Shown: positions 1 to 64,000 of the stretch, one piece after another
Layout of the letters: every line of letters begins with the position of its first letter
Position numbering within the stretch: the first letter of the stretch is position 1
NCBI GenBank assembly: GCA_002162765.1
Contig: MAAR01000005.1
Span: 1 to 64,000 of the forward strand
Direction: 5' to 3'
Length of the DNA stretch: 64,000 bases
DNA from: Flavobacteriales bacterium 34_180_T64
Lineage (GTDB): Bacteria > Bacteroidota > Bacteroidia > Flavobacteriales > Flavobacteriaceae
Notes under the pieces: model-generated
Databases searched by the model: none
Seen by the model: only the letters and a program-made list of their open reading frames with translations
Told to the model about the DNA's origin: nothing
Made by a program: the position numbers and the translations under genes

Positions 1-2
1 CA

Positions 3-236
<234 letters not shown>

Positions 237-246
237 AAAACCTAAG

Positions 247-283
247 AATACAGAAGTAACGGTTGGTTGCTTCTGTATTTTTT
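247..283 (+). terminator. Hairpin plus T-run between atpE and atpF
   Basis: The arms AATACAGAAGTAAC (247-260) and GTTGCTTCTGTATT (266-279) form a 14-bp stem with one T-G wobble and a 5-nt loop, followed by TTTT. It looks like an intrinsic terminator inside an operon. I infer partial termination, or protection of the atpE mRNA 3' end, either of which would raise subunit c over the downstream subunits. Confidence 0.75.
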
Positions 284-312
284 AAATTTAAGTTATTTAA
301 AACAAAAAAGAA

Positions 313-807
313 ATGGATTTAATTACACCTGGACTTGGACTCGTATTTTGGACTGCAGTAACATTTTTATGTTTGCTTTTCATTTTAAGAAAATTTGCTT
401 GGAAGCCTATTCTTGGCGCAGTAAGCGATAGGGAAGAAGGAATTAAAAACGCATTGGCATCGGCTGAAAATGCTCGTAAAGAGATGGAAAATCTTCAAGC
501 GGATAATGAGCGTATTTTAAAAGAAGCTCGTGTTGAACGTGAGGCATTGTTGAAAGATGCTCGAGACATCAAAAGCAAAATGATTTCTGATGCAAAGGAT
601 GAAGCACAAGCACAAGCAAATTCAATGATTGAACAGGCGCAAGCTGCTATTGAAAGTGAAAAGAAATCTGCAATGGCAGAGCTTAAAAATCATGTGGCTA
701 GTTTATCTGTGGAAATTGCTGAAAAAGTGGTACGTGAAGAATTATCTAATAAAGACAAACAGCTTAAGTTAGTCGAAGACATGTTAGGTGAAGCAATATT
801 AAACTAA
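313..807 (+). CDS. atpF: F1Fo ATP synthase subunit b
   Basis: Subunit b of the peripheral stalk that holds F1 against Fo. The 164 residues begin with one transmembrane helix (about 8-26, containing [14 protein letters not shown]) and continue as a long charged coiled coil rich in Ala, Glu and Lys, the normal architecture and length for the family. The start ATG follows an A-rich stretch without a Shine-Dalgarno sequence, as usual in this phylum. It lies between atpE and atpH, 7 nt ahead of atpH. Confidence 0.96.
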
Positions 808-814
808 GAAAATA

Positions 815-1351
815 ATGGCACAAACAAGAGCAGCAATACGTTACGCAAAGGCAGTTTTAAGTTTAGCAGGAGATCAAAATTCTGCAGAAGCTGTTAATGG
901 CGATATGAAGCTAATCGCTGGTACAATTGCAGAAAACAATGATTTAAGCGATATGCTTGAAAGCCCTGTTGTAACATCTGCGATTAAAAGGTCTGCGCTA
1001 TTAGAAATATTTAAAAACACAAATGCTTTAAGTGTGAACTTAATAGATACGCTAAATACAAATAAACGTATCCATTTATTAAGTCATGTCGCTCAAAAGT
1101 ATACCGAATTATATGATCAATTAAACGGAATTCAAGTTGCAATCGTAACCACTGCAGTTCCTTTAACTGACGAATTGAAAACAAAAGTATTAGCTAAAGT
1201 AAAAGAACTTACTGGTAAAAATGCGTCAATTGAAAACATCGTTGATGATTCTATCATAGGAGGATTTATATTACGTGTAGGAGACATTCAATACAACGCA
1301 AGTATATCTAATAAGCTAAGCAAATTAAAAAGAGAATTTACATTAAACTAA
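815..1351 (+). CDS. atpH: F1Fo ATP synthase subunit delta
   Basis: Delta (OSCP-type) subunit, 178 residues, which joins the peripheral stalk to the top of the F1 hexamer. The N-terminal helical domain starts TRAAIRYAKAVLSLA, and the C-terminal region holds the conserved IIGGFILRVGD motif (about residues 148-158). Length and operon position between atpF and atpA fit the family. There is nothing unusual in the sequence. Confidence 0.96.
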   Translation: MAQTRAAIRYAKAVLSLAGDQNSAEAVNGDMKLIAGTIAENNDLSDMLESPVVTSAIKRSALLEIFKNTNALSVNLIDTLNTNKRIHLLSHVAQKYTELYDQLNGIQVAIVTTAVPLTDELKTKVLAKVKELTGKNASIENIVDDSIIGGFILRVGDIQYNASISNKLSKLKREFTLN

Positions 1352-1378
1352 GATATTTATATCTAAATAAATAATAAG

Positions 1379-2959
1379 ATGGCAGAAGTAAAACCAGCTG
1401 AAGTATCAGCAATCTTAAAACAACAACTCTCAGGATTTGAAGCAAGTGCTTCTTTAGACGAAGTTGGAACAGTACTAACTACAGGTGATGGTATTGTACG
1501 CGCCTATGGATTGGCTAACGCTCAATATGGTGAGTTAGTTGAATTCGATGGTGGATTAGAAGGTATTGTATTGAATCTTGAAGAAGATAATGTTGGTATC
1601 GTATTGTTAGGAACTTCAAAAGAAATTAAAGAAGGTTCTACAGTAAAACGTACGGAACGTATTGCTTCTATTAATGTAGGAGAAGGTATTGTTGGACGTG
1701 TTGTAGATACATTAGGAAACCCTATTGATGGTAAAGGACCTATTCAAGGTGAAACGTATCAAATGCCACTAGAGCGTAAAGCTCCTGGTGTTATTTACCG
1801 TGAGCCTGTAACTGAACCCTTACAAACTGGTATTAAATCTATTGATGCAATGATTCCTGTTGGACGTGGTCAACGTGAGTTAGTTATTGGAGATAGACAA
1901 ACAGGTAAAACTACAGTTTGTATAGATACCATCTTAAATCAAAAAGAATTTTACGATGCAGGTGAACCTGTATATTGTATATATGTTGCTATTGGTCAAA
2001 AAGCATCAACTGTAGCAAATATTGCTAAAGTGTTAGAAGAAAAAGGAGCACTTGCTTATACTACTATTGTAGCGGCAAATGCATCTGATCCTGCTGCCAT
2101 GCAAGTTTATGCACCGTTTACAGGCGCATCAATTGGAGAGTATTTTAGAGATACTGGTAGACCAGCATTAATTGTGTTTGATGATTTATCGAAACAAGCG
2201 GTTGCATATCGTGAGGTGTCTTTATTATTACGTCGTCCTCCAGGACGTGAGGCGTATCCAGGAGATGTATTTTATCTTCACTCTAGATTACTTGAGCGTT
2301 CAGCAAAGATAATTAATAATGATGCGATTGCTAAAGAAATGAATGATTTACCAGATTCATTGAGGCCAATGGTAAAAGGAGGAGGTTCATTAACAGCACT
2401 TCCAATTATCGAAACTCAAGCTGGTGATGTATCTGCATATATTCCAACAAACGTAATTTCGATTACTGATGGACAGATTTTCTTAGATGGTGATTTGTTC
2501 AACTCTGGTGTACGTCCAGCTATTAATGTAGGTATTTCTGTATCTCGTGTTGGTGGAAATGCTCAGATTAAATCCATGAAAAAAGTATCTGGAACCTTAA
2601 AATTAGATCAAGCTCAGTTCCGTGAATTAGAAGCTTTTGCTAAGTTTGGTTCAGATTTAGATGCATCTACTTTAAATGTGATTGAAAAAGGGAGACGTAA
2701 TGTTGAAATTTTAAAACAAGCACAAAATGACCCTTATACAGTTGAAGATCAGATTGCTATAATTTATGCAGGATCTAAAAACTTATTACGAGATGTTCCT
2801 GTTGAAAAAATAAAAGAGTTTGAACGCGATTTTATTGAATATTTAAATGCGAAGCATGCTGATGTGCTTTCAACTTTAAAAGCCGGGAAACTTACTGATG
2901 AAGTTACAGATACATTATCGACTGTAGCTAATGATTTATCAGGAAAATACAGAGCATAA
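1379..2959 (+). CDS. atpA: F1 ATP synthase subunit alpha
   Basis: Regulatory nucleotide-binding subunit of the F1 hexamer, 526 residues. The P-loop GDRQTGKTT is at 171-179, followed by the VYVAIGQK-type segment ([12 protein letters not shown]), the Walker B region [16 protein letters not shown], and the arginine-finger region near ISVSRVGG. It is complete and of family length. A large inverted repeat separates it from atpG. In this window the catalytic beta subunit (atpD) and epsilon (atpC) do not follow. Confidence 0.98.
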
Positions 2960-2968
2960 TTAGATTTT

Positions 2969-3010
2969 AGTATTGAGTAGTGAGATATTAGATTCTCACT
3001 ACTGAATACT
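2969..3010 (+). repeat. Large inverted repeat between atpA and atpG
   Basis: Arms 2969-2985 (AGTATTGAGTAGTGAGA) and 2994-3010 form a 17-bp stem with a single mismatch and an 8-nt loop. No T-run follows, so it is not a classical terminator. It could stabilise or process the atp mRNA, or be a mobile palindromic intergenic repeat. The sequence alone does not decide. Confidence 0.7.
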
Positions 3011-3031
3011 CAGTACTTAATTCTAAAAAAT

Positions 3032-3889
3032 ATGGCAAACTTAAAAGAAATACGTAATAGAATAGCATCGGTATCTTCAACGATGCAGATTACTAGTGCC
3101 ATGAAAATGGTATCTGCTGCAAAGTTAAAGAAGGCGCAAGATGCTATTACAGCAATGCGTCCTTATGCGAATAAGTTAACTGAACTTTTACAAAGTTTAA
3201 GTGCAACTATGGATGCAGATACAGGTAGTAAATATGCAAGCCAAAGAGAAGTGAAAAATATTCTTGTGGTTGCGATTACTTCTAATAGAGGCCTTTGTGG
3301 AGCATTCAATTCAAATATCATTAAACAAGCAAATCGATTGGCTGAATCCTATTCAGATAAAAATGTATCGTTTGTTGCGATTGGTAAAAAAGCAAATGAT
3401 GCCTTATCCAAAAAGTTAAATGTAATTTCGAATCACAGCGAAGTTTTTGATGATCTTACATTTGATAATGTTGCTGTAATTGCTGAAATGCTGATGGAAA
3501 AGTTTGTGACAGGAGAATTTGATAAAATTGAAATTGTCTATAACAAGTTTAAAAATGCCGCGACTCAAGATATAATGGTAGAACAATTTTTACCAATAGT
3601 ACCTAGTGAAGGTGAAGCTGATGCAAATACAGATTATATTTTTGAACCTTCAAAAGTTGAAATCGTTGAGCAATTAATTCCAAAGTCTTTAAAAACACAA
3701 TTGTACAAGGGGATTAGAGATTCATTTGCAAGCGAACATGGCGCACGTATGACTGCAATGCATAAAGCTACAGATAACGCTACTGAACTAAGAGATCAAT
3801 TGAAATTAACTTATAATAAAGCGCGTCAAGCATCAATTACTAATGAAATCCTTGAGATTGTTGGTGGAGCAGAAGCCTTGAATAATTAA
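3032..3889 (+). CDS. atpG: F1 ATP synthase subunit gamma
   Basis: Gamma, the rotating central shaft of F1, 285 residues. The N-terminal helix carries the conserved pattern IRNRIASVSSTMQITSAMKM, the middle has SNRGLCGAFN, and the C-terminal helix ends RQASITNEILEIVGGAEAL, all diagnostic of the family. It is the last gene of the atp operon here and a strong terminator follows at about 4.0 kb. atpD and atpC must be encoded elsewhere, which is usual in Bacteroidota. Confidence 0.97.
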   Translation: MANLKEIRNRIASVSSTMQITSAMKMVSAAKLKKAQDAITAMRPYANKLTELLQSLSATMDADTGSKYASQREVKNILVVAITSNRGLCGAFNSNIIKQANRLAESYSDKNVSFVAIGKKANDALSKKLNVISNHSEVFDDLTFDNVAVIAEMLMEKFVTGEFDKIEIVYNKFKNAATQDIMVEQFLPIVPSEGEADANTDYIFEPSKVEIVEQLIPKSLKTQLYKGIRDSFASEHGARMTAMHKATDNATELRDQLKLTYNKARQASITNEILEIVGGAEALNN

Positions 3890-3900
3890 TTTTATAAAGA

Positions 3901-3977
3901 ACTGTCACCTTGAACATTACTGAAATATAAAATGTATTTTATATTGAAAAGTAACAAGCGAAGCTTGATGAAAGGTC
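3901..3977. repeat. Degenerate palindromic intergenic element
   Basis: The stretch between atpG and its terminator begins CTGTCACCTTGA and ends near CTTGATGAAAGGTC, which are roughly complementary outer arms. Inside is a perfect inverted repeat AATATAAAAT-GT-ATTTTATATT (3924-3945). It resembles a decayed copy of a palindromic intergenic repeat of the GTCACCCTGAGC type seen in many bacteria. The family assignment is a guess; the inner palindrome is certain. Confidence 0.4.
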
Positions 3978-3993
3978 TTTTCTAAATATATAG

Positions 3994-4022
3994 AGCCTCA
4001 CTTTTGTAGTGAGGCTTTTTTT
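3994..4022 (+). terminator. Terminator of the atp operon
   Basis: AGCCTCACT (3994-4002), a 5-nt loop, AGTGAGGCT (4008-4016) and a run of seven T form a textbook intrinsic terminator downstream of atpG. Confidence 0.92.
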
Positions 4023-4071
4023 ATGGCATAGCATTTGTTTTTAGTATCTTTAAATACCTATCAATTAGTTT

Positions 4072-4602
4072 ATGAAAATTATGAAACGCCTATTCCGATT
4101 TGCTATTATACTGCTTTTTATGACCAGTTTTTCACAATGTTCATCATCAAAGCATACAAAGGAAAAACAAGCGCTGATTCTTCAGGAAAACGTGTCTTTT
4201 GAGCTTGGCGAGGTTTATTGTCAGCGCTGGTCTTCTGGCCTAAAAGAAGGTGGTTCAGGAATACACGTGTACATTTCGGTAGTCTCTAATAGAAACAATG
4301 TGTCATTCGATAGTCTTTATTTTAGAGGACTAAAAGGAAAAATTGTAACTGGGAAAATGGGATATTTTGTCGATTTAAAAACTAAAATTAATCAAAATAA
4401 GGATATAATTATGAGTGGTGACTCCAAACACGAATATGGGAATGAATTTCCAGAAAAAAAATCTAATGTCCCTTTTATTCTTGGTGCTAATGAATGTGTT
4501 TTAAGGTTCACTACAGGCAATACTGTACACTACTATAAAATTTCTGATGTAGCAGAAAGATCACCATTAAACTATCCAAGCGCTCCACCAAACAAGCAAT
4601 AA
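4072..4602 (+). CDS. Putative lipoprotein of unknown function
   Basis: A 176-residue protein with a lipoprotein signal: a basic start, a hydrophobic segment, then FSQC with the lipid-bearing Cys23. The mature part is mostly polar with no motif I recognise and ends in a Pro-rich tail (NYPSAPPNKQ). A second in-frame ATG nine bases downstream would also give a functional signal peptide. It stands alone between the atp terminator and a promoter for the next gene. I cannot assign a function. Confidence 0.7.
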   Translation: MKIMKRLFRFAIILLFMTSFSQCSSSKHTKEKQALILQENVSFELGEVYCQRWSSGLKEGGSGIHVYISVVSNRNNVSFDSLYFRGLKGKIVTGKMGYFVDLKTKINQNKDIIMSGDSKHEYGNEFPEKKSNVPFILGANECVLRFTTGNTVHYYKISDVAERSPLNYPSAPPNKQ

Positions 4603-4604
4603 GT

Positions 4605-4639
4605 TATCTTTGGTTTACGTTTGCTAAAAACGTAATTTT
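4605..4639 (+). promoter_or_regulatory. TAnnTTTG promoter element and leader hairpin of the flippase gene
   Basis: TATCTTTG (4605-4612) matches the Bacteroidota -7 consensus TAnnTTTG. It is followed by a small hairpin, TTACGTTT (4615-4622) and AAACGTAA (4628-4635), with TTTT after it, still upstream of the start codon. I see no clear -33 TTG. The hairpin could be a weak attenuator or the end of the preceding gene. Confidence 0.5.
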
Positions 4640-4659
4640 AGCAGAACAAAAAACCACAT

Positions 4660-6120
4660 TTGAGCGCATTAAAGACATTATTTAAACAAACATTTATTTA
4701 CGGTTTAGCTACGGTTTTACCGAGAATGTTGAGTTTCCTGTTAGTGCCATTGTATACAACTAAAGGCGTGCTCTCCTCGGTTGCAGAATACGGTAAAGTC
4801 TCGGTTATCTTCTCATATTTTGTATTATTTAATGTTGTATTGGCATATGGTATGGAAACGGCGTTCTTTAGATTCTTTAGTAAAGATGAGGATAAGGATA
4901 AAGTCATCGGAACATCTGCAATTTCACTAATAGTCTCTTCTATTGGATTTTTCAGTTTGGCTTTAATTTTTCAAAATCAGATAGCGTCGTTTATTGATAT
5001 TGAAGTGAAATATATCAACTTAGTGATCTGGATTTTACTTTTGGATGCTTTAGTAATAATTCCATTTGCTTGGTTAAGAGCAACGTCTCGTCCAATGCGA
5101 TATGCAATAATTAAAATTCTTAACGTTGCTATTAATTTGGGTTTAAATCTGTTCTTTTTATTAGCTTTAAAAGATTTAGCTTCAACCGAATCTATATTTG
5201 ATAGTATCTATAAGCCCAACTTTGAAATCAGCTATATTTTTATCGCTAACCTAGTTGCAAGTGCCATAACTTTAGTTTTAATGTTTCCATTTTACACTAA
5301 GATTAAATATGTGTTTGATTCAAAATTGTGGAAAACAATGATGCGATATGCGCTTCCTGTTTTAGTTGCTGGAATTGCGTTTTCTATAAATGAGACATTT
5401 GATAGAATCCTACTTGATAAACTTCTACCTAGTGATATTGCAGATACCCAAATAGGAATGTATTCTGCCTGTTATAAAATAGCCATCTTTATGACATTAT
5501 TTGTTACGGCTTATCGATTAGGAATTGAGCCGTTCTTTTTCAGTCATGCGAAAAGTGAGAATCCTCAGAAAAATTATGCAAAAATCTTAGAATTTTTTGT
5601 AGCATTTGGTTCTATTATATTATTAACTGTTGTAGTTTTTGCCGACGCATTAAAACCGTATATAGTTAGAAGTGAAGGGTATTGGGAAGCGATGTGGATT
5701 GTTCCAATTATTTTAATGGCAAATTTCTGTTTGGGAATTTATCATAATCTGTCAGTTTGGTATAAAATCACCGATAAAACAAAATTTGGAGCATATATAT
5801 CCATTGTAGGCGCGATAATAACATTAGTAATTAACATTCTTTTCATAAAAGAATATGGATATAAAGCATCAGCAATAGCCACTTTAATAGCATACTCAAT
5901 AATGATGCTACTGTCTTATTATTTTGGAAGAAAATACTATCCTATTCCGTATAACTTAAAAAAAATTGGCCTGTATTTATCAATTTCAATTGGATTTTCA
6001 GTACTATCGTTTTACAAATTTCGAGAGGATTATGCTGTTGGAATACCAATGTTAGTTGTATTTTTGACAATCATATATTTTTCCGAAAGACAACAATTGA
6101 AACAACTATTAAAACGCTAA
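4660..6120 (+). CDS. Lipopolysaccharide or oligosaccharide flippase (MOP superfamily)
   Basis: A 486-residue integral inner-membrane protein with about twelve to fourteen hydrophobic segments, of the polysaccharide biosynthesis/Wzx-like group that flips lipid-linked sugars to the periplasm. The N terminus [20 protein letters not shown] has the conserved Arg and Pro pattern of this family. The reading frame opens with TTG. The next Met (residue 23) would cut the first helix, so the TTG start is preferred. The following dut gene begins 1 nt after the stop, and a sugar-nucleotidyltransferase lies two genes down, consistent with a surface-glycan role. The substrate is unknown. Confidence 0.85.
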
Positions 6121-6121
6121 A

Positions 6122-6556
6122 ATGAACATCAAGATCATAAACAAGTCTAATCACATGCTCCCACACTATGAAACGATCGCTTCAGCAGGAATGGATTTAA
6201 GGGCAAATTTGATTGATCCAGTTACTCTAAAACCTTTAGAAAGAACAATTGTTAAAACAGGTTTGTTTATTGAATTGCCAATAGGAATAGAAGCTCAAGT
6301 ACGTCCACGAAGTGGTTTAGCAGCTAAAAAAGGAATCACGGTTTTAAACGCTCCTGGAACCATTGATGCGGATTATAGAGGAGAAATAGGTGTGATTTTG
6401 GTCAATCTCTCCAATGAAGATTTTTGTATTGAAAATGGCGAGCGCATAGCGCAATTAATTATAGCAAAACATGAACGTGCCGAATGGGTTGAAGTAGAAG
6501 AATTATCTGAAACTTCTAGAGGAGAAGGCGGATTTGGAAGCACCGGAGTAAAATAA
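6122..6556 (+). CDS. dut: dUTP diphosphatase
   Basis: Trimeric dUTPase, 144 residues, which hydrolyses dUTP to dUMP and PPi, keeping uracil out of DNA and feeding dTMP synthesis. The family motifs are visible in order: AGMDLRA (motif I), [11 protein letters not shown] (II), [17 protein letters not shown] (III, with the catalytic Asp), GERIAQLII (IV), and the C-terminal [10 protein letters not shown] (V), which closes over the active site. Length is typical. It sits in an envelope gene run, 1 nt after the flippase stop and 7 nt before the next gene. Confidence 0.96.
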
Positions 6557-6563
6557 AATAAAC

Positions 6564-7583
6564 ATGAAAATAATTGTACCAATGGCCGGGAGAGGTTCTC
6601 GACTACGTCCACATAGTTTAACAGTTCCTAAACCATTAATACCAGTTGCCGGGCAACCAATTGTACATCGATTGGTAAAAGACATTGTAAAAGTATTGAA
6701 TCAACCTATTGAAGAGATTGCTTTTGTTTTAGGAGATCCGGCTTGGTTCGGAGATGATGTAGTTGCTAGTTTAATTGAATTGGCTGAAGGCTTAGATGCA
6801 AAACCTACAATTTATCGGCAAGATCAACCTTTAGGAACAGGACATGCAATTATGTGCGCAGAACCGTCGTTATCAGGACCTGCTGTAATAGCATATGCAG
6901 ATACGCTTATCAGAGCTGAATTTGATTTAGATCCATCGGCTGATAGCGTTATATGGACAAAAAAAGTCGACAATCCAGAAGCGTATGGTGTTGTGAAACT
7001 AAATGATAATCAAGAAATAATCGAACTGGTTGAAAAACCTGAAACTTTTATAAGTGATCAAGCAGTAATTGGTATTTATTACTTTAAGGACGTTAGCGTC
7101 TTAAAAATGAAACTCCAGGAGGTACTTGATGAAAACATTATGAATGGTGGTGAATATCAAATTAATGATGGCATTAAACGTATGATGACTGATGGAAAAA
7201 AGTTTAAAACAGGAACTGTAGATGAATGGATGGATTGTGGTAATAAGGCCATAACTATTGACACCAATAGGAGGATGTTAGGATTTTTAAGAGCAGATGG
7301 AGAGGAGCAATTGATTGCAAATTCGGTGACGTTAACAAATTCAAATATTATTGAACCTTGTTTCGTTGATGAAAATGTTGTTTTGATTAACACTACTATT
7401 GGCCCTAATGTTTCCATAGGTAAAGACTGTATAATTGAAAATTCAACCGTTAAAAATAGCTTAATACAAAGCGACACCACAATTAAAAATGCTAATTTAG
7501 ACAACGCTATGATTGGTAATCATGTGCGCTTTGATGGCAATTTTAAAACGATAAGTATCGGAGATTACTCCGTTTTGGAATAA
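6564..7583 (+). CDS. Sugar-phosphate nucleotidyltransferase with left-handed beta-helix tail
   Basis: A 339-residue NDP-sugar pyrophosphorylase-type enzyme, expected to join a sugar-1-phosphate to NTP. The N terminus has the family signature PMAGRGSRLRPHSLTVPKPLIPV (nucleotide-binding loop and Lys), then GTGHAI and AYADT in the Rossmann-like domain. The last ~80 residues show hexapeptide-like repeats (NTTIGPNVSIGKDCIIENSTV) of a beta-helix. Members are annotated as glucose-1-phosphate thymidylyl- or mannose-1-phosphate guanylyltransferases. The exact sugar and base cannot be read from sequence. Together with the flippase it suggests surface polysaccharide synthesis. Confidence 0.85.
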   Translation: MKIIVPMAGRGSRLRPHSLTVPKPLIPVAGQPIVHRLVKDIVKVLNQPIEEIAFVLGDPAWFGDDVVASLIELAEGLDAKPTIYRQDQPLGTGHAIMCAEPSLSGPAVIAYADTLIRAEFDLDPSADSVIWTKKVDNPEAYGVVKLNDNQEIIELVEKPETFISDQAVIGIYYFKDVSVLKMKLQEVLDENIMNGGEYQINDGIKRMMTDGKKFKTGTVDEWMDCGNKAITIDTNRRMLGFLRADGEEQLIANSVTLTNSNIIEPCFVDENVVLINTTIGPNVSIGKDCIIENSTVKNSLIQSDTTIKNANLDNAMIGNHVRFDGNFKTISIGDYSVLE

Positions 7584-7619
7584 TAATTGCCTAAAGCTAA
7601 TTAGGAGAATCTATAACTA

Positions 7620-8975
7620 ATGAAGCATCAAATTCACATATTTGTTTTGGTATTTGGAATATTACTTTTCCAACAGCATAGCTATGGACAAGTAGATTTT
7701 AATAAACGTCCGGATGATGATCTTGGTAATGTTGAAGACGCATATCAAGAAGCCTTTTTTGAGGCCTTAAAGCAAAAGGGAATAGAAAATTATCAACGCG
7801 CAATAGATGCCTTGTTAAAATGTGAGTCTCTTGATGATACTGATGCTGCGTTATACTTTGAACTTGGAAAGAATTATAAACAGCTTAAGAATTTTGGAGC
7901 TGCTGAAAGTTCATTAAAAGAAGCGCTTTCCAAACAACCCGAAAACGAATGGTTTCTGGACGAACTGTATGATGTTTATATTCAACAAAATGATATAGAT
8001 AAAGCTGTAAAAACGGTAAAGCAACTTGTAAAGTACCATCCAGATTATAAGCAAGATTTGGCAGGCTTGTACATTAAAGCAAAAAAATATAAAAATGCCC
8101 TAGAAATTTTAGATGCGTTAGATTCGAAGTTGGGTATAAATGAAGATCGCGATTATATGCGCAATCAAATTTATAATATTACAGGGAAGGACGAAGATCG
8201 AATTGAGAATCTAGAGAAACGAGTTGCCGATAGTCCGAACAATGAAACGAATTATTTGACACTAATTTATAGATATAGCGAATCTGGTGAAAAAGTAAAA
8301 GCATTCAATACGGCTAAAAAACTGTTAGAAATTAAACCAGAATCAGAATTGGTACACCTTGCCTTGTATAAATTCTATCTGGAGAGCGATGATACTCAAA
8401 ATGCCATTTCATCGATGAAGATTGTGCTTAAAAGCGCACAAATAAATGCAGATGCAAAAGCAAAGGTGCTTAATGATTTTGTGAGTTTTGTTTCAAGACA
8501 CCCTGAGCACGAATCAGACTTATTAGAAGCGACTACAATAGTAGATGCTAATGAAAACTCAAAGTCATTATTAGAGTTGGCTCAATATTATTTAAAATCG
8601 AATGACAAAGTTAAAGCACTGACATATTATAACCAAGTACTAAAACAAGAACCAAACAATTTTAATGTAATTAAGGATGTATTATTGCTGCAATTAGATT
8701 TAAATATGAATGCAGCCGCAGAATCAAAAAGTACTGAAGTATTAGAATTATTTCCAGCTCAACCGATTTTGTATTTAATTAATGGCGTAGCAAATAACAA
8801 ATTGAAACATTCTAAAAAAGCAATTGAGAGTTTAGAAACGGGTTTAGTTTACTTAGTAGATGATATCAAAATGGAAGGTGATTTTTATACTCAGTTAAGT
8901 TTGGCTCATGAAATTGCTAATAATATATCTAAATCTAAAGCGTTTGCTAAAAAGGCAGAAGCGCTAAAACAATAA
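7620..8975 (+). CDS. Secreted tetratricopeptide-repeat protein
   Basis: A 451-residue periplasmic or membrane-associated protein with a signal peptide (hydrophobic residues 5-18, likely cleaved after SYGQ) followed by helical TPR units over almost its full length, for example the segment YFELGKNYKQLKNFGAAE and a unit near the C terminus. TPR domains mediate protein contacts, so it is probably a scaffold for envelope assembly. It is followed after 21 nt by a DUF4292 lipoprotein and then an EnvC-like factor. Partners are unknown. Confidence 0.8.
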   Translation: MKHQIHIFVLVFGILLFQQHSYGQVDFNKRPDDDLGNVEDAYQEAFFEALKQKGIENYQRAIDALLKCESLDDTDAALYFELGKNYKQLKNFGAAESSLKEALSKQPENEWFLDELYDVYIQQNDIDKAVKTVKQLVKYHPDYKQDLAGLYIKAKKYKNALEILDALDSKLGINEDRDYMRNQIYNITGKDEDRIENLEKRVADSPNNETNYLTLIYRYSESGEKVKAFNTAKKLLEIKPESELVHLALYKFYLESDDTQNAISSMKIVLKSAQINADAKAKVLNDFVSFVSRHPEHESDLLEATTIVDANENSKSLLELAQYYLKSNDKVKALTYYNQVLKQEPNNFNVIKDVLLLQLDLNMNAAAESKSTEVLELFPAQPILYLINGVANNKLKHSKKAIESLETGLVYLVDDIKMEGDFYTQLSLAHEIANNISKSKAFAKKAEALKQ

Positions 8976-8996
8976 ACTCTTAAGAAATCAGATAAG

Positions 8997-9776
8997 ATGA
9001 AACTATTAAAATATAGTTTATTAGTACTTTTAATTGGTGTTCTTGGATGCAAGTCTACCAAGAGCATTACTAATTCTAGTGCTCTTGATAGTAAGTTGTC
9101 TGCGAAACAAATTATTAGAGAAAATTCTAAAAAAGCCGCGAAATTTAAAAGACTTCAGACAAAAGTAAAAATAGCATACACCCAAGATAACAAGGCACAC
9201 AATTATACTGTCAATTTAAGAATGGAAAAAGATAAAACCATCTGGATAAGTGCAACCCTAGGATTGGCGAGAGCCATGATTACTCCAGAGAAGGTAAGGT
9301 TTTATGATAAAATTAATAATCAATATTTCGATGGAGATTATACCTTACTAAGCAATCTATTAGGAATTGATTTAGATTTTGATAAAGTACAAAGTTTATT
9401 ACTAGGAGAATCTATTTATAATTTGAAGGATGACACTTATATAGCTTCAATTAATGAGGTATCTTATATTTTACAGCCTAAAGATCAAAAGGTGCTCTTA
9501 GAGCTTTTCTTATTATTCAACCCAGCACATTTCAAGATGGATTCTCAGCAGTTGTATCAACCATTAAAGAAGCGGTTTTTACAAATTGACTATACAGCAT
9601 ATCAAGAAATAGAAAAACAGGTTTTACCGAAAACCATGAAAATAATTGCAGTTGAAAATACAGATGAAGTATTAATTGATATGGAATTTAAATCAGTATC
9701 ATTAAATCAAGAGTTGCGTTTCCCTTTTAGAATTCCTTCAGGATTTAAAGAAATTGTATTAGCAAATGAAAAATAA
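8997..9776 (+). CDS. DUF4292 family lipoprotein
   Basis: A 259-residue lipoprotein with lipobox VLGC (Cys18). The body, with KFKRLQTKVKIAYTQDN and repeated short beta-strand patterns, matches the DUF4292 family found throughout Bacteroidota. The likely fold is a half-barrel of the LolA/LolB kind, but that is from recollection of the family and not visible here. The gene overlaps the next (EnvC-like) by 11 nt, so the two are co-translated and probably act in the same envelope process. Confidence 0.78.
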   Translation: MKLLKYSLLVLLIGVLGCKSTKSITNSSALDSKLSAKQIIRENSKKAAKFKRLQTKVKIAYTQDNKAHNYTVNLRMEKDKTIWISATLGLARAMITPEKVRFYDKINNQYFDGDYTLLSNLLGIDLDFDKVQSLLLGESIYNLKDDTYIASINEVSYILQPKDQKVLLELFLLFNPAHFKMDSQQLYQPLKKRFLQIDYTAYQEIEKQVLPKTMKIIAVENTDEVLIDMEFKSVSLNQELRFPFRIPSGFKEIVLANEK

Positions 9777-10992
9777 ATCAACCTACATTTTAGTTATTAT
9801 CGGCCTGCTTTTTTGCAATTTTTCTGTTAGTGCACAGAGTGATAAACAAAAAGAATTAGAAGCAAAACGCCAACAACTTCAAAAGGAAATTCAGCAAATA
9901 AATACATTGCTTTTTTCAGATAAAAAAAGGGAAAAATCTGTAATTACATTGGTAGAAGATATAAATTACAAGGTTAGTGTTAGAAGGAATTTAATAAAAA
10001 TCACCAACGATCAAGCAAATTTATTGACGCGAGAGATTAACACAAATCAAAAGGAGATTTCGAGTCTTAGAGATCAATTAAAACAGCTCAAAGAAGATTA
10101 TGCTACGATGGTGGTTAAATCGTATAAAAGTAAATCAGAACAAAGCCGAGTCATGTTCTTATTATCATCAGACAATTTTAAACAAGCATACAAACGATTG
10201 CAATACATTAATCAATATACCGATTATCAAAAGGAGCAAGGCGATGCCATAAAGGAGAAAACTTCAAAACTCCAAGAGCTTAACACCGCTTTATTAAAGC
10301 AGAAAGAAGACAAACAAAAGTTAGTTGAAGAGAATAGAGTAGCTAAAAAACGTTTAGAAAGCGAATTAAAAGAACACGAATTACTAATGGCTTCTATTCG
10401 TAAAAACTTAAGCAGTTATACGTCACAAATAAAAAAGAAGCAACAAGAGGCTGATAGAATTGATAAAGAAATTGACCGTTTAATTAGAGCAGCAATTGCG
10501 GCTTCAAATAAAAAAGCAGGAAAATCGTCAAGGTCAAAAGGCTTTGCTTTAACGCCAGAAGCTAAAGCGCTTGCCGCTAATTTTGCTGCGAATAAAGGAA
10601 AATTACCTTGGCCTGTAGAAAAAGGAGTTGTGAAAGTTAAATATGGTTTGCAATCAGATCCTATTGATAGATCTTTAAAAGTTAATAATCAAGGGGTGAA
10701 AATTGCTACTGAAAAAAGTGCTAAAGTTAGAGCTGTTTTTAATGGCGTAGTTTCAGAAATTATGATTATTAAAAACGCAAATCCTGTGGTTATGATAAGA
10801 CATGGTAATTATATTACGGTTTACAAAAATCTGTCAAAAATCAGTGTCAAAAAAGGAGATAAGGTAACTACTAACCAAGCTATAGGTGAAGTTTTCACCA
10901 ATAAAAGTACTGGACAAACGATGTTAGGGTTTGGGATCTATAAAGATGCAAAAACACAAAATCCTGCGTACTGGATTTTCAAAATGAAATAA
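9766..10992 (+). CDS. EnvC-like murein hydrolase activator
   Basis: A 408-residue periplasmic protein with a signal peptide ending near SVSAQ, a long coiled coil (about 22-240, dense in Lys, Glu and Gln) and a C-terminal LytM/M23 domain (about 275-408). The metal-binding residues of active M23 peptidases are missing: the HxxxD strand reads NNQGVKIAT and the HxH strand reads MLGFGIYKD. Such degenerate domains, as in E. coli EnvC, do not cut peptidoglycan but activate amidases at the division site. The 11-nt overlap with the DUF4292 gene indicates one operon with the TPR protein. Confidence 0.88.
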   Translation: MKNKSTYILVIIGLLFCNFSVSAQSDKQKELEAKRQQLQKEIQQINTLLFSDKKREKSVITLVEDINYKVSVRRNLIKITNDQANLLTREINTNQKEISSLRDQLKQLKEDYATMVVKSYKSKSEQSRVMFLLSSDNFKQAYKRLQYINQYTDYQKEQGDAIKEKTSKLQELNTALLKQKEDKQKLVEENRVAKKRLESELKEHELLMASIRKNLSSYTSQIKKKQQEADRIDKEIDRLIRAAIAASNKKAGKSSRSKGFALTPEAKALAANFAANKGKLPWPVEKGVVKVKYGLQSDPIDRSLKVNNQGVKIATEKSAKVRAVFNGVVSEIMIIKNANPVVMIRHGNYITVYKNLSKISVKKGDKVTTNQAIGEVFTNKSTGQTMLGFGIYKDAKTQNPAYWIFKMK

Positions 10993-11001
10993 TCGCAAAT
11001 A

Positions 11002-11214
11002 CTAAACACGCACGAAAATATAACCTTTCTTTGTTTTTTTGTAGTGTTTCCCATTCCAAAAATAATAGCGTTTCCCTTTTACTTTTACAATCTTATAATG
11101 CCTAGGAGGCGTTTTTACAATAGTTACAGTTGCAGGTTTGGTGACCACTCTAGTAGCACAAGAAGATGTTCCGAAGAGAAGCATTAACGACAAAAAAAGG
11201 AGCATAGATTTCAT
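11002..11214 (-). CDS. Small basic lipoprotein
   Basis: A 70-residue predicted lipoprotein: signal peptide, lipobox GTSSC with Cys19, then a short Lys- and Tyr-rich mature part (HYKIVKVKGKRYYFWNGKHY). The spacing of aromatic and basic residues is like that of small outer-membrane lipoproteins in flavobacteria. No function is known to me. It runs convergent to the EnvC-like gene with 9 nt between the stop codons and no visible terminator. Confidence 0.7.
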   Translation of the reverse strand: MKSMLLFLSLMLLFGTSSCATRVVTKPATVTIVKTPPRHYKIVKVKGKRYYFWNGKHYKKTKKGYIFVRV

Positions 11215-11262
11215 AGCTTTGAATTTAAGTATAACTATAAGACCTATTTAAACTAGAAAAGT

Positions 11263-11772
11263 TTAAACGAATAATGCTTTAAGCTCTGTGGCCTCGCTAG
11301 GTTTCATTTTACCAGCAAGCACTAGACTGAGTTGTTTTCTTCTTAAGGCAGCATGAAAGCGCTCGGTTTCTTCTTTTGTTTCAGGTGTGATTTGTGGAAC
11401 TTTTATAGGGTTACCGGTTTCGTCAACAGCAACGAAGGTGTATATGGCCTCATTAGCCTTAGTGCGTTCGCCAGATTCTCTATCTTCAATCCATACATCT
11501 ATAAAGACTTCCATTGAGGTTTTGAACGCCCGAGATACTTTCGCCTCAATTGTAACAACACTTCCTAAGGGTACAGTTTTATTAAAAGCAACATGATTTA
11601 CAGAAGCAGTTACCACAATTCGCCTACTATGACGTCTTGCAGAAATGCTTGCCGCTCGATCCATTCTGGCTAATAATTCACCACCAAACAAATTATTTAA
11701 TGGATTGGTTTCACTTGGCAATACCAAGTCTGTCATTATGGTTTTCGATTGAAAAGGTGTTTTCACTTCCAT
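11263..11772 (-). CDS. Acyl-CoA thioesterase (hotdog fold, YciA/BACH type)
   Basis: A 169-residue hotdog-fold enzyme that releases free CoA from acyl-CoA. The helix motif NNLFGGELLARMDRAASISARRHS carries the conserved Asn, Gly and Asp of the family, followed by the strand VVTASVNHVAF and the later IYTFVAVD. Translation probably starts at the ATG at 11772. An in-frame GTG lies one codon upstream. A TACCTTTG promoter element sits 21 nt upstream of this ATG. Chain-length preference cannot be told. Confidence 0.88.
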   Translation of the reverse strand: MEVKTPFQSKTIMTDLVLPSETNPLNNLFGGELLARMDRAASISARRHSRRIVVTASVNHVAFNKTVPLGSVVTIEAKVSRAFKTSMEVFIDVWIEDRESGERTKANEAIYTFVAVDETGNPIKVPQITPETKEETERFHAALRRKQLSLVLAGKMKPSEATELKALFV

Positions 11773-11792
11773 CACATCATATTTAGGATTGG

Positions 11793-11800
11793 CAAAGGTA
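11793..11800 (-). promoter_or_regulatory. TAnnTTTG promoter element of the thioesterase gene
   Basis: On the minus strand TACCTTTG matches the Bacteroidota -7 consensus and lies 21 nt upstream of the ATG. No clear -33 TTG is present. Confidence 0.45.
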
Positions 11801-11830
11801 AGTCGCTTTTAAAAACTGAAGAAGGAAAAT

Positions 11831-12769
11831 TTAATTTAATGTTTTTACTAAAAGCCAAGCCTCAGAATTATGTTCTCGTTTGATTTTGCGCAAGGTCGTT
11901 AATGCTTCAATTCTATCTGAATGACTAGAATAAACAACCTCATGAAGCCCATATTTATTAACTCCAATTTTACGAGCATTAAAACCCTGATCTTTTAATT
12001 GTTGTACTTTTTTTTCTGAATTGGCTTCAACTCTAAAAGCACCAGCTACAATATGATAACTTCCATGTAGTTTTTCAACATTTAATGTCGCCGCAGGTAA
12101 TGGACTGTCAATTACAAAAGTTGCCTCCTGTACTTTCGCATCAAGTTGTTGATTAGCTTCTTCTTGAGCAATCTGATTATGAGCATCTATTTTATTAGAA
12201 AAATAATTGGAAGCCGAAAACCCACCAATTGTTAATGCAATTACCGCAATGGCAGCATATTTTAAATAAGGAATAGACTTGCGTTTTTCTGGAGTAATAG
12301 AAATTGGTGTAGCCTCTTCAATTTTCTCAACAGCTTCCTTATAGACTTCACGAGAAATATTTGGAGCTATAAATTGAGATAGACCAAATGCATCGGTGAG
12401 ATAATTAATATGTTGAGATGGATTAAATTCAATTTTACCATTAACATTCAAGACCAATTCACCGATACTTTTAAAAGTCAAAGTTTCACCTTGAATTAAA
12501 TACGATTTCACAGACTTGACATGTTTACTTAATTTCTGTACTGCAACTTCATAAGGGACTTTCTCAACTTCGGCAATGTAACTCGATAATAATCCATCGT
12601 TATGTTGTAATTGTTCATTAAATGAAACTATTTTTTTTGGAGGATAAAAAGAATTGGTAGATTCATGAACCTTGGCCGAAACGCGAGTCGTTAAAAACGC
12701 TCCCAATTCCGGAATAGTTACACAATCATATCTGTAAAGTAAATCGCTTATGTATGTTTCTAGTTGCAT
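11831..12769 (-). CDS. HU-CCDC81 and SPOR domain membrane protein
   Basis: A 312-residue protein with three parts. The N-terminal ~140 residues match the bacterial HU-CCDC81 domains, related to the HU/IHF DNA-binding fold (CVTIPELGAFLTTR, ending near SQFIAPN). A single transmembrane helix follows at about 170-190 (YAAIAVIALTIGGFSASNYF). The last ~80 residues form a SPOR domain (YHIVAGAFRVEANSEKKVQQL), which in other proteins binds denuded glycan strands at the septum. The HU-like part would be cytoplasmic and SPOR periplasmic. A role at the division site is inference. A promoter element lies only 5 nt upstream of the ATG. Confidence 0.85.
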   Translation of the reverse strand: MQLETYISDLLYRYDCVTIPELGAFLTTRVSAKVHESTNSFYPPKKIVSFNEQLQHNDGLLSSYIAEVEKVPYEVAVQKLSKHVKSVKSYLIQGETLTFKSIGELVLNVNGKIEFNPSQHINYLTDAFGLSQFIAPNISREVYKEAVEKIEEATPISITPEKRKSIPYLKYAAIAVIALTIGGFSASNYFSNKIDAHNQIAQEEANQQLDAKVQEATFVIDSPLPAATLNVEKLHGSYHIVAGAFRVEANSEKKVQQLKDQGFNARKIGVNKYGLHEVVYSSHSDRIEALTTLRKIKREHNSEAWLLVKTLN

Positions 12770-12774
12770 AAAAA

Positions 12775-12782
12775 CAAAGATA
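12775..12782 (-). promoter_or_regulatory. TAnnTTTG element adjacent to the start codon of the HU-CCDC81 gene
   Basis: Minus-strand TATCTTTG ends 5 nt before the ATG at 12769. If used, transcription would begin at or very near the first codon, giving an essentially leaderless mRNA. Confidence 0.5.
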
Positions 12783-12841
12783 GAATATTTTAATTATGTT
12801 AAATATAGGGAGATTATGAGTTATTAACATAATGTTTCTAG

Positions 12842-12868
12842 TATTTTTGTGTAGAAAAAATTCTACAC
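12842..12868 (+). promoter_or_regulatory. dprA promoter with overlapping palindrome
   Basis: TATTTTTG (12842-12849) fits the TAnnTTTG consensus. Its final G begins a perfect inverted repeat GTGTAGAA-AAAA-TTCTACAC (12849-12868), which ends 1 nt before the dprA ATG. The palindrome covers the expected transcription start and could be an operator or a start-codon-proximal hairpin. Confidence 0.55.
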
Positions 12869-12869
12869 A

Positions 12870-13973
12870 ATGAAAGACGATGCCCTTTTTTACGCCCTGG
12901 CACTTCAACACGTGCCTAAGATTGGCGACATCATCGCAAAGAAATTGATTAATCACTGTGGTTCGGCAGAAGCAGTGCTTAATGAGAAAAGACACAAGCT
13001 TTTGCTAATAAATGGTATTGGAACAACCACATTAGCCAGTTTATTTGACAAGAGACATTTACTTGCTGCAGAGGAAGAGTTGAAATTTATTAATGACAAT
13101 GCCATAGCATGTCTGTATTTTAAGGACCATCTATATCCTCAGCGATTAAAGCAATGTATCGATGGACCTATAATGTTGTTTCAAAGTGGATCGATTAGTT
13201 TTCAAGAACAACCAGTAATTAGTATCGTAGGGACCAGACGAATTACGACTTATGGCATAGCGTTTTGCGAAAAATTGGTTGAAGAATTAGCTGTTTTTAA
13301 TCCAATTATAGTCTCCGGATTTGCTTATGGTACTGATATCATTGCTCAAAAAGCTGCTTTGAAATACAATCTACAAACCATAGGCTGTTTGGCTCATGGG
13401 TTGAATCAGATCTATCCACGAAGTCATAAGAAATACATGATCGAGGTCGAAAATAATGGTGGATTCTTAACTGATTTTTGGAGTACTGATACGTTCGATA
13501 GAAATAATTTTTTAAAGCGAAATCGAATTATTGCAGGCTTAAGTGAAGCCACAATCGTGATTGAGTCGGCTGAAAAAGGTGGAAGTTTGGTCACTGCTGA
13601 CATCGCAAACTCATACGATAGAGAAGTGTTTGCTGTTCCCGGTAGAACAACGGATAGCCAAAGCATTGGTTGTAATAATTTAATTAAATATCAAAAGGCG
13701 CATATGCTTTCAAATCCATTAGATGTGCCATACCTTTTAAATTGGAATTTTGATAGACCTCAAAAAAAAGGCATACAGAAACAGTTGTTTATTGATCTAA
13801 ATACTGATGAACGCACTATTTACAATTATCTAAAAAGTAAAGATAAACAACTACTTGATATTATTTCCCTAGACTGTAGCATCCCCGTTTTTAAAACGGC
13901 TAGCTTACTGTTAAACTTGGAACTGAAAGGCGTGGTAAGGCCACTTCCTGGGAAATTGTTTGAAGTTATTTAA
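12870..13973 (+). CDS. dprA: DNA-processing protein DprA
   Basis: A 367-residue DprA/Smf protein. It binds incoming single-stranded DNA during natural transformation and loads RecA on it. The N-terminal helix-hairpin-helix region (HVPKIGDIIAKKLINHCGS) is followed by the Rossmann-like core with ISIVGTRRITTYG, SGFAYGTDIIAQ and the later EKGGSLVTADIAN, and a small C-terminal winged-helix-like domain. Divergent from the HU-CCDC81 gene and convergent with trpS, whose stop lies inside its last codons (4-nt overlap). recA is about 5 kb away. Confidence 0.93.
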   Translation: MKDDALFYALALQHVPKIGDIIAKKLINHCGSAEAVLNEKRHKLLLINGIGTTTLASLFDKRHLLAAEEELKFINDNAIACLYFKDHLYPQRLKQCIDGPIMLFQSGSISFQEQPVISIVGTRRITTYGIAFCEKLVEELAVFNPIIVSGFAYGTDIIAQKAALKYNLQTIGCLAHGLNQIYPRSHKKYMIEVENNGGFLTDFWSTDTFDRNNFLKRNRIIAGLSEATIVIESAEKGGSLVTADIANSYDREVFAVPGRTTDSQSIGCNNLIKYQKAHMLSNPLDVPYLLNWNFDRPQKKGIQKQLFIDLNTDERTIYNYLKSKDKQLLDIISLDCSIPVFKTASLLLNLELKGVVRPLPGKLFEVI

Positions 13974-14938
13974 TACCCCACATTTTCTCTCACTCGCTTT
14001 AAAACATTATTGGCGATTGCTTTTGCTTTATCCGCGCCTATTGCCAATGCTTTATCAATTTCATTGAGATTATTCATATAATAATGATAACGTTCACGCT
14101 CTGTTGCAAAGGTTTCAATGATTAATTCAAATAAGGCTTGTTTGGCATGACCATAGCCATAACCACCTTGCTCGTAATTTGCTTTCATTTTTATAATTTG
14201 AGCATCTGAAGCTAATAGATTGAATAACGCAAAGCAATTGCAAGTGCTCCAATCTTTAGGCTCTTCAAGTGGCGTACTGTCAGTTTCGATAGACATAATT
14301 TGTTTACGTAATTTCTTATCATCTAAAAACATATTGATGATATTACCTTTACTCTTGCTCATTTTTTCTCCATCAGTACCTGGCACCAACATCGTATCTT
14401 CTTGAATTTTCCCTTCTGGTAAGACAAAAGTTTCACCAATTTTAGCGTGAAAGCGAGAGGCGACATCACGAGTCATTTCAATGTGTTGTAATTGGTCTTT
14501 TCCTACTGGAATAATATTAGCGTCATATAACAAGATATCGGCCGCCATAAGCATAGGATAGTAAAATAAGCCAGCATTTACATCTTCTAAACGATCTGCT
14601 TTATCTTTAAAGCTATGCGCTAAAGTAAGACGTTGATAAGGAAAGAAACAGCTTAAATACCACGATAACTCTGTTACTTGTGGGATATCACTTTGTCTAT
14701 AGAATACCGATTTTTCAATATCTAAGCCAAATGCCAACCACGTTGCAGCTGTAGAATATGTGTTTTCGCGTAGTGCTTTAGCATCTTTTATTTGAGTTAA
14801 AGAATGCATATCAGCAATAAATAAAAAGGAGTCATTAGACTCATTTTTAGAGATTTCAATTGCGGGTATGATTGCACCTAATATATTTCCTAAATGTGGT
14901 GTTCCGGTACTTTGTATACCTGTAAGTATTCTTGCCAT
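13970..14938 (-). CDS. trpS: Tryptophanyl-tRNA synthetase
   Basis: Class I aminoacyl-tRNA synthetase charging tRNA-Trp, 322 residues from the ATG at 14938. The HIGH-like motif is TPHLGN near residue 12 and the KMSKS motif is intact in GEKMSKSKGN. An in-frame ATG 60 nt upstream would add a 20-residue leader, but that stretch contains the promoter element TATCTTTG, so the shorter start is chosen. The length is normal for bacterial TrpRS. Confidence 0.95.
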   Translation of the reverse strand: MARILTGIQSTGTPHLGNILGAIIPAIEISKNESNDSFLFIADMHSLTQIKDAKALRENTYSTAATWLAFGLDIEKSVFYRQSDIPQVTELSWYLSCFFPYQRLTLAHSFKDKADRLEDVNAGLFYYPMLMAADILLYDANIIPVGKDQLQHIEMTRDVASRFHAKIGETFVLPEGKIQEDTMLVPGTDGEKMSKSKGNIINMFLDDKKLRKQIMSIETDSTPLEEPKDWSTCNCFALFNLLASDAQIIKMKANYEQGGYGYGHAKQALFELIIETFATERERYHYYMNNLNEIDKALAIGADKAKAIANNVLKRVRENVGY

Positions 14939-14959
14939 TTTATTATTTATCAATAGACA

Positions 14960-14967
14960 CAAAGATA
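14960..14967 (-). promoter_or_regulatory. TAnnTTTG promoter element of trpS
   Basis: Minus-strand TATCTTTG, 21 nt upstream of the chosen trpS ATG. It argues against the longer reading frame. No convincing -33 TTG at the usual distance. Confidence 0.5.
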
Positions 14968-15159
14968 AATTTTTTAGTATAATACATGTAGAACTCAATC
15001 GAACATTTTTTTAAGTTCAAAATCATCTTCCAATTCCATGATTATAGCATTTACTAACCAAAAGTTTATGTTGTATTCCCGAAGAATATTTCATTTAAAA
15101 TGAAGCGTATAATGTTCCACTTAAATAGAAAAGTCTACGATGAGTTCGATAAATTTGAC

Positions 15160-15167
15160 TAGTTTTG
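15160..15167 (+). promoter_or_regulatory. TAnnTTTG element next to the acyltransferase start
   Basis: TAGTTTTG ends 6 nt before the ATG at 15174, again suggesting a leaderless or near-leaderless mRNA. It overlaps a possible in-frame TTG start, which is therefore unlikely to be used. Confidence 0.45.
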
Positions 15168-15173
15168 AGACTC

Positions 15174-15902
15174 ATGATTGTATTCAAATATATATTTTGG
15201 GTTTTATATCGCATCTGGTTCTATATTCTTGTAGCATTACCAATAATAGTCTTATTTCCAATACTCATAATTTCCATCCTTAAAGAAGAATGGTACCCTC
15301 TCTTTTTCAAGATTGCGAGGATTTGGGCAAAGTTTATACTAATTGGTATGGGATTTAATTATAGAATTAATAGAGAACAAACACCTGAACGTTCCAAAAG
15401 TTACATGTTTATTGCGAACCATACGTCAATGGTGGATATTATGTTGATGCTAGTAACACTTAAAAACCCTTTTGTTTTTGTTGGAAAAAAAGAGCTGGCT
15501 AAAATTCCGTTATTTGGATTTTTTTATAAGCGTACGTGTATTCTTGTAGATAGAAGTAGTGCGAAAAGTAGACAAGCTGTTTTTTTAAGAGCTCAGCGTC
15601 GTTTACAATCTGGAATAAGCATCTGTATTTTTCCAGAAGGAGGTGTGCCTGAAGCACATATTGTTTTGGATGAATTTAAGGATGGCGCATTTAGATTGGC
15701 TATAAATCATCAAATACCAATAGTTCCAATTACATTTTCTGACAATAAAAAACGCTTTTCTTATATATTTTTTAGTGGAGGACCAGGTAAAATGAGATCT
15801 AAAATACATAGATTTATTCCAACTGAAGACCTAAAAACGGCAGACACAAAACAACTAAATGCACAATCTAGACAAGTAATATTGGATCAACTTAATAACT
15901 AG
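15174..15902 (+). CDS. 1-acyl-sn-glycerol-3-phosphate acyltransferase
   Basis: A 242-residue membrane-bound acyltransferase of the PlsC family, which acylates lysophosphatidate to phosphatidate in phospholipid synthesis. A hydrophobic N-terminal anchor (about 5-36) precedes the catalytic HX4D motif in NHTSMVDIM and the acceptor motif FPEGG. The ATG at 15174 is preferred over an in-frame TTG three codons upstream because that TTG lies in the promoter element. It is followed by a bidirectional terminator. Other lysolipid acyltransferases share these motifs, so the exact substrate is not certain. Confidence 0.87.
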   Translation: MIVFKYIFWVLYRIWFYILVALPIIVLFPILIISILKEEWYPLFFKIARIWAKFILIGMGFNYRINREQTPERSKSYMFIANHTSMVDIMLMLVTLKNPFVFVGKKELAKIPLFGFFYKRTCILVDRSSAKSRQAVFLRAQRRLQSGISICIFPEGGVPEAHIVLDEFKDGAFRLAINHQIPIVPITFSDNKKRFSYIFFSGGPGKMRSKIHRFIPTEDLKTADTKQLNAQSRQVILDQLNN

Positions 15903-15910
15903 ATTTAAAC

Positions 15911-15946
15911 CTAAAAAGCTACTCTTGGCACAGAGCAGCTTTTTAG
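15911..15946. terminator. Bidirectional terminator
   Basis: CTAAAAAGCT (15911-15920) pairs with AGCTTTTTAG (15937-15946), with an inner CTC/GAG extension after one mismatch. With A-tract and T-tract arms it can terminate both the acyltransferase gene and the convergent sigma operon. Confidence 0.8.
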
Positions 15947-15986
15947 TATCATTGCCAAATTTGCAATAATCAATCTAACTAAAAAC

Positions 15987-17504
15987 TTAGAACTTATAAC
16001 TAAGTCCTGTATATACACCAATAAAATAAGGTTGAAAATCTCCCGAACTATTATTGAATGTATTTATCTGATACTTGAACATCGGTTCAAGATTAATTTT
16101 AATTTTTTCTGAAACATTATAGTTTACACCAACACCTAGATTCGCACTATAACTTGTACTATTAATATTCGTTGCCTCTCCTATTAATGTTCTTTCACCC
16201 TCTAAATTTGAATAAATTTCATTTTTAGATAAAAACAAGGTGCTAAATCCACCGATAACATTTAAACCAATCTTTTTATTGATGAGGGAGTATTCAACTT
16301 CAAGAGGTATTTCAATAAAACCTAATTGCTGTTCTAGTGAACCTTTAATATTTGTATTCAGAATTTCAGGTGCAGAAGTGAGGTTTATTGATTCAGCACT
16401 TATAAAGATAGTTGCCTTCGAGTTGTTGTTATATTTTATGTTACTGCCTGCTCCATTTCTTGCGCCTATTCCACTGTATACAATAACGTTATTAGTGCTA
16501 TAACCCAAATTAACTTTATGAATACCGGCTCTAATTTTCAATTTTTCATTAAGTGCATAGCTTCCGCCAAGACCGTAACTCATATTTAGGTCTCCATTTT
16601 TAGTATTACCAATAAACTGCTCATGAATGGAAGAACCTTCTCCTAAAGTGTTGAAATAAACAGGTGCCACACTTGGAGAAATGTTCCACCTGTTTAGTTT
16701 CTCTTCTTCTTTTTCTTTTTCATTTGTGTTTTCAGCTAAAGCCATTGCATCTTCTATAGATGGACTTTCATCGGTTTCAGCTAAAATATCTTGCTCCGAA
16801 ATGGATTCATTTTCATTTAATGGAATTTGTTCTGTTTGTTTGGCAATAGCATTTTCTGGGCTTTCTTTACTATTTAAATCCAATGGCTCCAATTCGTTTT
16901 TAAGGATTACATTCGGATTAGGTTCAGGTAGATTTGAAGATTTTTTGGCAACTGTATATTTAGTGTTTTTACCAGTTGAATTATTAGGTTTTTGAGTAGC
17001 CGATGCGTTGGAATCGGATGTATTTGATTTTAAATTTTCACCATTTTTAGTTGTATTACTAGCAACGATATTTGGATTGTTGTTTCCTGGAGTGGTTAGA
17101 TTAGTATTCTTGTCTCTATTTGGATTCTGAACAAGATCATCATTAGATTTTGATTGGTCAGACACATCAAAATCTGTATTTGAAACAGGCTCTTTTTTTA
17201 GAGCCTCAGATTCCAATTCATTTGTAGAATTCTTATCAAGAATGTCATTAGTTGATGAATTTACGACAGGAAGATTGGTTTTATTATCTGTTTCTTTCAA
17301 TAATGCATTGGCAATTGTAAACATAAGAACCATTAGCGCAGCAACTCCGGCGACTCTCCACCAAAGCGGAATTAGAATTCTTCGTTTGCGCTTATCTTTA
17401 TGCAATGTATTATGGATGTTCTCCCAAACAGCATCATTAGGCGTCACCTCAAAATCCTTGAGGTTTTCTTGAAAAAGACGGTCTATGTTTTTTTTGTCAC
17501 TCAT
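15987..17504 (-). CDS. Predicted anti-sigma/outer-membrane beta-barrel fusion
   Basis: A 505-residue protein with an unusual layout. Residues 1-46 are polar and end in the basic stretch KDKRKRR (36-42). A single transmembrane helix follows at about 47-69 (LWWRVAGVAALMVLMF). Residues ~70-270 are a low-complexity Asn/Ser/Thr/Lys/Glu linker. Residues ~271-505 show alternating beta-strand patterns of an outer-membrane barrel and end in an aromatic residue (GLSYKF). By the positive-inside rule the N terminus is cytoplasmic. Its ATG overlaps the sigma gene stop (TAATG), so translation is coupled, and an anti-sigma role for the N-terminal tail is inferred. There is no zinc anti-sigma motif. It could alternatively be an ordinary barrel protein with an uncleaved anchor. 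Confidence 0.72.
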   Translation of the reverse strand: MSDKKNIDRLFQENLKDFEVTPNDAVWENIHNTLHKDKRKRRILIPLWWRVAGVAALMVLMFTIANALLKETDNKTNLPVVNSSTNDILDKNSTNELESEALKKEPVSNTDFDVSDQSKSNDDLVQNPNRDKNTNLTTPGNNNPNIVASNTTKNGENLKSNTSDSNASATQKPNNSTGKNTKYTVAKKSSNLPEPNPNVILKNELEPLDLNSKESPENAIAKQTEQIPLNENESISEQDILAETDESPSIEDAMALAENTNEKEKEEEKLNRWNISPSVAPVYFNTLGEGSSIHEQFIGNTKNGDLNMSYGLGGSYALNEKLKIRAGIHKVNLGYSTNNVIVYSGIGARNGAGSNIKYNNNSKATIFISAESINLTSAPEILNTNIKGSLEQQLGFIEIPLEVEYSLINKKIGLNVIGGFSTLFLSKNEIYSNLEGERTLIGEATNINSTSYSANLGVGVNYNVSEKIKINLEPMFKYQINTFNNSSGDFQPYFIGVYTGLSYKF

Positions 17505-18046
17505 TATAATAATTGCGAGTTTATGCTCGCTTTGTACTGTTCAATTTTATCTTTTAAAATCAAACGCGCTCTCGCTAGATTTGATTTTGAGGTTCCAGTT
17601 GAGATATGTAACATCTCAGCAATTTCTTTATGTGAATAATCATCTAACACATATAAATTAAAAACTAAGCGATAACGATCTGGCAATTCTTGAATAATTC
17701 CTAATAGAAAATCTACATTTATAGTATCATCATCAATTTCTATGCTAACATCTTCAATTTGATCTTCATTTATAATATCAAAAACACCAACACTTCTATA
17801 ACGTTGTAAAGCAGTGTTAATCGTAATTCGTTTCATCCAACCCTCTAAAGAACCTTTACTTTTATATTGTGATATTTTGTTGAAAATAGTCACAAACGCA
17901 TCTTGCAGATTATCTTCTGCTTCTACATAATTTTTCGAATACTTAAGACAAAGCGAAAATAATTTACTCGAAAAGAGCTTATATAATTGGCCTTGAGCTT
18001 TAGCATCGTTTTTTTTACAACGTTCAATGAGTTGTTCTAAACTCAA
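17504..18046 (-). CDS. ECF-type RNA polymerase sigma factor
   Basis: A 180-residue extracytoplasmic-function sigma factor. Region 2 (about 20-80) includes AEDNLQDAFVTIFNKISQY and the promoter-melting GWMKRITINTALQRYR. Region 4 (about 120-170) carries the helix-turn-helix DYSHKEIAEMLHISTGTSKSNLARAR. Regions 1 and 3 are absent, as expected. It is the middle gene of a three-gene operon, 30 nt after a lipoprotein gene and overlapping the barrel/anti-sigma gene by one base. A candidate self-recognised promoter lies upstream of the operon at 18522-18552. Confidence 0.93.
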   Translation of the reverse strand: MSLEQLIERCKKNDAKAQGQLYKLFSSKLFSLCLKYSKNYVEAEDNLQDAFVTIFNKISQYKSKGSLEGWMKRITINTALQRYRSVGVFDIINEDQIEDVSIEIDDDTINVDFLLGIIQELPDRYRLVFNLYVLDDYSHKEIAEMLHISTGTSKSNLARARLILKDKIEQYKASINSQLL

Positions 18047-18076
18047 ATTATTAAGGTGTTATGTTATTCCAAACTA

Positions 18077-18487
18077 TTATTCTACCACTGGGACTTCAAC
18101 TATATAATATAAGTCATTTCCATTCTCATCTTCTCCTTGCCAAAATCTAAATACATAGGTTCCATTATTGTTAACTATAAAATCAAATGAAACCTCTTCT
18201 GAAATTGATGTTTGTGCGCAATCTTGATTCGTATAAATGGTTGAGATTACAGCAATAGTCCTTTGATTTAATTCACTTACGTAATAAAAATCACTAAACA
18301 CATGACATCCAGATGGTTTATTATAGGTTACATAAATTGTGTAGACTTCACCTAATACAAATTCATTTGGCATGTCAACACTTTCAATGGGTAATATCTC
18401 ATACTCAAATGTCCGATTGTTGTCATCATTAATAGAACATGAAATTAACGACGCCAATAAAACCAATAGAAACACTACTTTTTTCAT
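18077..18487 (-). CDS. Lipoprotein of the ECF sigma operon
   Basis: A 136-residue predicted lipoprotein with lipobox SLISC (Cys17) and an all-beta-looking mature part with two further cysteines (SGCHVF and NQDCAQT) that could form a disulfide. I recognise no domain. It is the first gene of the operon with the sigma factor and the barrel fusion, and is preceded by the two-part promoter motif shared with the 30-codon ORF beyond recA. It may be an envelope sensor or a target of the response. Confidence 0.72.
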   Translation of the reverse strand: MKKVVFLLVLLASLISCSINDDNNRTFEYEILPIESVDMPNEFVLGEVYTIYVTYNKPSGCHVFSDFYYVSELNQRTIAVISTIYTNQDCAQTSISEEVSFDFIVNNNGTYVFRFWQGEDENGNDLYYIVEVPVVE

Positions 18488-18505
18488 ACATTATTTAGTT
18501 TGGTA

Positions 18506-18552
18506 TACACCTTTACATGGTGTAGATGCAGAATTCGTACAAAGGTTGCGTC
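18506..18552 (-). promoter_or_regulatory. Candidate ECF sigma promoter, operon copy, with overlapping inverted repeat
   Basis: On the minus strand TGACGCAACCTTT (18553-18541), ten bases, then TGCATCTAC (18530-18522). The AAC core of the upstream box and the spacing resemble ECF -35 and -10 elements. The same two blocks at the same spacing occur at 19665-19696 on the plus strand. An inverted repeat TACACC/GGTGTA (18506-18524) overlaps the downstream box and could be an operator. The ATG follows 34 nt after the -10-like box. Confidence 0.7.
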
Positions 18553-18555
18553 AAA

Positions 18556-18590
18556 AACAAAAAAAAATCCCTTTTGAAAGGGATTTTTTT
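18556..18590 (-). terminator. recA terminator
   Basis: ATCCCTTT (18567-18574) pairs with AAAGGGAT (18577-18584), flanked by A- and T-tracts. Read on the minus strand it ends in a long T-run just after the recA stop codon. Confidence 0.88.
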
Positions 18591-18592
18591 TA

Positions 18593-19597
18593 TTATGAAT
18601 TTTCTTTTACTGAAGTTCTTACCTTTTCTTCTAGTTCATCCATGAGTTCAGGATTGTCTTTTATCAGTGCTTTAACAGCATCTCGCCCTTGACCCAGTTT
18701 AGTATCCATATAGCTAAACCATGAACCACTTTTTTTAATAATTTCATGTTCAACGCCAATATCTAATATTTCTCCAACTTTAGATATCCCTTCACCATAC
18801 ATAATGTCAAACTCAGCTAGTTTAAATGGAGGAGCAACTTTGTTTTTTACAACTTTTACACGTGTTTTATTACCGACTACATTTCCATCTGTTTCTTTAA
18901 TTTGAGTAGAACGTCTAATGTCTAATCTCACAGAGGCATAAAATTTAAGCGCATTTCCACCAGTAGTAGTTTCAGGATTTCCAAACATCACACCAATTTT
19001 CTCACGTAATTGATTTATAAATATAACGGTACAATTAGTTTTGCTAATTGATCCTGTAAGTTTTCTAAGTGCTTGTGACATTAATCGCGCATGTAATCCC
19101 ATTTTAGAATCACCCATTTCTCCTTCAATTTCACTTTTAGGAGTTAAAGCAGCTACAGAGTCAATTACAACAATATCAATAGCTCCAGAACGGATTAAGT
19201 TATCAGTAATTTCAAGAGCTTGTTCTCCATTATCAGGTTGGGAAATAATCAAATTATCAATATCCACGCCTAATTTTTCAGCATAAAATCTATCAAATGC
19301 ATGTTCGGCATCAATAAATGCTGCTATGCCTCCAGCCTTTTGAGCTTCGGCAATTGCATGTAGCGTTAAGGTTGTTTTTCCAGAAGATTCTGGACCGTAT
19401 ATTTCAACGACTCTTCCTCTTGGATATCCACCAACTCCTAAGGCGATATCTAAGCCTAATGATCCTGACGAGATGGCCTCTACATCAACCACGGCTTGAT
19501 CACTCATTTTCATTACAGTACCTTTCCCGTAAGCCTTATCTAATTTATCTAATGTAAGCTTTAAAGCTTTTAATTTTGCGTCTTTTTCACTACTCAT
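18593..19597 (-). CDS. recA: Recombinase RecA
   Basis: Homologous-recombination and SOS ATPase, 334 residues. Walker A is GPESSGKTT (68-76), Walker B lies in [13 protein letters not shown], and the DNA-binding loop region is [20 protein letters not shown]. Length is normal, with a short acidic C-terminal tail. It has its own terminator and is flanked by the two copies of the ECF-type promoter motif, both pointing away from it. Proximity to dprA (5 kb) is notable but they are not in one operon. Confidence 0.98.
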
Positions 19598-19664
19598 TTC
19601 AATGTCAATTTAATTATTCGATAGGTCAGCTAAAATACGATATCTTTTAATCTTTTCAATATTC

Positions 19665-19696
19665 TGACGCAACCTTTTTGCACTTTTTGCATCTAC
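19665..19696 (+). promoter_or_regulatory. Candidate ECF sigma promoter, small-ORF copy
   Basis: TGACGCAACCTTT (19665-19677), ten bases, then TGCATCTAC (19688-19696). Both blocks and the spacer length are identical to the copy upstream of the lipoprotein-sigma operon on the other strand. The ATG of a 30-codon ORF follows 24 nt downstream. Confidence 0.7.
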
Positions 19697-19720
19697 TAAA
19701 TAACTAAGGGAAATCTTGCT

Positions 19721-19813
19721 ATGAAATTCTTTAAAAGAACCATTTTAAACAATGCATTAGGTGTTTCAATTGCTGTAAATATTAACAGTAATTGTAAAGC
19801 CGATGGTGGATAA
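19721..19813 (+). CDS. Small ORF, 30-residue peptide, unknown
   Basis: A short frame starting MKFFKRTILNNALGV and ending SNCKADGG. It has a basic start, a weakly hydrophobic middle, one Cys (position 25) and a Gly-Gly end. It is the only ORF in an otherwise empty 373-nt gap between recA and trhO. It is supported by a promoter-like motif 24 nt upstream and a strong terminator 53 nt downstream of its stop. The function is unknown. The transcript could instead act as a small RNA. Confidence 0.55.
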   Translation: MKFFKRTILNNALGVSIAVNINSNCKADGG

Positions 19814-19859
19814 CTCGTTTTTTTTTATTTAGAAGAATAAAAATATTAATAACGAGTTA
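19811..19859 (+). ncRNA. Nested stem-loop overlapping the small-ORF stop codon
   Basis: TAACTCGTT (19811-19819), whose first three bases are the stop codon, pairs with AACGAGTTA (19851-19859). Inside it TTTTTATT (19822-19829) pairs with AATAAAAA (19836-19843). The composite fold just before the terminator suggests a structured 3' UTR or a small RNA. Confidence 0.5.
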
Positions 19860-19865
19860 GTCCTC

Positions 19866-19899
19866 AAAAAGCGCTTTAGTCATAACTAAAGCGCTTTTT
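19866..19899 (+). terminator. Strong terminator of the small transcription unit
   Basis: AAAAAGCGCTTTAGT (19866-19880) and ACTAAAGCGCTTTTT (19885-19899) form a perfect 15-bp stem with a 4-nt loop and T-rich end. The only plus-strand unit it can serve is the 30-codon ORF, because recA runs the other way. Confidence 0.9.
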
Positions 19900-19925
19900 A
19901 ATTTAAAACAATCTGCAATTTTATT

Positions 19926-19933
19926 TATCTTTG
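19926..19933 (+). promoter_or_regulatory. TAnnTTTG promoter element of trhO
   Basis: TATCTTTG, 37 nt upstream of the trhO ATG. It matches the Bacteroidota -7 consensus. No clear -33 TTG. Confidence 0.5.
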
Positions 19934-19970
19934 CCCAAAATATTCTTTAATCTTATAAAATTAGTATAGC

Positions 19971-21002
19971 ATGCAACTGTACAATAACTTAAGTAATAAA
20001 GAAAGAGCTGAATTAATTGAAAAAGCGGGAAAAGACCGTTTGACTATCTCTTTCTATAAATATGCAAATATCGGAAACACCGATATTTTTAGAAACCATA
20101 TGTTTCTTGCTTGGGACGAATTGGAAGTACTTGGAAGAATCTATGTCGCCAAAGAAGGCATAAATGCACAATTATCGGTTCCTGCAGATAATTTTCAACA
20201 ATTTAAATCGCATTTAGATACCATCACATTTTTAGAGAATGTAAGATTAAACATTGCCGTTGAGCATGACAATTTTGCGTTCTTAAAACTAAAAGTGAAG
20301 GTTAGAAACAAAATTGTTGCTGATGGTTTAAACGATGATACTTTTGACGTGACCAATAAAGGGGTTCATGTCGAAGCAGAACAATTCAATCAATTGATTG
20401 AAGATGAAAACACAGTGCTCGTTGATATGCGCAATCATTATGAAAGTGAAATAGGACATTTTAAAAATGCGATAACTCCAGATGTTGATACATTTAGAGA
20501 GTCCTTAGATTTAATAGAAGAAGATCTTAAAACTCATAAAGAGGATAAGAATCTGGTAATGTATTGTACTGGTGGTATTCGATGTGAAAAGGCAAGTGCT
20601 TATTATAAACATAAAGGATTTAAAAACGTGTATCAACTCGAAGGCGGAATCATAAATTATGTGCGCCAAATCAATGAAAAAGGTTTAGAAAATAAATTTT
20701 TGGGAAAAAACTTTGTGTTTGACGAAAGACGCTCTGAACGTATTTCTGAAGACGTTATTTCAAATTGTCACCAATGTGGAAATCCAGCAGACTTGCACAC
20801 CAATTGCACGAATGAAGCCTGCCATTTATTATTTATTCAATGTAATGCCTGTAAAGAAAAAATGGAAAATTGTTGCTCTTCAAATTGTATGGAAATTAAT
20901 AAATTATCTTATGAGGAACAAAAAACATTACGTAGAGGCCAAGGGAATAGTAATGATATTTTCAAAAAAGGACGCTCACATTCTTTAACTTTCAAGAAAT
21001 AG
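19971..21002 (+). CDS. trhO: tRNA uridine(34) hydroxylase TrhO
   Basis: A 343-residue rhodanese-family enzyme (formerly YceA) that hydroxylates U34 of certain tRNAs in an O2-dependent route to 5-hydroxyuridine. It has an N-terminal acylphosphatase-like domain, a rhodanese domain with catalytic Cys199 in YCTGGIRCEKA, and a Cys-rich C-terminal segment (CHQCGNPADLHTNC and more) that probably binds zinc. It is followed after 2 nt by a U32 protein of the TrhP type, which serves the alternative route to the same modification. Confidence 0.92.
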   Translation: MQLYNNLSNKERAELIEKAGKDRLTISFYKYANIGNTDIFRNHMFLAWDELEVLGRIYVAKEGINAQLSVPADNFQQFKSHLDTITFLENVRLNIAVEHDNFAFLKLKVKVRNKIVADGLNDDTFDVTNKGVHVEAEQFNQLIEDENTVLVDMRNHYESEIGHFKNAITPDVDTFRESLDLIEEDLKTHKEDKNLVMYCTGGIRCEKASAYYKHKGFKNVYQLEGGIINYVRQINEKGLENKFLGKNFVFDERRSERISEDVISNCHQCGNPADLHTNCTNEACHLLFIQCNACKEKMENCCSSNCMEINKLSYEEQKTLRRGQGNSNDIFKKGRSHSLTFKK

Positions 21003-21004
21003 TT

Positions 21005-22249
21005 ATGCAGACAATAGAATTAATGGCGCCAGCAGGAAATTTTGAGTCGCTTCAAGCCGCAATTGATAATGGTGCTGATTCGATATATTTTGGCGTTGAG
21101 CAATTAAATATGAGAGCAAGAGCATCTATAAATTTCACTTTAGATGATTTGCCTGAAATATCGAGACGTTGCGAATCGAAAAATGTTCGTACTTACCTAA
21201 CCTTAAACACGATTATCTACGATCATGATTTATCAATCGTTAAAACACTAATAAAAAAAGCAAAGGAAGCAAAGATTACAGCTATTATTGCAATGGATCA
21301 AGCGGTCATTGCTATTGCTAAAGAAGCTGGGATGGAAGTTCATATTTCTACTCAGATTAATGTAACCAATATCGAGACGGTTAAGTTTTATGCGATGTTT
21401 GCAGACACAATGGTTTTAAGTCGTGAACTTAGCTTACGCCAAGTAAAAAAAATCACCGAGCAGATAGACAAAGAACAAATTAAAGGTCCGTCTGGAAATC
21501 TAGTAGAAATAGAAATTTTTGGACATGGCGCACTTTGCATGGCTGTATCTGGTAAATGCTACATGAGTCTTCATGCATATAATTCTTCAGCAAATAGAGG
21601 CGCTTGTAAACAAAATTGCAGGAAAAAGTATACGGTTATTGATCAAGAAACAGGTATAGAGATGGAGTTAGATAATGAATATATCATGTCTCCAAAAGAT
21701 CTTTGTACAATCGACTTTTTGGATCAAGTTGTAGACTCTGGGATAAAAGTCTTAAAAATTGAAGGACGTGGAAGGGCTCCTGAATATGTTGCAAATGTTA
21801 TAAAATGTTACCGCGATGGTATAGATAGTATTGCAGAAGGGACTTATAGCAAAGAAAAAGTTATTTCATGGATGCAAGAACTAGAAAAAGTTTACAACCG
21901 TGGGTTTTGGAGTGGGTATTATCTCGGACAAAAACTTGGAGAATGGAGTAAAGGATCTGGATCTCACGCTACACAAAAAAAAGTATATCTTGGAAAAGGC
22001 ATACATTATTATCCAAAAGCTAAAATAGGAGAGTTTAAAATTGAAGCTTATGATTTAGGAATTGGTGACACTATTTTAATTACAGGCACTACGACTGGTG
22101 CTAAGGAAATGAATGTTTCAGAAATGTTTGTGAATGATTTAAAATTGGATAAAGCCACTAAAGGTGATTCCGTGACTATTCCATTAGATTTTAGAGTACG
22201 TCCTAAGGATAAGCTTTATAAAATTGTTGAAAATAAAGTAGAAGTATAA
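21005..22249 (+). CDS. Peptidase U32 family protein, TrhP-like tRNA hydroxylation factor
   Basis: A 414-residue U32-family protein. Despite the family name, E. coli TrhP (YegQ) is not a protease in its known role but an Fe-S protein for prephenate-dependent tRNA U34 hydroxylation. The signature ELMAPAGNFESLQAAIDNGADSIYFG opens it, and EIFGHGALCMAVSGKCYMS followed by GACKQNCRKKY supplies four cysteines in the pattern expected to hold a [4Fe-4S] cluster. It lies between trhO and a ferredoxin, overlapping the latter (TAATG). Other U32 proteins act in 23S rRNA or ubiquinone hydroxylation, so the exact substrate is inferred from context. Confidence 0.85.
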   Translation: MQTIELMAPAGNFESLQAAIDNGADSIYFGVEQLNMRARASINFTLDDLPEISRRCESKNVRTYLTLNTIIYDHDLSIVKTLIKKAKEAKITAIIAMDQAVIAIAKEAGMEVHISTQINVTNIETVKFYAMFADTMVLSRELSLRQVKKITEQIDKEQIKGPSGNLVEIEIFGHGALCMAVSGKCYMSLHAYNSSANRGACKQNCRKKYTVIDQETGIEMELDNEYIMSPKDLCTIDFLDQVVDSGIKVLKIEGRGRAPEYVANVIKCYRDGIDSIAEGTYSKEKVISWMQELEKVYNRGFWSGYYLGQKLGEWSKGSGSHATQKKVYLGKGIHYYPKAKIGEFKIEAYDLGIGDTILITGTTTGAKEMNVSEMFVNDLKLDKATKGDSVTIPLDFRVRPKDKLYKIVENKVEV

Positions 22250-22479
22250 TGGTAATTGTTACATTACAACGGCAAAAATGTATTGGCTGTAATTACTGTG
22301 TAGAAATGGCGCCAAATCAATTCCAAATGTCTAAGAAAGACGGTAAAACAGTGCTGCTACGTGCTGTAAACAAAAAAGGGTTTTATACAATGAGGTCAGG
22401 CAACGAATTGATTTATGATGAATGTGAATTGGCTGCAAAATCTTGTCCTGTTAATATCATTAATGTTAAAAGAAATTAG
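22249..22479 (+). CDS. Ferredoxin, 4Fe-4S type
   Basis: A 76-residue ferredoxin with CIGCNYC (Cys11, 14, 17) and a distal CP (Cys66), the ligand pattern of a single [4Fe-4S] cluster. Cys59 is extra. It overlaps the U32 gene by one base (TAATG), so it is probably the electron donor of that Fe-S hydroxylation factor or of the radical SAM enzyme 10 nt downstream. Confidence 0.88.
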   Translation: MVIVTLQRQKCIGCNYCVEMAPNQFQMSKKDGKTVLLRAVNKKGFYTMRSGNELIYDECELAAKSCPVNIINVKRN

Positions 22480-22489
22480 TATTCAATAA

Positions 22490-23494
22490 ATGAACGTTTA
22501 CAAACTGTTACAATTAAATAGACGCATCAAAAGTCATAGAGTAAAATTTCTAGGCCTTTATCTATTACATAAATTTAACAAACGTTATTTGGCAGTTAAT
22601 TTAGATCCTGTAATGGCTTGTAACTTACGTTGTAAGATGTGTTACTTTACAGATGAAGATTATGTAAAAACATTAAAAGGTCAGTTTAAAGATGAAGAGT
22701 TAAACTTAGTAGCAAAAGCTATTTTTAGTCGTGCTTTAAAACTTCAAATTGGATGTGGAACGGAGCCAACATTATACAAGAATTTGGTAAAGATTGTCGA
22801 GCTAGGGAAACAATACAAAGTGCCTTACATTTCATTAACTACGAATGCTAATCTATTAAATGAAGAAAAAATTGAAGCCCTTTTAAAAGCAGGTTTAAAT
22901 GAATTCACGATTTCGTTGCATGGAGTAACTAAAGAAAGTTATGAGAATTTCATGAAGAAAGCGAGTTATGAAAAGTTTCAAAACGCTTTTGAAGCTTTTG
23001 CTAAATTGAAATCAAAATACAATTTTAAAGTCAGAATAAACTACACGTTCAACAAGGATAATTTTTACGAATTGAAAGACTTCTTCAAGCACTTTGATGC
23101 TAAAAGTTTTGACATTCTTCAAATACGTCCAATTCAAAAAATCGGGAACACAGAATATAGTGATTTTGATATTTCTACTTTAGAACCAGATTACCCAATT
23201 TTGATTCAAACAATTAGGAAGACATGCAAATCGAATAATATCATTTTAATGGCGCCCGAAACCATTGGTAGTCTTAATTCTGAAAACCAATCAAGTTTTA
23301 TATTTGATTATACGTTTTGTTATATTTCGCCAAATAAATTCTGGAAAGAAGGATTCAATTGGAGAGAAGAGCATTTCAATGCGTTTTCAAAACGGATTAA
23401 CTGGAGTCAAGAACTTTTCTCAAATGTTTTTAAATCTAAAACACACCTCAAATCATTATCTAATAAGTTGAACTACGAAATTGAGTTTAATTAG
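22490..23494 (+). CDS. Radical SAM protein
   Basis: A 334-residue radical SAM enzyme. The cluster-binding CxxxCxxC is CNLRCKMC at about residues 44-51, preceded by LDPVMA, with a following glycine-rich GCGTEPTLY and the strand FTISLHGVTKESY. No C-terminal SPASM cysteine set is seen. The substrate is unknown. Its place at the end of the trhO-U32-ferredoxin operon suggests an RNA or cofactor role, but radical SAM enzymes with this core act on many molecules, including peptides and lipids. Confidence 0.82.
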   Translation: MNVYKLLQLNRRIKSHRVKFLGLYLLHKFNKRYLAVNLDPVMACNLRCKMCYFTDEDYVKTLKGQFKDEELNLVAKAIFSRALKLQIGCGTEPTLYKNLVKIVELGKQYKVPYISLTTNANLLNEEKIEALLKAGLNEFTISLHGVTKESYENFMKKASYEKFQNAFEAFAKLKSKYNFKVRINYTFNKDNFYELKDFFKHFDAKSFDILQIRPIQKIGNTEYSDFDISTLEPDYPILIQTIRKTCKSNNIILMAPETIGSLNSENQSSFIFDYTFCYISPNKFWKEGFNWREEHFNAFSKRINWSQELFSNVFKSKTHLKSLSNKLNYEIEFN

Positions 23495-23501
23495 ATTCTC
23501 A

Positions 23502-24911
23502 CTATTTTTTAATTAGTTTAATTATTTTCATTTGATTAGAATCACTTTCGAGAATTAAGAAATACATTCCATTCGAAACAGATCTAAGACTTAAAGATTC
23601 TATTGATTCATATGGACTATGTATTGTTTTTATAAGCTTTCCTGAAATGTCCATAATTGTTGCATTTGAAATAAAACTTTGAGATGAAATGTTAATCACA
23701 TCTTTAAAAGGATTTGGATATATTGAAGTGGCGTTAAAATTCAGTTCATCAATTCCTAAATTACCTTCAACAGTAAAGGGATGGGTTACGGTTTGACCTT
23801 GATAAGTAGCTTGCCATTTCCATTCGCCATCAACATTAAACACATTGGTGTTACTCCAATACCACCAAGATGCGGTATAGTCAGCAGTTAAATTAAAGTT
23901 CCAGTCATATAATATAGAATTATCTGGTCTTATAATTTTAAGATTTACATTAGTCCCACTGGCTTGATCTCGTAAATACAATCCAAAATAGATAGTGTCG
24001 GAGAAATTAAAAAGATCACTTTCATTAGTGGTTTCTGTGGTTGGGCATGTTGGAAAAACAGGCGGGGCATTATGTGTTAACACCGCATTTATATTAGGAT
24101 TGGAATACGGTTTTTGAGATTGCCACCACGAATCTCCATTTAGACTATTACATGTTCCAGAATAAGGATCTATCAATTGCGCAAAAGAATTATCTTCATA
24201 GATCTCAAAATGTAAATGTGGCCCCGTAGAATTTCCAGAACTCCCAATAATTCCTAAATATTCGCCTTGTGTTACAGATTCACCTACGTTTTTTGTAGTC
24301 AGGGACCCACTTTTCATATGCCCATACCAAGCTATACTTCCATCACTATGTTGAATATAGACTGCGTTCCATTGATTATTATTGAAACCGCAGCTTCTGT
24401 CAAATTGTCCATCACTTTTGGAAATTATTTGACCCGAGGCACCAGCAATAATTTCAGCTTCATCATTATCCATTAGTTTCCAAGAAAAAGGCCAAGTAAA
24501 GATATCTATGCCTTGATGATTATATCCAGAATTAGTGTCGTATGTTCTTGTTCCACAATTATAATCGGTAAGCTGGTTTGGATATGCTGTATTATGATCG
24601 ACATAATTTGATATTGACCAGACATCGTTATAGGAAACGCCAGCAGCTTTTTGAACAGGCCAAATAAATGAAGCATGTGATCCTCTTGATACAATCTCGG
24701 GTTCAATCCATTTATTTTGGACTTTCAGTTGCTCAACGTTATTTTGTAAACGTGATTTAATATTCGCTCTTTGCAGGTTGGTTAAACAAGGATACTTATT
24801 CACATTATAAACAAACTCTCCTCCCAAAGGAGTGAAATCAGAATTTTGTGCTTGAATTGAACTTGAATAGAATAGAATAAAAAAGAACAGAAGCGAAATT
24901 TTAGATATCAT
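23502..24911 (-). CDS. Secreted M23 metallopeptidase with T9SS sorting domain
   Basis: A 469-residue exported peptidase. After a signal peptide ending IQAQ comes an M23 domain with intact zinc residues: HQGID (first His and Asp) and HLHFEIYED (HxH). A beta-rich domain follows and the last ~80 residues are a type A T9SS sorting domain (SIYPNPFKDVINISS ... SNGMYFLILES), so it should cross the outer membrane through T9SS. Peptidoglycan cross-links of other bacteria are the likely target, in contrast to the degenerate M23 domain of the EnvC-like protein. The start at 24911 is preferred over an ATG 30 nt upstream for signal-peptide quality. Confidence 0.88.
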   Translation of the reverse strand: MISKISLLFFFILFYSSSIQAQNSDFTPLGGEFVYNVNKYPCLTNLQRANIKSRLQNNVEQLKVQNKWIEPEIVSRGSHASFIWPVQKAAGVSYNDVWSISNYVDHNTAYPNQLTDYNCGTRTYDTNSGYNHQGIDIFTWPFSWKLMDNDEAEIIAGASGQIISKSDGQFDRSCGFNNNQWNAVYIQHSDGSIAWYGHMKSGSLTTKNVGESVTQGEYLGIIGSSGNSTGPHLHFEIYEDNSFAQLIDPYSGTCNSLNGDSWWQSQKPYSNPNINAVLTHNAPPVFPTCPTTETTNESDLFNFSDTIYFGLYLRDQASGTNVNLKIIRPDNSILYDWNFNLTADYTASWWYWSNTNVFNVDGEWKWQATYQGQTVTHPFTVEGNLGIDELNFNATSIYPNPFKDVINISSQSFISNATIMDISGKLIKTIHSPYESIESLSLRSVSNGMYFLILESDSNQMKIIKLIKK

Positions 24912-25182
24912 AATTAATAGCTTTAAAATGTTAAGAATCATTATTATTTAATATTGAAACTATAAAGAAAATAACCGATATTATATGCAAAGGGAGACAA
25001 CAAGATACAAAAATAATATCATAAACATTTATTAATCAGCGTATTGAATTCCGTTCTGATTTTAATATTAAGACCTATTACTATTTAAATATACTTAATA
25101 AATAATCTTATCTTTACACATCAAAAATTTAGTTATTAATCTCCTTCGTTAATTCATGTTAACGATTTATATATAAAGTCAT

Positions 25183-26358
25183 ATGAGCTGTAAAAGTTGC
25201 TCTACTGGAAAAGATGGCCAACCTAAAGGCTGTAAAAGCAATGGAACTTGTGGTACAGACAGTTGTAATAAATTAACTGTTTTCGATTGGTTAGCCAATA
25301 TGTCCTTGCCAGCAGGTGAAGAACCGTTTAAAGGTATTGAAGTCCGTTTTAAAAATGGAAGAAAACAGTACTACAAAAACATAGAAAATTTATCATTAAG
25401 CATTGGAGATGTTGTGGCAACACAAGCACAATCTGGACACGATATTGGTATGGTTACACTTTCTGGTGAACTCGTAAGGGTACAAATGAAACGGAAAAAA
25501 GTAAATATTGAAAATGAAGAGGATGTGCTTAAAATTTATAGAAAAGCAAATCAAAAAGATATCGATATTTGGTCTGCCGCACGTGATAAAGAAGAAAGCA
25601 TGAAAGTTAAGGCACGTCAATTTGCCATCGACTTAAAATTGCAAATGAAAATCTCAGATATTGAATATCAAGGAGATGCCAGTAAAGCGACATTCTATTA
25701 TACCGCAGAAGAACGTGTTGATTTTAGAGAATTGATTAAGTTGTTTGCTAAGGAATTTCGAACACGAATTGAAATGAAGCAAGTTGGTTTTAGGCAAGAA
25801 GCCGCAAGATTAGGAGGAATAGGTTCTTGCGGAAGAGAATTATGCTGCTCTACTTGGCTTACAGATTTTAGATCAGTGAGCACATCTGCAGCGCGTTATC
25901 AGCAATTATCTTTGAATCCATTAAAGTTAGCTGGCCAATGTGGAAAACTCAAATGCTGTTTGAATTATGAATTGGATGCTTACTTGGATGCACTTAAAGA
26001 ATTTCCAAAAACAGATATAAAGCTATACACTGAAAAGGGAACAGCAGTTTGTCAGAAAACGGATATTTTTAAAGGCCATATGTGGTATGCTTATGAAGGC
26101 GAATGGATGAATTGGCATATATTAACGACTACTCAAGCAAATGAAATTATAGCTTTAAATAAGAAAAAACAAAAAGTAGCAAGTCTTGAAGAATACGCTG
26201 CAGAGTTGATTCAGGATACTAAAGTAGAATTTGAAAACGTTGTAGGTCAAGATAGTTTAACACGCTTTGATAGTCCAAAAGGCAAAAATAAACGTAGAAA
26301 TAATAGAGGGAAGCATAAAAGAAATAATAATGCACAAAAGAATGCTAAGAAAAAGTAG
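25183..26358 (+). CDS. ricT: RicT/PSP1 domain protein
   Basis: A 391-residue PSP1-family protein, homologous to B. subtilis RicT (YaaT), part of an Fe-S-containing complex that affects mRNA processing. The N terminus is Cys-rich (Cys3, 6, 17, 23, 28) and the core adds GSCGRELCCSTWL and AGQCGKLKCCLNYE, giving enough cysteines for Fe-S binding. The C-terminal tail (last ~25 residues) is very basic, with KGKNKRRNNRGKHKRNN. A weak TATCTTTA element lies at 25109-25116. The gldH reading frame starts inside its 3' end. Confidence 0.87.
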   Translation: MSCKSCSTGKDGQPKGCKSNGTCGTDSCNKLTVFDWLANMSLPAGEEPFKGIEVRFKNGRKQYYKNIENLSLSIGDVVATQAQSGHDIGMVTLSGELVRVQMKRKKVNIENEEDVLKIYRKANQKDIDIWSAARDKEESMKVKARQFAIDLKLQMKISDIEYQGDASKATFYYTAEERVDFRELIKLFAKEFRTRIEMKQVGFRQEAARLGGIGSCGRELCCSTWLTDFRSVSTSAARYQQLSLNPLKLAGQCGKLKCCLNYELDAYLDALKEFPKTDIKLYTEKGTAVCQKTDIFKGHMWYAYEGEWMNWHILTTTQANEIIALNKKKQKVASLEEYAAELIQDTKVEFENVVGQDSLTRFDSPKGKNKRRNNRGKHKRNNNAQKNAKKK

Positions 26359-26842
26359 TTGGATTCTTCTTATTATTGGAATTGTATTTAGTTCTTGCGA
26401 TTCGAATCAGGTCTTTGATGAATATAAATCGGTTCCGAATCAATGGCATAAAGATTCATTAATTTCATTTGATGTTACTGCTCCAGATTCACTAAACTCG
26501 TATAATTTGTTCGTGAATCTTCGAAACAATAATGATTATAAATACAATAATTTATTCTTGATTGTTGAAATGAATTATCCCAACGGTAAAATTGTAACTG
26601 ATACTTTAGAGTATGTAATGGCTGCTCCTGATGGAACCCTTTTAGGAACTGGATTTACAGATGTAAAGGAGAATAAACTTTGGTACAGAGGACATAATAC
26701 ACCCTTTTTATTTAATGAAAATGGAGCATACAAAATTAATATTCAGCATGCCATGAGAGAAAATGGTAAAGTCGAAGGTATTGAGAATCTAGAAGGTATA
26801 ACTGATATTGGATTTAGAATAGAGCAGTCAAATACAAATTAA
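26330..26842 (+). CDS. gldH: Gliding motility lipoprotein GldH
   Basis: A 170-residue lipoprotein with lipobox VFSSC (Cys23) and the family pattern FDEYKSVPNQWHKDSLISF, needed for gliding and associated with the T9SS machinery in flavobacteria. The ATG at 26330 lies in the 3' end of ricT (29-nt overlap). An ATG at 26342 is also possible. A frame open further upstream is rejected because it would bury the signal peptide. It is followed after 2 nt by the PBP1A gene. Confidence 0.92.
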   Translation: MHKRMLRKSSWILLIIGIVFSSCDSNQVFDEYKSVPNQWHKDSLISFDVTAPDSLNSYNLFVNLRNNNDYKYNNLFLIVEMNYPNGKIVTDTLEYVMAAPDGTLLGTGFTDVKENKLWYRGHNTPFLFNENGAYKINIQHAMRENGKVEGIENLEGITDIGFRIEQSNTN

Positions 26843-26844
26843 AT

Positions 26845-29187
26845 ATGGCTAAAAAGGTAACCAAAAAGAAAAATACGACATTGGATTTTTCGAAGTATAT
26901 TCGATGGTTTTGGATGGTTTTTTCAGGAGGAATTCTCCTTATAATTCTTTTGTTTTTATTGGCATCCTGGGGTGTTTTTGGTGAGATGCCCGACCATACT
27001 ATTCTTGAAAACCCTAAAACTAATTTGGCCACTGAAGTTATTTCTTCAGATAATGAACTGATTGCAAAATTTTATTTAAATGACAATCGAACACCAGTCG
27101 ATTATAATGAATTACCACAACAATTAATTGATGCACTGATAGCCACTGAGGATGCAAGGTATCATGACCATGCTGGAATTGATGCTTTCGGTACCTTAAG
27201 AGCGTTTACATTTTTAGGAAAGAGGGGAGGAGCAAGTACCATTTCGCAACAATTGGCAAGACAATTATTCGTTGGAGTACGTTCTAAAAATAGTTTTGAA
27301 GCTGCTACACAGAAGATTAAAGAATGGGTAATTGCTACGCGTCTAGAGCGTCAATACACCAAAGAAGAAATCATAGCCATGTATTTCAATATCTATGATT
27401 TTGGTAATAATGCAGATGGTATTAGAAGTGCAGCTAGTATTTATTTTGGAGGAAAAGAACCTAAAGAGCTGGATTTAAAAGAATCGGCAATGCTCGTTGG
27501 CATGTTTAAAAATTCTTCGCTTTATAATCCAAGGGCGCATAGAAATCCTAAAGGCACAAAAAATAGACGCAATGTAGTGCTAAGCCAAATGGAAAAGTAT
27601 GGGTTCATAACTGAAGCCGTAAAAGATTCATTACAACTAACAGAACTCGATTTAAAATATACACCGCAGTCACATCGAGAAGGGCTTGCAACTTATTTTA
27701 GAGCGTATTTAGATCGCTTTATGAAGGATTGGATTAAGGAAAACCCGAAGCCTGATGGTTCGAAGTACAACCTTTATAACGACGGTTTAAAAATATATAC
27801 AACAATTGATTCTAGAATGCAACAATATGCAGAAGATGCGGTTCAAAAGCATATGCCTAGATTACAAGCAGAATTTGATAATCAAAACACCGCTAAACGA
27901 AATCCAACAGCTCCTTTTTTGGAGTTAGATAATCAAGAAATCAAAGCCTTAATGAAACGAGGGATGCGTCAATCTGAACGATGGAGAGTAATGAAGAAAA
28001 AAGGTAAAAGCGAAAAGGATATCGTAGCCTCTTTTGATGTAGCAAGACAAATGAAGGTATTCTCGTGGAAAGGAGAAATAGATACCATTATGAAACCTAT
28101 TGATTCCATGCGTTATTATAAATCATTCCTCCATACTGGAATGATGTCTATGGATCCACAAACAGGGCATGTTAAGGCATGGGTTGGTGGTATCAATATG
28201 AGGCATTTTCAATACGATCATGTAAAACAAGGAAAACGACAAGTAGGCTCAACTTTTAAGCCATTCGTTTATGCCACAGCTATAAGTCAATTACACCTAT
28301 CGCCATGTGATACCTTTCCAAATACCCAAATTACCATTGAGGCAGACAAATATGGAAATCCAGAACCCTGGACCGCTAGGAATTCTGATGAAAAATATGG
28401 TGGATTTAGAACATTAAAAAATGCTTTAGCCAATTCTATAAATACTGTATCTGCGCGGCTAATGAATGAAGTTGGCCCCCAACCTGTTATTGATTTAGCA
28501 AAAAATTTAGGAGTAGAACAAGATATTTTACCAGTACCTTCAATTGCGCTTGGAACACCAGATCTTAGTGTTTATGAGATGGTTGCTGCATATTCGACTT
28601 TTGTGAACAAAGGGGTTTATAATAAACCAGTGATGGTAACTCGAATAGAAGATAAAAATGGAACCGTTTTATTCCAATTTACTCCAGAATCTAAAGATGT
28701 ATTAAGTGAAGAAGTGGCTTATGTGACTGTAAATTTAATGGAAGGAGTAACAAGATTTGGGTCTGGTCAACGCTTAAGACATACTTGGGCGTCTAATGTT
28801 CCAGTTTATAAAGAAGTAATCACAGGATATCCGTATGACTTTGGAGATATTCCAATTGCTGGAAAAACAGGAACTACACAAAATCAAAGCGATGGCTGGT
28901 TTATGGGAATGGTTCCGAACCTAGTTACTGGAGTTTGGGTAGGAGCAGAAGATAGGGCAACCCATTTTAATACAATTACTTATGGACAAGGCGCTGCAAT
29001 GGCCTTACCTATTTGGGGACTATACATGAAAAGCTGTTATGGCGATACGGAACTTGGAATCTCTAAAGGCGAATTTGAAAAACCAAATGAATTATCTATA
29101 GAGGTTGATTGTATTAAATATAATCCAGGAGAAGATCCTGATGCCATTCTAAAGGATGACGATTTGAAAGAACTCATAGATTTTTAA
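26845..29187 (+). CDS. mrcA: Penicillin-binding protein 1A
   Basis: A 780-residue bifunctional peptidoglycan synthase. An N-terminal transmembrane anchor (about 20-45) is followed by the GT51 glycosyltransferase domain, with catalytic Glu102 in EDARYHDH and GGASTISQQLARQL, and a transpeptidase domain with SxxK at Ser469 (GSTFKPF), SxN in LANSINT, and KTGTTQNQSDGWF. All active-site motifs are present. It is the last gene of the ricT-gldH run and has a strong terminator. Confidence 0.95.
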   Translation: MAKKVTKKKNTTLDFSKYIRWFWMVFSGGILLIILLFLLASWGVFGEMPDHTILENPKTNLATEVISSDNELIAKFYLNDNRTPVDYNELPQQLIDALIATEDARYHDHAGIDAFGTLRAFTFLGKRGGASTISQQLARQLFVGVRSKNSFEAATQKIKEWVIATRLERQYTKEEIIAMYFNIYDFGNNADGIRSAASIYFGGKEPKELDLKESAMLVGMFKNSSLYNPRAHRNPKGTKNRRNVVLSQMEKYGFITEAVKDSLQLTELDLKYTPQSHREGLATYFRAYLDRFMKDWIKENPKPDGSKYNLYNDGLKIYTTIDSRMQQYAEDAVQKHMPRLQAEFDNQNTAKRNPTAPFLELDNQEIKALMKRGMRQSERWRVMKKKGKSEKDIVASFDVARQMKVFSWKGEIDTIMKPIDSMRYYKSFLHTGMMSMDPQTGHVKAWVGGINMRHFQYDHVKQGKRQVGSTFKPFVYATAISQLHLSPCDTFPNTQITIEADKYGNPEPWTARNSDEKYGGFRTLKNALANSINTVSARLMNEVGPQPVIDLAKNLGVEQDILPVPSIALGTPDLSVYEMVAAYSTFVNKGVYNKPVMVTRIEDKNGTVLFQFTPESKDVLSEEVAYVTVNLMEGVTRFGSGQRLRHTWASNVPVYKEVITGYPYDFGDIPIAGKTGTTQNQSDGWFMGMVPNLVTGVWVGAEDRATHFNTITYGQGAAMALPIWGLYMKSCYGDTELGISKGEFEKPNELSIEVDCIKYNPGEDPDAILKDDDLKELIDF

Positions 29188-29195
29188 AAAAAACC

Positions 29196-29223
29196 AAAGC
29201 CATTCTTTTTAGAATGGCTTTTA
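29196..29223 (+). terminator. Terminator after the PBP1A gene
   Basis: AAAGCCATTCT (29196-29206), TTTT, AGAATGGCTTT (29211-29221), then T-rich sequence. Confidence 0.88.
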
Positions 29224-29263
29224 TATTTTGTACTTTTCCACTACATAAAATTAGAAGTCAAAA

Positions 29264-29965
29264 ATGATAAATAAACGTGTTAAAGATGTTAAAGAAGCAC
29301 TGAAAGGTGTAACTGATAATATGACATTTATGCTTGGTGGTTTTGGATTGTCTGGAATTCCAGAGAATGCAATTGCTGAATTAGTAGCGTTAAATGTAAA
29401 AGGAGTTACTTGTATTTCAAATAATGCAGGTGTGGATGATTTTGGTTTAGGATTGTTACTTCAGAAACATCAAATAAAAAAAATGATATCGTCTTATGTT
29501 GGCGAAAATGATGAATTTGAGCGACAAATGTTAAGTGGTGAATTGGATGTTGAGTTAATACCACAAGGTACTCTTGCAGAACGCTGTCGAGCTGCTCAAT
29601 CTGGATTCCCTGCATTTTATACGCCAGCGGGATATGGAACTGAAGTAGCAGAGGGAAAAGAAACTAGAGATTTTAATGGAAAAATGTATGTTCTGGAAAA
29701 AGCATTTGATGCCGATTTTTCCTTTGTAAAAGCATGGAAAGGTGATGCTGCTGGAAACTTAGTTTTTAAAGGAACTGCAAGAAATTTCAATCCTAATATG
29801 TGTGGTGCAGCAAAAATAACGGTTGCTGAGGTTGAAGAGTTGGTTCCAGTAGGAAGTCTAGATGCGAATCAAATTCATATTCCTGGAATTTTTGTACAAC
29901 GCATTTTCCAGGGGGAAGTTTATGAAAAACGAATTGAACAACGAACTGTTAGACAAAGAGGATAA
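29264..29965 (+). CDS. scoA: 3-oxoacid CoA-transferase subunit A
   Basis: A 233-residue alpha subunit of succinyl-CoA:3-ketoacid CoA transferase, used in ketone-body and acetoacetate metabolism. The glycine-rich [12 protein letters not shown] and the pattern [13 protein letters not shown] are family signatures. Subunit B starts 2 nt after its stop, so the two are made in equal amounts. It lies between two terminators, forming a clean two-gene operon. Confidence 0.95.
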
Positions 29966-29967
29966 CT

Positions 29968-30621
29968 ATGTTAGATAAAATAGGAATAGCGAAACGTATA
30001 GCACGAGAAGTAAAAGATGGATACTATGTTAATCTTGGTATTGGAATTCCAACTTTAGTTGCAAATTATGTTAGAGAAGATATTGAAGTAGAATTTCAAA
30101 GCGAGAATGGCGTGCTTGGAATGGGACCATTTCCAATTGATGGTGATGAAGATGCGGATATTATAAATGCAGGAAAACAAACTATTACAACCTTGCCAGG
30201 TGCAAGTTTTTTTGACTCAGCAATGAGTTTTGCCATGATTAGAGGGCAGCATGTTGATCTTACAATTCTTGGCGCTATGGAAGTTGCAGAGAATGGAGAT
30301 ATTGCCAATTGGAAAATTCCAGGACGCATGGTTAAAGGTATGGGTGGCGCAATGGATTTGGTTGCTAGTGCCGAAAATATAATTGTAGCGATGATGCATA
30401 CCAATAAAAAAGGAGAATCTAAATTGTTAAAACAGTGCTCTCTCCCTTTGACGGGTGTTGGTTGCGTGAAGAAGGTAGTTACTAATCTCGCAGTGATGGA
30501 AATCACGGAAAAAGGATTTAAATTATTAGAACGCGCACCTGGAGTTTCTGTAGAGGATATTAAAAATGCTACTGAAGGTCATCTAATTGTAGAAGGCGAT
30601 ATTCCAGAAATGGTAATTTAA
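29968..30621 (+). CDS. scoB: 3-oxoacid CoA-transferase subunit B
   Basis: The beta subunit, 217 residues, which holds the catalytic glutamate that carries CoA as a thioester: Glu46 in SENGVLGMG. GIGIPTLVANY near the N terminus is the CoA-binding glycine region. Paired with scoA directly upstream and closed by an intrinsic terminator. Confidence 0.95.
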   Translation: MLDKIGIAKRIAREVKDGYYVNLGIGIPTLVANYVREDIEVEFQSENGVLGMGPFPIDGDEDADIINAGKQTITTLPGASFFDSAMSFAMIRGQHVDLTILGAMEVAENGDIANWKIPGRMVKGMGGAMDLVASAENIIVAMMHTNKKGESKLLKQCSLPLTGVGCVKKVVTNLAVMEITEKGFKLLERAPGVSVEDIKNATEGHLIVEGDIPEMVI

Positions 30622-30642
30622 ATGAAATGTACTTTTAAAATG

Positions 30643-30668
30643 AAAGCTGCCTTTTGGCAGCTTTTTTT
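30643..30668 (+). terminator. Terminator of scoAB
   Basis: AAAGCTGCC (30643-30651), TTTT, GGCAGCTTT (30656-30664) with further T residues. Confidence 0.9.
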
Positions 30669-30843
30669 GTGGTTATCATCTACACTTGAAGTAGGATTAA
30701 TGCTAGATATTGTAAGAAAAACCATTAAATATTGTGGTAAATGTTAAAATTTAATGTATTTCATCGATTAATTATGTATTTTAACTGATGCAATTAAAAT
30801 TTGTTACATATTAGCTAAACCAAATCGAAACAAATATAATTAA

Positions 30844-30929
30844 CCAAATCTATCATAAACCTAATTTGTGATTTGCCCCAAATCTATCATGAATTTTAAC
30901 TTATGAATCATTTTGCCCCAAATCTACCA
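30844..30929. repeat. Three direct repeats in a 402-nt gap between convergent genes
   Basis: The gap 30622-31023 between scoB and the ABC transporter gene holds no convincing ORF. CCAAATCTATCA occurs at 30844 and 30878, and CCAAATCTACCA at 30918. The last two share the longer TTTGCCCCAAATCTA. Spacings are 34 and 40 nt. The role is unknown. Three units are too few and too imperfect for a CRISPR array. Confidence 0.5.
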
Positions 30930-31023
30930 ATACCTACTTTTTTGAAAGTAAGATTAATTCAAGCTTTCAAAACACATTAAGATTGCTCATAAAATCTTAA
31001 CCTTATCAAAAAAAATATTCATG

Positions 31024-32715
31024 CTATAACCCTTTAGGGATGGCATGAATAAGTTTTTTTGTGTATGCTTTTTTTGGAGTGTTATAAATAATATCGGCAT
31101 CATCCATTTCTTCAATTTTACCTTTATTCATAACCACAAGTTGATCAGACATATATTTAACAACGGCTAAATCATGTGATATGAAAATATAAGTGAAATT
31201 AAATTTTTCCTTTAATTCATTTAACAGATTTAAAACTTGTGCTTGAACTGAAATATCTAATGCTGAAACCGATTCATCGCATATAATTAGCTTTGGTTCT
31301 AACGAAATAGCTCTAGCTATACCAATACGCTGACGCTGTCCACCAGAAAATTCATGAGGATATCTATTGAAATAACTTTTATCCAATCCAACACGTTCCA
31401 GAATATGAAGTGCCTTTTCTTTCCTGTCTATATTATTGGTACCAATACCATGTACTTTCATTGGTTCTATTATTGATTTTCCAACTGGAATCCTAGGATT
31501 AAGAGACGCGTATGGATCTTGGAAAATTATTTGAATATCTTTTCTGAGATGTCGCATTTCATTTTTTGAAAGTTGAATCAAATCTTTGCCTTTATAGAGA
31601 ATTTGTCCCGCAGTTGCTTTGTCAAGTTGAAGAATTGCATTTGCAAGAGTCGACTTTCCGCAACCAGATTCACCTACCAGACCAAGTGTTTCCCCTTCGT
31701 ATAATTTGAATGAAACATCATTGACAGCTTTAAATGAATTTGGTTTTGAAAACCATCCAGTTTTTGAAAAGTATTCTTTCTCAAGATTTTTTACCTCTAA
31801 TAGTGGTGGTTTGGAATACAAATCATGATGTCGCTTTTGACGCATAGTTGTAGTAATAATAGCGTCATTTGTTGTATCGTTTATAAAATCACTTATGGTT
31901 GGTAATTGCTGTAATCTAACATCTAATGCAGGTCTAGAATGAATTAGAGCTTGAGTATAAAGATGCTTGGGAGATTTAAATACTTTTGAAACAGGACCTT
32001 GTTCTACAATTTCACCCTTATACATTACTAAAACTCTATCTGCTATTTCAGAAATCAAAGCTAAGTCATGGGAAATAAATATAACACTCATTGACTCTTC
32101 AGATTGTAACTGTTTTAAAAGTTGAATAATTTCTTTTTGCACAGTAACATCTAATGCTGTTGTCGGCTCGTCGGCTATTAAAATTTTAGGCTTACAGGCA
32201 ATGGCCATTGCTATCATTACACGTTGTTTCTGACCGCCAGAAATTTCATGAGGATAGGCATCAAATACACGTTCGGGTAATGGTAATTTCACTTTTTCAA
32301 AAAGAGAAAGTGTTTCAGTCTTTGATCCTTTTTTTGATAAAATTGTATGTTGTAATAAAATTTCCTGAACTTGTTTTCCGCAAGTCATTGAAGGATTTAA
32401 GGAACTCATGGGTTCTTGGAAAATCATAGCAATGTCGTTCCCTCTTATAGTTTTAAATGCTTTTGAAGTAATTTTAGTAAGATCTAATTCATTGAACTGA
32501 ATACCGCCTTTTGTAATTTTTGAAATAGGTTTAGGAAGTAATCCTAAAATAGCCAATGTTGATACAGATTTTCCAGAACCTGATTCACCCACAATGCCTA
32601 ATATTTCATTGGTATGTAATTGGTATGAAATATTATGGATGATTTCTTTTTCATTCCCATCAGAAAAAAAAGAAATGGAAAGGCCTTCAATATGGAGTAA
32701 ATTTTCTTTATGCAT
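31024..32715 (-). CDS. Peptide ABC transporter ATPase with two fused ATP-binding domains
   Basis: A 563-residue fusion of two ABC ATPases of the oligopeptide/dipeptide class (DppD-DppF or YejF type). The first half has Walker A GESGSGKSVS and signature SGGQKQRVMIAMA. The second has Walker A GESGCGKSTL and signature SGGQRQRIGIARA. Each is followed by the family's oligopeptide C-terminal extension (SPKHLYTQALIHSRP; TPKKAYTKKLIHAIP). No permease or binding protein is adjacent, so partners must be encoded elsewhere. Confidence 0.92.
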   Translation of the reverse strand: MHKENLLHIEGLSISFFSDGNEKEIIHNISYQLHTNEILGIVGESGSGKSVSTLAILGLLPKPISKITKGGIQFNELDLTKITSKAFKTIRGNDIAMIFQEPMSSLNPSMTCGKQVQEILLQHTILSKKGSKTETLSLFEKVKLPLPERVFDAYPHEISGGQKQRVMIAMAIACKPKILIADEPTTALDVTVQKEIIQLLKQLQSEESMSVIFISHDLALISEIADRVLVMYKGEIVEQGPVSKVFKSPKHLYTQALIHSRPALDVRLQQLPTISDFINDTTNDAIITTTMRQKRHHDLYSKPPLLEVKNLEKEYFSKTGWFSKPNSFKAVNDVSFKLYEGETLGLVGESGCGKSTLANAILQLDKATAGQILYKGKDLIQLSKNEMRHLRKDIQIIFQDPYASLNPRIPVGKSIIEPMKVHGIGTNNIDRKEKALHILERVGLDKSYFNRYPHEFSGGQRQRIGIARAISLEPKLIICDESVSALDISVQAQVLNLLNELKEKFNFTYIFISHDLAVVKYMSDQLVVMNKGKIEEMDDADIIYNTPKKAYTKKLIHAIPKGL

Positions 32716-32946
32716 GTGTAAATGTAACTATTTTCCGCATTTTAATTACGGGAAAACCGTAACTCAAAAAAATTAGAAGGTATTTCAACGAAAACGCCAG
32801 TATTAAATTTTCATATTAACAAAATTTTAATATTTTCATGCTCGTAAAAAACAAAAAACCAATTAAAAATTAATAATTGCGCAACTAAAACCCTAAAAAA
32901 CAGATGTATTATAAAAAAATAATTAATAATTTAAATCCTTCTGCAA

Positions 32947-35900
32947 ATGAAAATTAAATTACTCTCACTTATTTTATTAATAAGTACAACCATTACCTTT
33001 TCTCAAAGTAAATCCTTATGGCAACAACAAGCTCCAGCAAGTATTTCAAAAATAAAAGCGGAGAAGCGAAATTTACCGAAGACACAATCCTTTAGTCTAA
33101 ATATTGAAGGTATGAAACGAGCCTTGGAAAATGTTCCACGAAGGGGTCAATTGGCAAGAACATCTAATGTTATTATATCGATTCCAAATGATTTAGGGAA
33201 ATTTGAGCGCTTTAGAGTTGTAGAAGCTTCAGTAATGCATCCTGATTTGGCTGCTAAATATCCTAACATTAAATCTTATGCAGGTCAAGGTGTTGATGAT
33301 CCCTCTGCAGTAATAAGATTTAGTATATCTCCTTTAGGATTTCAAAGTATGCGCCTTTCAGCAAATAATCCTGCAACATTTATTGAACCTTATACAAATG
33401 ATTTATCAATGTATACCGTATTCAAAAGATCTGATAAAATTGATTTTATTGATGATTTTGAATGTTCAGTTACTGAAAGTGTGAATGAAGCATTGAATTC
33501 AGGAATTGCTTTAAGAAATGCAAATGATGCTATATTGAGAACTTATAGATTAGCAATGTCAGCAACGGGAGAATTTTCGAATTATCATGGAGGGACAAAA
33601 GCGCTTGCATTGGCAGCAATAAATAATACCATGACTAGAGTAAATGGGATTTTTGAAGTTGATTTTAACGTGACAATGATTTTAATTGCAAATACAGATG
33701 ACGTTATTTATACCAATTCTGGGAGTGATCCATATACAACAACTGGAAGTTATAATGGTCAACTACAATCAACACTTACAAGTGTTATCGGTGAATCTAA
33801 CTACGATATTGGACATTTAGTTGCCAATTTGCAAAATAACGGTAATGCAGGTTGTATTGGCTGTGTATGTGTAAATGGTCAAAAAGGAAGTGGTTGGACT
33901 TCAGCTACTGTTCCTGATGGTGATTTCTTTGATGTTGATTATGTAGCTCATGAAATGGGACATCAATTTGGAGCAAATCACACATGGACACATGGAGGAA
34001 ACGAAGGTACTAATGTTCAAGTAGAACCAGGAAGTGGATCTACCATAATGAGTTATGCTGGAATTACAGGTGCAACAGATGTACAAGCTAATGTGCACCC
34101 TAATTTTCATGCAGTTTCCATAGAACAAGTAACAGATTATGTTAAAGGTACAAGTTGCCAAACCAATACCAATACAGGTAATGCAGTTCCTACTGCAGAT
34201 GCTGGATCAAATTATACCATTCCAAAAGGCACAGCATTTGTTTTAGAAGGTACCGGAACAGATGCCGATCCAGGAGATGCATTAACATATAGTTGGGAGC
34301 AAATGGATGAAAATAATGCATCTACAACTTATCCGAGCACAACCGCTACTGCAGGAGTTGCATTTAGAGCCTATGAACCAACAACAGATAATAAGCGTTA
34401 TTTTCCAAATTTAGCAACTGTGAAAACCGGAGCTACATCATGGCAATGGGAAGCTGTCCCAAATGTGGCTCGTACATTGAATTTTAGAATGACTGTAAGA
34501 GATAATGTTGCAGGTGGAGGTACAAATAATAGTGATGACATGGTGCTTACAGTTAATGGAACTGCTGGTCCTTTTGTAGTGAATTCACCAAATACCAATG
34601 TAACTTGGAACGCTGGAACAACGCAAACAGTTTCTTGGAATGTTGCTGGAACTACTGGAAATGGCGTTAATGCGGCAAATGTTGATATATTCTTATCGAC
34701 TGATGGTGGAGACACCTATCCAATTGCTTTAGCATCCGGAGTGACTAATGATGGTTCACATGATATTTTAGTACCAAATAATCAAGGAACACAATGTAGA
34801 ATAATGGTTAAAGGAGCGAACAATGTATTCTTTGATATTTCAAATTCAAACTTTGAAATCGCTGGAACCGTTGTTTGTAATGCAACAGTACCAACAGGTT
34901 TAGCTGCTTCGAGTGTTGGAGCAACTACAGCAACTTTAGGATGGAATGCAGTTGCAGGAGCATCTTATGATATACAATATAGAGTAGTAGGAGCTGGATC
35001 TTGGACTACAGTATCAGCGAATGGTGTGTCCTTAGCTCTAACAAGCTTAAGCACATTAACTCAGTACGAAGCTCAAGTAAGAAGTAAATGTCCAGATAGC
35101 TCAACGTCTGCATACAGCAGTATAATTAATTTCACAACAACTGATGTACAACTTAATTATTGTGCTTCAGCAAGTACCAATATTAATGATGAGTATATTG
35201 GGAGAGTCCAATTGAATACAATTGATAACGCTTCAGGCGGTCAGTTCTATACAGACTTTACTAATATTTCAACTACCTTAACAAAAGACACTCAATATAC
35301 AATTACCGTAACTCCAACTTGGACTGGAACTGTTTATAGCGAAGGTTATTCTGTATGGATTGATTACAACAGAGATGGTGATTTTAGTGACGTTGGAGAA
35401 CAAGTATGGTCTCAAGCGGCAACGCAATCCACTCCTGTAAGTGGAAGTTTCACTATTCCATCTGGTGCAGTTGAAAACTCTACAAGAATGCGGGTTTCTA
35501 TGAAATACAATGGAGTTCCAACAGAATGTGAAACATTTACTTATGGTGAAGTTGAAGATTATACAGTTGTCATAGAAGGTAATGGACCTGATACAGAAGC
35601 ACCAGTTATCACTTTAAATGGAGCTTCAACGATTAACTTAAATGTTGGAGACACATATACTGAATTAGGAGCAACTGCTATAGATAATGAAGATGGTAAT
35701 TTGACATCAAGCATTGTAACTACAGGAACAGTTAATACAAATGTAGGTGGAACATATTTAGTGAACTATAATGTAAGTGATGCTGCAGGAAATGCCGCTA
35801 GTGAAATTACAAGAACAGTAAACGTAATTCCAGATAGCACAGCGCCTGTGATTACCTTAAATGGAGCGTCAACGATTAACTTAAATGTTGGAGACAACTA

Positions 35901-38157
35901 TACTGAACAAGGTGCAACGGCTACAGATAACATAGACGGTGATTTGACGTCAAGTATTGTAATTTCAGGTACAGTTAATACCGCTGTGGGTGGAACTTAT
36001 TTAGTGAATTATAATGTAAGTGATGCTGCAGGAAATGCGGCGACTGAGGTTACAAGAACAGTAAATGTAATTCCAGATACTACGGCGCCAGTTATTACTT
36101 TGAATGGAGCGTCTACTATTAACTTAAATGTTGGAGGAACTTACAATGAACAAGGTGCAACGGCAACAGATAATATAGATGGTGACATTACAGCAAACAT
36201 TGTAACAACAGGTACAGTAAACACTGCTGTAGCAGGAACTTATTTTGTGAACTACAATGTAAGTGATGCTGCTGGAAATGCAGCAACTCAAGTTACGAGA
36301 ACAATTAATGTAAGCCTAATTGTTGATACAACTGCACCAGTTATTACTTTAATTGGAGCATCAACTATAAACTTAAATGTTGGAGACTCGTATACAGAAC
36401 AAGGCGCGACAGCAACCGATAATATAGATGGTGACATTACTGCAAATATTGTAACAACCGGAACAGTAAACACTGCTGTGGCTGGATCTTATTTTGTAAA
36501 TTATAATGTAAGCGATGCCGCTGGTAATGCTGCAACACAAGTTACACGGACAGTAAATGTTAATGCAGATACTACAGCACCAGTTATTACACTTGTGGGA
36601 TTAGCAACAATTAATTTAACAACAGGCGATACTTATACAGAACAAGGTGCAACAGCAACCGACAATATCGATGGTGATATTTCGGCGAATATTGTCATAA
36701 CTGGTTCAGTAAACACAGGTATCGCTGGAACTTATTTAGTAAATTATAATGTAAGTGATGCTGCTGGAAACGCTGCTGCTCAAGTAACAAGAACAGTAAA
36801 TGTTACCGATCCAAGTTCTGGATGTTCAGGAGGTATTTCTTCATTCCCTTATACGGAAGGATTTGAAAACACGTTTGGCGCATGGACACAAGATAGTTCA
36901 GATGATATAGATTGGACCGTAGATGCTAATGGGACACCTTCAAGTAATACAGGGCCATCAGATGCACCTCAAGGAACTTACTATATTTATGTCGAGGCCT
37001 CTTCTCCAAATTATCCGAGCAAACGATCGATTTTAAATTCACCATGTTTTGATTTAAGCGGATTGTCAACGCCAACATTTGATTTTGATTATCATATGTA
37101 TGGTGCTACAGATATGGGAACTATCGACTTAGAAGCAAGTACCGATGAAGGTGAAACTTGGACAAGCATCTGGAATCAATCTGGAAACAAAGGAAATGAA
37201 TGGTTAAATGCGAGCGTTGACTTAAGTGCTTACGCCGGTGGAACTGTACAATTAAGATTCAACAGATTTGTTGGAAGTACGTGGCAAGCAGATATTGCAA
37301 TTGATAATATTAATTTATCTCAACCTGCTTCACCAACATGTAGTGATGGCATTCAAAATGGAGACGAAACAGGTGTTGACTGTGGAGGTTCTACATGCGC
37401 ACCATGTTCTACAAGTGATGTGACTTTAAATGAAGGTTATTTCGAAACTGGCTGGGATGGCTGGGTAGATGGAGGAAGTGATTCTTTTAGATATTCAGGG
37501 TCAAGGTCTTTTGAAGGAAGTTATTCTATCCGATTAAGAGATAATACGAATTCATCGGTAATGACCTTGTCAAATATTGATGTAACACCATATTCTCAGG
37601 TTGTAGTAGATTTTCATTTCTATGTATATAGCATGGAAAACGGAGAAGATTTCTGGTTACAATTCTATGATGGCTCTAGTTATATTACGGCTGCTACTTG
37701 GATAGCTGGATCGGGAATAGACAACAATAACTTCTATAATGCAACCGTAACACTTACTCCAGCTCAATATAACTTCGCAGTGAATTCTGGATTTAGATTT
37801 AGATGTGATGCTTCAGGAAACAACGACCAAATTTATATTGATCAGGTTATCATTACTGGAACAAATTCTGGTAGAGGAGATATGAACGATCTTGTATTAG
37901 TAGGTTCATTAGATTCACCAGAATTATCTGAATTTGATTTAAGAATACATCCAAATCCTGTTAAAGGAAATATACTTAATGTTGAATTGCCTGAAGGCGA
38001 AAGTTTCTCTTATAGAATTATGAATATGGTTGGGCAAACTATATTACGTGGAAATTCAGAAGGTGAAATCAATGTGAGTTCATTAGAATCAGGAATGTAT
38101 TTCATAGAAGTTAATGATGGAGAAGAAATCCTGACTAAAAAGTTCATGAGAAAGTAA
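32947..38157 (+). CDS. Giant T9SS-secreted reprolysin-like metalloprotease
   Basis: A 1736-residue secreted protease. Order of parts: signal peptide (to about residue 20), propeptide, metzincin catalytic domain with the zinc motif HEMGHQFGANH (His335, 339, 345; Glu336) and Met-turn MSYAG, a fibronectin-III-like domain, a GEVED domain (ending GEVEDYTVV), five tandem ~81-residue Ig-like repeats (from residue 882), a MAM-like domain, a Cys-rich linker (CSDGIQNGDETGVDCGGS), a jelly-roll-like module, and a C-terminal type A T9SS sorting domain ending TKKFMRK. It is likely an extracellular nutrient-degrading enzyme. It shares the last modules with the next gene. Confidence 0.92.
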   Translation: MKIKLLSLILLISTTITFSQSKSLWQQQAPASISKIKAEKRNLPKTQSFSLNIEGMKRALENVPRRGQLARTSNVIISIPNDLGKFERFRVVEASVMHPDLAAKYPNIKSYAGQGVDDPSAVIRFSISPLGFQSMRLSANNPATFIEPYTNDLSMYTVFKRSDKIDFIDDFECSVTESVNEALNSGIALRNANDAILRTYRLAMSATGEFSNYHGGTKALALAAINNTMTRVNGIFEVDFNVTMILIANTDDVIYTNSGSDPYTTTGSYNGQLQSTLTSVIGESNYDIGHLVANLQNNGNAGCIGCVCVNGQKGSGWTSATVPDGDFFDVDYVAHEMGHQFGANHTWTHGGNEGTNVQVEPGSGSTIMSYAGITGATDVQANVHPNFHAVSIEQVTDYVKGTSCQTNTNTGNAVPTADAGSNYTIPKGTAFVLEGTGTDADPGDALTYSWEQMDENNASTTYPSTTATAGVAFRAYEPTTDNKRYFPNLATVKTGATSWQWEAVPNVARTLNFRMTVRDNVAGGGTNNSDDMVLTVNGTAGPFVVNSPNTNVTWNAGTTQTVSWNVAGTTGNGVNAANVDIFLSTDGGDTYPIALASGVTNDGSHDILVPNNQGTQCRIMVKGANNVFFDISNSNFEIAGTVVCNATVPTGLAASSVGATTATLGWNAVAGASYDIQYRVVGAGSWTTVSANGVSLALTSLSTLTQYEAQVRSKCPDSSTSAYSSIINFTTTDVQLNYCASASTNINDEYIGRVQLNTIDNASGGQFYTDFTNISTTLTKDTQYTITVTPTWTGTVYSEGYSVWIDYNRDGDFSDVGEQVWSQAATQSTPVSGSFTIPSGAVENSTRMRVSMKYNGVPTECETFTYGEVEDYTVVIEGNGPDTEAPVITLNGASTINLNVGDTYTELGATAIDNEDGNLTSSIVTTGTVNTNVGGTYLVNYNVSDAAGNAASEITRTVNVIPDSTAPVITLNGASTINLNVGDNYTEQGATATDNIDGDLTSSIVISGTVNTAVGGTYLVNYNVSDAAGNAATEVTRTVNVIPDTTAPVITLNGASTINLNVGGTYNEQGATATDNIDGDITANIVTTGTVNTAVAGTYFVNYNVSDAAGNAATQVTRTINVSLIVDTTAPVITLIGASTINLNVGDSYTEQGATATDNIDGDITANIVTTGTVNTAVAGSYFVNYNVSDAAGNAATQVTRTVNVNADTTAPVITLVGLATINLTTGDTYTEQGATATDNIDGDISANIVITGSVNTGIAGTYLVNYNVSDAAGNAAAQVTRTVNVTDPSSGCSGGISSFPYTEGFENTFGAWTQDSSDDIDWTVDANGTPSSNTGPSDAPQGTYYIYVEASSPNYPSKRSILNSPCFDLSGLSTPTFDFDYHMYGATDMGTIDLEASTDEGETWTSIWNQSGNKGNEWLNASVDLSAYAGGTVQLRFNRFVGSTWQADIAIDNINLSQPASPTCSDGIQNGDETGVDCGGSTCAPCSTSDVTLNEGYFETGWDGWVDGGSDSFRYSGSRSFEGSYSIRLRDNTNSSVMTLSNIDVTPYSQVVVDFHFYVYSMENGEDFWLQFYDGSSYITAATWIAGSGIDNNNFYNATVTLTPAQYNFAVNSGFRFRCDASGNNDQIYIDQVIITGTNSGRGDMNDLVLVGSLDSPELSEFDLRIHPNPVKGNILNVELPEGESFSYRIMNMVGQTILRGNSEGEINVSSLESGMYFIEVNDGEEILTKKFMRK
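35590..36807 (+). repeat. Five tandem DUF5011/HYR-like Ig repeats within the protease gene
   Basis: Units start at 35590, 35833, 36076, 36325 and 36568, spaced 243, 243, 249 and 243 nt. Each begins near DTxAPVITL and includes NYNVSDAAGNAA and TRTVNV. Repeats 2-4 are close at DNA level, consistent with recent duplication or gene conversion. They probably form a rigid spacer. Confidence 0.93.
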
Positions 38158-38187
38158 GCACTAACCATTTACTTTAATATAAAGAAG

Positions 38188-38217
38188 GGTCCAGATTTTA
38201 ATCTGGACCTTTTTTTA
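38188..38217 (+). terminator. Terminator after the reprolysin-like gene
   Basis: GGTCCAGAT (38188-38196), TTTA, ATCTGGACC (38201-38209) and eight T. The stem is the same as that after the M14 gene. Confidence 0.92.
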
Positions 38218-38368
38218 TAATTCTATGTTTTACGAACTATCGCTCAAAGCATAGTTTTATGATTCCCAGAAGTTATTCACAAATGGTAGTTTTTTATTAC
38301 ACATATTATTTAAATGAAGTTATAATTGGTAATTTCACATTAGCTATTAATTTTTAAATCCATTAAGC

Positions 38369-41300
38369 ATGAAAACTAAAATAGTATTGATTGCTATCTT
38401 ATTGTGTTTTAATTTTTCATTTTCACAAAATAAGCACAGTAAGAAAGCTCAAATCTATCTTGAAGCAAAAGGTGAACTTACCTTTTCTTTTCAAATTTCT
38501 AACGTATCTGAATTAGGCAAACTTTCAAATTTACTTTCTATAGTAAATTATGATAAACGATCTAAAACTGTTAAAGCTTGGGCAAATGAAAATCAATTTA
38601 AAGATTTTTTAAACCTCAATATTTCGTATGAAGTTAATCCTGATGATAATGAATTTGGGTCAGTACAAATGACTAGTAGTCAAAATGCGAGGCTGAATAC
38701 GCTAAGTTTTCCGTTAACTGCTTATCCAACCTATGCAGATTACGCCCAGCAAATGGCTGATTTTGCAAATGATAATCCTTCAATTTGTCAACTTATAGAC
38801 ATTGGAGGCACTGGAGAAGGTGTTGTAGGAGGAGATAAACGCCTTTTGTTTATAAAACTATCTGACAACGTTCAAACTAGAGAGAATGAACCTCGTGTGA
38901 TGTACACATCATCAATGCATGGAGATGAAATTGCTGGGTTCCCAATGATGCTTAATTTGATAGATTATTTTGTAACTACTTATAATGATGTTGGTCATCC
39001 TGATCATTTAAGAATTAAAGACCTTATAGATAATTCTGAAGTGTGGATAAACCCTATGGCAAATCCAGATGGGACATACTATAATAGCTCATCCAATACT
39101 TCAGTTTCAAATGCACGAAGAGGTAATGTAAATGGATTGGATTTAAACAGAAATTACCCAGATCCTTCTGGAGTTTTACATCCTGATGGTCAAGCTTATC
39201 AAGTTGAAACCATAAATTTCATGGCCTTAGCAGAGTCCACTCATTTTGTGTTATCAGCAAACTTTCATGGTGGTGCAGAAGTTGTGAATTATCCTTGGGA
39301 CTATTCGTATGATAGACATCCTGATGATTTATGGTGGATTTTAATAAGTGCTGAATATGCCAATAATGTTCAGGCTGATGGAGCCAATAATGGATTTCCA
39401 AATTATTTCACCAGTATTGAGAACAACGGAATTACTCATGGTGCGGATTGGTACTTAGTGAATGGAGGTAGACAGGACTATATGAATTTTTATGAGCAAA
39501 GTAAAGAGGTTACCATTGAGTTATCAAACACTAAATTACCTTCGGCATCACTATTAGATGACTATTGGTTTGCAAATCAAGAGGCGTTAATAGAATACCT
39601 TATTCAAGGAACATATGGATTCAAAGGATTAGTAAAGGATGCGATATCAGGAAATCCAATTGAAGCCACAATTAAAATTGTGGGACATGATGATTTAGGA
39701 TCATGGACAACTTCTGAATTGCCACTAGGCGATTATCACCGACCTATGAAAGCAGGTACTTATGATTTGGTTTTTGAAGCACCGTGTTACCAATCGTTTA
39801 CTTTAACAGGACAAAGCATTTCAGATTATCAAACTTTAAGTTTACCAGATGTTAATTTAACACCAATTGGAGCAACGGCTCCAACTGGATTATCTGCTTC
39901 AAATATCGCAGCTAACACAGCAACTCTAAGTTGGGATTTAATTACTGGAGCAACCTATGATTTCCGTTATAGAGCAGTAGGATCTCCAACCTGGACAACA
40001 ATTAATACGAGCTCTAATTCTGTGGATCTTTCAGGATTAGTTGTAGCAACACCCTATGAAGCAGAAGTAAGAAGCATTTGTAGTGCAAGTACCTCTCCAT
40101 ACAGTAATACTATTAACTTTTCAACTTCAAGTACTGTGGTGCTCAGTGGAAGTTATTTTGAATCTGGATTAGATGGTTGGACTGACGGAGGAAATGATTG
40201 TGCTCGATATACAGGTTCAAATTCTTATGAAGGAAACTATTCTATACGAATAAGAGATAATTCAGGAACCTCTTCATCGATGTCTTCTCCAAACTTTGAT
40301 CTAACGCCTTATGGTTCTGTTGAAATCAGTTTTCATTATTACGCTAATAGTATGGAATATGGAGAAGATTTCTGGTTGAGATATTATAATGGATCTACTT
40401 GGTCTACTATTGCAACGTTAGTGTCTGGATCTGATTTCAGCAATGGTTCTTTTTATTCTTTTAATATAACCTTAGATGAATCGCAATACACTTTAGCTTC
40501 GAATTCACAATTTAGGATTCAATGTGATGCTTCAGGAAATAATGATCAGGTCTATATTGATGCCGTAATTATATCAGGAACGCCTTCTGGACCTGATGTA
40601 ACCCCTCCGAGCATTCCATTAAATGTTAATGCTTCAAATATAACTGAAACATCATGTGATTTAAATTGGACAGCGTCTACTGATAATATTGGTGTTACTG
40701 GCTATGATGTGTATCAAGACAATGTTCTAATAGGAAATTCTAGTGGGACTAGTTATTCCGTTTTAAATTTAATTGGAAGTACTTCTTATAATTTTCATAT
40801 TATTGCTAAAGATGCCGCTGGAAATGAATCTGTGGCAAGCAACACGTTAAATGTAACAACATTAGATCCTCCAGATACTATTCCGCCTTCTGTTCCTGGG
40901 AATTTATCGGCGTCAAATACAACATATAACAGTACAGATTTAAGTTGGGATGCTTCAACAGATAATGTTGGAGTTACGGGATATGATATTTATCAAGATG
41001 GAAATTTTGTTGCTAATACTGTCAATACAAATGATCAAATTACAGGATTAAGTCCAAGCACAAGTTATACGTTTTATGTTGTAGCTCGAGATGCTGCAGG
41101 TAATGCATCTGGTCAGAGTAATACTGTGAACGTCTTAACAGATGTTTTTATAGATACAGAGGCTCCAACAAATCCTTCAAATTTATCTGCATCAAATAGT
41201 ACTGAAACCACAATAGACCTTAGTTGGGATGCTTCTACCGATAATATCGGTGTTACAGACTATAATGTATATCAAGATAGTATCCTGATTGCAAATGTTT

Positions 41301-42256
41301 CAGGTACTTCGTATCAAGTCATAAATTTAGTTGAGAACACCTCCTACGCTTTTTATGTGGAGGCTAATGATGCTGCGGGAAACACCTCTGGTGCTAGCAA
41401 TACCATTAACCCTTCTACATTAGCAGCTCCTACCTGTTTCGATGGAATACAGAATGGAGATGAAACAGGGATAGATTGCGGAGGCTCAGTCTGTGACCCT
41501 TGCTCGGGAGGTTCAACTATTTTACATCAAGGCTATTTTGAATCAGGATTTGACGGATGGTCTGATGGCGGTAATGATTGTGCTCGTGTTTCTGGAAATG
41601 TGGCATATGAAGGAAGTTATGCAATTAGACTACGAGATAACTCTGGAACTTCATCTTCTATGAGTTCTCCTCAATTTGATATTTCAACTTTTGATTTTGT
41701 AGAATTCGACTTTTACTTTTATCCGAACAGCATGGAAAATGGCGAAGATTTTTGGCTGAGATACAATGATGGCTCTGGCTGGACTACAATCGCAACTTTT
41801 GCCTCTGGCTCTGATTTTAATAATGGTTCCTTTTACAATGTAACTATTACATTGGATAGCTCTAGCTTTAATTTTACATCCAATGGTCGATTTAGATTGC
41901 AAAATGATGCATCTGCGAACAATGATACTGTGTATATTGATCAAGTAACTGTTACAGGAATTAATGGTGCTTCTGCAAGTAGTAGTGAATTAACAGAGTT
42001 GTTCGCATTGCGACTTTCTGGAGGTAGTGAAAATACAATCACTTTATTTCCTAATCCGGTTAAAGGCGACATCTTAAACATAAGATCTTTAGCGAATTCA
42101 AAGATGAATTACCGCATCATGAATATGAATGGGCGAACAATTCAAAACGGTACTACACATAAAGAAATAAATATATCTAGACTTGATGCCGGATTTTATT
42201 TTATTGAAATTGATGATGGCGAAGATATTATTACGAAAAAATTCATGAAACAATAA
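38369..42256 (+). CDS. Giant T9SS-secreted M14 zinc carboxypeptidase
   Basis: A 1295-residue secreted metallocarboxypeptidase. After the signal peptide (ending FSFSQ) and a propeptide, the M14 domain has zinc ligands His184 and Glu187 (SMHGDEIAGF) and His300 (FHGGAE), the substrate-binding DLNRNYP, and the catalytic Glu384 (EVTIELSNT). Then come a carboxypeptidase regulatory-like domain, a fibronectin III domain, a jelly-roll-like module, three tandem fibronectin III domains, the Cys-rich linker CFDGIQNGDETGIDCGGS, a second jelly-roll-like module, and a T9SS type A sorting domain ending TKKFMKQ. It would trim peptides made by the neighbouring protease. Confidence 0.92.
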   Translation: MKTKIVLIAILLCFNFSFSQNKHSKKAQIYLEAKGELTFSFQISNVSELGKLSNLLSIVNYDKRSKTVKAWANENQFKDFLNLNISYEVNPDDNEFGSVQMTSSQNARLNTLSFPLTAYPTYADYAQQMADFANDNPSICQLIDIGGTGEGVVGGDKRLLFIKLSDNVQTRENEPRVMYTSSMHGDEIAGFPMMLNLIDYFVTTYNDVGHPDHLRIKDLIDNSEVWINPMANPDGTYYNSSSNTSVSNARRGNVNGLDLNRNYPDPSGVLHPDGQAYQVETINFMALAESTHFVLSANFHGGAEVVNYPWDYSYDRHPDDLWWILISAEYANNVQADGANNGFPNYFTSIENNGITHGADWYLVNGGRQDYMNFYEQSKEVTIELSNTKLPSASLLDDYWFANQEALIEYLIQGTYGFKGLVKDAISGNPIEATIKIVGHDDLGSWTTSELPLGDYHRPMKAGTYDLVFEAPCYQSFTLTGQSISDYQTLSLPDVNLTPIGATAPTGLSASNIAANTATLSWDLITGATYDFRYRAVGSPTWTTINTSSNSVDLSGLVVATPYEAEVRSICSASTSPYSNTINFSTSSTVVLSGSYFESGLDGWTDGGNDCARYTGSNSYEGNYSIRIRDNSGTSSSMSSPNFDLTPYGSVEISFHYYANSMEYGEDFWLRYYNGSTWSTIATLVSGSDFSNGSFYSFNITLDESQYTLASNSQFRIQCDASGNNDQVYIDAVIISGTPSGPDVTPPSIPLNVNASNITETSCDLNWTASTDNIGVTGYDVYQDNVLIGNSSGTSYSVLNLIGSTSYNFHIIAKDAAGNESVASNTLNVTTLDPPDTIPPSVPGNLSASNTTYNSTDLSWDASTDNVGVTGYDIYQDGNFVANTVNTNDQITGLSPSTSYTFYVVARDAAGNASGQSNTVNVLTDVFIDTEAPTNPSNLSASNSTETTIDLSWDASTDNIGVTDYNVYQDSILIANVSGTSYQVINLVENTSYAFYVEANDAAGNTSGASNTINPSTLAAPTCFDGIQNGDETGIDCGGSVCDPCSGGSTILHQGYFESGFDGWSDGGNDCARVSGNVAYEGSYAIRLRDNSGTSSSMSSPQFDISTFDFVEFDFYFYPNSMENGEDFWLRYNDGSGWTTIATFASGSDFNNGSFYNVTITLDSSSFNFTSNGRFRLQNDASANNDTVYIDQVTVTGINGASASSSELTELFALRLSGGSENTITLFPNPVKGDILNIRSLANSKMNYRIMNMNGRTIQNGTTHKEINISRLDAGFYFIEIDDGEDIITKKFMKQ
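40595..41422 (+). repeat. Three tandem fibronectin III repeats in the M14 gene
   Basis: Three units of about 90 codons share SWDASTDNxGVTxYxxYQD and AxDAAGNxSxxSNT. They start at DVTPPS, DTIPPS and DTEAPT. The pattern is of a repeat expanded by duplication. Confidence 0.88.
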
Positions 42257-42263
42257 TATTGAA

Positions 42264-42295
42264 AAGGTCCAGATTTAAAATCTGGACCTTTTTTT
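42264..42295. terminator. Terminator after the M14 gene, shared with the convergent gene
   Basis: GGTCCAGATTT (42266-42276) and AAATCTGGACC (42278-42288) with T-run; A-tract on the other side allows use in both directions. The TTA of the minus-strand exonuclease stop codon lies in its tail. Confidence 0.9.
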
Positions 42296-43007
42296 AAATG
42301 TGCTTAATTTCTTCATCAGTTAATAGCGAATCACCTCTTAAACGTAAGAAGATTTGAGCGACAGCAATCGTATCTTTTTCGCAATAGATAACAATACGAT
42401 CAATATCATTGTCTTCATAAAACACGCGATAAACTTCACTACCATCAATATCGTCTTTGGGTGAAGGGATGCCTAAAACATTTGTCAATAATTTTAAAGA
42501 CGTATAGGTTTTATAATCTCCGAATTTCCACAATTCTAAAGTGTCAAGATGCGGAACTTCCCATGGTTTTTTTCCGAACAAATTGAGCTTATATGGAAGT
42601 GCAATGTTATGTATTATCATGCGTCTAGCTATATAAGGGAAATCGAATTCCTTTCCGTTATGAGCACAGAGTAAATGCTTGGTTTGACTAAAATGTGAAG
42701 ACAGTAGATTTTTGAAATCTTTTAATATTATTATTTCATCCCCATAAAACGAGGTCGTTCTAAACGTTCGGATATCACCTTGAAATGTGAAATACCCAAC
42801 CGAAATACAAATAATTTTACCGAATTCAGCCCAAATACCAGCGCGATCATAAAATTCTTCAGCAGTATAATCTTCCTTACGTTGGTATTGCGTTTTTAAG
42901 TCCCATAACTGCTGTTTTGTACTGTCTAAATCTGAAAAATGCTGTACTTCTGGAACGGTTTCAATGTCCAAAAATAAGATGTTTTCAAGATGTAGTTTAG
43001 TTATCAT
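42294..43007 (-). CDS. Predicted 3'-5' exonuclease (DnaQ/PolB-like)
   Basis: A 237-residue RNase H-like exonuclease of the family named for its similarity to the exonuclease domain of DNA polymerase B. Exo I is FLDIETVPE (Asp14, Glu16), Exo II is in CAHNGKEFDFPYI, and Exo III is near YCEKDTIAVAQIFL with the conserved Asp. It is a stand-alone nuclease without a polymerase domain. It overlaps the upstream gene by TAATG and ends the minus-strand heme operon. Confidence 0.88.
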   Translation of the reverse strand: MITKLHLENILFLDIETVPEVQHFSDLDSTKQQLWDLKTQYQRKEDYTAEEFYDRAGIWAEFGKIICISVGYFTFQGDIRTFRTTSFYGDEIIILKDFKNLLSSHFSQTKHLLCAHNGKEFDFPYIARRMIIHNIALPYKLNLFGKKPWEVPHLDTLELWKFGDYKTYTSLKLLTNVLGIPSPKDDIDGSEVYRVFYEDNDIDRIVIYCEKDTIAVAQIFLRLRGDSLLTDEEIKHI

Positions 43008-44158
43008 TAATTCAACATATTATAAGCTTCATCGATGTAAGTATGAATATCGTTTGAAAATAAAATTGTTGGATCTGGTCCTTTAGCATTTTTATGGCCT
43101 AAACGTACAATTATTAGGTTGTCTTCTGGCTGTACAATTACATATTGTCCTAAATGCCCTCGCATCATAAAGAAGTCCTTTTTGTTACGGTTTAATAACC
43201 ACCATCCATATCCATATTGTGGGCTTTCGGAAAATCTAGGTTTAATAGATTTTGCTATGAAGGCTGAGTCTAATAGCTGTTGACCGTTCCATTTTCCATG
43301 ATCTTTATATAGTTTTCCAAATCGTGCAAAATCCTTCGCGTTACTAGCGATGCAACAATATGCTTTTACTAGGTCATGCGCTTTGCTGTCCACTTGCCAA
43401 ATGGTTTCATTTTCACTCCCGAGAGGTTTCCAAAAGCTTTCGGCGAAATAATCATATATTTTTTTGCCTGTAGCTTTTTCAATAACCATAGCTAATATTT
43501 GTGTGTCACCACTTGCATATTTGTAGGCTTGACCAGGTTCATTAACAACTTTGAGTCCTAGCATGATTTTTTCCAAATCATCATCAAAATAAGCTCTAGT
43601 AGTAATTGAGAATGGCGAATAATAAGATTCATCCCAATTCGTTCCAGATGACATACTCGACAAATCACCAACCGTCATTTTTGCCGCTATACCTTCGTTA
43701 AATTCTGGAAAGAAATCACCAACAGGCTGATCTAAATTTTTGATTTTACCATCCATAATAGCCTTACCTAAAAGACCAGAAACATAACTTTTCGCCATTG
43801 AAAATGAATTCGATTTCGAATCTTTATTAAATCCGTCATAGTAGTTTTCAAACCAAATGCTATCATTTTTAATGATTACATAAGCAATAGTTCCAAGTTC
43901 ATCATTAATTTTATTTAAGTTATCGGTTTCAGAAACAGAATTATAATCTATATGATTGGGCCAGGGTTGAGGTGTACTATTTGCTATCTGCTGATTGTCA
44001 AACTCCTTAAAATCTTCCAAATAGGCAGTCGAATATCCTTTTGCATAAATTGTTCGTACAGCTTTTAATAGATAATCCGTATCTGTTACGTACAGAATTG
44101 CAATAAGTAGCGCAAAAAATAAAACCAATACCTTGATAGTTTTCTTAAAAAATTTCAT
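43007..44158 (-). CDS. Serine hydrolase, class C beta-lactamase family
   Basis: A 383-residue membrane-anchored serine hydrolase: one N-terminal hydrophobic segment (about 8-24), then the penicillin-binding/beta-lactamase fold with SxxK at Ser120-Lys123 (FSMAKSYVSG), the second motif in YKYASGD, and the C-terminal GHLGQY. Family members include D-aminopeptidases, esterases and beta-lactamases. Without a substrate clue I only call the family. It is a passenger gene at the 3' end of the heme operon. Confidence 0.88.
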   Translation of the reverse strand: MKFFKKTIKVLVLFFALLIAILYVTDTDYLLKAVRTIYAKGYSTAYLEDFKEFDNQQIANSTPQPWPNHIDYNSVSETDNLNKINDELGTIAYVIIKNDSIWFENYYDGFNKDSKSNSFSMAKSYVSGLLGKAIMDGKIKNLDQPVGDFFPEFNEGIAAKMTVGDLSSMSSGTNWDESYYSPFSITTRAYFDDDLEKIMLGLKVVNEPGQAYKYASGDTQILAMVIEKATGKKIYDYFAESFWKPLGSENETIWQVDSKAHDLVKAYCCIASNAKDFARFGKLYKDHGKWNGQQLLDSAFIAKSIKPRFSESPQYGYGWWLLNRNKKDFFMMRGHLGQYVIVQPEDNLIIVRLGHKNAKGPDPTILFSNDIHTYIDEAYNMLN

Positions 44159-44190
44159 ATCGTAAATTTTCTATATGTAAATATAATAAA

Positions 44191-44664
44191 TTAAAATAAA
44201 GTTTGTTGCTTGTATGGACTTTCGTGTTCAAGTAGCCATTGTTTTCTGTGTAAACCACCTGCATATCCTGTTAAACTTCCATCACTACCAATTACGCGAT
44301 GGCAAGGCACAATAATCCAAAGTGGATTTTTCCCGTTCGCATTTGCTACTGCTCGAATGGCCTTGATATCACCGAGCTGTTTTGAAAGTTCTAAATAGGA
44401 AAGTGTTTTATTATAAGGGATAGTTAGCAAAGCATCCCACACGCGCTTTTGAAAATCTGTGCCAGTTGGATTCAGTTTTAAATCAAATTGTTTTCGAAAA
44501 CCTTCAAAGTATTCTTTTAATTGATACACGCAATCCTGAAGTATTTCAGGGATAATTGAAGTTATGATTTCATTAGAATTTAATACTGTTACAGATACAA
44601 TACCATACTCATCGCCAATTATTTTGGCAATTCCAAGAGGTGTTTCAATGTAACATTCTTCCAT
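44191..44664 (-). CDS. ogt: Methylated-DNA-protein cysteine methyltransferase
   Basis: A 157-residue O6-alkylguanine DNA alkyltransferase that repairs alkylated DNA by moving the alkyl group to its own Cys121 in the motif PCHRVIG. The DNA-binding helix-turn-helix lies just before it (SYLELSKQLGDIKAIRAVANANG). It has no Ada regulatory domain. Its start overlaps the stop of the CNNM gene (TGATG), so it is translated with that gene. Confidence 0.94.
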   Translation of the reverse strand: MEECYIETPLGIAKIIGDEYGIVSVTVLNSNEIITSIIPEILQDCVYQLKEYFEGFRKQFDLKLNPTGTDFQKRVWDALLTIPYNKTLSYLELSKQLGDIKAIRAVANANGKNPLWIIVPCHRVIGSDGSLTGYAGGLHRKQWLLEHESPYKQQTLF

Positions 44665-45749
44665 CAGTCTTTAGGTGTTTCGTCATCTATGAGTCCTAAT
44701 CGTTTCGCTCTTGTTTCCCAACTTTTACGTGCAAACATTTGTAAGTCTTCAACAGTATCACTTTCATCCATAATTTCAAGTCCTAACAAAGTTTCAATAA
44801 CATCTTCTTGTGTCACTAATCCATTAGCCGAACCATATTCATCTACCACTAATGCCATATGGTTTTTACTTTCAATCAGTTTTTCAAATAAAAGTGGAAT
44901 TGGTAAGCCCCTATTAACAATAACGATGTCGCGTTTAATTTCTGATAATAGTTTATCACCATTACCGAAAGCCATTTCCTTAAACACATCATCTTTTAAA
45001 ACTAATCCTGTGATATTATCTGGATTGTCTTTATAAACAGGGATTCTTGAAAATCGAATGTTATGGTTTTCATTGAAAAAATCTTCAATAGTCATGGTTT
45101 CTTTTTCAGTTGTCATTATGGTTCTAGGCGTCATAATATCTTTAGCCATAACATCTTTAAAAGTTAATAAATTTTTAATTATTTTACTTTCTGATTCTTG
45201 AAACACGCCTTCTTTATGAGCCATATCTGCCATGACGTGAAAATCCTCTCTACTCAATACACTGCCATGTCCTTTACTACCAATTAGTTTTGTAGTAAGT
45301 TGTAATACCCATAGAATTCCTGTCCATTTTAAAGGAAATATTAATACGGTTAATGCTTTTGCCGTAAAATTGGCTAAGCTTTTCCAATACGTTGCGCCTA
45401 TGGTTTTCGGAATAATTTCTGAAGCAATCAATATTAACAAGGTCATTATAGCAGAAACAATTCCAACAGTATTAATACCGAAAAGCTCCAATTTATAGGG
45501 CAAATTTTCAGCCTCAATCCCAACCATCATGGCTCCCAATGTATGTGCTATAGTGTTTAGTGTGAGTATTGCTATAAGAGGCTTGTCTATGTCCTTTTTT
45601 AGATGTTCTAAAGTAACAGCATAATCTTTACCTTCTTCCTTTTTAACATTGATAAATGTTGGAGTTACACTTAATAAAACAGCTTCGAGAATAGAACATA
45701 GAAAAGAAAAGAAAATAGAACTGGTTGCCCAAAAAAGTAATGCGTTCAT
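44664..45749 (-). CDS. CNNM/DUF21 transporter with CBS domains
   Basis: A 361-residue membrane protein. The first ~180 residues are the CNNM/DUF21 domain with about three to four transmembrane helices (SSIFFSFLCSILEAVLLS), followed by a pair of CBS domains (about 200-330, with VMAKDIMTPRTIM and MALVVDEYGSANGLVTQED). The family includes Mg2+ exporters such as CorC/MpfA. The usual C-terminal CorC-HlyC domain is absent. Its start is 26 nt after the hemB stop, the widest gap in this part of the heme operon. Confidence 0.9.
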   Translation of the reverse strand: MNALLFWATSSIFFSFLCSILEAVLLSVTPTFINVKKEEGKDYAVTLEHLKKDIDKPLIAILTLNTIAHTLGAMMVGIEAENLPYKLELFGINTVGIVSAIMTLLILIASEIIPKTIGATYWKSLANFTAKALTVLIFPLKWTGILWVLQLTTKLIGSKGHGSVLSREDFHVMADMAHKEGVFQESESKIIKNLLTFKDVMAKDIMTPRTIMTTEKETMTIEDFFNENHNIRFSRIPVYKDNPDNITGLVLKDDVFKEMAFGNGDKLLSEIKRDIVIVNRGLPIPLLFEKLIESKNHMALVVDEYGSANGLVTQEDVIETLLGLEIMDESDTVEDLQMFARKSWETRAKRLGLIDDETPKD

Positions 45750-45775
45750 TAAGAATTAATTATTTACTTGCTAAT

Positions 45776-46765
45776 TTACGAAATCAATTTCACAACGTCC
45801 TTTGCAAAATAACTTGCTATAATATCTGCGCCAGCACGCTTAATAGCGATCAGTTGTTCCATCATTACTGCATCATGGTCTAGCCAGCCTTTTTCCGCAG
45901 CTGCTTTGAGCATTGCATATTCTCCAGAGACTTGATATACAGCTACAGGAACATCAACTTCATTTTTAATTTCACGTACGATATCCAAATAGCATAAACC
46001 GGGTTTTACCATAACAATATCGGCACCTTCGTCAATATCCATTTCAGTTTCACGAAGCGCTTCAAAGCGATTCGCAAAATCCATTTGGTAGGTCTTTTTA
46101 TCTTTTGGAACATTAGCCATGTCTACTGGTGCGGAGTCTAATGCATCTCTGAAGGGTCCATAAAAAGCCGAAGCATATTTAGCGGAGTAACTCATAATAC
46201 CAGTATCTAAATACCCTTCATCTTCTAAAGCTTCTCGGATTGATAAAATACGACCATCCATCATATCGCTAGGTGCAACAAAGTTTGCGCCTGCCAGTGC
46301 ATGAGAAACGCTCATTTCTGCAATAACATCAACAGTTTCATCATTTAGAATCAAACCGTTTTCAACAATGCCATCATGACCATAAGAAGAATAGGGATCT
46401 AGAGCAACATCAGTCATGACCAGCATTTCTGGACATATATTTTTAACGGTTTTGATAGCCCGTTGCATCAATCCATTTGGATTTAAGGCCTCTGTACCTT
46501 TGTTATCTTTTAAATTATCAGGAACCTTTACAAAAAGTAATACCGATTTTAAGCCCATATTCCAGAGTTCTTTTACCTCGTTTTCGAGCAAATCTAAACT
46601 ATATCGAAAGTAATTCGGCATGGAGGCAATTTCTTCTTTAACACCTTTGCCTTCTACAATAAATAACGGCACCAAAAAATCATTAGGTGTAATTATAGTT
46701 TCTCGAACTAAGGAGCGTATGGTTTCGTTAGTTCGTAAGCGTCTATTTCTTCGTAATGGATACAT
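45776..46765 (-). CDS. hemB: Porphobilinogen synthase (5-aminolevulinate dehydratase)
   Basis: A 329-residue enzyme joining two 5-aminolevulinates to porphobilinogen. The Schiff-base lysines are Lys196 (SYSAKYAS) and Lys254 (MVKPGLCYL). The metal site reads DVALDPYSSYGHDG (119-132): the three Cys ligands of Zn enzymes are replaced by Ala and Asp residues, so it belongs to the Mg/monovalent-ion type. It is part of the heme operon, 4 nt upstream of the bestrophin-like gene in genomic order and co-directional. Confidence 0.96.
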   Translation of the reverse strand: MYPLRRNRRLRTNETIRSLVRETIITPNDFLVPLFIVEGKGVKEEIASMPNYFRYSLDLLENEVKELWNMGLKSVLLFVKVPDNLKDNKGTEALNPNGLMQRAIKTVKNICPEMLVMTDVALDPYSSYGHDGIVENGLILNDETVDVIAEMSVSHALAGANFVAPSDMMDGRILSIREALEDEGYLDTGIMSYSAKYASAFYGPFRDALDSAPVDMANVPKDKKTYQMDFANRFEALRETEMDIDEGADIVMVKPGLCYLDIVREIKNEVDVPVAVYQVSGEYAMLKAAAEKGWLDHDAVMMEQLIAIKRAGADIIASYFAKDVVKLIS

Positions 46766-46769
46766 AATT

Positions 46770-47543
46770 TTAAGCTAAATTTCTAATATATTTATCTACA
46801 CTAATATGAACATCATCTTCTCCTTGTTGATCGAAAGGATTTTCTAAATGGGATTGAATGTTATCTAATGCCACCAAAATTACACTAAATAAAACAGGCA
46901 CTGCAAATTGCAATCCGTAACTATAGCTAGTCACACTTTCTGCAAAATGAGGACCATAAATTATAGGAAGTACAACAATAAAAATATCACTATACGTGCG
47001 TAAAGTTCTTGGTGTTCTGTATTGGTATATGTGCTTGATGCGTTCAAAAGAGATCATCATCTTACTCAAAAATTGATTCGATCTAGAAGCTTCACCAGAT
47101 GGTAAACCATGCGATCTCATACTTTTAATGAATTCTGAAAGTTCATGAAAATTTTGATACACACCTTTTTCGGTATGTTCTAAATCACTCACAGGACTTG
47201 TAAATACTTTAGTGCATGAATTCAATAAATTTTCTAGATGCGATTTAATTTCTACCTTTAAATCTTGAGGTGGATTCTCCAGCCAATGTGAAACGGCAAA
47301 ATATAATGCCCTTCCATGTGCCTTTATAGAACCATATTCATCTAAGGCAACTTCGCGACGTTTGTAAGCGCCACCAATTGAAAAAACTATTGGAAACACA
47401 ATAGCGGTTCCTATCAACGTCAAGGGAAAATCAGCTTTTATTTCAAAATGCAAACAAAAAGCGGTTGAAGCAATGGATAAAAACGTAATGACAAATGTTT
47501 TCCAATTGATAATTAAAAAAATTCGCTTAAATAATCGCCACAT
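46770..47543 (-). CDS. Bestrophin-like membrane protein
   Basis: A 257-residue membrane protein with two N-terminal helices (about 10-55) and two C-terminal ones. The segment PLTLIGTAIVFPIVFSIGGAYKRR resembles the neck region of bestrophin anion channels, and the tail ALDNIQSHLENPFDQQGEDDV resembles their conserved ENPF acidic motif. Similarity is distant, so the channel function is a suggestion. It lies 1 nt after hemF in the heme operon. Confidence 0.6.
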   Translation of the reverse strand: MWRLFKRIFLIINWKTFVITFLSIASTAFCLHFEIKADFPLTLIGTAIVFPIVFSIGGAYKRREVALDEYGSIKAHGRALYFAVSHWLENPPQDLKVEIKSHLENLLNSCTKVFTSPVSDLEHTEKGVYQNFHELSEFIKSMRSHGLPSGEASRSNQFLSKMMISFERIKHIYQYRTPRTLRTYSDIFIVVLPIIYGPHFAESVTSYSYGLQFAVPVLFSVILVALDNIQSHLENPFDQQGEDDVHISVDKYIRNLA

Positions 47544-47544
47544 T

Positions 47545-48447
47545 CTAAATCCAGTTTTTTGGTTGTTGTAATACGTTTAATAGTTTTTCTTCTTCACTAT
47601 TTTCTTCAGGATGATGGTCGTAAACCCATTGTGCGTGAGGAGGAAGACTCATTAAGATGCTTTCAATTCTGCCGTTGGTTTTCAATCCAAATAAAGTGCC
47701 TTTGTCATGAACTAAATTAAATTCGACATAACGTCCACGTCTAATTTCCTGCCAAGTTCGCTGTGATTCAGAATATGAAATTGACTTTCGTTTTTCGACT
47801 ATCGGAACATAGGCTTCTAGAAAACTATTTCCAACTTCTGATACAAAGTTATACCAATTTTCCATAGTCATCTCTTCAGATGCTTTACAGTAATCAAAAA
47901 ATAATCCACCAATGCCTCGCGCTTCATTTCGATGCGTATTGTAGAAATATTCATCGCAACGATTTTTGTAAGTCGGATAGAAATTAGTATTGTGTTTATC
48001 ACAGGCCGTCTTGCAAGTTTGATGAAAATGAATGGCATCTTCCTCAAATAAATAGTAAGGCGTTAAATCTTGTCCGCCCCCAAACCATTGGTCTACAATA
48101 TTGCCTTCAGAATCATACATTTCAAAATAGCGCCAATTTGCGTGTACTGTTGGCACCATGGGACTTTTAGGATGTAAAACTAAACTCAATCCACAAGCGA
48201 AAAAATTGGCGTCAGTTACTCCAAAATGCTTACGCATAGTTTCAGGTAATTCACCATAAACTGCTGAAATATTTACGCCTCCTTTTTCGAAAACATTCCC
48301 ATTTTCAATAACACGTGTTCTACCACCACCACCTTCAGATCGTTCCCATATGTCTTCAACAAATTTAGATTTACCATCGACTTCTTCCAATTTTGAAGTG
48401 ATACGGTCTTGTAAATTTTGTATGTATTGATAAAATTTATTTTTCAT
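47545..48447 (-). CDS. hemF: Coproporphyrinogen III oxidase, oxygen-dependent
   Basis: A 300-residue HemF, which uses O2 to decarboxylate coproporphyrinogen III to protoporphyrinogen IX. The family signatures EGGGGRTRVIENGNVFEKGGVN, WFGGGQDLTPYY and RGIGGLFFDY are all clear. It indicates an aerobic heme route; no HemN is in the window. Confidence 0.97.
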   Translation of the reverse strand: MKNKFYQYIQNLQDRITSKLEEVDGKSKFVEDIWERSEGGGGRTRVIENGNVFEKGGVNISAVYGELPETMRKHFGVTDANFFACGLSLVLHPKSPMVPTVHANWRYFEMYDSEGNIVDQWFGGGQDLTPYYLFEEDAIHFHQTCKTACDKHNTNFYPTYKNRCDEYFYNTHRNEARGIGGLFFDYCKASEEMTMENWYNFVSEVGNSFLEAYVPIVEKRKSISYSESQRTWQEIRRGRYVEFNLVHDKGTLFGLKTNGRIESILMSLPPHAQWVYDHHPEENSEEEKLLNVLQQPKNWI

Positions 48448-48452
48448 TATTC

Positions 48453-48800
48453 TTAAACCATAGATTTGTTACAATAAGTTGCTTTTTCAAAGTCCCTTAC
48501 ATTAACAGCAATAAAAGGAATTTTTGGGAACATTCGTTTTAAAGCGACGACAATTTGTTTAGATAAATTCGCTTTTTGTTTGGTGTCTCTACCTTCCATT
48601 ACATCGGCAAAGACATGAATAAAGTCGTCTTGTTTTCCTCCAACCAAATAATGTTCCTTAAACGGGTTTAATCGGACCTTAATATCAGGTTCATCAAATA
48701 ATCCTGTGTTGCTCGCGGCCGAATGTACTTCTAAAATGATAGAATTAGGATCTTTCAATTCTAGAATATGTTGAGAACAATCTATTACAAAATGTGGCAT
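48453..48800 (-). CDS. 5-carboxymethyl-2-hydroxymuconate isomerase-like tautomerase
   Basis: A 115-residue member of the CHMI branch of the tautomerase superfamily, whose catalytic base is the N-terminal proline exposed after Met removal: Pro2 in MPHFVIDC. Length and the later AVNVRDFEKATY fit. Its usual pathway (homoprotocatechuate degradation) is not encoded nearby. It lies within the heme operon, so its role here is unknown. Confidence 0.8.
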   Translation of the reverse strand: MPHFVIDCSQHILELKDPNSIILEVHSAASNTGLFDEPDIKVRLNPFKEHYLVGGKQDDFIHVFADVMEGRDTKQKANLSKQIVVALKRMFPKIPFIAVNVRDFEKATYCNKSMV

Positions 48801-48806
48801 AATTAG

Positions 48807-49337
48807 TTATTTATATAGTTCATATAATTCCATGTCAAGAGGCTGTTCACCTCTAGGTGTAAATTCATTTTCCAATGTTTTTTGCCATTTAAAATTACAC
48901 TTTTCCGCAATCATAACGCTCCCAATATTACTTTTATGAGTAATAATCTGAAGCGATTGTAAGTTTAAATGTTCAAACGCATATATTGAAAGGGCCTTAA
49001 TTACTTTTTGCATAATTCCTTTCCCTTCGAACGGATAACCAATACAATAGGCAAACTCGCCTTGGTTCTTGTCCCAGTCTAAATCTTTAATATAAACTAG
49101 ACCAACGAATTCATAAGATGCTTTCACTTTTAGTATGAATAAGTACTCTTCATTTAGGCGAAACTCTTTCACTTTATTCCCAACAAAATATTTAGATAAA
49201 TCTGGTGTTGAATTTTGCTCTAATGTATCTGGGAAATAGCGTTTTAATCGATCTTCATTGGCAATTACAAAATTGCATATATTCCAAGCGTCATTCAACT
49301 GAATAGGATTAATATAAAATGCATCTAAATCTATCAT
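48807..49337 (-). CDS. GNAT family N-acetyltransferase
   Basis: A 176-residue acetyltransferase of the RimJ/RimL-like subgroup. The acetyl-CoA site pattern is in AYCIGYPFEGKGIMQKVIKALSIYAFE and the following LQIITHKSNIGSVMIAEKCNFKWQ. The substrate is not predictable; ribosomal proteins are substrates of the best known relatives. Its ATG overlaps the stop of the EI24 gene (TAATG). Confidence 0.85.
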   Translation of the reverse strand: MIDLDAFYINPIQLNDAWNICNFVIANEDRLKRYFPDTLEQNSTPDLSKYFVGNKVKEFRLNEEYLFILKVKASYEFVGLVYIKDLDWDKNQGEFAYCIGYPFEGKGIMQKVIKALSIYAFEHLNLQSLQIITHKSNIGSVMIAEKCNFKWQKTLENEFTPRGEQPLDMELYELYK

Positions 49338-50092
49338 TATCCATGTTGAATTTTATTTTCAGCTTTTAAAATTTCAATCGTTTTGATGGATGCTGCGGTT
49401 ACAGATAATGGTAATACTAGAATAACACCAATTACTGGAATTAATAAAAAGAGCATAAAAACAGTACCATTACCAATCGCTAATCCACGATGTCTTCGAA
49501 CAAATGACAAACTATTGCGATACTTAAAATGGCGCTCTAGAGTATAATCCATATTTCCAAAACCAGCATAATAAGCTTGAACTAAAAAAAGTAAGATTGG
49601 AGCAATGAATCCAATTAATGGAATAAACCCAATAATTACAATAGGAATCGTTAACAACAACTCCATGCCTAAATTTCTAAAATTTATACGAATCCCTCGC
49701 CATAATTGTTGTTGAAATGAAGTGTTTCGATGATTTTGTGCTGTATTACTAAAAAGATGCAATTCGATTTTTTCAGATACAGGACTCATAAATGGTGCTG
49801 AGAGCGCCATAATAATATGCTTATATAAAATAAGACCAAGAACAATGATGATTAATCCACCTATAAAATTTCCTATTGAAGTGAACGTTTCTTTTCCCCA
49901 GTCCCAAACCCAAATTTTGGAAATATAATATCCAATATTATCTGATAGGCCATAAGCAAGAAAACCAATAGCTAAGGCGGTAACAATACTTATAAGAATA
50001 GGAACAGCGAAATATTTCCAAAGCTTGAGTTTAGACATGAACTCAAATGCTCTAGCATAGGCTTTAATTCCACTGAAAATAGATTTAAGCAT
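49337..50092 (-). CDS. EI24/CysZ-like membrane protein
   Basis: A 251-residue integral membrane protein with four or more hydrophobic helices and a central soluble segment, matching the EI24 domain family that includes the sulfate transporter CysZ. The typical pattern [16 protein letters not shown] and [26 protein letters not shown] is present. It starts inside the end of hemE (8-nt overlap). Sulfate uptake is possible, but no cysteine genes are near. Confidence 0.8.
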
Positions 50093-51110
50093 TATATTCT
50101 TTTACTGCATCGATAAAGGCTTTTGCATTATCTAATGGGATGTTTGGTAAAATACCATGGCCTAAATTTACAATATATTTGTCTTTACCAAATTCGTTAA
50201 TCATTTGGTGGACCATTGTTTTTATTTGAGAAGGTGGAGATAATAATCGAGACGGATCAAAATTCCCCTGAAGCGTAATGTTTCCTCCAGTCAAGTAGCG
50301 TGCATTTTGAGCAGAACATGTCCAGTCAATTCCCAGAGCAGCGGCATTTGATTTTGCCATTTCACCTAAGGCAAACCAACAGCCTTTTCCGAAAGCAATT
50401 ACAGGAGCATCATCTTTTAAAGCTTCAATTATTTGATTGATATATTGCCAAGAAAATTCTCGATAATCAGTAGGTGACAGCATGCCTCCCCAAGAATCAA
50501 AAATTTGAACAGCATCAACACCAGCAATAACTTTTGCTTTTAAATAAGCAATAGTTGTATCTGTAATTTTCTGTAATAATTGATGCGCAGCGATAGGATT
50601 TGTAAAACAAAATTCTTTAGCCTTATCAAAGTTTTTACTGCCTTGACCTTGTACACAATAACAAAGTATGGTCCATGGAGATCCTGCAAATCCTATTAAC
50701 GGGATGTCATTATTTAATAATTCTTTGGTCGCTTTTATGGCTTGCATAACATAATCTAATTCCACATGTACATCTGGAACAATGACATTATTGACATCTT
50801 TTTGACTACGAATTGGATTAGGAAGATAAGGACCAAAGTTAGGTTTCATCTCCACTTCAATATTCATCGCTTGAGGTATTACTAAAATGTCGCTAAATAA
50901 AATAGCGGCATCCATACCATAACGACGTATAGGCTGCACGGTTATTTCGCTAGCTAATTCAGGAGTACGACAACGTGTAAAGAAATCGTATTTTTCTCTA
51001 ATGGCAATAAATTCAGGAAGGTATCGTCCAGCTTGACGCATCATCCAAACGGGTGGACGCTCAACAGTTTCTCCTTTTAATGCTCTTAAGTATAAATCGT
51101 TTTTAATCAT
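50085..51110 (-). CDS. hemE: Uroporphyrinogen decarboxylase
   Basis: A 341-residue enzyme that decarboxylates the four acetate groups of uroporphyrinogen III to give coproporphyrinogen III. The N-terminal [15 protein letters not shown] and the internal [22 protein letters not shown] are diagnostic, and the active-site region [15 protein letters not shown] is intact. It starts 2 nt after the hemCD stop. Confidence 0.97.
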
Positions 51111-51112
51111 TA

Positions 51113-52690
51113 TTATGCATAATTTTCATTAACCAAGGCGATCACACTTTCGACCGTTGGAAGTTTTGCTACTCTAACATCGTTAAAATGTTTTCTTGCT
51201 TCATTCGCTGTAGTTTCACCTATACAGTAGGCAATTTTATCAGCATTGTTTTCTAATAAATAACTTTGAATAGTAGAAGGACTGTAAAACATTACGCCTT
51301 CAATTTTTTCGTCAATTTTGATAGCATTGTAAATTGTTTTGTAGGCTTCAATTTCAGTAACTTCAATATGGTTTTCTTTTAAGATATTTGGCAATTCGTC
51401 CAAACGAATATCACTACAAAAATAGGTAGCTTCAGTACCATCAATATATTCAACTAAGTATTCTGCGAGCTTTTTAGCATTAGCTTCGTAGTGTGTAACG
51501 TCTCCAATCTTGTTTTTTATTAAACGCTTTGTGCGTCTTCCGACGCAGTAGATGTTTTTGAATTGAAGCTCCATTGCTGAAAAATTCGTAATCAAAGATT
51601 CGACTGCATTCTGACTGGTAATAATCACATTCTTGATTTCAGATTTTAAAACAGTTTTAGGAATTCGATTTAAACTAATTTTAATGAAATCGTGGTTGTC
51701 AATTGCAATGTCATTACTAAATGAATGACGCTGTGATTCGGTAAGAGTTTTAGTTGAAAATACTTGAGTTTGTTTAGCCTCATTTTCAATATCATCCATT
51801 AATCGTTTACCGCCTCTTTCTATAATGAAATCAGCACAGTAATGTGCCATATCCTGATGCTCACCAAGTTTTTCGTTGCGTGTAACTTCTATTTTTTTGC
51901 TACCGTCTGTACTTAATAAAACGCCTTGAAAGGAAACGGTTTCATCTTTTATAAAGGCAATTGCTCCAATTGGAGCTGTACAACCACCTTCTAATCGATT
52001 TAGAAATTCACGTTCAATACGTGTACATATATCAGTTTCTTCATGATTTAATTCAGCACAAATAGCACGAGTTGCTTCATCGTCTTCTAGAGCCGTAATC
52101 ATCACAGCTCCTTGTGCTGGAGCTGGGATCATCCATTCTAAGTTAATTGCATTTTCTGGTCTTAAGTTGATACGACCTAAACCTGCAGCAGCAAAGATGG
52201 CTCCGTTCCAATGTGTATGGTCTTCAAGTTTTTGAAGTCTTGAATTTACATTGCCTCGTAAATCTTCTATGGTATGTGTTGGATAGCGATTAAGCCATTG
52301 TGCACGTCGTCTTAAGCTTCCTGTTCCTATGACTGCATCTTTCTGAGACAAAAATTCTTCGTTGTTTTTAAACACTAATGTATCGCGAATATTCCCTCGT
52401 TTTAACACGGCAGCTTGTACAATGCCTTTTGGTAATAATGTTGGAACGTCTTTAAGTGAATGCACTGCAATATCTATGTCGTTATTCAACATTGCAATGT
52501 CCAATGTTTTTGTAAATACACCTGTGATTCCGAGTTCATAAATAGGTTTATTGAGCTCTAAATCGCCTGTTGATTTAACTGGAACTAAGGCCGTTTTATG
52601 GCCTAGGTGTTCCAATTGTGATTGAACGGTTTTGGCCTGCCATAGTGCTAATTCACTATCGCGTGTACCAATTCTAATTATTTTAGACAT
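51113..52690 (-). CDS. hemCD: Hydroxymethylbilane synthase fused to uroporphyrinogen-III synthase
   Basis: A 525-residue fusion. Residues ~1-300 are Hem[19 protein letters not shown] opens it, [10 protein letters not shown] follows, and the dipyrromethane cofactor attaches to Cys237 in [10 protein letters not shown]. Residues ~305-525 look like HemD, with [27 protein letters not shown] and the C-terminal [15 protein letters not shown]. The two reactions follow each other, and fusion would channel the unstable hydroxymethylbilane. The ATG at 52690 is preferred; one 15 nt upstream is possible. It overlaps hemA by 8 nt. Confidence 0.93.
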
Positions 52691-53942
52691 TTGTTGAATT
52701 TTCAAGTTGAAAAACCTTCTTTATGAGTTCAAGGCTTTCGTCGGTAGAGCAACTATCATCTTTCAAATGATGTGCAAAGTGGTTTGTAATTTTTTGAATG
52801 ATATTATTACTAATAAGTTCGGCTTGTTCTTCGTTGAAATCAGAAATCTTTTTACGTTGATTGTCTAACTCAGCAGTTTTAAAATCATGAAGTTTATTTC
52901 GCAGCGCTTTAATAGTAGGTGCAAATTTTCGCGTTTCTAACCATTGATTAAAATCAGATTTTACGTCCTCAATAATCTGTTCAGCTAGAGGAATATGTAA
53001 TTTTCTTTTTTCTAAAGTCTCATCCGTAATTTGAGATAAGTAATCTAAATGAATTAGTGATACATTTTCTAATTCGGTTACATTATTATGAACATTTTTT
53101 GGAATAGATAAATCTAAAATTAGAAGCGGTTTATGACTTTGAATGATGTGCTTATCAATTGTAGGGTTTTGAGCTCCAGTAGCAACAACTAAAATGTCAG
53201 TTTCATTAATTTCCTCTTGTAAATTCGCATAATCTTTTACAATTAAATTGAATTTGCCAGCAATCTTTTCTGCCTTATCTTTAGTTCTATTAACTAATGT
53301 GATATGCTCATTTTTAGTGTGTTTTACTAAATTTTCACAGGTGTTTCTACCAATTTTACCAGTACCAAAAAGGAGTATGTTTTTATTAGTAATATCTTCA
53401 ATATTTTTAATAATATACTGTACAGAAGCAAAAGATACAGAAGTTGCCCCAGAAGAAATCTCTGTTTCCGTTTTTATTCGTTTACTTGCTTGAATGACAG
53501 CATTCACTAAGCGTTCAATAAAAGGATTGAGCAATAGAAGTTTTTTGGAAACTCGAGCACTAGTTTTAAGTTGACTTATGATTTCAAAATCTCCAAGAAT
53601 TTGACTATCGAGACCAGATCCTACTCTAAACATATGAGCGATTGCCTCTCTGTTTTTGTAAACATAAGCGACATCTTGAAATTCTTCAACAGTCCCCTTA
53701 GTATTATCACAAAGTAATTTGATTAATTGAAAAGGATGTTCAGCGAATCCGTAAATTTCCGTTCTATTACAAGTAGAGGTCACAATTAAACTTTCAATAC
53801 CATTGTCTTTGGCCTGATTGAGTAGTGCTGTTTTCGCAGCATCGTCTAAACTAAAATGTCCTCTAATTTCGGCATCAGCTTTTTTATAGCTTAACCCGAT
53901 AGCATAAAAGTATGTTCCTCTTGAAATGTGATATTGCTCCAT
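52683..53942 (-). CDS. hemA: Glutamyl-tRNA reductase
   Basis: A 419-residue enzyme for the first committed step of C5-pathway heme synthesis: it reduces glutamyl-tRNA to glutamate-1-semialdehyde. The nucleophile is Cys58 in STCNRTEIYG, the NADPH domain follows with LLFGTGKIGRNTCENL, and a helical dimerisation domain ends it. It is the first gene of the minus-strand heme operon and is divergent from araC. The partner hemL is not in the window. Confidence 0.96.
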   Translation of the reverse strand: MEQYHISRGTYFYAIGLSYKKADAEIRGHFSLDDAAKTALLNQAKDNGIESLIVTSTCNRTEIYGFAEHPFQLIKLLCDNTKGTVEEFQDVAYVYKNREAIAHMFRVGSGLDSQILGDFEIISQLKTSARVSKKLLLLNPFIERLVNAVIQASKRIKTETEISSGATSVSFASVQYIIKNIEDITNKNILLFGTGKIGRNTCENLVKHTKNEHITLVNRTKDKAEKIAGKFNLIVKDYANLQEEINETDILVVATGAQNPTIDKHIIQSHKPLLILDLSIPKNVHNNVTELENVSLIHLDYLSQITDETLEKRKLHIPLAEQIIEDVKSDFNQWLETRKFAPTIKALRNKLHDFKTAELDNQRKKISDFNEEQAELISNNIIQKITNHFAHHLKDDSCSTDESLELIKKVFQLENSTNV

Positions 53943-53965
53943 TACCTGATTTGGATGTTCGAGAA

Positions 53966-53973
53966 CAAAAATA
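53966..53973 (-). promoter_or_regulatory. TAnnTTTG promoter element of the heme operon
   Basis: Minus-strand TATTTTTG, 23 nt upstream of the hemA ATG, matches the Bacteroidota -7 box. Just upstream is a small palindrome TACTT-AAA-AAGTA (53984-53996), a possible operator. Confidence 0.5.
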
Positions 53974-54105
53974 TATAGCCTACTACTTAAAAAGTAACGC
54001 TCAAGGAACTTTTAGTATCGTTTGTGGTTTTTTACTCTTTTTTTTTATAATTATATGATAAATGTCATACTTTTACAGCAGATTCAGTGCTTTTCGAGTG
54101 TTTTG

Positions 54106-54122
54106 TTTAGAATGAATCTAAA
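54106..54122 (+). promoter_or_regulatory. Palindromic operator-like site before the AraC gene
   Basis: TTTAGA-ATGAA-TCTAAA is a 6-5-6 inverted repeat that ends 9 nt before the AraC-type regulator ATG. It resembles iron-regulator (Fur or DtxR family) boxes found ahead of iron genes in flavobacteria. That resemblance is from memory and not tested. Confidence 0.5.
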
Positions 54123-54131
54123 TAATGTCAT

Positions 54132-55031
54132 ATGAATAATGAAAATAATGATCTAAGAAATGTCGCTAAAGGTTCATTTGATGAAACTATAGTAGATGAT
54201 GGCTTTTATGTACTTACCTATCAAAATGAAAATTCATTCACAGAAGTGGTTGAACGTGATATAGATAGCAGTTATATCCAATTTCATTTCTGTATTAAGG
54301 GATCTAGCCAATTTATATTTAATAAGGGAACCTATATCTTAAATATTTTGGAGGAAAATTCATTACTACTTTATAACCCTCAACGTGATTTACCAATTCA
54401 TCTTGATGTAAACCCCAATTCTTGGTTAGTGTCGGTTTTAGTGTCTATTAAGAAGTTTCATGGTTTATTTTCACAGGAGGCGGATTTTATTACATTTTTA
54501 AGCGATGATAATAAGAATAAAAAATATTACAAGGATGGAATGATCTCACCTTCGATGGCTATTGTTTTAAATCAATTGATAAACTTTAATTTAAATACCT
54601 CCATAAAATCACTTTATTTTAAAGGAAAGGCCTTAGAACTTCTAAGTTTGTATTTTAATAGAAGTGAAGAAGCTAATATTGAGCAATGTCCATTTTTGGT
54701 TGATGAAGCCAATGTTATTAAAATTAGAAGCGCAAAAGACATAATCATTTCTAGAATGTCTGAGCCTCCAAGTTTGCAAGAACTGGCCGACGAGATAGGA
54801 TTAAATCTTAAAAAATTGAAGGAAGGATTTAAGCAGATTTATGGTGATACAGTCTATAGCTTTTTATTTGATTATAAAATGGAAGTAGCCAGAAAGCTCC
54901 TTGAAACAGGAGATCATAATGTAAATGAAGTTGGATTAAAAGTCGGTTATAGTACCTCAAGCCATTTTATTGCAGCATTTAAAAAGAAATATGGCACAAC
55001 GCCAAAAAAATATATAATGTCATTGAGCTAA
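54132..55031 (+). CDS. AraC-family transcriptional regulator of the heme region
   Basis: A 299-residue regulator with an N-terminal cupin-like sensing domain (~1-190) and a C-terminal AraC DNA-binding domain (~205-297) with two helix-turn-helices (SLQELADEIGLNLKKLKEGFKQIYG and NVNEVGLKVGYSTSSHFIAAFKKKYG). The motif EQCPFL before the DNA-binding domain is shared with PchR-like regulators of iron uptake, as I recall. Divergent to hemA and 14 nt upstream of hemH, it probably controls heme synthesis genes. Confidence 0.88.
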   Translation: MNNENNDLRNVAKGSFDETIVDDGFYVLTYQNENSFTEVVERDIDSSYIQFHFCIKGSSQFIFNKGTYILNILEENSLLLYNPQRDLPIHLDVNPNSWLVSVLVSIKKFHGLFSQEADFITFLSDDNKNKKYYKDGMISPSMAIVLNQLINFNLNTSIKSLYFKGKALELLSLYFNRSEEANIEQCPFLVDEANVIKIRSAKDIIISRMSEPPSLQELADEIGLNLKKLKEGFKQIYGDTVYSFLFDYKMEVARKLLETGDHNVNEVGLKVGYSTSSHFIAAFKKKYGTTPKKYIMSLS

Positions 55032-55045
55032 TAGCATAAATCTCT

Positions 55046-56065
55046 ATGAAAAAAGGAATATTACTAGTCAATCTTGGTTCGCCGGACAGTCCAGAGCCCA
55101 AAGACGTTAAATCCTATTTAGGTGAATTTTTAATGGATGAACGTGTGATTGACGTTCCATTTTGGGCGAGAACATTACTTGTGAAGGGTATCATATTAAA
55201 CACAAGACCAAAAGCATCTGCAGCGGCATATAAAAAAATATGGTGGAAAGAGGGCTCTCCTTTAATAGTGATTTCTGAACGACTTCAAAGTAAAATACAA
55301 AATCAAGTAGAGTCACCAATTGCTTTGGCTATGCGCTATGGCAGCATGACCATAAAAAAGGGACTTCAAGAATTAGTGGATCAAGGTGTTTCTGAAGTTT
55401 TGATTTTTCCTTTATATCCTCAATTTGCAATGGCAACTACCGAAACCATTTTAGTGTTGGCAGAAGAGATTATTAAAAGCGATTTTCCAGAATTAAAAAT
55501 GGCATCGGTTCCAGCATTTTATAATAAATCAGATTATATCGAAGTGCTTTCAAATAGTATTGCTAAACATCTTGTGGGGAAAGACTATGACCATTTATTG
55601 TTTTCATATCACGGTGTTCCTGAACGTCATATCAGAAAAAGAGATGTTACTAAATCTCATTGTAAAATTGACGGTAGCTGTTGTGTTTCAAATTCGAAAG
55701 CGCATGAGTTTTGTTATAGGCATCAATGTTTTGAAGTCACTAGGTTAGTTGCAGAAAAATTAAGTTTGAAGGAAGGGAGTTTTTCAACTTCCTTCCAATC
55801 GCGTTTAGGATTTGATCCTTGGTTGCTCCCATATACAGATAGAACCATCGAGCGTCTGGGGAAATCAGGCATCAAAAATATGGCAATTGTTACGCCAGCC
55901 TTCGTTAGTGATTGCTTAGAAACACTTGAAGAAATTGCAATGGAAGGTCAGGAGATTTTTCATGAAATGGGAGGTCAAAACTTTACGACAATTCCATGTT
56001 TAAATGATGATAAAGAATGGGTAGACTTATTATCAAAGTGGATTAATGAATGGAACACTAAATAA
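55046..56065 (+). CDS. hemH: Ferrochelatase
   Basis: A 339-residue enzyme that inserts Fe2+ into protoporphyrin IX, the last step of heme synthesis. The opening GILLVNLGSPDSPEPKDV and YLGEFLMDERVID, the active-site histidine in FSYHGVPERHIRK, and the C-terminal VTPAFVSDCLETLEEIAMEG are classical. Several cysteines in the insert (DGSCCVSN and SKAHEFCYRHQC) could hold an Fe-S cluster, as in some bacterial ferrochelatases. It is co-directional with and 14 nt after araC. Confidence 0.96.
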   Translation: MKKGILLVNLGSPDSPEPKDVKSYLGEFLMDERVIDVPFWARTLLVKGIILNTRPKASAAAYKKIWWKEGSPLIVISERLQSKIQNQVESPIALAMRYGSMTIKKGLQELVDQGVSEVLIFPLYPQFAMATTETILVLAEEIIKSDFPELKMASVPAFYNKSDYIEVLSNSIAKHLVGKDYDHLLFSYHGVPERHIRKRDVTKSHCKIDGSCCVSNSKAHEFCYRHQCFEVTRLVAEKLSLKEGSFSTSFQSRLGFDPWLLPYTDRTIERLGKSGIKNMAIVTPAFVSDCLETLEEIAMEGQEIFHEMGGQNFTTIPCLNDDKEWVDLLSKWINEWNTK

Positions 56066-56157
56066 CATTAGATGCTATTAGTTAAAATTCAATTGTCAGT
56101 AATCTATAAAATTATTAATCCTTATTTTTAGTGCGCTTTAACCAAACCATTTATAAC

Positions 56158-59100
56158 ATGCGATGTTTGTTTTTTTCCTTGTTCGCTTTCCTTTTTGTTG
56201 GAACAACTTTTACTTCAAATGCTCAATCCTATAGTAAAGAGCACTATGACGCTCTAGAGTATAGACTTCTAGGCCCTTTTAGAGGAGGAAGAAGCGCAGC
56301 AGTATCGGGAGTTCCAAATCAACCAAACCTTTATTATTTTGGTTCTACAGGAGGAGGAATTTGGAAAACCACTGATGGTGGTCGGACTTGGGAAAATATT
56401 TCTGATGGATTTTTTGGCGGGAGTATTGGTGCAATTTCTGTTTCCAAAAGTGATCCAAATGTGCTTTATGTAGGTGGTGGTGAAAAAACTGTGAGAGGAA
56501 ACGTGTCTTCTGGTTATGGTGTTTGGAAAAGTGTCGATGCGGGAAAATCATGGTCAAGTGCAGGTTTGAAAAATTCGCGACACATACCGAGAATTGCTGT
56601 GGACCCAACTGACCATAATGTAGTTTATGCAGGCGTCCTTGGAAATATTTATAAACCCACTCAAGATCGCGGTATTTATAAAAGTATTGATGGTGGTAAA
56701 ACTTGGAAAAAGACACTTTTTGCTAATGACAAAGCTGGTGTTGTCGATTTATTAATTGATCCTACAAATCCAAGAATCTTGTACGCATCTACTTGGCGAA
56801 TTCAGCGAACACCTTATAGTTTAAGCTCTGGTGGAGAAGGATCAGCATTATGGAAAAGCACAGATAGAGGAGAAACTTGGACGGAAATTTCAACAAATAA
56901 AGGATTTCCTGAAGGCACTCTAGGAATTATAGGAGTAACGGTTTCACCACTCAATAGCCAACGAGTTTGGGCAATTATTGAGAACAAAGAAAAAGGAGGT
57001 TTATATAGAAGTGACGATGGAGGTGAAACCTGGAACCAGATTAATAGTGAACGGAAACTCCGTCAACGCGCCTGGTATTATACCCGTATATATGCGGATA
57101 CAAAAGATGCAGATGTAGTTTATGTATTAAATGTTCGTTATCATAAAAGTTCAGACGGAGGAAAAACATTTAGTTCGCTCAGAACTCCTCATGGAGACCA
57201 TCATGATTTGTGGATTGCACCTGAGAATCCTGATCGTATTATTGTTGGGGATGACGGAGGCGCACAAGTAACTTATGACGGTGGCGAAACATGGAGTACG
57301 TATCATAATCAACCAACATCACAATTCTATAGAGTTACTACAGACAACCATTTTCCGTATCGAATTTATGCTGCTCAGCAAGATAATTCTACTATTAGAA
57401 TTCCACATCGAACTGAAGGGCGTGCAATTACTGATGACGATTGGGAAAGTACAGCTGGAGGAGAATCTGCTCATATAGCAGTTGATCCAGAAGATAATGA
57501 TATTATTTACGGTGGAAGTTATGATGGGTTTTTGACACGTGTAAATCATAAAACTGGATCTGTAAGAGCTATTAATGTTTGGCCAGACAATCCTATGGGC
57601 CACGGAGCTGAAGGTATGAAATATCGCTTTCAATGGAATTTTCCAATTCTATTTTCTAAGCACAATCCGAACCGATTATACACCTTTTCACAACATGTTC
57701 ATGTTACTGAAAATGAAGGGCAATCTTGGAAAATTGTAAGTCCAGATTTAACTCGAAATGATCCAGAAAAACTAAAATCTTCAGGAGGGCCAATTACTCA
57801 AGATAATACCTCCGTAGAGTATTACTGTACCATTTTTGCAGCTCAAGAATCACCTTTAAAAGAAGGATTACTATGGGTAGGTAGCGATGATGGATTAATT
57901 CATTTAACTCAAAATGGAGGGCAATCTTGGGAGAACGTAACACCTAAAGGGATGCCAGAATGGATGATGATCAATAGTATTGAACCAAGTGCTTTTGATG
58001 AAGGCACTTGTTATGTGGCAGGAACAAAATATAAGACAGGAGATTTTAAGCCTTACTTGTATAAAACCACAGATTATGGAAAGACATGGTCAAAAATAAC
58101 CAATGGCATCAATCCTGAACATTTTACAAGAGTATTACGACATGATCCTAAACAAAAAGGATTGTTGTATGCAGGTACGGAAACAGGGATGTATATTTCC
58201 TTTAATGATGGTAAGAATTGGCAAGAATTTCAACTGAATTTACCAATTGTTCCAATAACTGATTTGGCAATAAAGAATAATAATTTAATTGTAGCTACTC
58301 AAGGACGGAGTTTATGGATTATTGATGATTTAACAGTTTTACATCAGCTTTACGAATCAAGTTTAAAGGGGAATAGATTATTTAAACCAAAAGACACCTA
58401 TCGTTTAGATGGTGGCAGTAGAGAAGGAAGTAAAACCTCAGGAACTAATCATCCTAGTGGAGTGATGACTTATTTTAATTTGAAGGACTTTGATGAAGAA
58501 AATGACGACGTATCCTTAAGTTATTTTGACACCAAAGGAGACACTATTAAAACTTTTAGTACAAAAAACAAAAAGAAGGATAAACTAGAGGTTAAAAAAG
58601 GAATGAATCAGTTTAATTGGGATATGATTTATAAAGGGGCTGAGACATTAGAAGGAATGATTTTATGGTGGGCGAGTTTAGAGGGACCTCAAGCAATTCC
58701 TGGAAATTATAAAATAAATCTAAACGTCAATGGTGAAATAATGTCACAACCATTTACTGTGATTAAAGATCCAAGATCAGAAAGTACATTAGCTGACATG
58801 CAAAAGCAATTTGACTTCATTTCTGATATTAATAAAACGATGAATGAAGCCCATAAGTCAATAAAAAAGATTAGAAAAATAAAGGCTCAATTGTCGGCAT
58901 TTGAAACACAATATAAGGACAATGATAGCGTAAAAGCCTTATTAGACAAATCTGAAAAATTAAAAGAACAGTTTACAGAAATAGAAGAAGCTTTATATCA
59001 GACTCAAAATCGAAGTGGACAAGATCCATTAAATTTCCCTATTAGATTAACAAATAAATTGGGACATTTAAATGCACTCATTGGGATAGGAGATTTTGCG

Positions 59101-59253
59101 CCAACGGATCAAGATGTTGCAGTGAAAAATGAATTATCAACAAAAATAAGGGCTCAATTAAATGCGTTTAACACATTGGTTTCTAGTGAGATTTCAGAAT
59201 TTAATAAGGTCTTTAATGAGAAGCGCCTAAACTATCTATTTATCGAAGATTAA
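56158..59253 (+). CDS. Secreted sortilin/VPS10-like beta-propeller protein
   Basis: A 1031-residue exported protein. The signal peptide ends near TSNAQ, and the next ~750 residues carry about eleven Asp-box repeats such as TTDGGRTWEN, SIDGGKTWKK and SSDGGKTF, typical of multi-bladed propellers (sortilin/VPS10, BNR). The last ~250 residues are a separate helical region. An in-frame GTG nine codons earlier is possible but gives a worse signal peptide. Ligand and role are unknown. The hemJ start codon overlaps its stop (TAATG). Confidence 0.85.
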   Translation: MRCLFFSLFAFLFVGTTFTSNAQSYSKEHYDALEYRLLGPFRGGRSAAVSGVPNQPNLYYFGSTGGGIWKTTDGGRTWENISDGFFGGSIGAISVSKSDPNVLYVGGGEKTVRGNVSSGYGVWKSVDAGKSWSSAGLKNSRHIPRIAVDPTDHNVVYAGVLGNIYKPTQDRGIYKSIDGGKTWKKTLFANDKAGVVDLLIDPTNPRILYASTWRIQRTPYSLSSGGEGSALWKSTDRGETWTEISTNKGFPEGTLGIIGVTVSPLNSQRVWAIIENKEKGGLYRSDDGGETWNQINSERKLRQRAWYYTRIYADTKDADVVYVLNVRYHKSSDGGKTFSSLRTPHGDHHDLWIAPENPDRIIVGDDGGAQVTYDGGETWSTYHNQPTSQFYRVTTDNHFPYRIYAAQQDNSTIRIPHRTEGRAITDDDWESTAGGESAHIAVDPEDNDIIYGGSYDGFLTRVNHKTGSVRAINVWPDNPMGHGAEGMKYRFQWNFPILFSKHNPNRLYTFSQHVHVTENEGQSWKIVSPDLTRNDPEKLKSSGGPITQDNTSVEYYCTIFAAQESPLKEGLLWVGSDDGLIHLTQNGGQSWENVTPKGMPEWMMINSIEPSAFDEGTCYVAGTKYKTGDFKPYLYKTTDYGKTWSKITNGINPEHFTRVLRHDPKQKGLLYAGTETGMYISFNDGKNWQEFQLNLPIVPITDLAIKNNNLIVATQGRSLWIIDDLTVLHQLYESSLKGNRLFKPKDTYRLDGGSREGSKTSGTNHPSGVMTYFNLKDFDEENDDVSLSYFDTKGDTIKTFSTKNKKKDKLEVKKGMNQFNWDMIYKGAETLEGMILWWASLEGPQAIPGNYKINLNVNGEIMSQPFTVIKDPRSESTLADMQKQFDFISDINKTMNEAHKSIKKIRKIKAQLSAFETQYKDNDSVKALLDKSEKLKEQFTEIEEALYQTQNRSGQDPLNFPIRLTNKLGHLNALIGIGDFAPTDQDVAVKNELSTKIRAQLNAFNTLVSSEISEFNKVFNEKRLNYLFIED

Positions 59254-59801
59254 TGGAATACTACAATTATATAAAATCTTTACACCTCATTTTTGTTGTG
59301 ACTTGGTTCGCTGGACTGTTTTATATTCCACGATTATTTGTGTATCAAATAGAAGCATATCATAAACCATCTCCAGATAAAGAAATACTAGGTAAGCAAC
59401 TCAAGTTAATGGCAAAACGACTTTGGAATATAATCACATGGCCTTCAGCTATTTTAGCAACTGTTTTTGCTATTTGGTTGTTAATATTACAACCGCTTTG
59501 GTTAGAACAACCATGGATGCATGTTAAGTTAGTTTTTGTGATTTTATTAATTATTTACCATTTAAAAACACATCAATTTTATAAACAGCTTCAACGTGAT
59601 GAAGTTAACAAAACCTCTAGTTTTATGAGGCTTTGGAACGAAGGTGCGACTTTTATTTTGTTTGCAGTCGTATTTTTAGTGATATTAAAAAGTGCCATTA
59701 ATTGGGTGTTCGGTGTTGTGGGAATAGTTGTTTTGGGAGTGCTTTTAATGCTAGGGTTTAAAGTTTATAAGAGAATAAGAAATAAGAACCCTGACGCATA
59801 A
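59253..59801 (+). CDS. hemJ: Protoporphyrinogen oxidase HemJ
   Basis: A 182-residue membrane protein of the HemJ/UPF0093 family, which oxidises protoporphyrinogen IX to protoporphyrin IX. The N-terminal pattern LHLIFVVTWFAGLFYIPRLFVY has the conserved His11, Trp18 and Arg27. Four or more transmembrane helices follow. It completes the heme pathway of this window between hemF and hemH, but it is coupled to the propeller gene by a TAATG overlap. Confidence 0.92.
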   Translation: MEYYNYIKSLHLIFVVTWFAGLFYIPRLFVYQIEAYHKPSPDKEILGKQLKLMAKRLWNIITWPSAILATVFAIWLLILQPLWLEQPWMHVKLVFVILLIIYHLKTHQFYKQLQRDEVNKTSSFMRLWNEGATFILFAVVFLVILKSAINWVFGVVGIVVLGVLLMLGFKVYKRIRNKNPDA

Positions 59802-59833
59802 AATAATTGGTGTGATTATTGTTATATTTAGTC

Positions 59834-59848
59834 CAATATTAAATATTG
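59834..59848 (+). promoter_or_regulatory. Palindrome adjacent to the histidine kinase start codon
   Basis: CAATATT-A-AATATTG is a perfect 15-bp palindrome ending 1 nt before the ATG at 59850. A weak TATATTTA box lies just upstream at 59823-59830. Candidate operator or autoregulatory site. Confidence 0.4.
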
Positions 59849-59849
59849 C

Positions 59850-61325
59850 ATGAAATTAAAAAACCTGTCTTTAAGAGTTCGAATATTTATAGCTATGATT
59901 TTGTTGGTAATCATTGCTTCTATATTGATAGCAGGAGTTACCATTTATCAGTATAATGAAGAAGCACGAGATTACCATAAAGAGCGTTTAGAGCGAAAAG
60001 AGGAAAACATAAAGGAGCAAATTAATTACGTGCTTCGAGAAACGACTTACCCAATAACAACAGAAAATATTCCTCTAATTTTTAAAGATAAAATTTATGA
60101 AATTGCGTCTATTCATAAATTGCAAATCAATCTCTATGATTTAGAAGGCGGCTTGTTAAAATCTTCAAAAGCAAGCATTGACGTTGATACATTAACTAAG
60201 TGTTTGGATGCTGAAATTTTAAATGCAATTTCTAATACTGTGGCACATCGACATGTTATTAAAAATGTTGAAAACAATGAAACATTTCAATCGTCCTATA
60301 GCTATATTACTGATGCTAAGTTTAAATCATTAGCAATACTGAATTTACCATATTTAGAGAATGATGATTTTTTAAATAAAGAATTAGAAGAGTTCCTTTT
60401 AAGATTGGGGTATGCTTATTTGGGCATGCTATTAGCTGCTATAATTTTCGCCTATTTTGTATCTAAATATATTACGAGATCACTAAAAACTATCAGTGAT
60501 AAAATGAACGAAACGAGGCTCGAAAAACGGAATAAAAAAATAGAAATTGAATCGTCTAGTGATGAAATATCGACATTAGTGAATTCTTATAATAGTATGA
60601 TTGATGAATTGGAAGAGAGCGCTGTGAAATTGGCGACTAATGAACGGGAACAAGCATGGCGAGAAATGGCGAAGCAAGTGGCGCATGAAATCAAAAACCC
60701 CTTAACTCCAATGCGATTAAGTGTACAAAGTTTTCAGAGAAAATTTGATCCTAGTGATGAAAGCATACATCAAAAAGTTGATGAATACAGTAAAACATTA
60801 ATACAGCAAATCGATACAATGAGTTCCATTGCTTCTGCATTTTCAAATTTTGCAAAAATGCCAGCACAACAAAATGAAACTCTAAACGTAGTGAAAATAG
60901 TAAAGCTTGCCTTGGATATATTTAATGAAGAGTATATTACATTTATTGCGGAAGAAACCGAAATCATAGCTAAGTTTGATCGCACCCAATTAATCAGAGT
61001 TGTAACGAATCTGGTGAAAAATGGGATTCAAGCCATTCCTGAAGATTCTGATGATCCAAAAATTGTAGTTGATGTTTCTATGGAAAAAGAAAACGTCGTT
61101 ATTTCGGTTTTCGATAATGGTAATGGCATTACTGAAGAGAATAAATCAAAAGTTTTTGAACCTAAATTCACCACTAAAACGAGTGGAATGGGATTAGGAC
61201 TTGCAATGGTTAAAAATATTGTCGAAACTTATAATGGAAGTATTACCTTTACGTCCCAAGATGGAAAAGGAACGACATTTAAGGTGTCTTTCCCTAAAGA
61301 AGAACTACATCATTATAAGTCATGA
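59850..61325 (+). CDS. NtrY-like sensor histidine kinase
   Basis: A 491-residue membrane sensor kinase. It has an N-terminal transmembrane helix (about 10-30), a periplasmic sensing region, a second helix (about 188-208), a HAMP domain, then the kinase core with phosphoacceptor His279 in VAHEIKNPLTPMRLS, an N box (VTNLVKNGIQAIP) and G box (DNGNGITEENKSKVF, SGMGLGLAMVKN). The long N-terminal arrangement is like NtrY. No response regulator gene is adjacent, so it is an orphan here. It overlaps the next gene by ATGA. Confidence 0.9.
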   Translation: MKLKNLSLRVRIFIAMILLVIIASILIAGVTIYQYNEEARDYHKERLERKEENIKEQINYVLRETTYPITTENIPLIFKDKIYEIASIHKLQINLYDLEGGLLKSSKASIDVDTLTKCLDAEILNAISNTVAHRHVIKNVENNETFQSSYSYITDAKFKSLAILNLPYLENDDFLNKELEEFLLRLGYAYLGMLLAAIIFAYFVSKYITRSLKTISDKMNETRLEKRNKKIEIESSSDEISTLVNSYNSMIDELEESAVKLATNEREQAWREMAKQVAHEIKNPLTPMRLSVQSFQRKFDPSDESIHQKVDEYSKTLIQQIDTMSSIASAFSNFAKMPAQQNETLNVVKIVKLALDIFNEEYITFIAEETEIIAKFDRTQLIRVVTNLVKNGIQAIPEDSDDPKIVVDVSMEKENVVISVFDNGNGITEENKSKVFEPKFTTKTSGMGLGLAMVKNIVETYNGSITFTSQDGKGTTFKVSFPKEELHHYKS

Positions 61326-62104
61326 ATTACGAAAATATCTTATCTAGCTCTCAGAATGGGTTAGCAACAATTACTATTAATCGTCCGACAAAATTAAACG
61401 CATTAAATAAAGCAACTATCCAAGAATTGCATGATGCTTTTGAAGAAGCTAATGATGATAAAGCCATAAAAGTTATTATTATTACTGGTAGCGGTGAAAA
61501 GGCTTTCGTGGCTGGAGCAGATATATCAGAATTTGCTGATTTTGATGTTGCTCAAGGTGGTAAACTTGCTAAAAAAGGACAAGAGTTATTATTTGATTTT
61601 GTTGAAAATCTTTCCACTCCAGTCATTGCAGCTGTTAACGGTTTTGCGCTTGGAGGTGGACTGGAATTAGCAATGGCATGCCATTTTAGACTTTCTAGTG
61701 CTAATGCAAAAATGGGACTCCCAGAAGTGTCCTTAGGAGTAATACCAGGTTATGGAGGCACACAACGATTACCTCAATTAGTAGGTAAAGGTCGCGCCAT
61801 GGAAATGGTAATGACCGCAGGAATGATTGATGCCGAAACAGCTAAGGAATACGGACTTGTTAACCACGTAACAACACAAGAAGAATTGCTTCCACTTGCG
61901 GAAAAAATTGCATCTAAAATTATGCGAAACTCTTCAGTAGCAATAAAAGGAGCCATTAAATCTATTAATGCAAATTTTGAAGATGGTGTTGATGGATACA
62001 AAACTGAAATTAAACAATTTGGGAAGTGTTTTGGAACTGATGATTTTAAGGAAGGCACTTCTGCATTTCTTGAAAAGCGTAAAGCAGATTTTCCAGGAAA
62101 CTAA
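61322..62104 (+). CDS. Enoyl-CoA hydratase
   Basis: A 260-residue crotonase-fold enzyme that hydrates 2-enoyl-CoA in beta-oxidation or related degradation. The oxyanion-hole segments are AFVAGADISEF and GFALGGGLELAMAC. The two acid/base glutamates are in GGGLELA and GLPEVSLGVIPGYGGTQRLP. It starts by ATGA overlap with the kinase gene, an odd pairing of signalling and metabolism. Short-chain substrates are likely from the length. Confidence 0.92.
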   Translation: MNYENILSSSQNGLATITINRPTKLNALNKATIQELHDAFEEANDDKAIKVIIITGSGEKAFVAGADISEFADFDVAQGGKLAKKGQELLFDFVENLSTPVIAAVNGFALGGGLELAMACHFRLSSANAKMGLPEVSLGVIPGYGGTQRLPQLVGKGRAMEMVMTAGMIDAETAKEYGLVNHVTTQEELLPLAEKIASKIMRNSSVAIKGAIKSINANFEDGVDGYKTEIKQFGKCFGTDDFKEGTSAFLEKRKADFPGN

Positions 62105-62208
62105 TTAACAATCTACATTCTGTAGCCATCAAGACTATAATTTAGTTTTTATTTTTATGATACTCTTTAAGAAAAGGGGTAACAATCATAATCTATAAAT
62201 TAATTATA

Positions 62209-63282
62209 ATGAATTCCAAATCTATCATTAAAGGACGTGGAGCTCAAAGTCACGTACATAATCGTTTCTTTGAACTAAGCCATGAAATGAGAGATGATTT
62301 TCTAGAGTATTGTTTAAAAGAAGGAGATACTCCTGAAAAACTTAAAACACAGTATCTCGAGGTATTCCCAAAGACTATTGTCAATAAAGTTACCAGTCCA
62401 GATGTTGGAATGATGTATTCAATGAATCCTTATCAAGGTTGTGAGCATGGATGCGTATATTGCTATGCGCGCAATAGTCATGAATATTGGGGATTTAACG
62501 CCGGATTAGAATTCGAAAACCGCATATTAATAAAAAGAAACGCTCCCTTATTGTTAGAGCAACATTTGAAAAAGAAATCGTGGAAAGCACAAACCATAGT
62601 GTTATCTGGAAATACGGATTGCTATCAACCCGCTGAACGAAAATTTCAAATTACTAGACAATGTTTGGAAGTGTTTTTAAAATACAAACATCCTGTGGCG
62701 ATCATAACAAAAAACGCCTTAGTTCTTCGTGATTTAGATCTTATTAAGTTATTGGCTGAAGATAATTTAATTAAGATATGTTTGTCCATAACATCTCTAT
62801 CTGAAACCACGAGAAGACATCTTGAACCAAGAACAGCGTCAACTCTTAAACGATTAAAAACGGTGAGGACATTATCTGAAAATGGCATTCCCGTTAGTGT
62901 AATGTTAGCTCCAATTATTCCTGCTATTAATAGTCATGAAATTCTGCCTTTGGCAAAAGCAATTTCAGAAGCTGGAGCATTGTCATTTGGTCATACAATT
63001 GTTCGATTAAATGGAGCAGTTGGTGCTATTTTTAGTGATTGGATTAGAAAAACAATGCCAGATAAAGCAGATAAAGTACTGCATCAAATAGAAGATTGCC
63101 ATGGTGGAAATTTAAATGATTCTCGATTTAAAACGCGTATGCGAGGAGAAGGAAAAATTGCAGAACAGATTAATATGATTGTTAAACTAGCGAGGCAGAA
63201 ATACTTTAATAACAAGGTTAAATCCAAACTCAATGTTGAACTACATGAACACTATAAAGATGGACAATTAAAGTTATTTTAA
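62209..63282 (+). CDS. PA0069-family radical SAM protein
   Basis: A 357-residue radical SAM enzyme related to spore photoproduct lyase. The cluster motif CEHGCVYCYARNSHEYWGF holds CxxxCxxC, and the N-terminal GRGAQSHVHNRFFELS is typical of the PA0069 group. The reaction of this family is not known to me. It is monocistronic, convergent with the HD-domain gene. Confidence 0.88.
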   Translation: MNSKSIIKGRGAQSHVHNRFFELSHEMRDDFLEYCLKEGDTPEKLKTQYLEVFPKTIVNKVTSPDVGMMYSMNPYQGCEHGCVYCYARNSHEYWGFNAGLEFENRILIKRNAPLLLEQHLKKKSWKAQTIVLSGNTDCYQPAERKFQITRQCLEVFLKYKHPVAIITKNALVLRDLDLIKLLAEDNLIKICLSITSLSETTRRHLEPRTASTLKRLKTVRTLSENGIPVSVMLAPIIPAINSHEILPLAKAISEAGALSFGHTIVRLNGAVGAIFSDWIRKTMPDKADKVLHQIEDCHGGNLNDSRFKTRMRGEGKIAEQINMIVKLARQKYFNNKVKSKLNVELHEHYKDGQLKLF

Positions 63283-63306
63283 CTACAGTTTAATTCCTGG
63301 TCCTAT

Positions 63307-63960
63307 TTATTTTTCACCATCCCATTCAGCATAAAATTGTTCGAGAAATTGCTCCATATAAACATGACGTTTCTCTGCAATTTGTTTGCCAGTTTTTGTG
63401 TTCATTCGATTTTTAAGCAGTAGTAATTTTTCGTAAAAATGGTTGATAGTTGGTGCCGAAGATGTCTTGTATTCGGCTTTACTCATATGAAGATTAGGTT
63501 TTATGGAAGGATCAAATAAAGCCCTGTTCTTAAATCCACCATAATTGAAGCATCTAGCAATTCCTATTGCACCAATAGCATCTAGACGGTCAGCATCCTG
63601 AATGACATCAAGTTCAAGCGATTTAAAATTTTGAGCTTCGTTTCCGCCTTTAAATGAAATGTTTTCAATAATTTTTATTACATGTTCAATAACATTCGAA
63701 TCCACGTTTAAGCTAAATAAGAATTCACGGGCTATTTTAGGACCAACAGTTTCATCGCCATTATGAAATTTACTATCCGCAATATCATGCAACAAAGCAC
63801 CAAGTGAAATGACAAACACATCAACTTGCTCCTTTTTAGAGATGAGTAAAGAATTATTAAACACCCTTAGGGTGTGAAACCAATCATGCCCTCCTTCTGC
63901 ATTGAGAAGTTGCTGTTTTACAAACGCTTTAGTTTTTATAATTTGATCTTCGGAAGTCAT
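63307..63960 (-). CDS. HD-domain phosphohydrolase
   Basis: A 217-residue metal-dependent phosphohydrolase. The HD signature is GGHDWFHTLRV and LLHDIADSKFHNGDE, with further metal ligands in QDADRLDAIGAIGIAR. These YedJ/YpgQ-like proteins hydrolyse nucleotides or similar phosphoesters. The substrate is not defined. The ATG at 63960 lies just downstream of a hairpin at the window edge. Confidence 0.9.
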   Translation of the reverse strand: MTSEDQIIKTKAFVKQQLLNAEGGHDWFHTLRVFNNSLLISKKEQVDVFVISLGALLHDIADSKFHNGDETVGPKIAREFLFSLNVDSNVIEHVIKIIENISFKGGNEAQNFKSLELDVIQDADRLDAIGAIGIARCFNYGGFKNRALFDPSIKPNLHMSKAEYKTSSAPTINHFYEKLLLLKNRMNTKTGKQIAEKRHVYMEQFLEQFYAEWDGEK

Positions 63961-63971
63961 AGTCTAAAAAT

Positions 63972-64000
63972 GAAAATTCCTTTCAGGAGACGAAAGGAAT
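63972..64000 (-). terminator. Terminator-like hairpin at the window edge
   Basis: ATTCCTTTC (63976-63984) pairs with GAAAGGAAT (63992-64000). Read on the minus strand it is followed by a T-rich tract, so it probably ends a minus-strand gene that lies beyond the window. Confidence 0.65.

Follow-up and report, generated by a model that had tools for sequence, protein, structure and literature searches.

A predicted one-chain anti-sigma factor of the Dma/Reo type in Flavobacteriaceae

In Flavobacteriales bacterium 34_180_T64, the gene directly after that of an ECF sigma factor raises the question of whether a single protein chain can carry news of the outer membrane to a cytoplasmic sigma factor. 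An earlier note on this DNA (a 64,000-nucleotide stretch of contig MAAR01000005.1, hereafter the window) had proposed as much for the 505-residue product. It described a short cytoplasmic tail with KDKRKRR, one transmembrane helix, a linker of about 200 residues, a barrel-like C terminus ending in Phe and translation coupled to the sigma gene by TAATG, with no need of a separate anti-sigma protein. Published systems offer a comparison. In the available portions of the papers cited, Dma1 and Dma2 of Bacteroides thetaiotaomicron, which go with Das1 and Das2, have a sigma-binding N terminus, a transmembrane segment, a disordered tether, a barrel and an adjacent ECF sigma factor (PMC13088901), and EcfO-Reo of B. 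fragilis and P. vulgatus joins a sigma factor to a one-chain anti-sigma factor that reaches the surface (PMC9308784; PMC13114119). As far as those portions go, loss of the anti-sigma factor releases the cognate sigma factor in Bacteroides and Phocaeicola. With Reo and Dma already published, a categorically new architecture is ruled out.

Predicted anatomy of the chain and its locus

The sigma protein matches sigma regions 2 and 4 in Pfam, and its stop codon TAA shares one base with the ATG of the 505-residue protein, placing the TAATG of the earlier note at positions 17502-17506. Of 78 named loci measured, 31 have such a one-base overlap, which is therefore common, not universal. By sequence inspection, a 136-aa lipoprotein gene and recA lie upstream and point the same way, and a PlsC-like gene downstream is convergent (Table 1).

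Table 1. Features of the locus, in window coordinates.
Feature	Positions	Strand	Basis
Dma/Reo-type membrane-spanning anti-sigma factor (predicted), 505 aa	15987..17504	-	ORF, profile searches, AlphaFold2
Two-helix cytoplasmic sigma-binding tail (putative), residues 1-45	17370..17504	-	AlphaFold2, couplings, profile
Transmembrane helix, residues 47-73, preceded by KDKRKRR	17286..17366	-	AlphaFold2, positive-inside rule
Disordered N/K/S/T/E-rich periplasmic tether (predicted), residues 74-267	16704..17285	-	pLDDT, length, composition
8-stranded outer-membrane beta barrel (predicted), residues 268-505, C-terminal Phe	15990..16703	-	AlphaFold2, structure matches; Pfam below cut-off
ECF sigma factor, 180 aa, TTG start	17504..18046	-	Pfam; shares TAATG with anti-sigma gene
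Lipoprotein, operon gene 1, Ig-like fold (predicted), invariant C17/C61/C90	18077..18487	-	alignment, predicted structure
ECF-type promoter of operon (predicted), CGCAACC-N15-CATCTA	18523..18550	-	conserved motif
Second promoter copy (predicted), divergent from recA	19668..19695	+	conserved motif
Small transcript, predicted to depend on sigma, with a 30-aa ORF (19721-19813) and a hairpin resembling a terminator (about 19866-19900)	19721..19900	+	

We modelled the protein with AlphaFold2 from a 64-row alignment (63 of the 80 named loci described below plus the window protein). The full-length model has a mean pLDDT of 66.3 and a pTM of 0.51, low values that are due to the tether. The tail forms helices at residues 5-16 and 24-35, KDKRKRR follows at residues 36-42, and a single transmembrane helix comes next. 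About 195 disordered residues then lead to the barrel; residues 74-246 have pLDDT below 50, and a helix at 250-264 stands near the tether end. Eight long strands lie within residues 273-503 at a pLDDT of about 90. Compared with solved structures, residues 268-505 matched eight-stranded barrels of the OmpA/OmpW/NspA type by Z scores of 16-18, among them NspA (Z 17.4, 154 residues, 3.5 Å), OmpA (Z 16.9, 164 residues, 3.0 Å) and OmpW (Z 16.5, 168 residues, 2.8 Å); other folds stand lower, both in this list and in that for the lipoprotein below. Pfam matches of the 505-residue protein to outer-membrane barrels all fell below cut-offs, and a search of PDB sequences with the full protein gave no match.

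The same topology recurs among orthologues. From the transmembrane helix to the first strand, 232 distinct orthologues have tethers of 106-306 residues (median 205.5) and none shorter, 231 of them obey the positive-inside rule, and 250 of 253 orthologues end in Phe. The tail is conserved across orthologues, and the tether sequence barely so. A helix with the pattern SI-x-x-AI before the barrel (residues 248-264; window 16713-16763, minus strand) is conserved within the otherwise unconserved tether, with I250 present in 90% or more of orthologues; it is possibly a latch or a protease site.

Cleavage behind the transmembrane helix was among the findings that the earlier note had named as fatal to its proposal, as was a structure prediction lacking a barrel. 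In silico neither refutes it: a barrel is predicted, and a signal-peptidase site is not general among the orthologues. The window protein does carry A65-N66-A67 after the helix, a possible signal-peptidase site. Together with the poorly conserved tether and the HtrA-like and RseP-like proteases encoded in this genome, it lends some colour to a reading in which one gene yields two proteins, a routine cut near the transmembrane helix leaving the anti-sigma part as a stub in the inner membrane and the barrel on its own, so that nothing spans both membranes at rest. Yet A-x-A follows the helix in only 2 of 232 distinct orthologues, which rules out a cleaved signal peptide as the rule, and the absence of any tether below 106 residues, a length that calculates to about 36 nm when extended, looks as if a minimum span had been selected. 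We consider the two-protein reading quite unlikely; judged from sequence, the anchor is probably uncleaved. The AlphaFold2 anatomy, the barrel matches and the orthologue topology together confirm the description given by the earlier note.

A profile built from 27 proteins (the window protein, its paralogue and 25 of 29 other orthologue loci) gave a match in 204 of 249 sampled genomes of the Flavobacteriaceae at E≤1e-20; 45 gave no match at this threshold, and the listed ones among them are mostly small. Most genera of the family have orthologues of complete architecture, so that the architecture is not a chance feature. In a scan of contigs we found at least 548 encoding stretches, the best 80 of which were kept as named loci. 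The sigma gene lies directly upstream in 80 of these 80 best-matching loci, with a lipoprotein gene in 79, recA in 77, PlsC in 71 and TrpS in 68, counts that come from the most similar loci and hence not from a random sample, and for which some contigs end early.

The tail and its sigma factor

Every one of the 257 tail-bearing loci has an adjacent ECF sigma gene. Mean-field coupling analysis was run on 236 distinct of these 257 tail-sigma pairs (effective number 112), four barrel-less and the duplicate pairs having been dropped; some genomes were double-named before de-duplication. The top coupling, scored at 5.92, joins tail D8 to sigma R161 in region 4; none of 51 permuted pairings exceeded 2.34, and five blocks of barrel columns paired with sigma peaked at 1.94-2.55. 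At these two sites the 236 pairs comprise 215 D-R, 14 E-K, 2 G-K and five singletons. In a tree from which site 161 was left out, read by eye, both sites change on 10 shared branches, eight of which exchange D and E along with R and K (hypergeometric chance 2.4e-17, with all branches treated as equal). The next couplings, N23-E44, Q12-D136, T33-V52 and T33-Q48, would bring helix 1 to sigma4 and helix 2 to sigma2; past D8-R161 and N23-E44 the next scores (2.30-1.57) are close to the barrel control maxima, and the pattern weakens below the top 10, with 9 of 20 among the top 20.

The pairing extends beyond the family. Among 40 hand-chosen regions from other families, two of which overlap, sigma adjoins the tail in 37. 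The 31 ungapped pairs are 21 D-R, 5 E-K, 3 E-R, 1 A-K and 1 K-R, making 26 either D-R or E-K. These patterns in sequence support a partnership of tail and sigma factor. The barrel model and the covariation thus uphold the topology and the partnership proposed earlier; the chain would not take the place of an anti-sigma factor, being itself the anti-sigma factor.

Database searches gave the tail no name. It has no trusted match in Pfam or NCBIfam, and among 24 PDB sequences matching its profile at E≤10 there was no anti-sigma chain, only chance matches to ferredoxin and Cas5. Its mode of binding may nevertheless have a precedent. In the available part of PMC7406223, class I anti-sigma domains bind sigma4 through helix 1 and sigma2 through helix 4, and in the two-helix class II domain of CnrY helix 1 takes sigma4 and helix 2 takes sigma2. 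Unlike the four-helix class I domain (ASDI), the window protein has two helices before its transmembrane segment. Its strongest couplings, D8-R161 to sigma4 and N23-E44 and T33-V52/Q48 to sigma2, match the helix placement published for CnrY, which suggests that the tail works as CnrY does. On the side of difference, no sequence match between CnrY and the window tail was found, and CnrY is not known to us to carry a barrel.

The tail is also found on other C termini. Its 45-position profile matched in 77 of 296 Bacteroidota genomes; for Bacteroidia, the class of the window, a hand count gave 65 of 73 sampled genomes. Barrel-less tail proteins of 164-369 aa adjoin ECF sigma genes, and two larger proteins (L144:662-2908, minus strand, 748 aa; L150:2391-4706, plus strand, 771 aa) have the tail and transmembrane helix, lie beside an ECF sigma gene and continue into a SusC/RagA-type TonB plug, a VWA domain and, for type IX secretion, a type A sorting domain. 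Another two (L300:436-3123, minus strand, 895 aa; L301:331-2652, minus strand, 773 aa) join the tail to a TonB plug, VWA and YfbK_C and adjoin a rather different ECF sigma. In a 281-aa protein (L174:2652-3497, plus strand) the tail precedes a CHU_C type IX (type B) signal, and sigma lies directly upstream. The tail may be a general CnrY-like sigma-capturing head across Bacteroidia, swapped onto many envelope-reaching ends, with pair 8/161 (D-R or E-K) as part of a partner code, a proposal that we favour only slightly over its denial.

The window's own genome holds further copies. A 378-aa barrel protein with its own sigma factor is encoded at C13:264913-266046 on the plus strand (L002, L003) and has G-K in place of the D-R charge pair; a short tail-bearing protein lies in a 265-aa frame at C15:99947 (plus strand). 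Such paralogues, the G-K pair included, may reflect insulation between partners.

The barrel, being an ordinary OmpA-like fold, would also suit an outer-membrane protein of the usual kind that has an unusual signal anchor and an incidental sigma neighbour. The unbroken presence of sigma beside the tail, conservation of the tail and not of the tether, the D8-R161 covariation and the ECF sigma genes beside barrel-less tails all speak against this, and we regard it as very improbable.

By its predicted anatomy, matched to the descriptions of Dma and Reo, the window protein is a flavobacterial anti-sigma factor of the Dma/Reo type: the single N-in transmembrane helix, the long disordered tether, the C-terminal barrel and the adjacent ECF sigma are all present, and the two-helix tail that covaries with sigma would correspond to the sigma-binding N-terminal domain. 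It differs from Dma1/Dma2 in that the locus belongs to Flavobacteriaceae, the operon opens with a short lipoprotein gene and recA adjoins. Features of the published systems also include a sigma factor of group ECF21 and, for Dma1/Dma2, a role in vesiculation. In the FecI-FecR-FecA system, an outer-membrane event is relayed to an ECF sigma factor through three chains and a TonB receptor. The system proposed here would share that relay, but with one chain, and Pfam found neither a FecR nor a plug domain in the window protein. The literature that we searched, with partial coverage, yielded no flavobacterial report of a one-chain Dma/Reo-type system; as far as that search goes, the D8-R161 pair, the flavobacterial promoter with its lipoprotein-rich set of sites (below) and the tail on other ends are new.

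Promoter, candidate regulon and a transcript beside recA

Between recA and the lipoprotein gene, ACGCAACC-N15-CATCTA occurs in 72 of 76 loci, and in these 72 the spacer from GCAACC to CATC is exactly 15 bases. The window's genome has five perfect sites, at the operon, on the recA side, at two lipoprotein genes and at one SusC-like gene, which starts 141 nt downstream of its site near a contig end. Among 26 genomes searched, this one included, 13 have perfect sites, in 34 places, compared with 2 for the reversed pattern. An ATG-initiated ORF of at least 80 residues begins within 80 nt of 19 of 32 distinct perfect sites, and all 19 start with a lipoprotein-type signal (nine being the operon lipoprotein and ten other genes, as split by eye); as background, the lipobox expression fits 74 of the 532 longer ORFs in the 80 named loci, operon lipoprotein included. 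From these sequence patterns, the sigma factor probably reads CGCAACC-N15-CATCTA promoters. Many of the candidate regulon lipoproteins (for example in L314, L315, L324 and L327) have acidic residues right after the lipid-bearing Cys (CxxDD), a stretch that looks like the signal for surface export in Bacteroidota lipoproteins.

This lipoprotein-rich set may recall EcfO-Reo, NigD lipoproteins being known targets of EcfO and Das1 in the available portions of the Dma and Reo papers. The operon lipoprotein differs in being a 136-aa protein with a weak structural match to C-terminal domains of NigD (Z 5.0-6.9). Modelled from an alignment of the window copy with 64 of the 79 lipoproteins, it is predicted to be an Ig-like sandwich (pLDDT 90.8), and structural comparison ranks highest the C-terminal domains of NigD-like or related Bacteroidales lipoproteins (5bmt, Z 6.9; 3k0y, 6.1; 3qwn, 6.1; 3nqi, 5.7). 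With Z below 8 and no Foldseek match at E≤0.001, the likeness is suggestive only; Pfam and NCBIfam searches of the lipoprotein gave no family name.

The second promoter, divergent from recA, is present in 65 of 76 loci. Of these 65, 19 have a 30-aa-type ORF ending in ADGG, as does the window. In some loci (for example L054, L062 and L075) the ORF is broken and the hairpin within it is kept. Over 17 selected sequences, 93.5% of hairpin cells are paired, with 20 double changes, and none of 500 shuffles scored as high; the alignment leaves out an eighteenth segment because of its long insert, and the hairpin flanks are conserved by construction because segments were picked by matching a search expression. 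Rfam returned sub-threshold matches only. The predicted transcript could act as a peptide, a regulatory RNA or both.

Mechanism and significance

We favour, at a probability of roughly 0.87, a Dma/Reo-type anti-sigma factor in which one chain runs from cytoplasm to outer membrane, its tail clamping the sigma factor until an envelope disturbance frees it to read CGCAACC-N15-CATCTA promoters. At rest, the covariation suggests, the tail would hold the neighbouring ECF sigma at the inner membrane, helix 1 on sigma4 through D8-R161 and helix 2 on sigma2, while the positively flanked transmembrane helix and the long disordered tether are predicted to connect it to the eight-stranded barrel. A disturbed outer membrane or disturbed barrel assembly would alter the chain so that the tail lets go. 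The alteration would most likely be a cut in the tether or transmembrane helix by HtrA-like and RseP-like proteases, which the window's genome encodes, as do nearly all control genomes; a misinserted or disturbed barrel would thus lead to cleavage and release of sigma. In the available portions of the Reo papers, ecfO-reo of P. vulgatus is induced by BcpT and by bacteroidetocin A, an inhibitor of BamA. Free sigma is predicted, from the conserved sites, to transcribe its own lipoprotein-sigma-anti-sigma operon, other lipoprotein genes and the small transcript beside recA.

Release might also come without proteolysis, by a direct relay such as the earlier note proposed, if movement of the barrel pulled on the transmembrane helix and tail. 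The continuous chain in the model and the lower bound on tether length would suit such a relay; a disordered tether of about 200 residues, by contrast, would be slack and transmit force poorly, and we hold this variant unlikely.

Under the favoured one-chain, protease-released reading, the joining of a barrel and a sigma-holding tail in one protein would turn the state of the outer membrane into a gene-expression signal through a single chain. A conserved flavobacterial locus next to recA, for which a contact pair, a promoter and a candidate regulon are now defined, opens this mechanism to experiment beyond gut Bacteroides. A tail common to barrel and non-barrel anti-sigma factors bears on which type of anti-sigma factor controls most Bacteroidetes ECF sigmas, only 6% of which adjoin a class I anti-sigma factor in the available part of PMC7406223. 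If the tail is indeed a general sigma-capturing head, it would be a main unlisted answer to that scarcity of class I neighbours.

What the first reader, a model, noticed from the sequence alone, without database searches (positions are those of the whole stretch)
19721..19899. Hidden 30-codon transcription unit between recA and trhO
The 373-nt gap looks empty but contains a promoter-like motif, a 30-codon ORF and a perfect 15-bp stem terminator that no other plus-strand gene could need. The peptide has a basic start, one Cys and a Gly-Gly end. Such a unit could be a small effector peptide or a dual-function small RNA of the ECF regulon.
Basis: partly seen in the sequence, partly recalled or inferred. 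Interest (0 to 1): 0.72.

Follow-up and report, generated by a model that had tools for sequence, protein, structure and literature searches.

The report
Stress-sigma peptide and structured RNA gene
Between recA and trhO lies a real, apparently undescribed small gene, conserved across many marine flavobacteria, that is probably switched on by a stress sigma factor and makes a short RNA which both encodes a 30-amino-acid peptide and carries conserved folded elements, some of which outlast the peptide where it has been lost.

Summary
The 373-nt gap contains an ECF-type promoter (19668-19695), a 30-codon ORF (19721-19813) and a perfect 15-bp terminator (19866-19899). The ORF is a conserved gene: clear homologues in about 75 of 397 Flavobacteriaceae genomes, in nearly all shown to lie next to recA, usually between recA and trhO. 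The peptide is M[KR][FY]...CKxDGG-stop, with Gly-Gly in 75/75. dN/dS is 0.28 in frame against about 1.0 in shifted frames. The same promoter motif fronts the neighbouring lipoprotein-sigma-anti-sigma operon and other lipoprotein genes. The RNA also has two selected hairpins: one inside the ORF (covariation, more stable than synonymous-codon shuffles), one containing the stop codon (paired in 121/122 distinct loci). Some 29 loci without the peptide keep the promoter and 5' leader element; about half keep a UAACU motif, and two genera keep the ORF hairpin with the ORF destroyed. The RNA therefore probably has a function of its own: a dual-function RNA of an envelope-stress ECF regulon is the best reading. 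No Pfam, NCBIfam or Rfam family matches. Expression, targets and the peptide's activity are untested.

The parts
19668..19695 (+). ECF-type promoter CGCAACC-N13-TGCATCTA
   Evidence: 5 copies in genome, 0 in reversed control; seen upstream of nearly every peptide locus; shared with ECF operon
19708..19726 (+). conserved 5' leader element GGGAAATCTTGCTATGAAA; in the window its ATG is the ORF start, in most relatives it lies upstream of the ORF
   Evidence: kept in 29 loci that lack the peptide
19721..19813 (+). 30-codon ORF, peptide MKFFKRTILNNALGVSIAVNINSNCKADGG
19755..19805 (+). hairpin H1 inside the ORF (codons 12-29): outer GGY/GCC plus CAUU/GAUG, inner stem 19767-19777 with 19784-19794
   Evidence: retained without the ORF in L329, L330 and L334
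19808..19862 (+). hairpin H2, TAACTCGTT (19811-19819) with AACGAGTTA (19851-19859); contains the stop codon in its stem
19866..19899 (+). intrinsic terminator, 15-bp stem, 4-nt loop
   Evidence: a terminator-like hairpin with T run is visible downstream of the ORF in the relatives
18523..18550 (-). same promoter motif in front of the lipoprotein-sigma-anti-sigma operon
18077..18487 (-). lipoprotein, first gene of the ECF operon
17504..18046 (-). ECF sigma factor (inferred activator)
15987..17504 (-). putative anti-sigma factor with beta-barrel-like C-terminus; orthologue within about 2-6 kb of the small ORF in 30/30 genomes tested
19926..19933 (+). TATCTTTG, likely separate -7 element of trhO downstream of the terminator
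   Evidence: sequence; TAnnTTTG consensus of Bacteroidota from general knowledge

Best explanation
It is a small gene of an envelope-stress ECF sigma regulon that makes a dual-function RNA. Steps: (1) The sigma factor encoded at 17504-18046, once released from its anti-sigma factor, transcribes a ~200-nt RNA from the promoter at 19668-19695 that ends at the terminator (inferred from the shared promoter motif). (2) The RNA is translated into a 30-residue peptide with a conserved KxDGG C-terminus (shown by codon-level selection). (3) The RNA also acts as RNA, through its 5' leader element and the UAACUCG/CGAGUUA region (constraint and retention without the peptide shown; action by base pairing inferred). 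(4) H1 and the stop-codon stem H2 can form only when no ribosome is on that stretch, so translation would open both and expose the conserved 3' strand of H2; translation may thus gate the RNA activity (inferred). (5) The peptide probably acts at or near the membrane, like the other regulon products (weak inference).
For: Coding: dN/dS 0.28 over 45 independent pairs, 0.27 for codons 2-11 outside H1, about 1.0 in shifted frames; length 28-31 aa, C-terminal GG 75/75 and D 74/75 (the GG count partly reflects a filter, but all stronger homologues have the GG end except the degraded copy L113). A search by DNA pattern for the end of the gene, which fixes only the last codons and the stem, gave 80 named loci that all open into the same kind of peptide. 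ECF link: same motif at the ECF operon, at lipoprotein and secreted-protein genes and at a second tiny peptide gene; anti-sigma orthologue close by in 30/30. RNA: H1 folds more stably than the same peptide written with shuffled synonymous codons (mean z -1.98) and covaries (116 double-change cells against 33 +/- 8 in shuffles; score 0.291 against 0.216 +/- 0.007); H2 pairs the stop codon in 121/122 distinct loci; the 3' arm of H2 is more conserved than its 5' partners. Retention without peptide: 29 loci keep promoter and 5' element; 14 of them keep the UAACU motif (0.09 expected after shuffling); H1 persists with a dead ORF in two genera.
Against: No expression data. No enrichment of near-exact target sites for the H2 3' arm, so trans base pairing is undemonstrated. 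The 5' element search required GCTATGAAA, so conservation of those letters in the no-peptide set is by selection of the loci. Related sequences are not independent, and the shuffle controls do not remove that. In the window the 5' element doubles as the start-codon context, so part of its conservation may be translational.
Confidence: 0.6

Rival explanations
1. A plain small-protein gene of the ECF regulon: the peptide is the only functional product, and the leader, H1 and H2 merely tune translation or stability of its mRNA.
For: Strong codon-level selection over the whole ORF; the leader element is the start-codon context in the window and several relatives.
Against: Loci that lack the peptide keep the promoter, leader element, a terminator and often the UAACU motif; H1 persists with a dead ORF in two genera.
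Confidence: 0.25
2. A leader-peptide attenuator for trhO: ribosome stalling at DGG-stop melts H2 and lets transcription run on into trhO.
For: The 30-residue peptide would lie wholly inside the exit tunnel at its stop codon and has conserved C-terminal residues; the stop codon lies in a stem; a terminator follows; trhO is codirectional.
Against: H2 and the terminator do not overlap, so no alternative antiterminator is visible. A TAnnTTTG element lies between the terminator and trhO. In G014 a trhP-like gene, not trhO, follows. Stop codons TAA, TAG and TGA all occur.
Confidence: 0.06
3. A minimal lipoprotein or exported peptide whose mature form is about CKADGG.
For: Basic N-terminus, moderately hydrophobic middle, Cys at -6 in 67/75; other regulon members are lipoproteins.
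Against: Lipobox not met: three residues before the Cys is Asn in 58/75 and the residue just before it is Asn in 34/75; 8/75 lack the Cys at that position; the hydrophobic stretch is weak or broken by charges in several members.
Confidence: 0.07
4. A noncoding sRNA in which the ORF is incidental.
For: RNA elements outlast the ORF.
Against: dN/dS 0.28 in frame against about 1.0 out of frame, including codons outside H1; all four bases are used at the third position of the invariant Gly codons.
Confidence: 0.02

Closest known systems
Dual-function RNA VcdRP of Vibrio cholerae, encoding the 29-aa VcdP (PMC8672173, abstract seen)
   Same: short RNA that encodes a peptide of about 30 aa and also acts as RNA
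   Different: no sequence relation claimed or tested; here the candidate regulator is an ECF sigma factor, the ORF overlaps conserved hairpins and the stop codon is inside a stem; RNA targets unknown
SigmaE-dependent sRNAs, for example FoxJ of Fusobacterium nucleatum (PMC11005410, listed) and MicA/RybB of E. coli (general knowledge)
   Same: small RNA driven by an envelope-stress ECF sigma factor
   Different: those are regarded as noncoding; this one carries a conserved ORF
Leader-peptide attenuators such as TnaC (general knowledge)
   Same: short ORF with conserved C-terminal residues, hairpin at the stop codon, terminator downstream
   Different: no competing antiterminator seen, apparent separate downstream promoter, downstream gene not constant
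Small stress-induced membrane peptides of bacteria (general knowledge)
   Same: tiny basic-N-terminus peptide in a stress regulon
   Different: hydrophobicity not conserved; a KxDGG C-terminus is

Membership tests
Dual-function (coding and regulatory) small RNA | short independent transcription unit with own promoter and terminator | tested here: met
   promoter and terminator sequences conserved around the ORF; transcription itself not measured
Dual-function (coding and regulatory) small RNA | translated ORF under selection | tested here: met
   dN/dS 0.28 in frame, about 1.0 shifted; translation itself not measured
Dual-function (coding and regulatory) small RNA | RNA-level conserved elements beyond coding | tested here: met
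Dual-function (coding and regulatory) small RNA | base pairing with target mRNAs or another RNA-level regulatory act | tested here: inconclusive
   14-mer complement of the H2 3' arm not enriched over control in 7 genomes; other elements not tested
ECF regulon of the adjacent sigma factor | same promoter motif as the ECF operon | tested here: met
ECF regulon of the adjacent sigma factor | transcription depends on this sigma factor | not testable with these tools
   needs an expression experiment
Bacterial lipoprotein | lipobox [LVI][ASTVI][GAS]C | tested here: not met
   Asn three before the Cys in 58/75, Asn just before it in 34/75, Cys absent at -6 in 8/75
Leader-peptide transcription attenuator | mutually exclusive antiterminator and terminator | tested here: not met
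   H2 and the terminator do not overlap in the 16 folded transcripts; only minimum-free-energy folds examined
Known Rfam family | match above gathering score | tested here: not met
Known Pfam or NCBIfam family | match above curated cut-off | tested here: not met
   no match to the peptide

The most novel reading that the evidence does not exclude
A translation-gated dual-function RNA: ribosomes translating the 30-codon ORF melt H1 and the stop-codon stem H2, freeing the conserved UAAUAACGAGUUAGUC strand (and the leader element) to regulate envelope genes, while the DGG-ended peptide acts separately. It would be an ECF-driven dual-function RNA of Flavobacteriaceae in which some lineages have discarded the peptide and kept the RNA.
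Probability: 0.3. Interest if true: 0.82.

Novelty: new variant of a known kind. Interest (0 to 1): 0.64.

Why it matters
It is a gene absent from the protein and RNA family libraries searched, yet conserved in more than 100 genomes of common marine flavobacteria (Winogradskyella, Psychroserpens, Bizionia, Lacinutrix, Olleya, Gelidibacter, Xanthomarina and others). It gives a concrete entry to the output of a little-studied ECF envelope regulon, and a natural experiment (lineages with and without the peptide but with the RNA) for separating the two functions of a dual-function RNA.

Tried and rejected
Sigma-70 promoter scan: nothing relevant on the plus strand. Rfam at gathering score and with relaxed E-value: only matches below gathering score, many on the terminator hairpin. 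Pfam and NCBIfam: no match to the peptide. Lipoprotein reading rejected on lipobox statistics. trhO attenuator judged unlikely for lack of an antiterminator. Target search with the complement of the H2 3' arm: no enrichment. AlphaFold: one helix, residues 2-27, mean pLDDT 70, pTM 0.25: not informative. Literature: no paper found on this gene (open-licence papers only). A first H2 count used a faulty pattern that skipped most loci; it was redone.

Full report
Observation. The promoter is not of sigma-70 type but CGCAACC-N13-TGCATCTA at 19668-19695. This pattern occurs five times in the 3.16-Mb genome, never when reversed, and another copy lies in front of the operon on the other side of recA, which encodes a lipoprotein, an ECF sigma factor and a putative anti-sigma factor with a beta-barrel-like end.

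Conservation. DNA comparison found the interval in sister genera with the same ORF. A profile search of 397 Flavobacteriaceae genomes gave about 75 clear homologues. recA was found upstream and divergent in essentially all recovered loci, and trhO downstream in most; where trhO was not seen, some loci end too soon or the gene differs. In G014 a trhP-like gene follows instead. In a sample of 246 genomes of the order, only five hits were found, all within the same family.

The peptide. 75 distinct peptides are 28-31 aa long (67 of them exactly 30), mostly start M[KR][FY], and end [KR]xDGG; Gly-Gly is invariant, Asp 74/75, Cys at -6 in 67/75. The Gly-Gly end and the M[KR][FYLI] start were used as filters when collecting peptides. 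Of the homologues that failed the filter, L106, L107 and L121 have the GG end but a different N-terminus, L113 is a degraded copy and L123 is unrelated. Over 45 independent pairs dN/dS is 0.28 (0.27 in codons 2-11, 0.28 in codons 12-30); the two shifted frames give about 1.0 overall (first version). The ORF is therefore very probably translated and selected.

The RNA. Folding showed two further hairpins. H1 lies inside codons 12-29. It is more stable than the same peptide encoded with shuffled synonymous codons (mean z -1.98; 85% of sequences below -1) and shows covariation on an ungapped alignment of 106 sequences (116 double-change cells against 33 +/- 8; score 0.291 against 0.216 +/- 0.007; with partners slid by 1-3 columns 0.03-0.16). 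H2 pairs the last Gly codon and the stop codon with a sequence some 40-60 nt downstream; the stop codon is paired in 121 of 122 distinct loci (mean z -4.7), and the upper stem switches pair types. Beyond the core pairs, the 3' strand of H2 (AAUAACGAG) is 94-100% conserved at the three positions next to the core in the main class, while the facing 5' positions vary and, beyond the first, pair in only about half of sequences. That strand thus seems to carry information beyond pairing.

Peptide lost, RNA kept. The promoter plus leader element occurs in 73 of 397 genomes, including many with no peptide (a few matches are instead promoters of lipoprotein genes). In 29 loci without the peptide the leader GGRAAAAUUUUGCUAUGAAA is largely kept (for most of them the last nine letters were part of the search; the rest were not), and 14 keep an [AG]A[CT]TA[AG]CT motif between leader and terminator, against 0.09 expected after shuffling. 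In G171/G352 (one genus) and G350 (another) an H1-like hairpin is still foldable, with different inner stems, although the ORF is destroyed. These loci are related, so the counts overstate the number of events, but they point to an RNA-level function.

Regulon. The anti-sigma orthologue lies within about 2-6 kb of the gene in 30/30 positive genomes examined; most peptide-negative genomes also have one, so the operon is more widespread than the small gene. Other promoter matches front lipoprotein and secreted-protein genes, and a second tiny peptide family, MKILIIISxLIVVNLILLxFSVNKKTEP, has the same promoter in 16 loci read (15 by pattern, one by eye). The regulon thus looks like an envelope response.

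Interpretation. Best supported is an ECF-driven dual-function RNA. Shown: conserved unit, coding selection, RNA structure selection, shared promoter motif, retention of RNA elements without the peptide. Inferred: dependence on this sigma factor, regulatory action by base pairing, gating of H1/H2 by translation, membrane-related role of the peptide. The main rival, a plain small-protein mRNA, does not explain the retained RNA in peptide-free lineages.

Noticed in passing
G139:C1:341649 (L236), G018:C3:438605 (L038), L266-L283: A second tiny ECF-controlled peptide, MKILIIISxLIVVNLILLxFSVNKKTEP (about 28 aa, single hydrophobic segment), with the same CGCAACC...CATCTA promoter about 50 nt upstream in 16 loci read.
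   Followed up: partly
window 15987-18550; L124, L217, L221, L225, L234: The ECF promoter motif recurs in front of lipoprotein genes, including the first gene of the lipoprotein-sigma-anti-sigma operon next to recA, so the regulon looks dominated by lipoproteins and exported proteins.
   Followed up: partly
G139:C1, for example 251410, 253579 and 255877: GCAACCGATTTCTTAGCCACTCATCTA recurs identically about a dozen times in G139, probably inside a repeated element rather than as promoters.
   Followed up: no
window 19926-19933 and 19955-19975: TATCTTTG between the terminator and trhO is a likely separate trhO promoter; the sequence AATTAGTATAGCATGCAACTG at the trhO start is strikingly conserved across genera, including its noncoding part.
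   Followed up: no
window 22490-23494: A radical SAM protein follows trhO, a trhP-like U32 peptidase gene and a ferredoxin-like gene; it scores far below every curated NCBIfam cut-off among the matches shown.
   Followed up: no
L163, L168, L178, L185, L186: Winogradskyella versions replace NSSC by FCCC/FGCC while keeping an inner H1 stem in a different sequence, suggesting RNA pairing shapes the amino acids there.
   Followed up: partly
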